Shown: positions 1 to 39,619 of the stretch, one piece after another
How positions within the stretch are numbered: position 1 is the stretch's first letter
Layout of the letters: each line of letters begins with the position of its first letter
Source of the DNA: Acidobacteriota bacterium
Lineage (GTDB): Bacteria; Acidobacteriota; Terriglobia; Acidiferrales; UBA7541
Direction: 5' to 3'
Assembly (NCBI GenBank): GCA_021780215.1
Contig: JAJXZD010000212.1
Span: 1-39,619, forward strand
Length of the DNA stretch: 39,619 nt
The notes under the pieces: model-generated
Told to the model about the DNA's origin: nothing
Seen by the model: only the letters and a program-made list of their open reading frames with translations
Database searches by the model: none
Translations under genes and position numbers: made by a program

Positions 1-1125
1 AATCATGACCGGCTTGAACACGTTCAGCTCGAAATTGCCCTGCGAGCCGGCAAACCCTATCGCCGCGTCGTTGCCGAGCACCTGCACGGCGACCATGGTC
101 ATCGCCTCGGACTGCGTCGGGTTGACCTTGCCGGGCATGATGGACGAGCCCGGCTCGTTTTCCGGAATCATCAGCTCCCCCAGCCCGGCGCGAGGCCCTG
201 AGGCAAGCCACCGGACATCGTTGGCGATCTTCATCACGGATGCGGCCAGCGTTTTCAGCGCCCCGCTGGCAAACACGATTTCGTCGTGCGCGGAAAGCGC
301 GGCGAACTTGTTGGGATGCGACCGGAACGGAAGTCCCGTCAGCTCGGCAATTTTCTTGGCGGCGCGCTCGGCGAATTCCGGATGCGCGTTGAGCCCCGTG
401 CCGACGGCGGTGCCTCCGATGGCCAGATCGTAGAGACCGGGGAGAATTTCCTCGAGCCGGGCGATGTCGCGGGTGAGCAGGCTCACCCAGCCGGACATTT
501 CCTGGCCGACGGTCAGCGGCGTGGCATCCATCAGATGCGTCCGGCCGATTTTTACAACGTCGGCGAACCGGCGCGCCTTGGCATCCAGCGTGTCGCGCAA
601 CCGGGCGACGGCTGGAATCAGTGCCTGGGCAACGCGCGAGGCCGCGGCGATGTGCATGGCCGTCGGAAACGTGTCGTTCGAGGACTGCGACATGTTGACG
701 TCGTCGTTGGGGTGAATTGGCTTCTTGCTGCCAAGGACTCCGCCCGCAATTTCGATGGCCCGGTTCGAAATTACCTCGTTCGCGTTCATGTTGGTCTGCG
801 TGCCGCTGCCGGTCTGCCAGATGCGCAGCGGAAAATGGCCGTCCAGTTTTCCGGCAATTACTTCATCGGCGGCCTGAACAATCAGGCGGGCCTTCTCCGG
901 CGAAAGTTTCCCCAGGTCCAGATTCACCAGGGCGGCGGCTTTCTTCAGGATGCCGAGGGCGCGGATGAGCTCCGGCGGCATGATGTCCGTGCCAATATGA
1001 AAATGAATGAGCGAGCGCGCCGTCTGCGCGCCGTAATAACGGTCGGTGGGAACTTCGATCTTCCCCATGCTGTCGGATTCGGTACGGGTTGGTACGGTGC
1101 TGGCCGGAGAATCGTTCGGGTCCAC
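1..1125 (-). CDS. fumC: Fumarate hydratase class II (partial, C-terminus beyond window)
   Basis: Catalyses reversible hydration of fumarate to malate in the cytosol (TCA cycle); class II enzymes are iron-independent homotetramers. The visible 375 residues carry the family landmarks: the [12 protein letters not shown] substrate-binding segment, the [10 protein letters not shown] segment, [12 protein letters not shown], and the superfamily signature [11 protein letters not shown] close to the window edge. Usual length is about 460 residues, so roughly 90 C-terminal residues lie outside. I chose the GTG start at 1125 because GGGAGG sits just upstream (about 1132-1138); the internal ATG at 1068 ([16 protein letters not shown]) is where strong family similarity begins, so a 19-residue shorter form is possible. 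A weak promoter-like pair, TTGAAG (1225-1220) and TAATAT (1204-1199), lies upstream but its 15-bp spacer is short. Identification is secure. Confidence 0.96.
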
Positions 1126-1596
1126 TTCGTTTCCTCCCTGAGCTTTGGCGTGGGCTGGCGCGCCGCTTTACCGCGAATCTTAGCGCCCAGCCACAAGGAT
1201 ATTATCCCCTCCGCGTTCTCTTCAATCTGAAAACTCAGCGCCGAGCCGCGGATTTCGCCGGCCGGACCGCGAACATTCTGTAAAGCCGTGCGGGTGTGTG
1301 CAGCACAGGCCTTTCGGCCCGAAAAGATCGTGGCGCCGGCTTGCATGCTGTTCGGTTGTGGCACGGCTTCCCGCAATGGCACATCACATCGTCGCCCATC
1401 CGACCCGCCGCGAAAAAAACACCCCAATTCGTCAGCAAGGAAAAGATTTGCGTTGTCTAAGGAGAGCCATTCTTGGCCGTCGAATTGCAATCATGTCCCG
1501 GGCTCCCGCAAACAAGAGCTGCAGGAGCTGATGGAGATTCAGCCAGGCGGATGAGCATTGAGAGGCGGTCATCCAACAATCGGTGAGAGGCCACCG
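1126..1596. other. Gene-free stretch between fumC and the HD-GYP gene
   Basis: About 470 bases between two divergent genes. On the minus strand it holds the fumC ribosome binding site and a weak promoter-like pair. On the plus strand an AAGGAG (1459-1464) precedes a TTG that opens a frame of about 37 codons ending at 1585, with no recognisable product. No tRNA-like fold, repeat or other gene was seen. Confidence 0.5.
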
Positions 1597-2772
1597 GTGA
1601 GCACAACCGAACCGGAGCTCGCTGCGCCGTCGGTGCTTTTCAATCCAACGGACGTGCGCCCACTCGCCGTGCTGGCTGTGGATGATGATGCTTCTGCCCG
1701 GTCCCTGCTGCGCGTGCTGCTGGCCCAGGCGGGGCACTCCTGCCAGCTCGCCGACAGCGCGCAGGAGGCGCTGCGAATCCTCGAATCACAGCCGGTGGAT
1801 GCGGTGGTTTCCGACTTGCAGATGCCGGAAATGTCGGGCCTGGAGCTTCTCTCCTGCGTGCGCCGGCTTTATCCTCACGTGGCGTTTGTGATGGTGACGG
1901 GTGTGGACGATATCCAGGTAGGCGTGCGCGCCATGCAGGAAGGCGCCGACGACTATCTGGTCAAGCCCTTCCAAGTGGACGCCTCGATATTGGCGCTCAG
2001 CCTCTCGCGGGCCGTGCGCAAGAAGGAGATCGAGCAGACAGTTGAAAATTATCGGCGCCACCTCGAAGACTTGGTGGCCCAGCGGACCAGGCAGCTTCAA
2101 GAGGCTTTGCGTGGCATCGAAGCAAGCTACCGTCACACGCTCGAAGTGCTCGGAGCGGCCATCGACCTGCGTGACGGGCCCACCGCCGGCCATTCTCGCC
2201 GCGTCTGCCTCTATTCCCTCGAGGTTGCCAAAGCGCTGGGAGGCCTCGATGGCGAGCTCAAGACCATTGCCATCGGAGCCTGGCTCCATGACATCGGCAA
2301 GCTTGCGATCCCCGACTCAATTCTGCTCAAGCCCGGCATGCTCACCTCATCCGAGCGGCAGGTGATGGAACGGCATGTCCGGATCGGCTACGACTTGGTG
2401 AAAGAGATTCCCTTCCTGGCCGGGGCCGCGGAGATCATTCTCGCCCACCATGAGCGCTGGGACGGAAGAGGCTATCCGCAGAGGATAGTGAAGGAAAACA
2501 TTCCGCTGGGAGCGAGGATTTTTTCGGTGGCGGATTCGTTTGACGCCATGACCTCGGACCGCCCGTACCGGCCGGCTCTCTCGTTTGAAGCGGCGAGGGC
2601 GGAGCTGACGAAGGGGGCGGGATGTCAGTTCGACTCGAAAATCGTCGAGGCCTTCCTATCAATCCGCGGCGAGGTACTGAAGGAAATCATTCGAGAGACC
2701 GCGTCCATCCCGCTGTTCTCGATCGCGGCTGCGAACGACGCGCCATCCCCCCTCGCTCCTCCGGAGGGCTAA
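1597..2772 (+). CDS. Response regulator with HD-GYP output domain (cyclic-di-GMP phosphodiesterase)
   Basis: Predicted cytosolic two-component response regulator that hydrolyses c-di-GMP. An N-terminal receiver domain (about residues 25-145) shows the acidic pocket VDDD, the phospho-acceptor in VVSDLQMPEMSG, and the conserved Lys in DDYLVKPF. A short helical linker follows, with QRTRQLQEAL. The C-terminal HD-GYP domain has HDIGK and a full HHERWDGRGYP motif, then FSVADSFDAMTSDRPYR, so the metal ligands and GYP loop look intact and the enzyme is probably active. I prefer the GTG at 1597, which has GAGAGG six bases upstream; an in-frame TTG at 1558 would add 13 residues. The gene converges on a receiver-PilZ gene and lies near a hybrid kinase, suggesting one c-di-GMP signalling module. 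The cognate kinase is an inference from proximity. Confidence 0.93.
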   Translation: MSTTEPELAAPSVLFNPTDVRPLAVLAVDDDASARSLLRVLLAQAGHSCQLADSAQEALRILESQPVDAVVSDLQMPEMSGLELLSCVRRLYPHVAFVMVTGVDDIQVGVRAMQEGADDYLVKPFQVDASILALSLSRAVRKKEIEQTVENYRRHLEDLVAQRTRQLQEALRGIEASYRHTLEVLGAAIDLRDGPTAGHSRRVCLYSLEVAKALGGLDGELKTIAIGAWLHDIGKLAIPDSILLKPGMLTSSERQVMERHVRIGYDLVKEIPFLAGAAEIILAHHERWDGRGYPQRIVKENIPLGARIFSVADSFDAMTSDRPYRPALSFEAARAELTKGAGCQFDSKIVEAFLSIRGEVLKEIIRETASIPLFSIAAANDAPSPLAPPEG

Positions 2773-2842
2773 AACGGATGAAGGCAGAGCGGCCCAATGC
2801 TCCGTCGCAAAAGGCCGCCGATTCTCCCCGTGCTTCCGCGTC

Positions 2843-3508
2843 CTACTGCAAAATCCACGGCCCCGTCTTCTCCGTGAAGCGGCATCCATAGTGGCGGACC
2901 GAACCTGGCTGGCCCTCCGCATGCATAATCATCGCCTTCCCCACATATTCCTCTCGCCCCTTGATCATGGACACCTCCACGACCGACTGGACGGGGAGAT
3001 CTTTCGCGGAGAGGAAGAGGAATCCGTTCAAGCTGACATTCTCGGTGGTGACTGTTTCTTCAATCACAACCCCCTGCTGGCTCGTGCCGCGCAGCTTCAG
3101 AGGAACGTGCAGCCGCACGCGCACTTCGCTGCGAGGAACATACAGCCGCGACTTGATCACCCGGTTCAGGCATGCCCGGAGCTCGACCATGTCCACCGGT
3201 TTCTCGAAGAATTCCGTGGCTCCAAGCTGTTTGCAGTATTCCTTCGTCTGCGCCCCTCCCTCCCCACTGACGATCACGACGGGAATGGACTGGGTCCGGC
3301 TGAAAGAGGTAAAGGTCTGGCAGAGCTCGTATCCGGAATACTTGGGCATGCGCAAATCAAGGAGGATCGCATCGGGACGGTGTTCCAGCGCGAGGGCCAG
3401 GCCGTTTTCCGGCTCGCCGGTGCCGATCACCTCATACGTGTCGCCCAGTTCGATACTCATCAGTCGGCGCAGCCTCTCGTCATCATCCACCACAAGCAGC
3501 TTTGACAT
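2843..3508 (-). CDS. Receiver-PilZ response regulator (c-di-GMP binding)
   Basis: A 221-residue fusion of a CheY-like receiver and a PilZ domain. The receiver begins KLLVVDDDERLRRL, has the phospho-acceptor Asp in ILLDLRMPKYSG, and the Lys in FFEKPVDM. The PilZ part starts near residue 130: RSEVR gives the RxxxR c-di-GMP motif and NVSLNG gives the (D/N)xSxxG motif, so ligand binding is likely. It presumably reads c-di-GMP and phosphorylation state together. The ATG at 3508 is preferred because AGGAGG lies about 10 bases upstream; a start at 3529 would overlap the kinase stop as ATGA and add seven residues. It is transcribed directly after the hybrid histidine kinase and is very likely in the same operon. 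The output partner is not visible. Confidence 0.92.
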   Translation of the reverse strand: MSKLLVVDDDERLRRLMSIELGDTYEVIGTGEPENGLALALEHRPDAILLDLRMPKYSGYELCQTFTSFSRTQSIPVVIVSGEGGAQTKEYCKQLGATEFFEKPVDMVELRACLNRVIKSRLYVPRSEVRVRLHVPLKLRGTSQQGVVIEETVTTENVSLNGFLFLSAKDLPVQSVVEVSMIKGREEYVGKAMIMHAEGQPGSVRHYGCRFTEKTGPWILQ

Positions 3509-3525
3509 GCGTCCGTTGCCTCCTG

Positions 3526-5832
3526 TCATTTCCGCAATCCCGCTTCCTCCGGCGCAAGCGCAGCCGTCCGCATCGGATGCGCCCGCCCAGTTTTCCTCAA
3601 CACTTCCCGAACTTTTTCCATAAGGACCTCTTCGGTGAACGGCTTGTGGAGTAGATTCGTTCCGCTCTCGAGCACGCCATGGCCCGCGATGAAGCTGTCC
3701 GTATAGCCGGACATGAACAGCACGGAAAGCCCCGGTTGGCGGACTGCGAGTTGCTCGGCGAGCGCGCGTCCGTTCATCCCCGGCATGACCACGTCCGTCA
3801 GAAGTAGATCAATCGGGCCGGGGTGGCGCGCGGCAATCTCGAGAGCTTCCTCTCCGCGCGGCGCGGAAAGCACCCGAAAGCCGTTTGCCTCAAGAAACGA
3901 CTGCGCCAACTTGCGCAATGGATCGGCGTCCTCCACCAGAAGAATCGTCTGTGCGCCGCTTTGGTTCTCGAATCGCTCAACCACCGGCATGGCATCCTCT
4001 TCACCCGCTGCTCCCCAGTGCACCGGGAGGTAGATTTGAAAGGACGAACCCTGCCCCGGCGTGCTGTCCACCCAGATATACCCGTTGCTTTGCTTGACCA
4101 CACCATAGACGGTTGCGAGGCCGAGCCCGGTTCCCTTTCCAATCTCCTTGGTGGTGAAAAATGGCTCAAAAATATGCGCCACTGTTTCCGGATCCATGCC
4201 CGTTCCCGTGTCCGTAATGGCCAGTCGGACGTACTCTCCGGCGCGCGAGCCTGGATGATCGTGGGTATACGTCTGGTCGAGCTCGACGTTGGAAGTCTCA
4301 ATCCAGAGCTTCCCGCCGGACGGCATGGCGTCGCGCGCGTTCACCGCCAGATTCATAATCACCTGTTCGATCTGGCTGGGGTCGGCCTGCACATTTCCAA
4401 GCTGCGGGTCCAGGGACATCGCGATGCTGATGTCCTCGCCCAGAAGGCGCGGCAGCATCTTCTCCATTTCACCCACCAGGACGTTCAAATTCAGCACCGA
4501 GGGTGTCAGGACCTGCTGCCTGCTGAAGGCCAGCAGTTGACGGGTCAGCGACGCCGCGCTCCGCCCGGCCTTCTCGATTTCCGTGGCATGCTCGTAGGCG
4601 GGCTGGCTCGGATCGAGCGATTTCTTCAGCACGCCGCTGTATCCGATAATGACGCCCAGCAAGTTATTGAAGTCATGAGCGATCCCGCCGGAAAGCCGCC
4701 CGATCGCTTCCATTTTTTGCGCCATCCGCAGCTTGCGCTCCAGCGCTCGTTTCTCGGTGACGTCCTCGGCAAAAACCTCAAAATACGCCGGGGCGCCCTC
4801 CTTGTCGCTGACGCGATGGCCCGAACAACGCACCGCAATCGGCTGGCCGTCCCGCTTTTTCCATTCCAGGTCAACGTCCTTCATCTCCTCCATGCGGGAA
4901 AGCAGGTCGCAGGTCCGCTGATATTCGGCCGCGTGGCGGAAGACCTGCGTGGCCAGGTCGGCCCGGAGAAGCTCGTCCGGCGAGTCATAACCAAGCATAC
5001 GTCGCAGGGCCGAGTTCACTTGAAGCAGTTGCCCGCTCATTGTGGCGCGATAGATACCGTATGGCGCACCCTCGACCATCGACCGGAAACTTGCTTCCGA
5101 CCGGGACAACGCCTCCTCGGCCCGCTTGCGCTCGGTCACATTGCGATTGACGATCAGGAGCTTTTCCGGCATGCCGTTTGCGTCCCGGATTACGCTCGCC
5201 GCTGACTCCAAGACCAGCCAGTTCCCGTTCCGGTGCCGGAAACGATATTCAATGGTGGACCCCACTCCGGTGCGCCGCGCCTCCAAGGCGACCATCCTGA
5301 CCCGCGCACGGTCCTCCGGGTGAACCTGCTCGAACCCAGAGGATCCCTGAATCTCCTCGGGAGAATATCCAAGAATCTTCTGGTAGGAGAGGCTGTTGTA
5401 AATCCTCCGCCCTTCCATGTCCACGATGGCGATCATGTCCTCCGCGTTCTCGCTGATCAGCTGAAAGAGGACTTCCCGCTCGATGAGCTGGCGGCGAATG
5501 CTATAAATCTGGTAATGCTGGTAGATGACGTAGAGGTCGAAAAGCAATACCAGAGCTGCCAGCCCTCTCACCGCGTGAGGCAACAGATAGGCCGAATGCA
5601 AATCCCAGCGGAGCGAGCTGTTCGGGAGAAGGAAGGAGGCCAGAGCACCTGTTAACAGCAGGGTGATGACACCGGAGGTCACCCAAAGCCACCATTCTCG
5701 TCGCTCGATCCTGTGGTAACTGGCGCGCAGTGCTCGCCCTTCGGCAGTCTGAAGGTGCTTCATGGCGCTGTCGTGGGGCTCAAGAGCCGCCTCCCTATCG
5801 GCGGTTCTCCCTCCTGTATGAGATTTCCCCAT
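3526..5832 (-). CDS. Membrane PAS-PAS hybrid histidine kinase with C-terminal receiver
   Basis: A 768-residue sensor kinase. Two hydrophobic segments (about 47-69 and 81-104) anchor it in the membrane with only a short loop between them, so sensing is likely intracellular or within the membrane. Two PAS/PAC domains follow (about 125-245, with [11 protein letters not shown] at the end, and 250-370, with [10 protein letters not shown]). The dimerisation domain has the phospho-acceptor His in [12 protein letters not shown]. The ATPase domain shows the N box [10 protein letters not shown], the G1 box DTGTGMD and the G2 box [13 protein letters not shown]. The C-terminal receiver has [23 protein letters not shown] and the Lys in LLHKPF. 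I start it at ATG 5832 (GGGGG upstream); an open frame extends 90 codons further but looks non-coding. A likely partner is the adjacent receiver-PilZ protein. Domain calls are firm; the ligand is unknown. Confidence 0.93.
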
Positions 5833-6073
5833 GGTTAGGCAGCCCCCTTGAAAGCTTCCGATTGCCTTCTCCGCAACGCGGAGGCCAAAGTCGCGGCTTC
5901 GGGGCCTTGACGGCAAGTGCAAGAGCTTGATTAGACGAATGTTGCCAGCCAGAGCAAAGGAGGCACGGGCATCCTCAAACCCTCCGGCGTACCGATGTGG
6001 ATTCGCCGTGCCGGGAAGGAACATTCCGGGCCCAAGAGGAAGCCATGCGTTCACGGGGACGCAGAAGCAAATC

Positions 6074-6087
6074 GTGAGGTGCGTCAC
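6074..6087 (+). promoter_or_regulatory. CRP/FNR-type palindrome, site 1
   Basis: GTGA (6074-6077), six bases, then TCAC (6084-6087): the half-site layout bound by many CRP/FNR-superfamily regulators. It is 22 bp, about two helical turns, upstream of a second identical half-site pair. If transcription starts near 6142-6144, the two centres fall near -62 and -41, positions typical of activators. The binding protein is not in the window, so the role is inferred. Confidence 0.5.
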
Positions 6088-6095
6088 ACAGGGAA

Positions 6096-6109
6096 GTGAC
6101 ATTAGTCAC
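6096..6109 (+). promoter_or_regulatory. CRP/FNR-type palindrome, site 2
   Basis: GTGA (6096-6099), six bases, TCAC (6106-6109); the match extends to five-base arms, GTGAC and GTCAC. It overlaps the first possible GTG start of the ferredoxin frame, which argues that translation begins further downstream. A weak -10-like GTATCC lies at 6132-6137, which would place this site's centre near -41.5. Confidence 0.5.
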
Positions 6110-6146
6110 TGCTTCGTTCTACCCTTTCGCGGTATCCAGCCTAGTT

Positions 6147-6467
6147 GTGAACTCAGGACGCGAACATTCGGCGGGCCAGCAAGTCTATGCCGAGCCGAAC
6201 CGTCCAACTCCTGGGCGCCCCCTCCTGTTCGATCCGAACGTCTGCAACGGATGCAATCTGTGCGTGACGGTCTGCCCTGAGGATGTCTTCATCCCCAATG
6301 CCACCAAGGGCCAGCCGCCAATCATCCTGTATCCCGAGGAGTGCTGGTATTGCGGCGTGTGCGTGGACGACTGTAATCACCCCGGAGCCATCCGGCTGAG
6401 CCATCCCCTGCAACAGCGCGCGCGCTGGAAGCGCAAGGCGACTGGTGAGCACTTCCGTCTGAGATAA
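6147..6467 (+). CDS. Small ferredoxin with two 4Fe-4S clusters, AprB-like
   Basis: An electron-transfer protein of about 106 residues. Two cluster motifs are complete: CNGCNLCVTVCP and CWYCGVCVDDC, the latter followed by NHPGA rather than the usual Pro. The order and spacing recall the beta subunit of dissimilatory adenylylsulfate reductase, but the long AprB tail is missing: only about 30 residues follow the second cluster. It ends three bases before the flavoprotein start, so the pair is presumably one operon and one complex. The start is uncertain. GTG 6147 is chosen because the upstream alternative, GTG 6096, lies inside a palindromic operator and its GGGAA abuts the codon; neither has a good ribosome binding site. 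Electron carrier for the flavoprotein is inference. Confidence 0.82.
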   Translation: MNSGREHSAGQQVYAEPNRPTPGRPLLFDPNVCNGCNLCVTVCPEDVFIPNATKGQPPIILYPEECWYCGVCVDDCNHPGAIRLSHPLQQRARWKRKATGEHFRLR

Positions 6468-6470
6468 CCC

Positions 6471-8474
6471 ATGAGTGCCAACGACCGCCACCTCTGGCCC
6501 TATCCCATCCGGTATGGACAGACCGATACGCATGAGACGGATGTGCTGATTTTGGGCGGAGGAATTGCCGGAGTGTGGGCCGCCATCTCGGCGCGCAGGA
6601 CTGGGGCGCGAGTGGCCATCATGGAGAAGGCGGACACCCGGCGCAGCGGCGCCGGCGGCACCGGCGTGGACCATTGGGGATACGCGGCGGACAATCCCTG
6701 CTCAACCATCACTCCGGAGGAAATGACCCGGGCACTGGTCGATAACCATTTTGGCTACCGGAGCGGCATCTCGACGTACATTCTCGCCTCCTCCGCATAC
6801 GAAACGTTGCTCGAGTTGGAATCCATGGGCGGAAAAGTGCGCGACACGGAGGGTGAATTCAAGGGCGCCCCCTTCCGCGACGACAAGACCAAGTTGCTCT
6901 TCGCCTACGACTACGACAGTCGCTACTGTATCCGCGTTTGGGGAGCGAACTTCAAGCCCTTGCTGCACAGGCAGTGCAGACGGCTGGGTGTCGAGCTGCT
7001 TGATCGGACCACCGCCACCGCGTTGCTGACCGAAGATGGCGAGCACGGTGCCCGCGTGGTCGGGGCGATGGGGATCAACTGCCACACGGGGGCGTTCGTG
7101 GTGGTCCGGGCCAAGGCGGTGATCCTTTCCACGAACCGCCCGCAACGCATTTTCACTTTTTCCTCCGAACATCGCGGAGCGGCCGCGCATCGCGGGGGAT
7201 CGAACGTCGGCAACGGATATGCCATGGCATGGCGCATCGGGGCGGAATTCACTCTGATGGAAAAGACCATCCGCTCGCCCTTCGCCAGCCCCTATTCCTA
7301 TCCCACCTACGGCACGGGCAACGCGCTCAACACCTGGTACCCCTGCACGATCGTGGATGCGAACAACAAAGAAGTACCCTGGGTGGATTGCAATGGCCTC
7401 GTGCTGGCGACGGTGGAGGAGCGATGCCATCCCGCGGCGGGGCAGAAATTCTTCTTGATGGGCGGCGGCAATGCCTCGCAACCCCACCCCGGCCTGAAGC
7501 AGTATGCCGGCCCGAAGCTGATCCCGGACCTCGAGGAACGCATGAGGAAGGGCGAGTTCACGCCGCCCTTCTATGCGGACCTGACCAGCATGCCCTGGTA
7601 CGAACGAAAGGCAATTTGGGGACTGATGGTCGGACAGGAAGGCAGAACCCGCGTGCCCATCGTGCAGACCTACGAGGCTTCGGGTTTCGATCCCTCGAAG
7701 GACATGCTGCAGACCTATGATTTTCTACGCGGCCAGGGCATGCGGGAGTTCATGATGCCGCAGGAGCGGACCTTCGGAGAGATTGGAGTCGCCGGAGGGC
7801 TGGTAACCGACTGGGATCTGATGTCCAACATTCCGGGGCTGTTCGGGGCGGGCGACCTGCTGTTCGGCAGTCAGGACCACGTCAACGCGGCGACGACGGG
7901 GCGCTATGCGGGCGCGCGCGCGGCGCTCTATGCCCGCGGCGCAGGCCTGGGAAAATTGGGCGCGGCGCAAATCGAAAGCGAGAAGAATCGTGCGCTGGCT
8001 CCCCTGGCCGAGATGCCGGACAGCATTGACTGGAAGGAGCTGAACTTCGGCGTCGCCCGCGTGATGCAGAACTACTGCGCCGAGCTGAAGAATGAGGAGT
8101 TGCTCTCACTGGCCGAAACCTGGCTCGCGGATCTCGAGCAGAACGAAGTCCGCAAGGTGTTCGCCGGAAACCCGCACCAGCTCATGCGCGCGCTGGATGT
8201 GATGGACATTCTGACCTGCGCGCAGATGATCGTGCATGCTTCGAAGGCCCGCCGCGCCAGCAGCGAGGTGCTCAGCTTCAGCCGCCTCGATTATCCCGAA
8301 AACGATCCGGCCGAGTGGCACAAGTACATTGTGATTCGCCAGGACCAGCCAGGTCGCGTCCATACCAGCGGCCGCCCGCTCGGCTTCTGGGGCCCCTACC
8401 AGCCAAACTACGGCCCGCGCCACGCGGAAAACCTCGCCGCCATGCAGGCCGGGCCTGCCCCCGCCATGCCCTGA
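6471..8474 (+). CDS. FAD-dependent oxidoreductase, adenylylsulfate reductase alpha/fumarate reductase-like flavoprotein
   Basis: A 667-residue flavoprotein. The N-terminus has a Rossmann FAD site, DVLILGGGIAGVWAA, then MEKADTRRSGAGGTGVDHWG. Near residue 460 an NIPGLFGAGDLLFGSQDHVNA segment closes the FAD domain, resembling AprA more than succinate dehydrogenase (no HGANRLGG-type motif). The C-terminal part has SRLDYPENDPAEWHKYI, like the AprA helical tail. Length also fits the AprA class. With the adjacent ferredoxin it forms an AprBA-like pair, but there is no sulfate adenylyltransferase, QmoABC or DsrAB nearby, so real APS reduction is unlikely or at least unsupported. I call it an orphan flavoprotein of unknown substrate. 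Start ATG 6471 lies four bases after the ferredoxin stop, with only weak GAG-type ribosome binding. Confidence 0.85.
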   Translation: MSANDRHLWPYPIRYGQTDTHETDVLILGGGIAGVWAAISARRTGARVAIMEKADTRRSGAGGTGVDHWGYAADNPCSTITPEEMTRALVDNHFGYRSGISTYILASSAYETLLELESMGGKVRDTEGEFKGAPFRDDKTKLLFAYDYDSRYCIRVWGANFKPLLHRQCRRLGVELLDRTTATALLTEDGEHGARVVGAMGINCHTGAFVVVRAKAVILSTNRPQRIFTFSSEHRGAAAHRGGSNVGNGYAMAWRIGAEFTLMEKTIRSPFASPYSYPTYGTGNALNTWYPCTIVDANNKEVPWVDCNGLVLATVEERCHPAAGQKFFLMGGGNASQPHPGLKQYAGPKLIPDLEERMRKGEFTPPFYADLTSMPWYERKAIWGLMVGQEGRTRVPIVQTYEASGFDPSKDMLQTYDFLRGQGMREFMMPQERTFGEIGVAGGLVTDWDLMSNIPGLFGAGDLLFGSQDHVNAATTGRYAGARAALYARGAGLGKLGAAQIESEKNRALAPLAEMPDSIDWKELNFGVARVMQNYCAELKNEELLSLAETWLADLEQNEVRKVFAGNPHQLMRALDVMDILTCAQMIVHASKARRASSEVLSFSRLDYPENDPAEWHKYIVIRQDQPGRVHTSGRPLGFWGPYQPNYGPRHAENLAAMQAGPAPAMP

Positions 8475-8492
8475 ACCACGCCGGCCCCGGAA

Positions 8493-8521
8493 TTGCCTGT
8501 GTGCATGGGCAAGTGTATATT
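8493..8521 (+). promoter_or_regulatory. Sigma70-type promoter of aceA
   Basis: TTGCCT (8493-8498), a 17-bp spacer, and TATATT (8516-8521). This predicts a start near 8528 and a leader of about 67 bases, long enough to contain the GGAGG ribosome binding site of aceA. The spacer and -35 also form a TTGCC/GGCAA inverted pair (8493-8497 and 8508-8512), a possible operator. Confidence 0.5.
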
Positions 8522-8553
8522 GGCAGCCAGACTGAAATAGACGCGCATTCCCT

Positions 8554-8572
8554 TTGAATCGCGGGAATTCAA
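8554..8572 (+). repeat. Inverted repeat in the aceA leader
   Basis: TTGAAT (8554-8559) and ATTCAA (8567-8572) flank seven GC-rich bases, just before the ribosome binding site. It could be an operator or a small hairpin that affects translation. Six-base arms can occur by chance, so this is tentative. Confidence 0.35.
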
Positions 8573-8594
8573 GAGAGACAAACGGAGGATGTCC

Positions 8595-9884
8595 ATGATC
8601 GGCCTTCCCACGGTGGAAGAAATCAAGAAAGACTGGGCTTCGGAGCGCTGGAAAGAAATCCTGCGCCCGTACGCACCAGAAGATATTGAGAGATTGCGCG
8701 GCACGGTCAGGATTGAACACAGCCTGGCCCGGATGGGCGCGGAGCGGCTCTGGCAGCTCCTGCGCACTGACGATTTCATTCCCGCGCTGGGTGCCCTGAC
8801 GGGAAATCAGGCCATTCAGCAGGTGGAAGCCGGCCTGAAAGCAATCTATCTGAGCGGCTGGCAAGTGGCTGCGGACAACAACACAGCCGGCCAGATGTAC
8901 CCCGATCAGAGTTTGTATCCTGCCGATAGCGTGCCGAACGTGGTCCGGCGTATCAACAACGCCCTCCAGCGCGCCGACCAGATTCAGCATGCCGACGGCC
9001 GCAAGCATGGCCCCTACTGGTTCGCTCCCATCATTGCGGATGCCGAGGCAGGCTTCGGCGGGCCGCTGAACGCCTTCGAGTTGATGAAGGCCATGATCGA
9101 GGCCGGCGCCGCCGGAGTCCATTTCGAGGACCAGTTGGCGTCGGCAAAGAAGTGCGGGCACATGGGAGGAAAAGTTCTCGTGCCCATCCAGGAAGCGATT
9201 CAGAAGCTGGTAGCGGCGCGGTTCGCGGCGGACCTGATGAACGTCCCGACGGTCCTGGTGGCGCGGACGGACGCCAACGGAGCGTTTCTGATCACCAGCG
9301 ACATTGACGAGCGCGACCGGGAGTTTCTCACCGGCGAGCGCACCGTGGAGGGCTTCTACCGGCTTCGCGGCGGAATCGAATGCGCCATCGCCCGTGGCCT
9401 GGCCTACTGCCCCTATGCGGACATGATCTGGTGCGAAACGTCCAAGCCAGACATGAAGGAGGCGCGCGTCTTCGCTGAAGGCATCCACAAGCAGTATCCC
9501 GGCAAGCTGCTGAGCTACAATTGCTCGCCGTCCTTCAACTGGTCGGGCAATCTCGACCCCGCGGAGATCTCCGGCTTCCAGAAGGAACTCGGAGCCATGG
9601 GCTACAAGTTCCAGTTCGTCACCTTGGCGGGATTCCACGCCCTCAACCTCGGCATGTTCGAACTCGCGCAAACCTACAAGAAAGAAGGCATGGCAGCCTA
9701 CGCGCGCTTCCAGAACAAAGAATTCGAACACGAAAAGGGCAGCGGCTACATGGCCACGACACACCAGCGATTCGTCGGGACAAGCTATTTCGACGTAATC
9801 GCCGAGAAGATCGTGGGCGCTGGAATGTCCACCGCCGCGCTGGCTGGTTCGACCGAGGAGGCTCAGTTCAAAAAAGCCCGGTGA
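8595..9884 (+). CDS. aceA: Isocitrate lyase
   Basis: Splits isocitrate into glyoxylate and succinate, the first step of the glyoxylate shunt for growth on acetate or fatty acids; a cytosolic, Mg-dependent tetramer. The 429-residue length and motifs match canonical bacterial [15 protein letters not shown], the catalytic loop [20 protein letters not shown], and the substrate segment YNCSPSFNW. Start choice: GGAGG (8584-8588) abuts an ATG at 8589, which is too close, while the in-frame ATG at 8595 has ideal six-base spacing. It has its own promoter and an inverted repeat in its leader. No malate synthase gene is in the window. It sits between the flavoprotein and the selenoprotein genes on the same strand. 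Function is secure. Confidence 0.96.
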
Positions 9885-9991
9885 GTTGCGCGGGCGGCTG
9901 CACTTCCTCGGAGCAATTCGAAACGTAAGGCGGGGGGCCTCGGCGGCCCACTCGGATACAGTGGATCGGGCGTGAAAGGCGAGGTGCCATC

Positions 9992-11755
9992 ATGAACCGT
10001 CGAAAACTGCTGTCCCTCCTGGGGCTCTCCCCTGCTCTCCTGGCAGGCGCCGCGGCCGGCGAGCGGAACGCCATAGCAGCCGGCAAGCCAGCAAAAACCG
10101 CCCAGGGCGGAGATAAGATCGTCGCCCTCAATCCGAAGGGGACGCCGCCCCCCATCCGTCTGATTCCAATGGCACCCCGCCTGAAGACCCTGGACGGGAA
10201 AACCGTCTATTTGGTGGACACCGGTTTTCCGGGCGGCGGCCTGCTGCTGCAGCAGATCCAGATCTGGTTTCAAAAGAACATGCCGGGCGTAAAGACGGTC
10301 TTCCACCGGAAGGCCGGGCCGTACATGGAGGACGATCCCGCCCTCTGGAAGGAGATTCAGGAAAAGGGCAACGCGGCGATCATGGCTGTCGGACATTGAA
10401 GCACTTGCACGCCAGCGACCGTCGGTCACTGCATCAGCGTGGAAAAACTGGGAATCCCCACCACTCCGTTGGTCACGGAGGCCTTCAAGGAACTGGCAAC
10501 CCTCAACGCTGCCAAGCGGGGCATGCCGCATATCCGCATTACGTTCACGCCGCACCCGGTGGCCGGAAAGACGCCGGAGGAACTGCACGCGTACGTGGAA
10601 GGAAATGATCCCGTCAGCGGAAAGCCGCTGATGCGCGAGATCGTGGACGCGCTTACGCGGCCCCTCTCGGCCGAGGACATGAAAACGGGTACGATCTCTC
10701 CTTCCGTGGGAGCGCCCGCATTCACCGACACCGCCGACAACCTGCAGGAGTATTACCTCAACAACGGGATGACCGATTTCCTTCCGATCATTCTCCCGAC
10801 CGAGGAGCGCGTACAGACCATGCTGGCAGGTACCAGCCACCGTCCGGAAGAAATCGCCGGCAAAATGGCGGCCGGAGCCTACGCCCCCTGGGAATTCACG
10901 GTCAAGCAGGTGGCCATCAACGCAGTGATGGCGGGATGCCGCCCGGAATATTTTCCGATTGTTCTGGCCATCGCTTCCACCGGCACTCCATCGCTCATGA
11001 GCTCCACGAATTCCTTTGCCTACGCCGCGGTGATCAACGGGCCAATTCGCGACAAGCTGAATATGAATTACGGCATTGGAGCCATGGGGCCTTTTGCCCA
11101 GCCGAATGCCGCGATCGGACGGGCCTGGACGCTGCTTTCGAGGAATCTCGCCAACGGCGGCGTCCCCGGCGACACCTACATGGGGTCGCAGGGGAACAAC
11201 CTGAACTACAACAACCTGATCATTGCCGAAAATGAAGCCGCCAGCCCGTGGACGCCCTTCCACGTGCAGAAGGGCTTCCGTCCCGAGGAGAATGTGGTGA
11301 GCTTGTTCCGCGGGCTCGGCATTGCGCCCGGACAAGGTGCGCGCGGAACCGACAAGGTCATTCCCGTCTACGAGGAGCAGTTCAGCGATCTCTTCAGCGT
11401 GTTCACGGGATTTTTTGGCGGCCTCATCGTGGCCGATCCTCTGATCGCCCAGAGCCTTAAATCACGCGGCTACGACACCAAGGAAAAGCTCATTGACTGG
11501 CTCTACAAGAACACCACACAAACGATAAAGGATTACAAAGAACGCGATTTCGCCTACGGCTTCGATTATCCTCGCTCCTTGAAGGGGATCGAGCCATACG
11601 CCACCTGGTACAAACTCCCCGACGACGCCCGTATACCGCGCTGGCCGCATGTCAGCGACATTAACGTGGTGGTCGTCGGAGGACAGACCAACGCCTTCTT
11701 CCAGGGCGGGAGCCTGAGTTACACGGTCAGCGTGTCCGTTGACAAATGGTCCTGA
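9992..11755 (+). CDS. UGSC-family selenoprotein read through an in-frame TGA (Sec136)
   Basis: Two apparent frames (9992-10399 and 10439-11755) are in the same phase and are separated only by TGA at 10397-10399. Read as selenocysteine they give one 587-residue protein with a redox-type U136-S-T-C139 motif in VGH-U-STCTPATVGHC. The family, as I recall it, carries UGSC or CGSC here, with unknown function. A SECIS-like hairpin starts eight bases after the TGA. The N-terminus MNRRKLLSLLG followed by a hydrophobic stretch to about residue 30 looks like a Tat signal, so the protein may act in the periplasm. The N-terminal domain runs to about 225. The C-terminal domain (about 235-587) has AINAVMAGCRPEYFPIVLA, an INGPIR segment and SQGNNLNYNN. 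GAGGT lies seven bases before ATG 9992. Recoding is inferred from sequence; a nonsense mutation is the main alternative. Confidence 0.85.
10408..10441 (+). promoter_or_regulatory. SECIS-like hairpin for selenocysteine insertion
   Basis: Lower stem CACGC (10408-10412) with GCGTG (10437-10441); a five-base 3' bulge; CAG with CTG; a C/A mismatch; upper stem GACC (10417-10420) with GGTC (10424-10427); apical loop GTC (10421-10423). There are 21 bases between the TGA and the loop, and the loop begins with G. Both fit the known rules for bacterial SECIS elements, which bind SelB just after the UGA. Confidence 0.75.
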
Positions 11756-11833
11756 CGGAAAGTTGAGTCGCCGGACCGAGGCACGGCTTGCCTCCACGCG
11801 GGACCGCAGGCATTTCCCTAAGTCCCGTCCACG

Positions 11834-13285
11834 TCATTGGGCGGGCGGCTTGGGGGTCGCAACCGTCGAGTCGCTCGAGAAATCAAACCACAGCGCATAT
11901 TCCGTCGGCACATCGTGGCCGCCCGCCCGCGCCGGCGTGAATTTCCAGCGCTGCGCCGCATCCATTGCCAGCCGCGCAAAATATTTGCTGGGACCCGGTG
12001 ATTCGAAATCCGCTCCCACCACATCGCCCTCGGCATTGACCTGAACGCGGATTCCGACTCGAATTGTCCCTCGAATTGTGTCGCGCGCCATTTCTGGAAC
12101 CAGCGGCAGGACCTGCCGGGCGACCTGCCCCTGAATAATTTCGCCCCCGCCTGCCGCTCCCGTCTGGATATTTTCCTGTGGCGGCTGTGAAGCGGCGCCG
12201 GACTCGACCGGCGCGGGGGCGGTAGCTGCCGGCCCAGAGGTTGCAGAGCGCCCAGGCGCACTCGATACGGGGTGCGCAATTGGCTCGGACGCTTCCCGAG
12301 ATAGCAGCGTCGCGGTGGCCGGCGCGTCGGCGGGCTCCGGCCTGGCTGAGTGCGATATGAACAGTCTGGAAGCAAACAGCACGACGGCCAGCGCAATCAG
12401 GCCTATTGCAGCGGCGGGGACATACGCGCGCCATGTGGGCGCTGCCTGCGAGACCGCGGGCCTCGTTGGGCGCGGCGCGGGTGCGCGCGGCGAGCTCTGA
12501 GAAATCTTTTCGCTCCCCGGCATGGATGGTTGCAGCGCATTCGAAATATCAGCGAGAGTGAAGCGAAGCGTGGCGTCGCGCCGAAGGCAGCCGCGGGCAA
12601 TATCGAGAAATGGAGCCGGGAGAGTTGCCGGCGATATCGGGTCTTGGTCCCGCTGCTCCCAGGCGGGTCTGTGCTGGGTCAGCGTTTCCACCAGCGTGAT
12701 ACCGAGCGACCAGACGTCCGCGGCCGGCGAATATCCCTCGCGGGGAATTTCCGGCGCGTCGTAGGCACCGGGCTTCTCCCGGCGCGAGCTGAATTCCCCC
12801 ACATGGTGGATTCCGTCGCTCGACAATTTCACCTGGTTGCCAATTGCCAGGATGTTCGATGGCTTGATGCGGGCATGCACCAGATTCTGCCCATGAAGGT
12901 CGGCCAGGGTTTCGAGGACCGGGCCCAGCATCTCGCGAACTTCTTCCGGCGTGAGGTCGCGCTCCGGAAGAATCTGCGAGGGGCTTTCGTCCTCGTGCTC
13001 CATCACGGCGTAAACAACGTCCTTGCCTCCCACTTCGCACTGCCCGGTGGAAAAAAAGCGGATCAGGTGAGGATGGCTAAGGTGCTCGGCCCGGCGCCAG
13101 CGGGAGAGTAGCGCCTCCCCCTGGGCACGGTTACAAGCAACGAGTTTGATGGCTGCTTGGATTGGCTGCGGACCAGCCACTTCGGTGAGATACACCGCAG
13201 ACTGGTCCGTCCCTCCCAGGTACTCGCCAAGAGGAAATCTTCTGCCGGCGACCTGTCCTTGGCACTGCTTCCACCAGTTGGTCAT
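11834..13285 (-). CDS. Degenerate protein-kinase-fold/TonB C-terminal fusion, membrane protein
   Basis: A 483-residue protein. Residues 15-255 have a Ser/Thr kinase fold: AAIK with the ATP-site Lys (47), YDAPE and DVWSLGITLVE. Catalytic residues are lost: HRD is HAR (137-139), so the base Asp is absent; DFG reads SDG (156-158); and the Gly loop is degenerate (LGGTDQS). It is therefore probably a pseudokinase. A Pro/Ala-rich linker leads to one membrane helix (about 288-310), then an Ala/Pro-rich periplasmic spacer, then a TonB C-terminal domain (about 390-472, with GTIRVGIRVQVNAEGDVV and AMDAAQRWKFTPA). Topology implies a cytosolic kinase fold and a periplasmic TonB domain. ATG 13285 has a G-rich ribosome site nearby. 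The role is unknown; it may transmit a cytosolic signal to an outer-membrane partner. Confidence 0.87.
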   Translation of the reverse strand: MTNWWKQCQGQVAGRRFPLGEYLGGTDQSAVYLTEVAGPQPIQAAIKLVACNRAQGEALLSRWRRAEHLSHPHLIRFFSTGQCEVGGKDVVYAVMEHEDESPSQILPERDLTPEEVREMLGPVLETLADLHGQNLVHARIKPSNILAIGNQVKLSSDGIHHVGEFSSRREKPGAYDAPEIPREGYSPAADVWSLGITLVETLTQHRPAWEQRDQDPISPATLPAPFLDIARGCLRRDATLRFTLADISNALQPSMPGSEKISQSSPRAPAPRPTRPAVSQAAPTWRAYVPAAAIGLIALAVVLFASRLFISHSARPEPADAPATATLLSREASEPIAHPVSSAPGRSATSGPAATAPAPVESGAASQPPQENIQTGAAGGGEIIQGQVARQVLPLVPEMARDTIRGTIRVGIRVQVNAEGDVVGADFESPGPSKYFARLAMDAAQRWKFTPARAGGHDVPTEYALWFDFSSDSTVATPKPPAQ

Positions 13286-13603
13286 TGGTCCCCCGCTCTC
13301 TTCCTGCGAAGCGGCCCGCTCAACGGCCTGCGCGGCCGACGAAGGCTGGAACGAGCGTTTGTGCCCGGGGTATTCGTTCCGCTGCGGGAAAGAAACTTGC
13401 CCGTATAGCGGAAATATCCGCGTGCATGAAGCAAACGAGGCTGGGGCTCTTCCGCGTGCTACGTAAGGCCCTCCCGCCGTGGAAACCCGCGCGGGAAGAC
13501 CCTTGGCAACATATTCCAATCGAAGAAAAAAGTAAAATCGTGCATGCCCAAAAGCACACGTGCCGCCGGACCGGCTTTCGCATGGTCCTGCTCGCAACGG
13601 CTT
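13286..13603. other. Gene-free stretch upstream of the pseudokinase gene
   Basis: About 318 bases between the end of the UPF0173 gene and the start of the pseudokinase gene, both on the minus strand. An open frame runs through most of it in phase with the pseudokinase but looks non-coding (low similarity, odd composition). A locally AT-rich patch near 13505-13535 could hold the promoter; no clear -35/-10 pair was found. Confidence 0.4.
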
Positions 13604-14317
13604 TTAGCCGAGGGTTTCTCCGGGCTTGAGGGCGTGGATTTCCAGTCCGGCGATGTCCGCCGCGTGCTTGCGAAGCATATCGGGCGTTCCGGCAAGGACG
13701 GGAAACGTGCCGAAGTGCATCGGGATGACGTGGCGAACGCCGAGCAGACGGATTGCCAGCGCGGCTTCGCGCGGTCCCATGGTGAAATGACCGCCGATGG
13801 GCAACAGCGCAATATCGGGCGCATAGAGTTCGCCGATCAGCTTCATGTCGCCGAACACGGTCGTATCTCCGGAGTGGTACACGGTCAGCCCGCCAGGAAG
13901 GCGGATGATGTAGCCGCAGGCTTCGCCGCCGTAGATAATCTTGTCGCCATCCTGAATCCCGCAGGAATGGATGGCGTGCACCATGGTGACTTCCAGCTCG
14001 CCCACCTTCTGCGTACCGCCCTTGTTCATGGCGGCCGTGCGGCTCACACCCTTCGACTCCAGCCATGCGCAGGTCTCATAGATGCCCACGACCTGCGGCT
14101 CAAACTGCCGGGCAAGCGTCACGGCATCGGCAATGTGATCGAAATGGCCGTGCGTGATGAGCAGTGTGTCCACACGGGTGAACTGCTTCATGGAGTCGGG
14201 GCAGGCAGGGTTCGACTGCACCCATGGGTCCACGATGATCACACCGCCGCCCGGAATGACGATGCGAAACGCTGAGTGTCCCAGCCAGGTCAGTTGATTC
14301 CCGCGCGTCTGTAGCAC
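13604..14317 (-). CDS. UPF0173-type metal-dependent hydrolase (metallo-beta-lactamase fold)
   Basis: A 237-residue cytosolic protein of the UPF0173/UlaG-like branch of the metallo-beta-lactamase superfamily. The metal site THGHFDHIAD is complete (HxHxDH), with further ligands likely in HSCG, HSGDT and MHFGTFP. Substrate is not known for this branch; L-ascorbate lactonase (UlaG) is a distant relative, so I give no specific reaction. The start is taken as GTG 14317, with GGGAGG about ten bases upstream; there is no ATG nearby and WLGHSAF, typical of the family's first strand, begins ten residues in. It lies 36 bases after the thioredoxin-like gene and is probably co-transcribed with it. Confidence 0.9.
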   Translation of the reverse strand: MLQTRGNQLTWLGHSAFRIVIPGGGVIIVDPWVQSNPACPDSMKQFTRVDTLLITHGHFDHIADAVTLARQFEPQVVGIYETCAWLESKGVSRTAAMNKGGTQKVGELEVTMVHAIHSCGIQDGDKIIYGGEACGYIIRLPGGLTVYHSGDTTVFGDMKLIGELYAPDIALLPIGGHFTMGPREAALAIRLLGVRHVIPMHFGTFPVLAGTPDMLRKHAADIAGLEIHALKPGETLG

Positions 14318-14353
14318 GATCGCCCGCCCTCCCGCGAACTGCCTGCCTGCGGT

Positions 14354-14953
14354 CTATCTCTCCGCATACGTCTGCTGTGCCTGGTTCTCCTCCGCATCGG
14401 TTTTCACCAGGATCAGACGGATGGCGTCTTCAAAAGCTTCCGGCGTCTTCGCTCCCAGGAAGTATCGCGCGATGTGGCCGTCGCGGCCATAGAAAATTGT
14501 CTGCGGCATCACGCCGCCCCAGCCCGGATTCACCCCCTCGTAGAACGCGTCCACGTCAATTCCGGGCTTCTGGCGGTAGTTCGGAAAGCCGGGATGATTG
14601 GTGGCGAGGAAGTGGCGTACCAGATTCATATCCGCGTCTTCGTCGAGGCTCACTCCGAAGACAGCCAATCCTTGCGGCGCGTATTTCTTCGCGAGATTAA
14701 CGATCATGGGATATTCGTCGCGGCAGGGTTCGCACCAGGTGGCCCAGAATGTGACCAGAAGAGCCTTGCCGTGGTACCGCTGCAGCACCTGGTTATATTC
14801 GGAAAGGTCAATGAGCCGAGGGTCCGCGACCGCTCGCCCGGCCGTCGCGGCCTGCTTCTCGTGAGAGCCTTGCGCAAACGCAAAGCCGGAAATAGCGATA
14901 ACCGGCAGGAAGACCCAAGCAAGGACAAATTGAAACCGGGAGAAGACGCGCAT
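14354..14953 (-). CDS. TlpA/ResA-like exported thioredoxin-fold protein
   Basis: A 199-residue redox protein. An N-terminal hydrophobic segment (about 8-27, ending in AFAQ) is a signal peptide or anchor, so the thioredoxin fold faces the periplasm. The active site is WCEPC in LLVTFWATWCEPCRDEYP, followed by the TlpA/AhpC-type GLAVFGVSLDEDAD and the cis-Pro loop in MPQTIFYGRDG. Such proteins reduce disulfides in cytochrome c maturation or in specific exported partners; which one applies here is not shown. GGAGG lies ahead of ATG 14953. It heads a probable operon with the UPF0173 hydrolase and is divergent from glyA. A functional link to the exported selenoprotein 2.6 kb away is possible but unproved. 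Confidence 0.9.
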   Translation of the reverse strand: MRVFSRFQFVLAWVFLPVIAISGFAFAQGSHEKQAATAGRAVADPRLIDLSEYNQVLQRYHGKALLVTFWATWCEPCRDEYPMIVNLAKKYAPQGLAVFGVSLDEDADMNLVRHFLATNHPGFPNYRQKPGIDVDAFYEGVNPGWGGVMPQTIFYGRDGHIARYFLGAKTPEAFEDAIRLILVKTDAEENQAQQTYAER

Positions 14954-15130
14954 GGTCCTGTTCCTCCGTGACTCTAGTCAATCTTATTGCCCTCTGCTCA
15001 TCGCGGGCAATGGGCGAATAAGGCGCCTGATACCGATTGGGAACGGGACGCGCGGGAATCTCGGATCGCTAAGTGGCCGGCTGCATTTCGCCTGTTGCCC
15101 GGCGGACCTTCTGATAAGATAAATGCCGCC

Positions 15131-16450
15131 ATGATCCAAGACACATCCGAGCTTCGGCGCATGAGCCGTCCTCTTTTGCAAACAGACCCGGAAATCGCGC
15201 GGGCCATTGCCGGCGAGGTGCGCCGGCAGGCTACCGGCATCGAACTGATCCCGTCCGAGAATTTCGTGTCCGAGGCGATCCTCGAAGCCATGGGCTCCGT
15301 CTTCACCAATAAATACGCGGAAGGCTATCCGGGAAAACGCTACTACGGCGGCTGCGAATTCGCCGACGTCGCGGAGCAGCTCGCCATTGACCGGGCCAAG
15401 GCGCTCTTCGGCGCCGAACACGCGAACGTCCAGCCGCACTCGGGAACACAGGCGAACATCGCGGTCTATATGGCCGCTCTCAAGCCCGGCGATACCGTTC
15501 TCGGAATGAATCTCGCCCACGGCGGGCACCTAACTCACGGCCATCCGCTGAATTTTTCCGGCATGACCTACAAGTTCGTGCCCTACGGCGTCTCGCGGGA
15601 GACGGAGACGATTGACTACGACGAGATCGAGCGGCTGGCGGCCGAACACAAACCGAAAATGATTGTCGCCGGGGCCAGCGCCTATTCGCGCACCATTGAC
15701 TTCGAGCGTCTCGGGCGCATCGCGCAAACGGCCGGCGCCGTCCTCTTTGTGGACATGGCGCACATCGCCGGCTTGATCGCTGCAGGGCTTCACCCGAGTC
15801 CCGTGCCGCACGCCGATTTCGTCTCCACCACGACGCACAAGACGCTCCGTGGCCCGCGCGGGGGACTGGTCCTCTGCCGCGAGAAATTCGCGAAGGATCT
15901 CGACCGCTCGGCCTTCCCCGGAATTCAGGGCGGCCCGCTGATGCACATCATTGCCGCCAAGGCCGTCTGCCTGAAAGAAGCCGCCAAACCGGGCTTCCGG
16001 GAATACCAGCGACAGATAATCGCCAACGCCAAAACTCTGGCCGCCGCCATGGCACGGCACGGCTTCCGGATTGTGAGCGGCGGCACGGACAATCATCTCT
16101 TCCTGGTGGACATCCACTCCCGCGGGATCACCGGGAGCTCCGCCCAGCCCGCGCTGGACCTTGCCGGCATCACCGTGAACAAGAACGCGATTCCCTTCGA
16201 TCCGCTTCCGCCGATGAAAGCGAGCGGCATCCGCATGGGAACGCCTGCCGTCACTACGCGGGGCATGCGCGAACCGGAGATGGAGAAGATCGCCGACTGG
16301 ATCTCCGAAGTTCTCGCCCACATTGACGACGCGGCCACCGCACAGCGCGTTCGGCGTGAAGTCGCCGACTTCGCCGCCCGGTTTCCTCTCTACGCCCGGC
16401 GCCTCGAGGACGCCGAGGCCGCTCTCGCCAGCGGCCGCGCAGCCCGCTGA
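15131..16450 (+). CDS. glyA: Serine hydroxymethyltransferase
   Basis: PLP enzyme that converts serine and tetrahydrofolate to glycine and 5,10-methylene-THF, a main one-carbon source; cytosolic. Length is 439 residues, near the bacterial norm of about 420. Motifs include [36 protein letters not shown], the Asp loop [13 protein letters not shown], and the Schiff-base Lys in [17 protein letters not shown] 15131 is chosen; it has no good ribosome binding site, and the in-frame ATG at 15161 ([11 protein letters not shown]) would also keep the whole conserved region. A TTGCCC and GATAAA pair spaced by 17 bases just upstream may be the promoter, implying a short leader. It is convergent with the JAMM gene, 33 bases away. 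Confidence 0.96.
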
Positions 16451-16483
16451 AGCTGTCTCCGGCACAAATGCCACTCCCGGAAT

Positions 16484-16894
16484 CTACCAGCGGAGAATCT
16501 CTACCTCCGTGGCGATGCCGTCGTGAATCGAAAACGCCCGCACGGGGCGTGGCGCGGTGTCGGACGGGGAAATGATGAAGTAGGCCGCGTCAGGATAGGT
16601 GGCTCTCTGCAGGTCGTTTCGGGAAGGTTCGTTCATGCCGTTCGGATGTGAATGATAGATTCCCAGGAGGGACAGTCCCGCCACACGGATTTCGCGCATC
16701 AGACGGAACAAATCCGTTGGCGCAATCTCATAGGATGTGGCGGGATTGGGGGACGCGTTTGCCGCCGGATACGCCCGCGAGATCAGGCCCTCTGTGCCGC
16801 CGAGCAGCCCGCAGCATTCCCGGCCCGAATCGGCTCGAGCCTGCTTGAGAAGTTCATCCACAACCGCTTCGGCAATCCGGATCGCAGATGGCAT
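16484..16894 (-). CDS. JAMM/MPN+ metallopeptidase (Mov34/PAD-1-like)
   Basis: A 136-residue single-domain JAB/MPN protein. The zinc site is complete: the catalytic Glu region GRECCGLLGG, then GIYHSHPNGMNEPSRNDL, which matches HxHPx(n)SxxD. Bacterial members of this size cleave C-terminal extensions from ubiquitin-like sulfur carriers (ThiS, MoaD or CysO-like; compare Mec) or act in related sulfur-transfer steps. No such carrier is in the window, so the substrate is unknown. It lies about 130 bases after ftsZ on the same strand, separated by a strong hairpin, so it probably has its own promoter; TATAGA near 16905 is a weak -10 candidate. ATG 16894 has no clear ribosome binding site. Confidence 0.9.
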   Translation of the reverse strand: MPSAIRIAEAVVDELLKQARADSGRECCGLLGGTEGLISRAYPAANASPNPATSYEIAPTDLFRLMREIRVAGLSLLGIYHSHPNGMNEPSRNDLQRATYPDAAYFIISPSDTAPRPVRAFSIHDGIATEVEILRW

Positions 16895-16982
16895 GGCGGG
16901 AGTCTATACCGAGGCGCGGAAAAAATCCGAGGCGCACCCGCCGGGATGAGAAGCCGCCTCCTGAAATCGTCTTGGACGGGCA

Positions 16983-17010
16983 GCCGAGGCGCCTGATGCG
17001 GCGCCCCGGC
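16983..17010 (-). terminator. Strong hairpin after ftsZ, likely end of the dcw operon
   Basis: Arms 17010-17000 and 16993-16983 pair over 11 positions (ten Watson-Crick and one G-U) around a six-base loop, GCATCA. It begins 17 bases after the ftsZ stop. No T-run follows, so it may act as a Rho-assisted terminator or an RNA-stabilising 3' end rather than a classical intrinsic terminator. Confidence 0.6.
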
Positions 17011-17026
17011 TTGGTTTCAGTTCTCG

Positions 17027-18202
17027 CTAAGCCTTCTGCGCCTGGCGACGAAGGAACGTGGGCACATCGAGATCGTCCGTGGGCATCTCGGGCGCCACTT
17101 CGCTGACGTCTCGCGCCACCTGCTGCACCACGCTGGTCTGCGGAGGCGGAACGACGGGCTGCTCCCGCCCGGCCTTCCACGTCTTCGGCAGATACGACGG
17201 GCGCGCGTGCGTCTTTTTCCCGGCCACCTCGCGGAAGCCCGCGGCGATCACGGTGATCTTGACCCCCTCCTTCATGGCGTCGTCCTGAACGGCACCGAAA
17301 ATGATGTTGGCGTTCTCGTGCGCGGCCTTCTGGATGACGGAGGACGCCTCATGGATTTCGTGGAGCGTGAGGGTCGAGGAACCGGTCACGTTAATCAGGA
17401 TGCCCTGCGCGCCGTTGATGCAGTTGTCTTCAAGGAGCGGGCTGTTGATGGCGCGGTTGGCGGCGTCAATCGCGCGGTTCGTGCCGGAAGCCACCGCCGT
17501 GCCCATCACCGCGAATCCCTGGCCGGCCATGATGGTCTTCACGTCGGCGAAATCGCGATTGATGATGCCCGGAATGGTGATGATGTCGCTGATGCCCTGC
17601 ACGGCCTGGCGCAGAATGTCGTCGGCGATGCGGAAAGCCTCGAAAAAGCTGGTGCCCTGCTCGACGCATTCCATCAGCCGCTCGTTGGGAATAACGATCA
17701 CGGTGTCCACGCAACCGATCAATTCCGCGAGCGACTGTTCGGCCTGTTGCATCCGCCGCTTGCCCTCGAAGGAGAACGGCTTGGTGACCACCGCGACGGT
17801 CAGCGCGCCCAGCTCGCTGGCCAGATTGGCCACCACCGGCGCCGCGCCGCTTCCCGTCCCTCCCCCCAGCCCGGTGGTGACAAACACCATGTCCGCGCCA
17901 TCCAGCGCTTCCAGGATCTTTTCCGTATCCTCGAGCGCCGCCTTGCGGCCCACCTCGGGATTCGCTCCCGCGCCCAGGCCCTTGGTGAGTTTCATGCCCA
18001 GTTGCAACTTCACCGGGGCCTGCGAAAGTTTGAGGGCCTGCAGGTCCGTGTTGGCCGCGATGAATTCCACTCCCTCAACCTTGGCGCGGATCATCCGGTT
18101 CACGGCGTTCGATCCGCCGCCACCGACCCCGATCACCTTGATCTTGGCGCCCTCCTGAGGCTCCTCGCTGAACGAAACTCGAATGCTTGATTCCTTCGCC
18201 AT
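17027..18202 (-). CDS. ftsZ: Cell division GTPase FtsZ
   Basis: Tubulin-like GTPase that forms the Z ring. The 391 residues include the nucleotide site [15 protein letters not shown], the tubulin signature GGGTGSG (113-119), the T7 catalytic loop NRDFADV (about 215-221), and a short C-terminal linker ending in the conserved peptide [10 protein letters not shown] that binds FtsA and other membrane tethers. ATG 18202 follows GGGGGAGGAAGC, an excellent ribosome binding site; a 28-codon extension upstream is open but not conserved. It is the last dcw gene, about 80 bases after ftsA, and is followed by a strong hairpin. Identification is certain. Confidence 0.98.
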
Positions 18203-18282
18203 GCTTCCTCCCCCGTTTGTTACGCCGGGCACCGGGCGAATCGCCGGATGACCGGCGTTCGTCCGAGCCGCCCCTCCGCGCG

Positions 18283-19497
18283 TCAAGCTCCCGCAAACAT
18301 GCTCTTCAACTTCCCGATGATTCCCGCGGGCCGCGCCCCGGCCAGGCGCCGCGTGCGCGCACCGTACAGGACCAGCCCGGCGGCCGTAGCATATTCGGGC
18401 CGGGAAACTTCTTCGGTCATCTCCGCCAGGCCTCGCGGCACAGCCACGCGCACCGGAAGGCCGAAAACCCGCTCAGCCAGCTCCGGCAAACCGCGAAGCT
18501 GGACGCCGCCGCCGGTGAGAACCAACCCGGCCGGGATCAGCGATTCGAGGCCCTCGCGGCGCAGTTCGTCGCGCACCAAGGCCAGCAGTTCCTGCGCTCG
18601 CGGCTCGGCGATATCGGCCAGCATCCGCGCAAAGACCGTCCGCGGAGGCCGGTCACCCACGCTGGCGATTTCGATGGCCAGGTCCGGCGCGGAGAATTCG
18701 CGAAGGGCGCAGGCATTCTCGCGCTTGATTCTCTCGGCTTCAGGGATCGGAGTGCGCAACCCCACGGCCAGATCGTTGGTGAAATGATCGCCGCCCACGG
18801 GGATCGCTCCCGTATGCCGCACGACGCCGCCCGCAAAGGCGATCCATTCCGTGGTGCCTCCGCCGATGTCCAACAGACAGGATCCGAGCTCCCGCTCGTC
18901 CTGAGTCAGGCATGCCTCTGCCGCGGCCAGCGACTCGAGCACCGTATCGTCCACCCGCACCCCGGCGCGATTTGCCGCGGTGACAATGTTCTGGGTTGCT
19001 GCGCCCGAGGCCGTGACAATATGCACGCTGGCCTCCAGTCGCTGGCCGGTCATCCCAATCGCGTCGCGAATGCCGCCCTGCCCGTCCAGTAAAAATTCCT
19101 GGGGCAGGACGTGCAGGATCTCGCGATCCTCCGGAAGCGTCACGCCGCGGGCGGCCTCGACCGCCCGGCGGATATCTTCCTGCTGAATATCGCGCGGCCT
19201 TGCGGCCACCGTGATTCCCCCGCGGCTATTGACCCCGCGCACATGGCTGCCGGCCACTCCGACCACCGCGGATTCCACCGGGACTCCCGCAACCGTTTCC
19301 GCCTCTTCGACGGCGCGGCGAATCGAGCTGACCGCCAGATCGAGATTCACAATCTGGCCCTTGCGCCAGCCCTTCGATTCCGCGGCGCCCAGGGCAATGA
19401 ATTTCACTCCGCCGTCGTCTTCGCGCTCGCCGATGAGGGCGCAGGTTTTCGTGCTGCCGATGTCCAATGCCACAATCAGTCGATCTTTTCTGTTCAA
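18283..19497 (-). CDS. ftsA: Cell division protein FtsA
   Basis: Actin-like ATPase that tethers FtsZ to the inner membrane. About 404 residues with the phosphate-1 motif [33 protein letters not shown] (1C/SHS2 region), [14 protein letters not shown] (phosphate 2) and [17 protein letters not shown] (adenosine site). The C-terminus [13 protein letters not shown] is the amphipathic membrane-targeting helix. The start is TTG at 19497, with AAGGAG seven bases upstream; the frame stays open for 34 more codons, but that part is Arg-rich and lies inside ftsQ. ftsQ ends at 19529, about 30 bases ahead. Identification is certain; the TTG start is well supported. Confidence 0.97.
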
Positions 19498-19528
19498 ATC
19501 CCCCACTCCTTGCCTGCGCTGATCAAAC

Positions 19529-20509
19529 TCATTGCGGACGCCGCACTTCCCGCGCGGAGGCCGTTTCCGCCGCGTGCGGCGAGGCGGCCGGCTCGGCATC
19601 CGGGTTCACGACCGCCTCCCCGCCGAACCGCAGGTCCACCGATTCGATTCGCCCGGCCGCCGCACGCCATTGGGCGATGTTGTCCTCCAGAGTCCGGTAC
19701 TTGGAGGCGAAGTTGCCGTCGCCGAAGTGGACCATCACCGGAACCTCCGTCTGGGCCCGCCCATCCGCAGGGGAGACATCCCCGCCGGAGGCGCGTCCGA
19801 GCCCGGAAAACATCGCGCGAAGATCCTGCGCGTCGGAAAGGTCGACTTCGCTCACCTGATCGAGCGCTCCGGGGCGCGCGCTTTCAATCTCCTGGGTAAA
19901 TCCGGTGAAAAGCTGCATGCGCCGCTCGCGCTCCTCCGCCGGCATCTCCGGTCCGATTCCGGTCACGACCGGAAAATGGAAATCTCCCTCGAGCGGGCGG
20001 TCCAGAATCACGCCGTGCGCGTCCACCAATGTCATGCGGCCGCCATTGCGCAGGAAGGCGACCGGAGTCCGCTCGGTGATCTCAACGGTGATCCGGTTCG
20101 GCAGCGCGCGCCGCACGACGGCCCGCTCAACCCACGGAATGGCCTCCAGTTCGCGCCGCCGTTCCTCGAGCGGGATGCGCAGCACGCTCTTGCCACGATC
20201 AGGCGCAAACACTTTGACCACGCTCGATTCCGGCACGTAGTGATTCCCGTACAGAGCGATTTTCTCCGGGTGAAGCAGGGCCATTCCCGGCGACGTCAGG
20301 AGAAACCGCGCGCCGGCAAAAACCGCTCCGGCAGCTCCCAGCCCGGCAAAGGTCCAGACGCCGGCGTGAAGGTACGACTTCCACGCCTTCCGGCCGAATT
20401 TGCGCCGCTTGATCTCGAGCGGCTTCTGCCGGCGAAGATACTTCGGCTCTTCGTCCGCGAGGATCTCCTGCGGAAACGGCTCCGCGTCGAGGATCTTCAG
20501 TTTTGCCAG
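19529..20509 (-). CDS. ftsQ: Cell division protein FtsQ (DivIB), apparently without an ATG/GTG/TTG start
   Basis: Bitopic divisome protein linking the FtsBL complex to the ring. From the downstream end it reads a basic cytosolic tail (KPLEIKRRKFGRKAWK), one membrane helix (about residues 48-68, LHAGVWTFAGLGAAGAVFAG), a POTRA domain (IALYGNHYVPESSVVKVF to VEITERTPVAFLR) and the FtsQ/DivIB beta domain (MTLVDAHGVIL and GIGPEMPAEERERR). The first ATG in the frame (20284) would delete the tail and membrane helix, so it cannot be the real start. No ATG, GTG or TTG precedes the helix in this frame. A CTG at 20509 has GAGGTGAT about five bases upstream, and a second CTG at 20500 overlaps the murB stop. 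I use 20509; the exact start is unsure. Confidence 0.85.
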   Translation of the reverse strand: MAKLKILDAEPFPQEILADEEPKYLRRQKPLEIKRRKFGRKAWKSYLHAGVWTFAGLGAAGAVFAGARFLLTSPGMALLHPEKIALYGNHYVPESSVVKVFAPDRGKSVLRIPLEERRRELEAIPWVERAVVRRALPNRITVEITERTPVAFLRNGGRMTLVDAHGVILDRPLEGDFHFPVVTGIGPEMPAEERERRMQLFTGFTQEIESARPGALDQVSEVDLSDAQDLRAMFSGLGRASGGDVSPADGRAQTEVPVMVHFGDGNFASKYRTLEDNIAQWRAAAGRIESVDLRFGGEAVVNPDAEPAASPHAAETASAREVRRPQ

Positions 20510-21402
20510 AGGATCACCTCGTTCTCGAGTTCCACGCCAAACGCAACGCGCACCCGCTCGCGCACCTCTCCGATCAACCGGAGCATGTCCGAGCAGGTGG
20601 CCCGCCCCGTGTTGACAAAAAAATTGGCGTGCCGGTCGCTGACCATGGCGTCGCCCACGCGATGGCCCTTCAGCCCCAGTTCGTCAATCATGCGGCCTGC
20701 TGAGCCACCCGGCGGATTCTTGAAAATGCATCCCGCGCTCTTTTGATTGAGCGGCTGGCTGGCCCGCCGTTTCTCGTTGCAGACGCGAATCCCGGCCAGA
20801 ACTTCCCGGTAGGGCTTCGCCGGCAATTCGAGCCGGACCCGCAGCATCACATCGTCCGGGGCGAAAGAAGTGTGCCGGTAATCAAACCGGATATCGGGGC
20901 TCCGCAGCGTTTCGATCTTGCCGGTCTCCGCGCGGTACAGCTCTACTTCGCGCACATGCGGACCGATCTGCGTCCCATAGGCTCCGGCATTCATCCGCAG
21001 CGCTCCACCTACGCTTCCCGGCACGCCGATCAGCCCTTCGAGACCGCCCAAATCGTGCTTGGCGAAGAAGGTCACCATGCCGCCGAGGTCTGCCGCGGCG
21101 TCGGCCCATGCGGTGGCGCCCTCGACGCCCATTCCCGGCGCCGAAGTAGGAAGGTGTAGCACAACCCATGGCAGATCTCCGTCGGCAATGAGGACGTTGG
21201 TGCCGCCCCCGAGAAAGCGATGGGGAATGCGTTCGTTGGCCAGCAGGTGCATGACTTCGGCAATCGAATCGTAGCGGCGGAGAAGCAGTTCGTCGGTGAT
21301 TCCGCCAATGCCGAGCGACGTTTGCTCGGCCAGCAGCACATCTCGGCGGACCTCGACCCCCAATTCCTTCAGCCGCGTCGCGACAGTGTCCTTAATCCGC
21401 AT
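20497..21402 (-). CDS. murB: UDP-N-acetylenolpyruvoylglucosamine reductase
   Basis: FAD enzyme that reduces UDP-GlcNAc-enolpyruvate to UDP-MurNAc with NADPH, in cytosolic peptidoglycan precursor synthesis. The 301 residues carry [14 protein letters not shown] (FAD pyrophosphate site), [23 protein letters not shown], and the substrate/catalytic segment [25 protein letters not shown]. The catalytic residue there is in SAGC and no type I insertion is seen, so it fits type II MurB. ATG 21402 overlaps the end of murC by 11 bases; its stop overlaps the probable CTG start region of ftsQ. It follows murC and precedes ftsQ with no ddl gene between, as in several Acidobacteriota dcw clusters. Confidence 0.97.
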
Positions 21403-22798
21403 GAGAGATCGGCACCCTCGATCCGAGCAGCATGGCCAGCTCGTCGGTCACCCTGCCCACGCTGCCTGCCCCAATCGTCAAAATTGCGTCCCCCGACCGC
21501 GCTTCGCGCAGCAGGTATTCGATCCCGCCCTGCAGCGTGCTCGAGAAGACGACGCTGCGATGGCCCGCCGCGCCGACGGCCTCGGCCAGGCGCTCCCCGG
21601 TGACGCCCTCGGCGGGAGCTTCTCCCGCGGCATAAATGTCGGTGATCACGAGGACGTCCGCCTGGTGAAACGCGCTCTGGAAATCGTTCCAGAGGTGTTG
21701 CGTGCGCGAATAGCGGTGCGGCTGAAAGAGCACCAGCAGGCGGCGATAGCCGCAGCCGCGAGCAGCCTCCAGCGTCGCGGCGATTTCAGATGGATGATGT
21801 CCGTAATCGTCGATCAATGTGACGCCGTGAAAGACCCCTTTGACCTCGAAGCGGCGCGCCACTCCGGAGAAGTGCGCCAGCCCCTCGCGAATCAGGTCCG
21901 GAGGAATGCCGAGGGCAAGCCCCACCGCGGCAGCCGCGGCGGCATTGCGGACATTGTGCATGCCCGGCGGGGCCGGCAGGCGGAACAGGCCGAGGTCCTC
22001 GCCGCGATATTTCAGGCTGAATTCGCTGGCCAGACCAAGAAGCTTTGCTCCCGTGATGACCACATCCGCCTGACTCGATGTTCCGTAGGTGATCACCGGG
22101 CGCTTGACGCGCGGGAGAATCGCCTGAATGTTCGGCTCATCGAGGCAGAGCACCGCCGATCCATAGAAGGGCACGCGGTTGACGAAGCACAGGAAGGCGT
22201 CCTGAATTTCTTCGAGAGAGCGGTAGCAATCCAGATGCTCACGATCGATCGTCGTGACCACCGCAATCACCGGCGCGAGCAGCAGAAAGGAGCGATCGCT
22301 TTCGTCTGCCTCCGCGACCATATAGTCACCCTGCCCGAGGCGCGCGTTGGTTCCCGCGTGGTTCACCCGCCCACCCACCACAAAAGTCGGATCCAGCCCG
22401 GCGGCGGCCAGAACCGCCGCGACCATCGAGGTGGTGGTGGTCTTTCCGTGTGCTCCTGCAACAGCGATTCCGTACTTCAGGCGCATGAGCTCGGCCAGCA
22501 TCTCCGCGCGGGGAATGACGGGAATTTTCAGCCGGTGCGCCTCCGTCACTTCCGGATTGTCGGGCGGAATGGCCGAAGAAACGACAACCACGTGCGCTCC
22601 CTCTACGTTTTCCGCGCAGTGACCCTCCCGAATGGTGGCGCCCAGCCGCCGCAGCCGTTCGGTGACGGCCGAGGACTTCTGATCCGATCCGGAGACGGCG
22701 TACCCGCTCGACAGCAGCACTTCGGCGATGCCGCTCATGCCGCTGCCGCCGATGCCGACCAGATGAATGCGCTGAAAATTGCGGAAGGACATGTTCAT
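21392..22798 (-). CDS. murC: UDP-N-acetylmuramate-L-alanine ligase
   Basis: ATP-dependent ligase that adds L-Ala to UDP-MurNAc, the first amino acid of the stem peptide. The 468 residues begin with the Rossmann motif [19 protein letters not shown], then the P-loop [15 protein letters not shown] (about 115-130), [10 protein letters not shown], the central [13 protein letters not shown], and [11 protein letters not shown] in the C-terminal domain, with [10 protein letters not shown]. All are typical of MurC rather than MurD, MurE or MurF. The ATG at 22798 overlaps the murG stop as ATGA, and GGGAG lies about eight bases upstream, so translation is probably coupled. Identification is certain. Confidence 0.98.
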
Positions 22799-23958
22799 GC
22801 GCGCGCAGCTCCCTGCCCGCCCGAGATCCCGGCGCTTCCCGCGGGCGCTGCCATGTCCGACACCTGCTCCAGAAGATCCACGAGGTCTTCAACGGCCCGC
22901 GGGCGTGCCAGCACGCGGGCGCGCTGCTCCATTTCCTGAATTCTCCGGGGCTGGTCCAGGAGGGAAAAAATCTCTACTGTCAAACGTTCCGGCGTCAGCT
23001 CGTCCTGCATCAGGATGCGGCCGGCGCCGGCTTCCTGCATGGCCACAGCGTTGCGAGCCTGATGCGCGTCGGTGGATGCCCCGAAAGGGATGAAGATGGC
23101 GGCGCGTCCGGAGGCCGTCACCTCCGCAACGGTGATGGCTCCCGCGCGGCAGACGATCAAGTCAGCCTGGGCAAACCTCTCCGCCATGTTCTCGATGAAG
23201 GGCAGAACCTCCGCCTGTAATTCGTGCCGAGCATAAGCCTCGCGCACCGCATTATAGTCACGTTCGCCGGTCTGATGCACGATGAAAAGCTGGTTTTTTC
23301 GCGAAGCCCAGCGGCCGAGTGAGTCCATGACCGCGCGGTTGACCGGCGAAGCGCCCCGGCTGCCTCCCGTCACGAGCAGCGTGAAGGGCGGCTGGTGCTC
23401 CCGCGCCGGCACCGCAAAAAACTCCGCCCGCACCGGGCAGCCGGTGACCACCGCCCGGCGACCCAGCCTCCCAGCCACCGTCGGGTAGGCGACGGCAATC
23501 CGCGTAGCCAGCCGGGCCAACACACGGTTGGTGAACCCCGGCTCGGCATTGGGTTCAAAAATCACAGTGGGGATACCGCGCAGCGCGGCAACCAGAATCA
23601 TCGGCCCGGATGCATATCCGCCCACACCAAAGGCAGCGCGTATGCGGTGTCGCCGCAGAATTTTCCAGGAATCCCACAGGCTTGCCGGAAGCATGGCGGC
23701 GTTGCGCAGAAGGCGCACCCCTCCGATGCCCTTGAGTCCGGCCACGCGGATCGTCTCGAATGGCAGCCCGGCCTGCGGCACCAGCCGCGATTCCAAGCCG
23801 CGCTCCGTTCCGACAAACACGACTCGCCGCTCCCCTGCTCCGCTCTCCCCCGGCGATGCTCCCCGGCAAAGCCATTCCCGCGCCACAGCCAGCGCGGGGA
23901 AGACGTGCCCTCCGGTGCCCCCGCCGGCAATCAGCAGCGTGTTCGCCGGCTCGCTCAC
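22795..23958 (-). CDS. murG: Lipid II synthase, UDP-GlcNAc transferase
   Basis: Peripheral inner-membrane glycosyltransferase that adds GlcNAc to lipid I to make lipid II. The 387 residues show the N-terminal G loop [19 protein letters not shown], then [14 protein letters not shown], the GGYASGP loop, the second G loop [40 protein letters not shown] (UDP-GlcNAc site) and [17 protein letters not shown]. It overlaps ftsW at its start (ATGA at 23955-23958) and murC at its stop, so it sits in a coupled block. A C-terminal tail (about 25 residues, Ala/Gly-rich) is longer than in E. coli and not conserved. Identification is certain. Confidence 0.98.
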
Positions 23959-25064
23959 GTTTCGTCTGCATGCTGGCTGATGTTCAACAGCACGCCCGTG
24001 GCCAGCAGCATCCCGAGCAGGCTTGACCCTCCGTAGCTGACAAAGGGCAGCGGAATTCCTTTGGTGGGCAGAAGCCCGAGCACCACGCTGAGGTTAATCA
24101 GCGCCTGTCCGACCACCATGACGGTGATCCCGATGCCCAGCAGCCGTCCAAATTCATCCGGCGCCTTCATGGCGGCGACGAACCCGCGCCAGCCGTAGAC
24201 GGCGAATAGCCCGAGCAGAACTGCCGCGCCGATAAAACCCAGCTCCTCGCAGATCACCGCGAAAATAAAGTCGGTATGTGCCTCCGGCAAAAAGAAGAGC
24301 TTCTGGCGGCTCTCCATCAGTCCCACGCCGCTGAACCCGCCTGAGCCGACGGCAATCAGCGATTGCAACAACTGGAAGCCGTGCCCCTGCGGATCGGCGC
24401 CCGGCGAGAAGAACGTCTCGACGCGCTGCAGCCGGTAAGGGGCGCTGGCGATGGCGACGTAAACCGTTGGAATAGCGGCCGCCAGCGCGGCCACAATATA
24501 GCGATAGGAAAGGCCCGCGATGAAAAGCATCACCGCGGCAATGAAGAAAATCATGCAAGCCGTTCCGAGATCCGGCTCGGCGCAGACCAGCGCGACCACC
24601 GCGCAGACCATCCCTACCGCGGGCAGCAACGTGCGCGGCAGGTCGTTCAGCCCCTCTCCGCGCGGCTCTCGCCGGACTTCGATGAACCACGCCAGGAAAA
24701 CGATCAAAGCCAGCTTGGCAAACTCCGAGGGCTGAAATCCGAACGGGCCGTAGCGAATCCAGCGGTGCGTGCCGTGCGACCGGCCAAGGAAGAACACCGC
24801 AATCAGCAGCACAAACGCGGCTCCCAGTCCGGTGAAGATGACCCGAGGCTGGCGAAGGGCGCGGTAGTCCATCTTCATCAGCCGCAGCATGCCGGCAAAG
24901 CCGAGTCCGGTCCAGAGGCATTGCCGCAGGAAGAAATAGCAGGCGTTTCCGTATTCATCGCGCGCGGTCATCGCCGAGGCGCTGAAGACCATCACGGCGC
25001 CGACCAGGCACAGGGCTAGAGTGGCTCCGAACAACTGCCGGTCGGGCTGCACGCTGCGGGGCAT
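23955..25064 (-). CDS. ftsW: SEDS-family peptidoglycan glycosyltransferase FtsW
   Basis: Polytopic inner-membrane protein that polymerises lipid II at the septum with its class B PBP partner. The 369 residues contain about nine to ten hydrophobic segments. Family marks include GTHRWIRYGPFGFQPSEFAKLALIVFLAWF (the Pro-Ser-Glu segment), a PDLGTACM segment with the catalytic Asp region of SEDS proteins, ESRQKLFFLPEAHTDFIFAVICEELGFIG, and near the end GIPLPFVSYGGSSLLG. Its place between murD and murG makes it FtsW rather than RodA. It is four bases after the murD stop and overlaps murG by ATGA. Identification is certain at the family level; the FtsW role comes from context. Confidence 0.97.
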   Translation of the reverse strand: MPRSVQPDRQLFGATLALCLVGAVMVFSASAMTARDEYGNACYFFLRQCLWTGLGFAGMLRLMKMDYRALRQPRVIFTGLGAAFVLLIAVFFLGRSHGTHRWIRYGPFGFQPSEFAKLALIVFLAWFIEVRREPRGEGLNDLPRTLLPAVGMVCAVVALVCAEPDLGTACMIFFIAAVMLFIAGLSYRYIVAALAAAIPTVYVAIASAPYRLQRVETFFSPGADPQGHGFQLLQSLIAVGSGGFSGVGLMESRQKLFFLPEAHTDFIFAVICEELGFIGAAVLLGLFAVYGWRGFVAAMKAPDEFGRLLGIGITVMVVGQALINLSVVLGLLPTKGIPLPFVSYGGSSLLGMLLATGVLLNISQHADET

Positions 25065-25067
25065 CGT

Positions 25068-26462
25068 TTATCCTTTCCGCGCGGAAGTCTCCGCGCCGGA
25101 AGCACTCGCGACGCGCGCGACCAGTTCTTTGAAAACCCGGCCGCGCTGCTCGTAATTCTCAAACTGGTCAAAGCTCGAACACGCCGGGGCCAGCAGTACA
25201 ACGTCTCCCGGCTGGGCCCTCTTCACCGCTTCCTCCACGGCCCGTTCGAGCGTGTTCGCAGGCACCAAGGGAGCCGCTCCTTCCAGGTCCGCGGCGATCT
25301 TCTCCGCGGCGGCGCCGATTAGGATGGCCGCCCGCGCGCGTCCCCGCAGCCGCCCGGCCAGAGGCGTGTAGGGACTTCCCTTGTCCTTCCCGCCCAGAAT
25401 CACGATCAGCGTCCCGGGAAACGCCTCAACGGCCTTGCAGGCCGCGTCCACGTTGGTCGCCTTCGAATCGTTGTAGAAGGCCACGCCGCCAATCTCCGCG
25501 ACGAATTCGAGGCGGTGCTCGACACCCGGAAAGGTCTGTAGGCCGCGGGCGACATCCGCGGGCCCCGCGCCCGCCAGGTGTGCCGCGACGCTGGCCGCCA
25601 GCGCATTTTCGATATTGTGCTCGCCACGGAGAGGGACATCCTCGCACCGGGCTAGAATCGTCTCCGCTCCTTCACTGCGAAAGATGATCTGTCCATCCCG
25701 CAGGAAGGCGCCCTGCGCGACCCGCTTCTTCCGGCTGAACCAGTAGATGTGCGGGCGCGCGGGCATGCGCCGGGTCACTTCCGGATCGTCCGCGTTGAGC
25801 ACCGCCACATCCCGTTCGATCTGATTTTCGAACATCCGCATCTTCGCGGCGGCGTACTCTTCGAACGACGCATGGCGGTCCAGATGGTCCGGCGTCAGAT
25901 TCAGCAAGACGCCTATCTCCGGCCGAAAAGCCTCGATTGCTTCCAACTGAAAGCTGCTGATCTCGGCCACAATCACCGAAGTATCGGCGGAAGACTCGGC
26001 AAGGGCCAGCAGCGGCGTCCCGATATTCCCGCCGACGAGCGTGGGGATGCCCGCGGTCTTCAAAATGTGCGCAGTGAGGGCAGTCGTGGTGGTCTTGCCG
26101 TTCGAGCCGGTGATGGCCACGAGCTTGCCGCGCAGATACCTCCAGGCCAGCTCAATCTCGCTCCAGACCGGAATTCCCCGCGAGCGTGCAAGGGCGAGCG
26201 GAGGCAGGTCCAGGGGCACACCGGGGCTGACCACAATCAGGTCCTGGTTGAGGAACACCTCCTGCGGATGCCCTCCCAGCGCGAGCGAGGCCCCTACCGC
26301 GTCCAGCTTCTGCGCCTCCGCTTCGAGTTCGCTCCGCGGTCTGGCATCCGTGGCCGTGACCGTGGCGCCGTAGACGGAGGCGAAGAGCGAAGCGGCCAGC
26401 CCCGTACGCGCCAGCCCTACCACCAGCACTCGCTTTCCGGAAAGATCGAAACCAGGCCTCAC
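25068..26462 (-). CDS. murD: UDP-N-acetylmuramoylalanine-D-glutamate ligase
   Basis: ATP-dependent ligase that adds D-Glu to UDP-MurNAc-L-Ala. The 464 residues begin FDLSGKRVLVVGLARTGLAAS, typical of MurD. The P-loop is LVAITGSNGKTTTTALTAHIL, followed by LNLTPDHLDRHASFEEYAAAK, GEHNIENALAA, YNDSKATNVDAA (the catalytic/carbamylated-Lys region) and VLLAPACSSFDQFENYEQRG, a very characteristic MurD stretch. ATG 26462 lies six bases after the mraY stop; ribosome binding is not strong, so it may be coupled to mraY translation. It precedes ftsW with a three-base gap. Identification is certain. Confidence 0.98.
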   Translation of the reverse strand: MRPGFDLSGKRVLVVGLARTGLAASLFASVYGATVTATDARPRSELEAEAQKLDAVGASLALGGHPQEVFLNQDLIVVSPGVPLDLPPLALARSRGIPVWSEIELAWRYLRGKLVAITGSNGKTTTTALTAHILKTAGIPTLVGGNIGTPLLALAESSADTSVIVAEISSFQLEAIEAFRPEIGVLLNLTPDHLDRHASFEEYAAAKMRMFENQIERDVAVLNADDPEVTRRMPARPHIYWFSRKKRVAQGAFLRDGQIIFRSEGAETILARCEDVPLRGEHNIENALAASVAAHLAGAGPADVARGLQTFPGVEHRLEFVAEIGGVAFYNDSKATNVDAACKAVEAFPGTLIVILGGKDKGSPYTPLAGRLRGRARAAILIGAAAEKIAADLEGAAPLVPANTLERAVEEAVKRAQPGDVVLLAPACSSFDQFENYEQRGRVFKELVARVASASGAETSARKG

Positions 26463-26468
26463 TCCATT

Positions 26469-27602
26469 TCACCTCAGCTTCAATGTCGTCAACGCGAACA
26501 GCGCGAACACCAGCGCAAGAATCCAGAAGCGCACGATGATTTTCGACTCGCTCCACCCCAGCAGCTCAAAATGGTGATGCAGCGGCGCCATGCGGAACAC
26601 GCGCTTCCCCGTCAGCTTGAACGAGCCAACCTGAATGATCACCGACAAGAGCTCGACAATGAATATGCCCCCAATGGAGACCAGCAGGATCTCCTGCTTG
26701 AGAATAACGGCGACCGTTCCGATGGCCCCGCCCAGCGCCAGCGAGCCTACGTCGCCCATAAACAAGTCGGCGGGGTGCGCGTTGTACCAAAGAAATCCCA
26801 GCGAGGCGCCCGCCACCGACCCGCAAAAAATCGTGAGTTCGGAGGCCTGGGGAATCTTCTGAATCTCCAGATAGTCGGCAAAACGGACGTTGCTCGAAAG
26901 ATAGGTCAGCACCGTCAGCGCCGCCGAGGAGACAATCACGCAGCCGATGGCCAGCCCGTCCAGCCCATCGGTCAGATTCACTCCATTCGAAAAGCCGGCG
27001 ATCACCAGCACCAGGAAGGCGATAAAAGGGATGTACGCCAGCGGCCAGATATACCCGTATCCCAGCAGCCCGTGCAGCACCAGGTCCGGATGCAGCCGCT
27101 TCAGAAACGGCACGCTCAACTGCGTGGAATACACGCCGCGTGCTTGCAACCCGACCAGCACCGCTCCCACGAATATGCAGGTCAGCACCTGCAGAAAGAA
27201 TTTTCCCTTGGCGCTCAGCCCGCGATTTTGCTTGCGCACAACCTTGCTGTAATCGTCCGCAAATCCGATCGCGCCGAAAGCCATCGTGGCGGCCACGGCG
27301 AGCAGGACGTAGGCGTTGCGCAGGTCGGCCCACAGCAGCGTGGGGATGACGATCGCGGCGACGATCAACAAGCCGCCCATCGTCGGCGTTCCCGCCTTCT
27401 TCTGGTGCGCCTGCGGCCCTTCCTCGCGGATGTACTGCTTCACCTGCAGCGCGCGCAGCCGCCGGATCATCCACGGCCCCAGCAGAAGAGAAAGGGCCAG
27501 TGCGGTCAGGCTCGCCGCCGCGGTCCGGACGGTGATGTAGCGGAAGACGTTGAGCGGGCTGAAATGCCTTCGCAGCGCAAAAAAGAAGAGGTAGTAAAGC
27601 AT
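26469..27602 (-). CDS. mraY: Phospho-N-acetylmuramoyl-pentapeptide transferase
   Basis: Integral membrane enzyme that transfers phospho-MurNAc-pentapeptide to undecaprenyl phosphate, forming lipid I. The 377 residues have about ten membrane segments. Signatures seen: GPQAHQKKAGTPTMGG near the N-terminus, FADDYSKV (the aspartate pair), NLTDGLDGLAIG, FLWYNAHPADLFMGDVGSLALGG, and the C-terminal MAPLHHHFELLGWSE His motif. ATG 27602 is one base past the murF stop, so it is probably translated by re-initiation; no strong ribosome binding site is present. A 26-codon upstream extension is open but belongs to murF. Identification is certain. Confidence 0.98.
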   Translation of the reverse strand: MLYYLFFFALRRHFSPLNVFRYITVRTAAASLTALALSLLLGPWMIRRLRALQVKQYIREEGPQAHQKKAGTPTMGGLLIVAAIVIPTLLWADLRNAYVLLAVAATMAFGAIGFADDYSKVVRKQNRGLSAKGKFFLQVLTCIFVGAVLVGLQARGVYSTQLSVPFLKRLHPDLVLHGLLGYGYIWPLAYIPFIAFLVLVIAGFSNGVNLTDGLDGLAIGCVIVSSAALTVLTYLSSNVRFADYLEIQKIPQASELTIFCGSVAGASLGFLWYNAHPADLFMGDVGSLALGGAIGTVAVILKQEILLVSIGGIFIVELLSVIIQVGSFKLTGKRVFRMAPLHHHFELLGWSESKIIVRFWILALVFALFALTTLKLR

Positions 27603-27603
27603 T

Positions 27604-29079
27604 TCAGGCGTGCCTCGCCGGATGAGGATCGCGGGCGCCGGGAGTCGCTCCGTCCGCGGAGCGCGGGCGCCGGGCCTCAATCGTTTCGAGAATGGTTTCC
27701 ATCCTCACGCCACGCGAGCCTTTCAGGAGCAGCAGGTCTCCGCGTTCCAGGAACTCTTCAACGAATTGGGCGGCTTCCCTGGAATTTTCGAAGAACCGGG
27801 CCCGGGCCGGCGGATGCCCGGCTTCCACCGCGGCACGAACGAAATCTGCCGCATGCCCCTGCACTCCGAAGATCCAGTCAATTCTTCCGGACTGGGCCGC
27901 GAGCTGGCCACATTCCCGGTGCAGCTCGCGCGAAGATGCGCCCAGCTCGAGCATCTCTCCCGCCGCAAGAATGCGCCGGCGGTAGCCGGGAGTGGCGGCG
28001 AGAAGTTCAATGAGCGCCCCGAGGGCCGATGGGCTGGAATTGTACGAATCGTTGATCACACAAAATCCGTCGTCGAAGCAGACCACCTCGCCGCGCTTGT
28101 CCGCCGGCCGGAGAGACGGGAAAACGCGGCGCGCTTCCTCGGCGCCGATTCCCCAGACGCTGGCGCCCGCGAGTGCCGCAAGCGCGTTCATCACGTTGTG
28201 ACGCCCGATGAGCGGCAACTCGAGCCGCGCACGCCCCGAGGGACTGACGAAATCGAAAGCCGAGCCGGCGAGCCCCCGCTCCTCGATCTCCTCGGCGCGG
28301 AAGTCCGCGGCCGGCCCCATGCCGAAGCGGAGAACACGGCCTCGGGCCGCCTCCGCGAACCGGGAGACACGCTCGTCGTCCGCATTCAGTACGGCGACGG
28401 CCCCCGGCCACGCCAAGTTTTCGACCAGCTCGCGCTCGGCCAGCGCAATCTCCTCGACCGAAGAGAAAAACTCGAGGTGCTCCACCGCGACGCGCGTGAC
28501 CACTCCCACCTCAGGCCGGACAATCCGTGTAAGGTGCGCCAACTCCCCGCGATGCGACATTCCCAGCTCGACGATCGCTGCATCGTGCGTCTCCTCGAGT
28601 CGCAATAACGTCAGCGGCAGTCCGTATTCGTTGTTCAGATTTCCCTGCGTCTTCAGCACCCGGAATCGCGCGCCCAGGAGCGCCGCGAGAATTTCCTTCG
28701 TCGTCGTCTTGCCCACCGACCCGGCGACCGCCCCTATCCGCCGGCCGGGCTGTCCGGCCCGCCACCGCGCACCCGCGGCAGCCGCCAGACGCTGGAGCGC
28801 TCCGAGTGGATCCTCCACGGCAAAAAGCTTCCGGCGAATTTCCTCCGGGTATTTTCCCCACCGCTCGCTCGCCACCACGGCAGCCACAGCCCCGCGCTCC
28901 AGCACGGAGGCAATAAAGTCGTGCCCGTCGTGGCGCGGCCCGCAGATGGCGATGAACAGCTCTTTGGGCTGAAGTGTCCGCGAGTCAATCGAGACTCCGG
29001 CGACCTCCGCCGAGGATTCGAGGTCCCGGGGCGCCGCCACATCCAGCGTCTGAGCCAGTTGTTCGACCGTCCATCGCAT
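27604..29079 (-). CDS. murF: UDP-MurNAc-tripeptide D-alanyl-D-alanine ligase
   Basis: ATP-dependent ligase that adds D-Ala-D-Ala to UDP-MurNAc-tripeptide, completing the pentapeptide. The 491 residues have SIDSRTLQPKELFIAICGPRHDGHDF (MurF N-terminal domain), the P-loop GAVAGSVGKTTTKEILAALL, TQGNLNNEYGLPLTLLRL, ELGMSHRGELAHL, GRHNVMNALAAL and INDSYNSSPSAL. The P-loop begins GSVGKTTTK rather than the common GSNGKT/GSVGKT forms, which is within MurF variation. ATG 29079 is chosen because family similarity (MRWTVEQLAQTL) begins there; the frame is open for 76 more codons that overlap murE in another phase and look spurious. It ends one base before mraY. Confidence 0.96.
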   Translation of the reverse strand: MRWTVEQLAQTLDVAAPRDLESSAEVAGVSIDSRTLQPKELFIAICGPRHDGHDFIASVLERGAVAAVVASERWGKYPEEIRRKLFAVEDPLGALQRLAAAAGARWRAGQPGRRIGAVAGSVGKTTTKEILAALLGARFRVLKTQGNLNNEYGLPLTLLRLEETHDAAIVELGMSHRGELAHLTRIVRPEVGVVTRVAVEHLEFFSSVEEIALAERELVENLAWPGAVAVLNADDERVSRFAEAARGRVLRFGMGPAADFRAEEIEERGLAGSAFDFVSPSGRARLELPLIGRHNVMNALAALAGASVWGIGAEEARRVFPSLRPADKRGEVVCFDDGFCVINDSYNSSPSALGALIELLAATPGYRRRILAAGEMLELGASSRELHRECGQLAAQSGRIDWIFGVQGHAADFVRAAVEAGHPPARARFFENSREAAQFVEEFLERGDLLLLKGSRGVRMETILETIEARRPRSADGATPGARDPHPARHA

Positions 29080-29128
29080 CGCGTCGCCAACACTCCCGAC
29101 AACCGCCAAGGGCCCTACCCCGCGCCCG

Positions 29129-30637
29129 CTAAGCCGGCCGCCGCCTCGCTGCTCCCTTTGAAAATCCCCTCCGGCGGAGAATCGCCCGCGCTTTCTCGCG
29201 GTCATCGAACTCGATGGCGCCGTCGCGCAGAACCTGGGTGGTCTCGTGGCCTTTTCCGGCCAGCAGCACGACATCTCCGGGCCGCGCTTCACCCAGGGCG
29301 AGAACAATAGCCTGCTCGCGTTCGGCCTCGACCCGGTACTTTGCGTTGACTCGCTGCAATCCCACGGCTACGTCGTTGATGATCCGCAGCGGATCCTCGC
29401 TCCGTGGATTGTCGCTCGTCAGCACCACCAGATCGCTGAGCGAGCCCGCCGCCTCGCCCATCAGCGGACGCTTGGAGCGGTCGCGTTCCCCGCCGGCGCC
29501 GAAAACCGTGATGATCCGCCCCTCGGCGCTCAGTTCGCGCGCCGTGGCGATCAAATTCCACAGCGCATCATCCGTGTGGGCATAGTCCACCACCACGCGA
29601 AACGGCTGGCCCTCTTCAACGGATTCGAAACGGCCGGGTACGAGCGCAAGGTCCGCGATTCCCCGTTCGATGCTCCGGACAGGAATTTCCAGAGCAATGG
29701 CGGCACCGATGGCACCCAAAATGTTGTATACATTGATGCGCCCCACGAGCCGGGAGCAAATTTCGAGGTTTCCCAGAGGGGTCTGCGCCGTGAATTCCAG
29801 CCCCTCAAAGCTCAGCGAAAATTTCCTGGCGGTGACGTCCGGAGAGCCCTTCAATCCATAGGTAAGCGTTCGGCGGGCCAGTCCCGCCAATTGCACGCCG
29901 TACGGGTCATCGGTGTTGACGATGCCCGCGTTGGGCGAACCTGCGCCGGTGCCCTCAAAAAGCCGCCGCTTCGCGGCGAAATAGTCCTCAAAGGTTGCGT
30001 GATAGTCGAGATGGTCCCGGGTCAGGTTCGTGAAGATGGCCGCCGCGAAATGGCATCCCCACAGCCGCTCCATCGCCAGCGCATGAGAACTCGCCTCGAT
30101 CGTTGCGTGCGTTCCCCCGGCATCGCGAATCTCCGCGAACATCTGCTGGATGTCCAGCGATTCCGGCGTGGTATTCCCAGCGGGCCGCATTCCGCGCGGC
30201 GTGCGATGTCCCGTCGTTCCAATCAGCCCGGCGACGTGCCCCGCTGCGTGCAAGATCGAGTCCACGAGAAAAGCGGTCGTGGTCTTTCCATTGGTTCCTG
30301 TCACGGCCGTGAGCTGTAGGGCGTCAGCGGGATGTCCGTAAAAATTGGCCGCCGCGCGAGCCAGCCCGCGGCGTCCGGAACCGGGAGCCAGTTCGACCCA
30401 AACTGCCTCCGAAGGAAATCCCGCCGGCCGGGGCGCTTCACTGGCCACCGCCACCGCGCCGCGCTCCAAAGCGGCTTGAACAAAGGCTGTTCCATCAAGC
30501 TTCTCTCCGCGCAAAGCGAAGAAGAGGGCGCCAGGAACAACTTTTCGGCTATCGCACGCGACGGCGCGTATCTCGACTTCGACTGTCCTTGCGGCGCGGG
30601 CGATTTCCGTTCCGGCCAGTAATTCTTGCAGTCTCAT
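29129..30637 (-). CDS. murE: UDP-MurNAc-L-Ala-D-Glu meso-diaminopimelate ligase
   Basis: Adds the third amino acid of the stem peptide. The 502 residues contain DSRKVVPGALFFALRG, the P-loop TAVTGTNGKTTTAFLVDSIL, IEASSHALAMERLWG, FTNLTRDHLDYHATFEDYFAAK, VDYAHTDDALWNLI and TVFGAGGERDRSKRPLMG. The substrate loop reads SDNPRSEDP: the DNPR motif marks meso-diaminopimelate specificity, so this organism should have DAP-type, Gram-negative peptidoglycan. ATG 30637 is chosen over longer options because MRLQELL matches the family start and AGGG lies close upstream. It follows ftsI by 74 bases and precedes murF by 49. Confidence 0.97.
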   Translation of the reverse strand: MRLQELLAGTEIARAARTVEVEIRAVACDSRKVVPGALFFALRGEKLDGTAFVQAALERGAVAVASEAPRPAGFPSEAVWVELAPGSGRRGLARAAANFYGHPADALQLTAVTGTNGKTTTAFLVDSILHAAGHVAGLIGTTGHRTPRGMRPAGNTTPESLDIQQMFAEIRDAGGTHATIEASSHALAMERLWGCHFAAAIFTNLTRDHLDYHATFEDYFAAKRRLFEGTGAGSPNAGIVNTDDPYGVQLAGLARRTLTYGLKGSPDVTARKFSLSFEGLEFTAQTPLGNLEICSRLVGRINVYNILGAIGAAIALEIPVRSIERGIADLALVPGRFESVEEGQPFRVVVDYAHTDDALWNLIATARELSAEGRIITVFGAGGERDRSKRPLMGEAAGSLSDLVVLTSDNPRSEDPLRIINDVAVGLQRVNAKYRVEAEREQAIVLALGEARPGDVVLLAGKGHETTQVLRDGAIEFDDREKARAILRRRGFSKGAARRRPA

Positions 30638-30711
30638 GCCCTGCAATTCCCGTTTTCGTCTCGCATTTTGTCGGACAACTTTCGCCCCGGGTTGTATCGT
30701 GGTGGGCCGGC

Positions 30712-32760
30712 TCACTGAGCAGCCCCGTGCGCGGCCTGCGACGCCGCACGCCCAGGCTCACCAAGGCGCACAGTCAATGTAGTTCCCCGCGTGACTTCTG
30801 CTCCGGCCTGGGGAAACTGCTCGATGGCGACTCCGTCGCCAATCACAGCGGGCACGAGTCCCAAGCGCGAGCACGCCTCGGTGACGCCGCGAACCGTCTG
30901 GCCCGCAAGGTCTGGCACGGCCACAACGCCCTGTTCCCCGAAGGCCACGGTTTGCGCCGCACCCTCCGCCTGCCGGCTCTTGGCAACCGCGGCTTCAAAA
31001 CGCGCCTCGCTCCCGTCCCTATCCGCGGATGGCGGGGCCGGACGAATCAGCAGCTTGTTGCGTGCGGTTTCGGTGTCCGCCGGCAGAGGCACGTCGTGCG
31101 GCACGTGCATATAGGCCAGGACCTGTTCGGCAACGCGTTTGAAAACCGGTCCGGCGACGGCCCCGCCATGATGCTCGCCCACGGGAGAGTCCAGCACCAC
31201 CAGGATCGCCACAGAGGGATTGTTCACCGGAGCAAAGCCGACAAACGAGGCGTTGTATTCCGTGCGCGAATAGCGTCCTGTGGCGGGATCAATCTTCTGC
31301 GCTGTCCCCGACTTGCCCCCGGACGTGTAGCCCTGAAGCTGCGCGTGTTTTCCCGTCCCTTCTATCATGACATCTTCCATCATCTCGCGCATCTTGGCGG
31401 CCGTTCTCGCGTCCGTCACCTGGTGAGGCGCCCGGCTCGGCGGGGTTTCATCCATGCCATCCGCAGCCTGCACGCCGAGGACGATCCTGGGGAGATACAC
31501 CGTGCCCCCATTGGCGATGGCTGAAATGGCCGATACGATCTGAATCGGGGTGACGCTCACTTCCTGCCCCATGGCAATGGAACCGATCGAGCTCGCCGAC
31601 CATTCGTCCACCGGCCGCAACAGGCCCCGGTTCTCTCCCGGCAAGGGAATTCCAGTCAACTGGCCCACGCCGAATCCTCGAATCACATCGTAGAAGCGCG
31701 GCGCGCCCATCCGAAGCGCCATCTTGATCGCGCCCACATCACTCGAATTGGCCAGGATGCCGCGAACGCTCAGGACGCCGAACCGTTTCCAATCGTGGAT
31801 CAAACGCCCGCCCACCAAAATCTTGCCCATCTGGCAGTCCACCAACTCATCCGGACGCGCCAGGCCGTTTTCGATGGCGCCGGTCAGCGTGAGGACTTTG
31901 AAAGTCGAGCCCGGCTCATAGGCCGCGCTCACCGCGCGGTCCATGCGGGCGTCCGCTGGATAGCTGCCCGCATCATTCGGATCGAAGGGCGGCCAGTTTG
32001 CCACGGCCAGCAGATTCCCTGTGTCGGGATCCTGCACTACCACAACGCCATGCTTGGCGTGTGTTTTCTGAATGGCTTGATCGAGCTCTTTTTCCGCGAT
32101 GTACTGGATTGTTTCGTCCAGCGTCAACGCGACGCTGGCCCCGGATTCGGCGGCGGCTTCCCGGCGGTCGTACCACCGGCGGCGGCCGTCTGCCATCACC
32201 ATCATGCGGCCGGGCCGGCCACGAATCTCCTTATCGAGCGAATATTCGATTCCGCCGATTCCCTTCTCATCCACATCCACGTATCCCAGCACGGACGCGG
32301 CCAGCTCCCGCTGTGGATACACACGGCGATTCTCTTTCTGAAAAAAGACTCCGCGCAGGTTCAGGTCCCCTATGCGCTGCACGGTCTCCGGAGAGAGTTT
32401 TCTGGCCAGCCGCACGGGAGTACGCGCCTCGCGAATCCTGACGGCAATTTCCTCGGGCGGAAGGTCGAGCGCGCGAGACAACAAGCCGCTGACCATATCC
32501 ACGTCCGCAATCTCAGCGGGGTCGGCAAAGACCGAATCCATCGGCAGGCTGACGGCCAGCTCCCGCCCCTTGCGGTCATAGATCGCCCCGCGCATCGGGC
32601 TGATTTCGAAGATGCGCTGCTGCTGGCGTTCGGCCCTGGCAAGATAATCGCTGTAGTGGAGAAGTTGAAGGTATCCCAAGCGTCCCGCCACGGCCGCCAT
32701 CCAGGCCATCCCCAAGGCCCAGACGACTAACCAGCGGAACCGCGTCTTGTGCTGCGCCAT
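30712..32760 (-). CDS. ftsI: Class B penicillin-binding protein FtsI (PBP3) with a C-terminal PASTA domain
   Basis: Septal DD-transpeptidase that works with FtsW. The 682 residues have a cytosolic tail, one membrane helix (about 9-28), the dimerisation domain with ISPMRGAIYDRKGRELAVS, and the transpeptidase domain. Active-site motifs: STFK (285-288, nucleophile Ser), SSD (339-341, where SxN is usual) and KSGT (483-486, in place of KTGT). A PASTA domain follows (about 605-670, VAVPDLAGQTVRGVTEACSRLGL), a feature common outside the proteobacteria. ATG 32760 starts just before the membrane helix; a frame open for 29 more codons is unlikely. It follows ftsL, and the gene order makes it FtsI. Confidence 0.96.
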   Translation of the reverse strand: MAQHKTRFRWLVVWALGMAWMAAVAGRLGYLQLLHYSDYLARAERQQQRIFEISPMRGAIYDRKGRELAVSLPMDSVFADPAEIADVDMVSGLLSRALDLPPEEIAVRIREARTPVRLARKLSPETVQRIGDLNLRGVFFQKENRRVYPQRELAASVLGYVDVDEKGIGGIEYSLDKEIRGRPGRMMVMADGRRRWYDRREAAAESGASVALTLDETIQYIAEKELDQAIQKTHAKHGVVVVQDPDTGNLLAVANWPPFDPNDAGSYPADARMDRAVSAAYEPGSTFKVLTLTGAIENGLARPDELVDCQMGKILVGGRLIHDWKRFGVLSVRGILANSSDVGAIKMALRMGAPRFYDVIRGFGVGQLTGIPLPGENRGLLRPVDEWSASSIGSIAMGQEVSVTPIQIVSAISAIANGGTVYLPRIVLGVQAADGMDETPPSRAPHQVTDARTAAKMREMMEDVMIEGTGKHAQLQGYTSGGKSGTAQKIDPATGRYSRTEYNASFVGFAPVNNPSVAILVVLDSPVGEHHGGAVAGPVFKRVAEQVLAYMHVPHDVPLPADTETARNKLLIRPAPPSADRDGSEARFEAAVAKSRQAEGAAQTVAFGEQGVVAVPDLAGQTVRGVTEACSRLGLVPAVIGDGVAIEQFPQAGAEVTRGTTLTVRLGEPGRAASQAAHGAAQ

Positions 32761-32894
32761 GGACTTCGGCCCGTCACTCCGCCTGAAATGATTCCGCACT
32801 TTCCGCAGCTGTGCCACCGGCGGGAAATGGTTGTGCCGGGCTGCCACGCCTCAGGCCCGGTTGAAGATCTTGCCGTCGCCGGCAATCGAGAAAA

Positions 32895-33290
32895 TCAGGG
32901 CCGGGCAGCCGACTGCCCGAGCTGCGCCTCAGCCACCACGGCATTCGCCGCCGCCCCTTCGGCAGTGGGTGCAACCTGGCTGGGCACAGGGACCGTCAAC
33001 CCGAGCTCATTCCGGGCTATCGTCTCGACCCGGCCAGGCGACCGCAAGGTGGCCACTTCCAACTGAAGCTGCTGGTTCAACTCCGCCGCCTGCGCGCGCT
33101 GGACATCGAGCTGCTCGATCCGGTACCGAATCTGAATGCACTCGAAATGCTGCCACGCATAGACGAGCAAGCACGCGGCCAGCACCACGCCAGCCGCCAG
33201 GCGATGCCATAGATCGCGCATCTGCGCCGGAGAAGCGGGCCGCACGAGGTGTGAATTATCGATGCGTTTGACGGTATAAAATTCGGTCAT
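32895..33290 (-). CDS. ftsL: FtsL-like cell division protein
   Basis: A 131-residue bitopic protein: a cytosolic N-terminus, one membrane helix (about 31-50, LAAGVVLAACLLVYAWQHF), then a heptad-rich coiled coil (about 52-90, IRYRIEQLDVQRAQAAELNQ and following) and IARNELGLTVP, typical of FtsL/DivIC. It would pair with FtsB and FtsQ to activate FtsWI. The 30-residue Ala-rich tail is not conserved. Sequence conservation is low in this family, so the call leans on topology and on position between rsmH and ftsI, its standard place. ATG 33290 overlaps the rsmH stop as ATGA. It is separated from ftsI by about 135 bases in which I see no gene. Confidence 0.9.
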   Translation of the reverse strand: MTEFYTVKRIDNSHLVRPASPAQMRDLWHRLAAGVVLAACLLVYAWQHFECIQIRYRIEQLDVQRAQAAELNQQLQLEVATLRSPGRVETIARNELGLTVPVPSQVAPTAEGAAANAVVAEAQLGQSAARP

Positions 33291-34213
33291 GATTCGCTCC
33301 CGGCTGGGCTTTCGTGCGCTGGCGCCATCTTTTCAATCACCCGCATTTTGGCGGAGCGCGACCGGGGATTGTTCTGGACTTCTTCTGCGCCGGGCTGGAT
33401 CGCTTTCTTCGTCAGCAGGCGGAAACTTCCCTCCCGCGCCAAGCGCTGGAAGGTCTGCTTGACCTTCCGGTCTTCCTTCGAGTGATAGCTGAGGACGATC
33501 CAACGCCCTCCCAAAGACAACGTGACAGGGGTCCGTGAAAGAAACTGCTCGAGCTCCTCCTCTTCTCGATTCACCGCTATCCGCAGCGCCAGAAACGTTT
33601 TTGTCGCGGGCTGCAGTTTCTGCCTTCCCCTTGCCCTTCGGGCCCCTGCCACAACCGTTGCCAGGTGCGCGGTATCGCGAATCGGCCGCGCGCGAACAAT
33701 TGCCCTGGCGATCCTGCGTGAATCGGTCTCCTCGGCTTTCTGGTAGAGAAGATCGGCCAGTTCCCTTTCTGACCAGTAATTCACAATCTCGTCCGCGGTG
33801 AGCGCGGTTTCCGGGTTCATCCGCATGTCCAGCGGCGCAGCCCAGCGGAAAGAAAACCCGCGTTCCGGACTGTCCAGCTCGAACGTGGACATGCCCAGAT
33901 CGGCCAGAACTCCGTCAAACGGAGGAAGCTTCTCTCCCTGCGTCCACTTCCCTTCCGCGAGTTCGCCGATCTTCGAAAATTCCGCGTGCACTAGAATCAC
34001 CTTGTCCCGATACGGCAGCAACCGTTCCCGAGCAATCTCAAGCGCCTGCGGGTCCCGGTCCAGCACCACCAGTCGCCCCGCTTCCAGCCGCCGGGCGATC
34101 TCAAGTGCGTGCCCGCCGGTACCGGCCGTCGCGTCCAGATACATTCCGTCGGGCCGAATGCGGAGCCATTCCATCACCTCCGCCGCCAAGACGGGCGTAT
34201 GCAAGACGCTCAA
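33287..34213 (-). CDS. rsmH: 16S rRNA (cytosine(1402)-N4)-methyltransferase
   Basis: SAM-dependent enzyme (formerly MraW) that methylates N4 of C1402 in 16S rRNA near the P site; conserved second gene of dcw clusters. The 308 residues show HTPVLAAEVMEWL, the SAM site YLDATAGTGGHALEIAR, VVLDRDPQALEIA, GVLADLGMSTFELDSPERGFSF, LDMRM and the C-terminal LSYHSKEDRKVKQTF (usually SFHSLEDR). It starts at ATG 34213, three bases after the mraZ stop, and overlaps ftsL by ATGA. Identification is certain. Confidence 0.98.
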   Translation of the reverse strand: MSVLHTPVLAAEVMEWLRIRPDGMYLDATAGTGGHALEIARRLEAGRLVVLDRDPQALEIARERLLPYRDKVILVHAEFSKIGELAEGKWTQGEKLPPFDGVLADLGMSTFELDSPERGFSFRWAAPLDMRMNPETALTADEIVNYWSERELADLLYQKAEETDSRRIARAIVRARPIRDTAHLATVVAGARRARGRQKLQPATKTFLALRIAVNREEEELEQFLSRTPVTLSLGGRWIVLSYHSKEDRKVKQTFQRLAREGSFRLLTKKAIQPGAEEVQNNPRSRSAKMRVIEKMAPAHESPAGSES

Positions 34214-34216
34214 AAG

Positions 34217-34654
34217 CTAAATGCCCAGACTGTCCAGAACCTGTTCGTCTTCCGCCGTAAATTGATTACTATGCAAGCGGTCAAGGAACCGGGCGTGGTT
34301 CCAAACTTCCAGGTAGGTGAGCTGTCCCTGAACATCCACCTCACCCTTCATCAGCGCCGATTCCCGCAAAACGGGCGGAATCAAAACGCGCCCTTGCCCG
34401 TCCACCTCGACCACCTGGCCGTAATAGTTGGCCCGCTCGAGAAACTTTCTCCGAACGGAATGGTGCGAGGAAAGTTGCGCGAGCTTCCTCTCGATCTCTT
34501 CCCACGCCTTCATCGGATAGATACGCGCGTGATCTCCACGGGCGCTGGTCACGTAGAACTTCCGGCCGGCCCGAAGCATCTCGGACAAAAAGGTAGCGGG
34601 AATCTTCAGCCGCCCCTTGTCGTCCACCGTCGCCAGACAGTTGCCCCGCAGCAT
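34217..34654 (-). CDS. mraZ: Transcriptional regulator MraZ
   Basis: DNA-binding protein of the AbrB/MraZ fold that controls its own dcw operon. The 145 residues form two tandem SpoVT-AbrB-like repeats: GNCLATVDDKGRLKIPATFL with YVTSARGDHARIYP, and GQVVEVDGQGRVLIPPVL with VQGQLTYLEVWNHARF. Each shows the DxxGRxxIP motif of the family. ATG 34654 follows GGGAGG with seven-base spacing; a frame start eight codons upstream is less likely. Its target is probably the block of 10-bp-phased GTGG repeats (34721-34769) just upstream, so negative autoregulation is expected as in E. coli. It is the first gene of the dcw operon. Confidence 0.97.
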   Translation of the reverse strand: MLRGNCLATVDDKGRLKIPATFLSEMLRAGRKFYVTSARGDHARIYPMKAWEEIERKLAQLSSHHSVRRKFLERANYYGQVVEVDGQGRVLIPPVLRESALMKGEVDVQGQLTYLEVWNHARFLDRLHSNQFTAEDEQVLDSLGI

Positions 34655-34720
34655 GGCCCGCCCTCCCAGCCCCACACGGCGTTTCGGCGCCGGTCGTCAC
34701 TTTCCTGTCCTGTCCGGGCC

Positions 34721-34769
34721 TTCCACCCCGTTTCACTTTCAACCACTCCTGACCACTTTCACCCACTTT
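34721..34769 (-). promoter_or_regulatory. MraZ operator: five GTG(G) repeats at exact 10-bp spacing
   Basis: Reading the minus strand, nine-base units start at 34769, 34759, 34749, 34739 and 34729: AAAGTGGGT, AAAGTGGTC, GGAGTGGTT, AAAGTGAAA, GGGGTGGAA. GTG recurs every ten bases, one helical turn. This matches the known MraZ-box style (TGGG-N repeats in E. coli, AAAGTG repeats in mycoplasmas). It begins at the predicted start site, well placed for repression. Confidence 0.75.
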
Positions 34770-34776
34770 GGCCCCG

Positions 34777-34804
34777 ATTGTAAATGTGTTCTCATGCTTG
34801 TCAA
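34777..34804 (-). promoter_or_regulatory. Sigma70 promoter of the dcw operon
   Basis: A consensus TTGACA (34804-34799), a 16-bp spacer, and TACAAT (34782-34777). The predicted start is near 34770, directly at the first MraZ repeat, giving mraZ a leader of about 116 bases. It is the best promoter match noticed in the window. Confidence 0.75.
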
Positions 34805-35066
34805 GGGGAATGTTGCAATCTGAGAAAAAAATTGCGCGGCCATGTGCCAGAACGATTCGCGCCGCTTCCGCGCTTCTCTGCCCCACACACAAGCTCCGGT
34901 AGGCGGTGCGACTCCGTGCCCGAGGGCTGGTGGCCGACGCGCGGCGAACTCCGGAAATGTTCTGAAAGAGTCAACCCTGTGCGCGGCAGAATTAGCTGTT
35001 GAACGGCCGGCTGCGCGCCGGGGCGCGGGCAAATCTCCTCATCGGTGAAAGCTTCGCAGGAGGCAG

Positions 35067-35684
35067 TTACGGCGTCGGGCTGGGATTGCGGAGCGAGTTC
35101 AGCTCCCGCAACATGGAGCGCTCATTTTCATTGAGGCCTTGCAGGAAGCGCGGATCGTTCAAAGCGGCCTGCTGCGTCGAGGGGCTCATGTTGCGAAGCA
35201 CCGCCAGATGGCGGTTGATCGCCTGGCGCCTTTCACGAGGAAGAGCGCGCCATTGCGGCAGCAGGGTGTTGCGCACGTACTGGCGCTGCTGGGGAGTCAT
35301 GCGTTCGAAAGCGGCTTCGGCGCTGCGCGCCTCCTGCTTTTGCTCGGGAGTCAGGTTGTTCCAGCGCTGCAAATTCCGGCGAATCTGCTCCTGTCGCCAG
35401 GGAGGCAGATTCTGGAAGCGCTCGTTATTGCGCAGAAAACGCTCCTGCTGGTCCGGAGGGAGCTCGCGCAATTTCTCGATCCACCGGGGCGGCAATCCGG
35501 CCATGCCGCGCAAATTCGACTGCTCGTTGCGTTGCGGGCCGCTTTGGCCGGCCATCGGTGGAGGAGAACTGCGTCCGCCCGGGCCTTCCCTCCCGCGCTG
35601 CGCGAACCGCGCCGCTGAGGGCCGCGCCAGAAGGCCGGAAAGCAGCGGAAGCGCGGTTGCAAGTATCAGGAGGCGCGATCGCAC
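35067..35684 (-). CDS. DUF3106-like exported repeat protein
   Basis: A 205-residue protein of unknown function. The N-terminus (about 1-25) is a signal peptide ending near ARPSAA. The rest is built from about six repeats of roughly 18 residues, each starting with L/M-(P/T/S)-(P/R), for example LPPDQQERFLRNNERFQN, LPPWRQEQIRRNLQRWNN and LTPEQKQEARSAEAAFER. They are charged, Gln/Arg-rich and helical in appearance. Similar DUF3106-type proteins occur behind sigma/anti-sigma pairs in Acidobacteriota, as I recall. GTG 35684 follows the anti-sigma TAA with no gap, and GGAGG lies in the end of that gene, so translation is coupled. The operon suggests an envelope or stress role, but no function can be stated. 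Confidence 0.8.
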   Translation of the reverse strand: MRSRLLILATALPLLSGLLARPSAARFAQRGREGPGGRSSPPPMAGQSGPQRNEQSNLRGMAGLPPRWIEKLRELPPDQQERFLRNNERFQNLPPWRQEQIRRNLQRWNNLTPEQKQEARSAEAAFERMTPQQRQYVRNTLLPQWRALPRERRQAINRHLAVLRNMSPSTQQAALNDPRFLQGLNENERSMLRELNSLRNPSPTP

Positions 35685-36197
35685 TTAGATTCCTCCGTCA
35701 TCGTGAGTTGCCGGCTGCTCCGGCTGCGCCGCATCGGGAGAAGCAGCCGGGGCCAGTTCGGAGAGAGCGTCAATATTGGTCACAATGTCATAGTTTTCGA
35801 GCACGCCCAGATTCTGGATCGCATTGAAATCCCCTTGCTGTACTGGGGAAGCAGCCGGTGGAGCGGCGCGGTTGCTGAGCGGCAACTTGGCCACAAAGAT
35901 GGCCATGGCAAGCAGCAGCGCGGCGGAGAATGCCAGGCGCGGCTGCGGCAGGAACGCCGGGAACCAGCGCCGCCGCGGCTCGGCCGCGATCCGCTCGCGA
36001 ACGCGCACGTCAAATCCGAAGGAAGGCTCGAGCAAGGGCAGTTCGTCGAGCACCGTAAAGACCTTGCGGAACTCCCCGGCGCGCATCTGGCAGGCCGCGC
36101 AACTGGCAAGATGATCTTCCATCTCCCGGCGCTCGGCGGAAATCACCCGGTGATCCAGATAAGCGATCAACCCGGCGGAAACTTCCTCACAAGTCAT
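35685..36197 (-). CDS. Zinc-finger anti-sigma factor (zf-HC2), membrane-bound
   Basis: A 170-residue anti-sigma factor expected to hold the adjacent ECF sigma factor inactive at the membrane until a signal arrives. The N-terminal ZAS domain has MTCEEVSAGLIAYLD and the zinc motif HLASCAAC (His29, Cys33, Cys36). A membrane helix follows at about 88-106 (LAFSAALLLAMAIFVAKLPL). The periplasmic tail (about 65 residues) includes DFNAIQNLGVLENYDIVTNIDALSEL, a common ending in Acidobacteriota anti-sigma proteins. ATG 36197 has AGGAAGG five bases upstream and overlaps the sigma stop as ATGA. Pairing with the sigma factor is strong from context. Confidence 0.92.
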   Translation of the reverse strand: MTCEEVSAGLIAYLDHRVISAERREMEDHLASCAACQMRAGEFRKVFTVLDELPLLEPSFGFDVRVRERIAAEPRRRWFPAFLPQPRLAFSAALLLAMAIFVAKLPLSNRAAPPAASPVQQGDFNAIQNLGVLENYDIVTNIDALSELAPAASPDAAQPEQPATHDDGGI

Positions 36198-36811
36198 GAG
36201 AGCCTTCCTTTCCCTTCGCGCTGCGGGACTGGTTGAATCACTAGCGGCGCCAGCTGCACCCGCAGGGACTCGTATGCGCGAAACAGCAGTGACTTCAGTG
36301 CGCTTTCCGAGCAATCCAGGATTCTGGCAATCTCGCCATAATCGAGCTCTTCGTATTTGTGCAGCAACACGGCGGCGCGCTGCTTTTCGGGGAGCGAGGC
36401 GATGGCCCGGCGGATAAACTCCGCGCGGTCCCGCTCAATTAAATGCTCGTCCATGCGCATCTCGGGAGCCGGCAATTCCCGCGGCCCTGCGTCCTCGCCG
36501 GCGGGCTCATCCAGAGACGTTTCCGCTTGCCGCCAGCGGTTGTCGCGAACCGAGTTGAGGGCCAGGTTCGTGGCGATGCGGAAGAGCCATGTGGTGAACT
36601 TCGCGCTCGGCGTATATGCCTTGCGGGCGCGGTACACGCGCAAAAAGACCTCCTGGGCCAGGTCCTCCGCCGTCGCTGCGTCGCGCACCATGCGGCCAAG
36701 AAAATTGATCAGCGGCAGACGGTATTTGCGCAGCAGGAACTCGAAGGACGCGTCGTCGCCCGCCTTCACGTCCAGCATCAATTGGACGTCCGTCCTGATC
36801 ATGGCCTCCAC
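36194..36811 (-). CDS. ECF RNA polymerase sigma factor
   Basis: A group 4 sigma factor of 205 residues. Region 2 spans about 25-95 (FEFLLRKYRLPLINFLGRMVRDAATAEDLAQEVFLRVYRA with the DAEDLAQE-type helix, then FTTWLFRIATNLALNSVR). Region 4 (about 135-190) has IASLPEKQRAAVLLHKYEELDYGEIARILDCSESALKSLLFRAYESLR, a helix-turn-helix for -35 recognition. The linker DEPAGEDAGPRELPAPE is short. The start is GTG 36811 or ATG 36802; GGAGG lies just two bases before the latter, so I keep 36811 with doubt. It is followed by its anti-sigma factor and a DUF3106-like gene. A GGCAAC-N17-GTTAGA pair upstream may be its own autoregulated promoter. Confidence 0.95.
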   Translation of the reverse strand: MEAMIRTDVQLMLDVKAGDDASFEFLLRKYRLPLINFLGRMVRDAATAEDLAQEVFLRVYRARKAYTPSAKFTTWLFRIATNLALNSVRDNRWRQAETSLDEPAGEDAGPRELPAPEMRMDEHLIERDRAEFIRRAIASLPEKQRAAVLLHKYEELDYGEIARILDCSESALKSLLFRAYESLRVQLAPLVIQPVPQREGKGRLS

Positions 36812-36817
36812 AGTGTA

Positions 36818-36846
36818 TCTAACACCTTCCCGGCCAAAAAGTTGCC
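36818..36846 (-). promoter_or_regulatory. Possible autoregulated ECF-type promoter
   Basis: GGCAAC (36846-36841) followed by a T-run, 17 bases, then GTTAGA (36823-36818). This resembles GGAAC/GCAAC and CGTC-type ECF promoters. It would start transcription almost at the sigma start codon, giving a leaderless or very short-leader message. The match is partial. Confidence 0.35.
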
Positions 36847-36941
36847 TATCTCAGGATGGTGCGAATCAGGCATGCAGGGCGCGCTGCGCTGGATGACAAG
36901 AGAATGGAAGTGCAGGCCGGGACCTCCTGGCTTCGCTTTTC

Positions 36942-37000
36942 GCCCGCCAGAAAGGCAGCCTATTCGCGAACTCTCTTGGCATCAATGATTTCTGGCGGGC
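36942..37000 (-). repeat. Perfect 12-bp inverted repeat after the ZIP gene
   Basis: GCCCGCCAGAAA (36942-36953) and its exact complement TTTCTGGCGGGC (36989-37000) flank 35 bases, just past the transporter stop at 37003. It could fold into a long-loop hairpin and act as a 3' end or terminator, but there is no T-run on the minus strand. Inverted repeats of 12 exact bases are unlikely by chance here. Confidence 0.5.
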
Positions 37001-37002
37001 AG

Positions 37003-37776
37003 TCAGGCGTTGGCGAGGGCCTTCAAGGCGAGGAGCATCGCGACACCGAGGAATACCAGCACGGCCACCCAGACCCCTGGCTCGCGGTTCACCTCCGGGA
37101 TCAAGTCCGAGGCCGCCACATATAGGGTGACTCCGGCCGTCACCGGCAGTGCGTCCGCCACAGTCCGATGCAAGACAAACATCAGCCCCACACCAAGCAG
37201 AGTGGCCGCGCCAAGAATGGCCGAGGAAAGCAACGCCGCCGCCCGACCTCTTCCGCTCGCAATCATCAAGGACGCCACGGTGAATCCCTCGGGCATCTTG
37301 TGCAGGATGATGGCCATGAAAATCACCCCGCCCAGCCAGGCGGAGACAAGCAGCCCCGAGGCGATGGCCACGCCGTCGAAAAACGAATGAATCGCCAGTC
37401 CGAGAAGCGCGGCCGAGCTCGCATGCGCGTGGGAGATCTCCTCGCGATGCGTCTCTTCGCCAAAATGGAAATGCGGCGCCAGAGCATGCTCGAAGAAGTG
37501 CACCAGAAAATATCCTCCCAGAACAAGCAGAAAGACGATCTCGCTCGAGTCGAAGAATACGGAGCCCGCGGGGGCGCGCAGGCGCACCGACTCCGGAATC
37601 ATCTCAAGCATTGCCGTGGCCAGCATGAAGCCGGCGCCGAGTGCGATGAAGTATTTCAGGTAATGACGGGACCACACGCGCCGCGCGACCAGAGACCCTC
37701 CGGCCACGTTGGCCAAAGCGGCGGTCAGCGCCAGCAGCATGGCCAGCACGATGCGATGTGTCTCGAGGGAATGCAT
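37003..37776 (-). CDS. ZIP-family divalent metal transporter
   Basis: A 257-residue inner-membrane transporter with about eight hydrophobic helices. ZIP signatures are present: IHSFFDGVAIASG in helix IV and ILHKMPEGFTVASL in helix V, which form the binuclear metal site. A His-rich cytosolic loop (HFFEHALAPHFHFGEETHREEISHAHA) between helices III and IV is typical. It probably imports Zn2+ or a similar metal; specificity cannot be told from sequence. ATG 37776 lies four bases after the ychF stop, so the two may be co-transcribed; the ribosome binding site is weak. It could also belong to the GufA branch. Confidence 0.92.
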   Translation of the reverse strand: MHSLETHRIVLAMLLALTAALANVAGGSLVARRVWSRHYLKYFIALGAGFMLATAMLEMIPESVRLRAPAGSVFFDSSEIVFLLVLGGYFLVHFFEHALAPHFHFGEETHREEISHAHASSAALLGLAIHSFFDGVAIASGLLVSAWLGGVIFMAIILHKMPEGFTVASLMIASGRGRAAALLSSAILGAATLLGVGLMFVLHRTVADALPVTAGVTLYVAASDLIPEVNREPGVWVAVLVFLGVAMLLALKALANA

Positions 37777-37780
37777 GCGA

Positions 37781-38857
37781 TCAGCCGGAATGCCGGAATA
37801 GGATTACGTCCCCATCCTTCACGACATATTCCTTGCCCTCGAGCCGCACTTGCCCCCGCTCCCGCGCCGCGGCAAAACCTCCCGCACGCAGCAGGTCCTC
37901 CCAGTTCACCACTTCGGCCTTGATGAAATTCTTCTCGATGTCGCTGTGGATTGCCCCGGCCGCTTGCGGAGCGGTCATACCGCGCTCGATGGTCCACGCG
38001 CGGCATTCCGGCTCCCCGCAGGTCAGGAAGGAAATCAGGCCGAGAAGCCGGTAGGTAGCCTGGATCAGCCGGTCGCGGCCGGATTCCTTCAGCCCATAGG
38101 CATTCATCATCTCGGCGGCTTCGGCGTCGCTCAATTCCGATAATTCCGCTTCGATCTTGCCGCAGAAGGGAACCACGGCCGTGTGCGGCTTCTCCGCCAG
38201 CTTTTCGAGGTGATGCTTTTCCACCGCGCGAGCGGCCTCCGGCGCTTCCTCATCGCCCAAATTCAAGACGTAGAGCATCGGCTTGCGCGACAGAAACAGA
38301 AAGCCCGTGAGCATCTTCTGCTCCGCGGGTTTCAGGTCGAGCTCCCGCAGGGGCTTTTCCGTCTCCAGCGATTGCCGGCAGCGCTGCAGAAGCTGCAATT
38401 CCGCTTCGAGCAGAGGGTCCTTGCGCTTTTTCAGGTCCTTCTCGACGCGCTCGATGCGCTTCGTCGTCTGCTCGAGGTCGTGCAGCATCAGCTCGATTTC
38501 GACGCTCTCGATATCGCGCATCGCATCGATCGGCCCTGCCTCATGCGGCACCGCGGGGTTCTCGAACAGGCGCACCACATGCGCCAGGGCGTCGGATTCA
38601 CGCAGCGGGACGAGCGAGGCCGCGTTCTTCTCGCGGTCCTTCTGCAGCCCGCCCACATCCACATACTCGATTGTGGCGTAGGTGTTCTTCTTCGGATGGA
38701 AAATCTCCACCAGCTTTACGAGGCGCTCATCGGGCACGCGCGCGATGCCGACGTGCGGCTGGTTCGGCGTGCTGCGCGCCTCTACGCGGGCGCGCGTGAG
38801 AATACGAAACAGGCTGGTCTTTCCCGTCTGCGGCAGTCCAATGATTCCCGTTTGCAT
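37781..38857 (-). CDS. ychF: Obg-family ATPase YchF
   Basis: Ribosome-associated P-loop ATPase, conserved and linked to stress and redox response and to leaderless-mRNA translation. The 358 residues show the P-loop GLPQTGKTSLF (in place of the usual GLPNVGKST), IEYVDVGGLQKDREKN (G3 region), a helical coiled-coil insertion (about 125-185, with KRIERVEKDLKKRKD), LYVLNLGDEE in the NxxE position that gives ATP preference, and a C-terminal TGS domain (from about 275: LISFLTCGEPECRAWTI, then GAIHSDIEKNFIKAEVV). ATG 38857 matches the family start; no good ribosome binding site precedes it, and the frame stays open for 23 more codons. The P-loop differs from many YchF proteins. Confidence 0.93.
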   Translation of the reverse strand: MQTGIIGLPQTGKTSLFRILTRARVEARSTPNQPHVGIARVPDERLVKLVEIFHPKKNTYATIEYVDVGGLQKDREKNAASLVPLRESDALAHVVRLFENPAVPHEAGPIDAMRDIESVEIELMLHDLEQTTKRIERVEKDLKKRKDPLLEAELQLLQRCRQSLETEKPLRELDLKPAEQKMLTGFLFLSRKPMLYVLNLGDEEAPEAARAVEKHHLEKLAEKPHTAVVPFCGKIEAELSELSDAEAAEMMNAYGLKESGRDRLIQATYRLLGLISFLTCGEPECRAWTIERGMTAPQAAGAIHSDIEKNFIKAEVVNWEDLLRAGGFAAARERGQVRLEGKEYVVKDGDVILFRHSG

Positions 38858-38958
38858 AAGTTTTTGATAGTAGCACAGGCACCCTTGCGGAACGTGATCG
38901 GAGGCATCTCTATGCGCGTTGCACAATTCCCGCTCCGGCGCTATTCTCGGAGCCGCTT

Positions 38959-39619
38959 ATGCCGGGCAGCCTGCTCAGTCCCATCGATCCCCAGGAAGCG
39001 ATCCGGTTTCTCTCAAAGGCCGATCGCCGTCTCGCCCGCCTCATCGAGAAAGCACCCGCATTCGAGCTGAATATGAATGCGGCCGTCACACCGTACGAAT
39101 CGCTCCAGCGCGCTATCGTTTACCAGAGCATTTCCGGAAAGGCCGCCGCCACGATTTTCAGCCGCATTCGCGCGCTGAGCGCGAAGGGAGGGTGTCCCGC
39201 ACCCGAGGAAATCCTTCAGATGAGGTCGCAGACTCTTCGCCGGGCCGGCTTGTCCGCGGCCAAGGCCGCAGCGCTCAAGGACCTGGCAAGCAAGACCGTG
39301 GCGGGGGTTGTTCCCACGCTCGAAGAGGCGCGCAAGTTGTCCGATCAGGAACTCGTCGCCCGCCTGATTTCGATCCGCGGGGTTGGCGCGTGGACCGTGG
39401 AAATGTTCCTGATTTTCCGATTGGGGCGCCCCGACGTCCTTCCGATTCACGATTACGGCGTGCAAAAAGGGTTTGCCATCACCTACCGAAGACAATCCAT
39501 GCCCAAGCCCTCAGAGCTGGCTGCCTTCGGCGAACGCTGGCGGCCGTTTCGTACCGTAGCGAGCTGGTATATGTGGCGGGCGGTCGAGCTGGCAGGGAAA
39601 TCTGCCCGCACAGTCGCAA
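38959..39619 (+). CDS. DNA-3-methyladenine glycosylase II-like (HhH-GPD), partial
   Basis: A base-excision repair glycosylase related to AlkA, removing alkylated purines. The 220 visible residues hold the helix-hairpin-helix segment LISIRGVGAWTVEMFLIF and the catalytic Asp in DVLPIHDYGVQKG, the expected spacing for HhH-GPD enzymes. The N-terminal TATA-like domain of full AlkA is absent, so it belongs to the shorter class. The frame runs off the window end, probably close to the natural stop. ATG 38959 has GGAG (38949-38952) six bases upstream. It is divergent from ychF across about 100 bases. Confidence 0.93.
   Translation, partial: MPGSLLSPIDPQEAIRFLSKADRRLARLIEKAPAFELNMNAAVTPYESLQRAIVYQSISGKAAATIFSRIRALSAKGGCPAPEEILQMRSQTLRRAGLSAAKAAALKDLASKTVAGVVPTLEEARKLSDQELVARLISIRGVGAWTVEMFLIFRLGRPDVLPIHDYGVQKGFAITYRRQSMPKPSELAAFGERWRPFRTVASWYMWRAVELAGKSARTVA

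Follow-up and report, generated by a model that had tools for sequence, protein, structure and literature searches.

A two-domain UGSC-type selenoprotein gene in an acidobacterial genome with twelve such copies, and its probable kinship to the selenocysteine region of GrdB and PrdB

The window, a stretch of 39,619 nucleotides from an Acidobacteriota bacterium (GenBank assembly GCA_021780215.1, contig JAJXZD010000212.1), carries a gene that an earlier note, made from the sequence alone, had read as an exported selenoprotein whose frame is broken by one TGA (Table 1). The coordinates bear out this layout: the ATG at 9992, the internal TGA, a GTG at 10439 and the final TGA at 11753-11755 share one phase, the internal TGA is the sole break, and translation through it gives 587 residues with the motif U136-S-T-C139. 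Reading the sequence by eye, we found GAGG 8-11 nt upstream of the ATG and saw no ribosome-binding-like sequence upstream of the GTG, as the earlier note had also held.

Table 1. Features of the locus, with positions in the window
Feature	Position	Strand	Basis or remark
Ferredoxin-like gene, upstream, context only	6096..6467	+	profile matches
Fumarate reductase/APS reductase-like flavoprotein gene, context only	6471..8474	+	profile matches
Isocitrate lyase gene, 108 nt upstream of the UGSC-type gene, context only	8589..9884	+	738 bits
Two-domain UGSC-type selenoprotein gene	9992..11755	+	587 residues, TGA 10397-10399 read as selenocysteine (Sec)
Predicted twin-arginine (Tat) signal peptide, MNRRKLLSLLGLSPALLAG..., end approximate	9992..10075	+	sequence; RR starts in 8 of 12 paralogues; TatC in genome; low-confidence tail in model
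UGSC domain, residues 65-229, alpha/beta Rossmann-like, homologous to the GrdB/PrdB Sec region	10184..10678	+	profiles, model
TGA as Sec136 of the U-S-T-C motif; Cys139 encoded at 10406-10408	10397..10399	+	codon census, motif
Probable SECIS hairpin CAG.GACC(GUC)GGUC.CUG; loop starts 24 nt past the U of UGA	10413..10431	+	folding, frozen synonymous sites
C-terminal domain, residues 236-587; N349, E413 and E415 invariant	10697..11752	+	alignment; without Pfam match

The two halves of the frame each matched Pfam PF24696 on their own (27.2 and 54.5 bits, profile stretches 4-92 and 96-160; cut-off 25), and the joined protein matched it at 101.2 bits over residues 48-203. Since the halves match adjoining stretches of one profile, the broken frame is more than chance. 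The NCBIfam equivalog model for UGSC (NF041046) gave 80.2 bits, below its curated cut-off of 125. Membership of the UGSC family, which the earlier note had proposed, thus stands by Pfam and falls short by NCBIfam, and having passed one cut-off and missed the other, the protein can be described as a divergent two-domain form. By Pfam, the product falls in a selenoprotein family that is known but has yet to be characterised, and is a divergent, fused and strongly expanded form of it, probably exported as judged from its sequence. The predicted structure model is confident (pLDDT 92.3), with a Rossmann-like fold for the Sec domain. The C-terminal domain had no Pfam match and no clear solved relative among the structure chains compared; with its invariant Asn and Glu residues it probably binds the substrate.

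The protein begins MNRRKLLSLLG..., an RR motif followed by a hydrophobic stretch, and TatC is encoded in the genome, so that it has the sequence features of a Tat substrate. Among the twelve copies of the family in this genome, eight start with RR and a hydrophobic stretch, one with a plain hydrophobic stretch and three without an evident signal. If these Tat-like starts are used, eight of the twelve copies, this one included, would work folded in the periplasm. Proteins pass through the Tat system in the folded state, a fitting route for a Sec enzyme assembled in the cytoplasm. The earlier suggestion of a Tat-like start therefore holds, but the combination of Sec with Tat, which had been called rare, has a precedent in E. 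coli formate dehydrogenase N (FdnG), a Tat-exported selenoprotein.

The source assembly (2.97 Mb, 246 contigs, 92.8% complete, 0.45% contaminated) encodes the Sec machinery, with all components over cut-off: tRNA-Sec with anticodon TCA (65.5 bits), SelB (376.8), SelA (548.9) and SelD (365.4). These are the selA, selB, selC and selD genes for which a search had been proposed. In several genomes of the same bacterial family (G066, G080, G062 and G085) the selA match falls into two parts of one open frame (534-550 residues), as though an in-frame insertion separated them.

Named genomes were scanned with patterns placed in the C-terminal domain, and the best 80 matches were kept, giving 79 foreign loci; because of this choice of patterns, the Sec site itself was not selected for. 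Among the matches listed, these loci held 109 domain hits, and dropping 17 with a gap at the Sec column left 92. At that column we counted 71 TGA, 15 TGC, 1 TGT and 5 other codons (CTG, TTA, ATG, TCA and GCC), with no TAA or TAG in any of the 92 domains. Sec or Cys (16 domains) thus stands at this position in 87 of the 92, in agreement with the proposal that the TGA encodes selenocysteine. A local sequencing error is very unlikely, as the matching codon is TGA in many other assemblies too. The closest named relative among the matches listed (81%) comes from an acidobacterial MAG, isolate palsa_295, and a gene from the genus of the source genome (locus L052) has Cys in the equivalent motif, GHCSTCTPATVGHC. 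That the motif USTC departs from the name of the family is true, but it is no oddity, being the commonest motif among the TGA relatives listed (38 of 71, against 2 of 71 for UGSC). Alignment A2 was built from 75 foreign hits of at least 480 residues with at most one TGA and with TGA, TGC or TGT at the Sec column, which makes the invariance of that column a matter of construction.

Several of the foreign loci have peculiarities of their own. At L081 and L097 Leu replaces Sec and the second Cys is retained (GQLDTC); these are possibly non-catalytic or single-thiol relatives. In L104, from the Hyphomicrobiales MAG nzgw528, one UGSC copy (about 3190-4851) is broken by three in-frame TGA codons and may be decayed, mis-assembled or multi-Sec; a normal copy with one TGA stands beside it, and selA (581.7 bits) follows downstream of the second UGSC copy at a distance of 129 nt. 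A Sec-type UGSC gene at 4983-6650 of L110 is found in a MAG record titled Klebsiella pneumoniae, a label that is probably wrong.

PF24696 matches the source genome itself at 12 places, and every one of these genes, 557-601 residues long, is interrupted by one in-frame TGA. Their motifs are USTC (four), UGSC (two) and USGC, USSC, USYC, UDGC, UPGC and UHGC (one each), and the other eleven are 29-62% identical to the protein described here. Within the compared set, 10 of the 12 are most similar to a copy from another genome (narrowly so for the copy own3), the remaining two, own0 and own1, being closest to each other; most copies are accordingly old paralogues and not assembly duplicates. The eleven sister genes probably likewise read TGA as Sec, and so divergent a dozen probably serve different substrates. 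On L031 three different UGSC genes (UHGC, UPGC and USYC) stand in tandem at 6501-11931; pyruvate dehydrogenase E1 genes flank them, as do split PPDK_N and PEP-utiliser genes with a biotin carboxylase, an arrangement that we take to resemble phenylphosphate synthase.

Within the bacterial family to which the source genome belongs, UGSC was found in 13 of 89 genomes, all of them of the source genus (13 of its 20 genomes); twelve have 5-17 matches and one has a single short copy, and none of the 69 genomes of other genera had any. A sample of 396 genomes across the phylum gave 41 with UGSC, namely the source genome, ten of another genus (g58) and 30 with one or two matches, mostly short. The short single-domain forms of this sample are open frames of about 170-340 residues scoring about 120-195 bits, one or two per genome. 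The phylum-wide search scored eight candidates per genome, so that its count for the g58 genomes is at least eight each; a full search of the ten gave 10-28 matches each. Among the g58 matches listed, most have one in-frame TGA and a minority none, two have two TGA codons, and in one a TGA occurs together with a TAA.

Conservation of synonymous sites was examined in 16 Sec genes of the same type as the gene in the window, 11 foreign and 5 of the 12 in its genome. Over columns with an invariant residue, pairwise codon identity was 0.948 at positions +1 to +12 after the TGA (9 columns) as against 0.460 elsewhere (121 columns), a value reached by none of 20,000 random sets and the highest of 83 sliding windows. 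As only columns with a single amino acid were counted, protein constraint does not explain this freezing of codons. Frozen synonymous sites 3' of the TGA are what a SECIS element requires. With limits after bSECISearch and a threshold of -3 kcal/mol or better, a SECIS-like hairpin was found for 64 of the 83 Sec sequences, for 5 of the 16 with Cys and for none of the 5 others. When the 83 Sec sequences were reduced to 81 distinct 45-mers, three hairpin classes, defined after looking at the data, covered 69 of 81 Sec and 2 of 16 Cys sequences. The stretch 10412-10433 of the window folds at -7.8 kcal/mol; its inner stem alone reaches -2.5 kcal/mol and misses the threshold, as happens in 6 of the 12 copies of the genome, and the 49-nt fold is not unusual against shuffled sequences (z -1.24). 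Taken by itself the predicted hairpin is thus weak, and the support for a SECIS element is the frozen codons of the group.

Based on these observations we regard it as close to certain that the TGA at 10397 is decoded as Sec, through the putative SECIS hairpin and the SelA, SelB, SelD and tRNA-Sec of the genome. A true stop that separates two genes or marks a decayed gene, or one produced by a sequencing error, is scarcely credible: TGA does work as a stop elsewhere, even at the end of this very gene, and the hairpin in the window is not significant alone, but TGA occupies the equivalent codon in 71 of the 92 foreign domains among the matches listed, all twelve paralogues carry it and run to full length beyond it, ending at TAA or TAG (six) or a further TGA (six), no start signal was seen at the GTG, and the synonymous sites after the TGA are frozen. 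Two separate genes, a pseudogene and a sequencing error were rejected on the joined PF24696 match, the paralogues and the codon census. TGA as a general sense codon was rejected as well, since six of the twelve paralogue frames, that of this gene included, terminate at TGA.

When the UGSC profile was compared by hhalign with the Sec region of GrdB/PrdB (about 110 residues either side of their Sec), the two aligned Sec on Sec over 96 columns with a probability of 95.4% (E 1.7e-8, for a single comparison and not a database search), sharing an E-x-x-G-[IL]-P stretch after the motif and an HP stretch. With the motif masked the probability was 80.1%, with a score of 41.2, where 100 column shuffles gave no more than 24.9; against three PrdB-like proteins alone the probability dropped to 75.3% over 37 columns. 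TIGR01917, the model for glycine reductase selenoprotein B, was hit by 2 of 76 relatives (best 1.3e-6). PF07355 gave no hit to the protein itself at E<=1, which makes it a protein with a homologous Sec domain and not a member of the GrdB/PrdB family. In three PrdB-like proteins of about 410 residues (L158, L159 and L160) the motif UPGC falls at residues 154-155, the Sec domain is followed by a long further part, and the match to the GrdB model is confined to its last third.

Turning to gene neighbourhoods, a gene resembling thioredoxin reductase (TrxR) was found in 12 of the 79 foreign loci among the matches listed, in 8 of these 12 on the same strand within 71 nt. The CxxC is retained in all 12, and two of them scored 274.9 and 311.7 bits against TIGR01292, below its cut-off of 343. 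Of 49 operon-like neighbours 46 were scanned, three short ones being omitted, and their commonest family was pyridine nucleotide-disulphide oxidoreductase (9). No TrxR-like gene was found in the UGSC loci of the source genome, and the ferredoxin, flavoprotein and isocitrate lyase genes of the window were found in no other UGSC locus compared, so that the reductant and the substrate at this locus are guesses. Other neighbours recur in small numbers, some assigned by sequence cluster only: quinoprotein-like dehydrogenases at six loci, three of them in the source genome, and MetE-like proteins at five, one in the source genome and the others mostly proteobacterial. A DesA/LigM-type O-demethylase gene lies near UGSC at three loci: L068 (63 nt away, 801.8 bits against a cut-off of 800), L028 of the source genome (272 nt, 580 bits, truncated by the contig end) and L075 (919 nt, assigned by sequence cluster only). 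Together these few genes give a hint of methoxylated aromatic metabolism.

Our best guess is that the protein is a Sec/Cys reductase that cleaves an activated bond in small organic substrates. A SECIS hairpin just 3' of the TGA would let the SelB system of the genome insert Sec136, and the C-terminal domain would hold a small organic compound. The selenolate of Sec136 might then attack an activated carbon or heteroatom of this substrate and the bond be broken reductively, after which Cys139 would resolve the selenium as an Se-S bond and a reductant reset the enzyme. In proteobacteria and at one Chloroflexi locus this reductant could plausibly be the adjoining TrxR-like flavoprotein. The GrdB-like chemistry is suggested by homology and by the neighbours. 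To the reading as a whole, comprising Sec by way of SECIS, a GrdB-like UGSC domain joined to a C-terminal domain, and reductive cleavage with Sec136 and Cys139, we assign a probability of roughly 0.6. That the substrates are methoxylated, lignin-derived aromatics is a tentative guess.

A thioredoxin-like protein with a UxxC site appears unlikely to us. The motif would suit it, as would the TrxR-like neighbours at 12 of the 79 loci among the matches listed, but the confident model (pLDDT 92.3) shows a Rossmann-like Sec domain and the profiles match GrdB/PrdB; among the 50 rows listed from the structure comparison none is named thioredoxin, an absence that is not exclusion. We give slightly less credence to a carrier or detoxification factor, in which Sec and Cys bind a metal or organometal and are not redox catalysts. 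Such binding is reported for some other selenoprotein families in passages of a 2026 review (PMC13188914). A UxxC site is able to ligate soft metals, acidic residues are conserved in the C-terminal domain, and an RND efflux adaptor lies some kilobases off at L028, but the GrdB/PrdB homology and the TrxR-like neighbours indicate turnover, and no metal-resistance gene recurs among the annotated neighbours, which are part of all neighbours. On a par with this we place a single narrow pathway, in which aryl ethers or other methoxy-aromatics derived from lignin are cleaved reductively. The O-demethylase genes close to UGSC at L068, L028 and L075 speak for it, together with the recurring MetE-like and quinoprotein-like dehydrogenase genes. 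Against it, the demethylase association is confined to three loci, a second strong DesA-like gene of the source genome lies on a contig without a UGSC match (C77), and neighbours vary widely across loci, with none of the methoxy-aromatic kind near the copy in the window.

The earlier interpretation is supported in substance; the multi-copy expansion, the kinship to GrdB/PrdB and the reductase neighbours are additions to it. Twelve genes of a 2.97-Mb acidobacterial genome are given to one uncharacterised Sec family, a second acidobacterial genus has 10-28 copies in each of ten genomes, some copies without TGA, and gene callers that halt at TGA would cut such genes. According to passages of the same review (PMC13188914), the bacteria richest in selenoprotein genes are predominantly anaerobic, their totals across all families reaching 57 and 63 genes. 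It would be a speculative step, doubtful though a little more inviting than the alternatives above, to propose that soil Acidobacteria of two genera hold a large enzyme family of 5-28 paralogues per genome, in which a glycine-reductase-type Sec domain is joined to a substrate domain of unrecognised fold, with many members acting outside the cytoplasm in the selenium-dependent reductive cleavage of diverse plant- or humus-derived compounds. If true, this would be a selenium-based counterpart of glutathione-dependent ether cleavage. In the open-licence literature, as judged by titles and abstract openings, we found neither a multi-copy acidobacterial UGSC family nor a link between UGSC and GrdB.

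Among known systems, FdnG resembles this protein in combining Sec with a Tat signal, but its fold and cofactor are unrelated. The UGSC proteins of PF24696 and NF041046 share the UxxC site, mostly with Sec and in a minority with Cys; the present protein differs from them in its USTC motif, an extra C-terminal domain of about 350 residues, a predicted signal peptide and its many copies. A survey of ocean metagenomes described, in the passages seen here, 255 UGSC selenoprotein sequences and a fusion of the UGSC domain to a conserved domain called 'Unknown_1' (Zhang and Gladyshev 2008, PMC2398784). This domain is likely the C-terminal domain described here; paralogue expansion and Tat starts are absent from those passages of the account. 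With the GrdB/PrdB proteins of glycine, betaine, sarcosine and D-proline reductases (PF07355, TIGR01917, TIGR04483) the likeness lies in the domain of the Sec site, whereas the second domain differs, and this link gives an abundant family a testable chemistry, namely selenolate attack followed by reductive bond cleavage.
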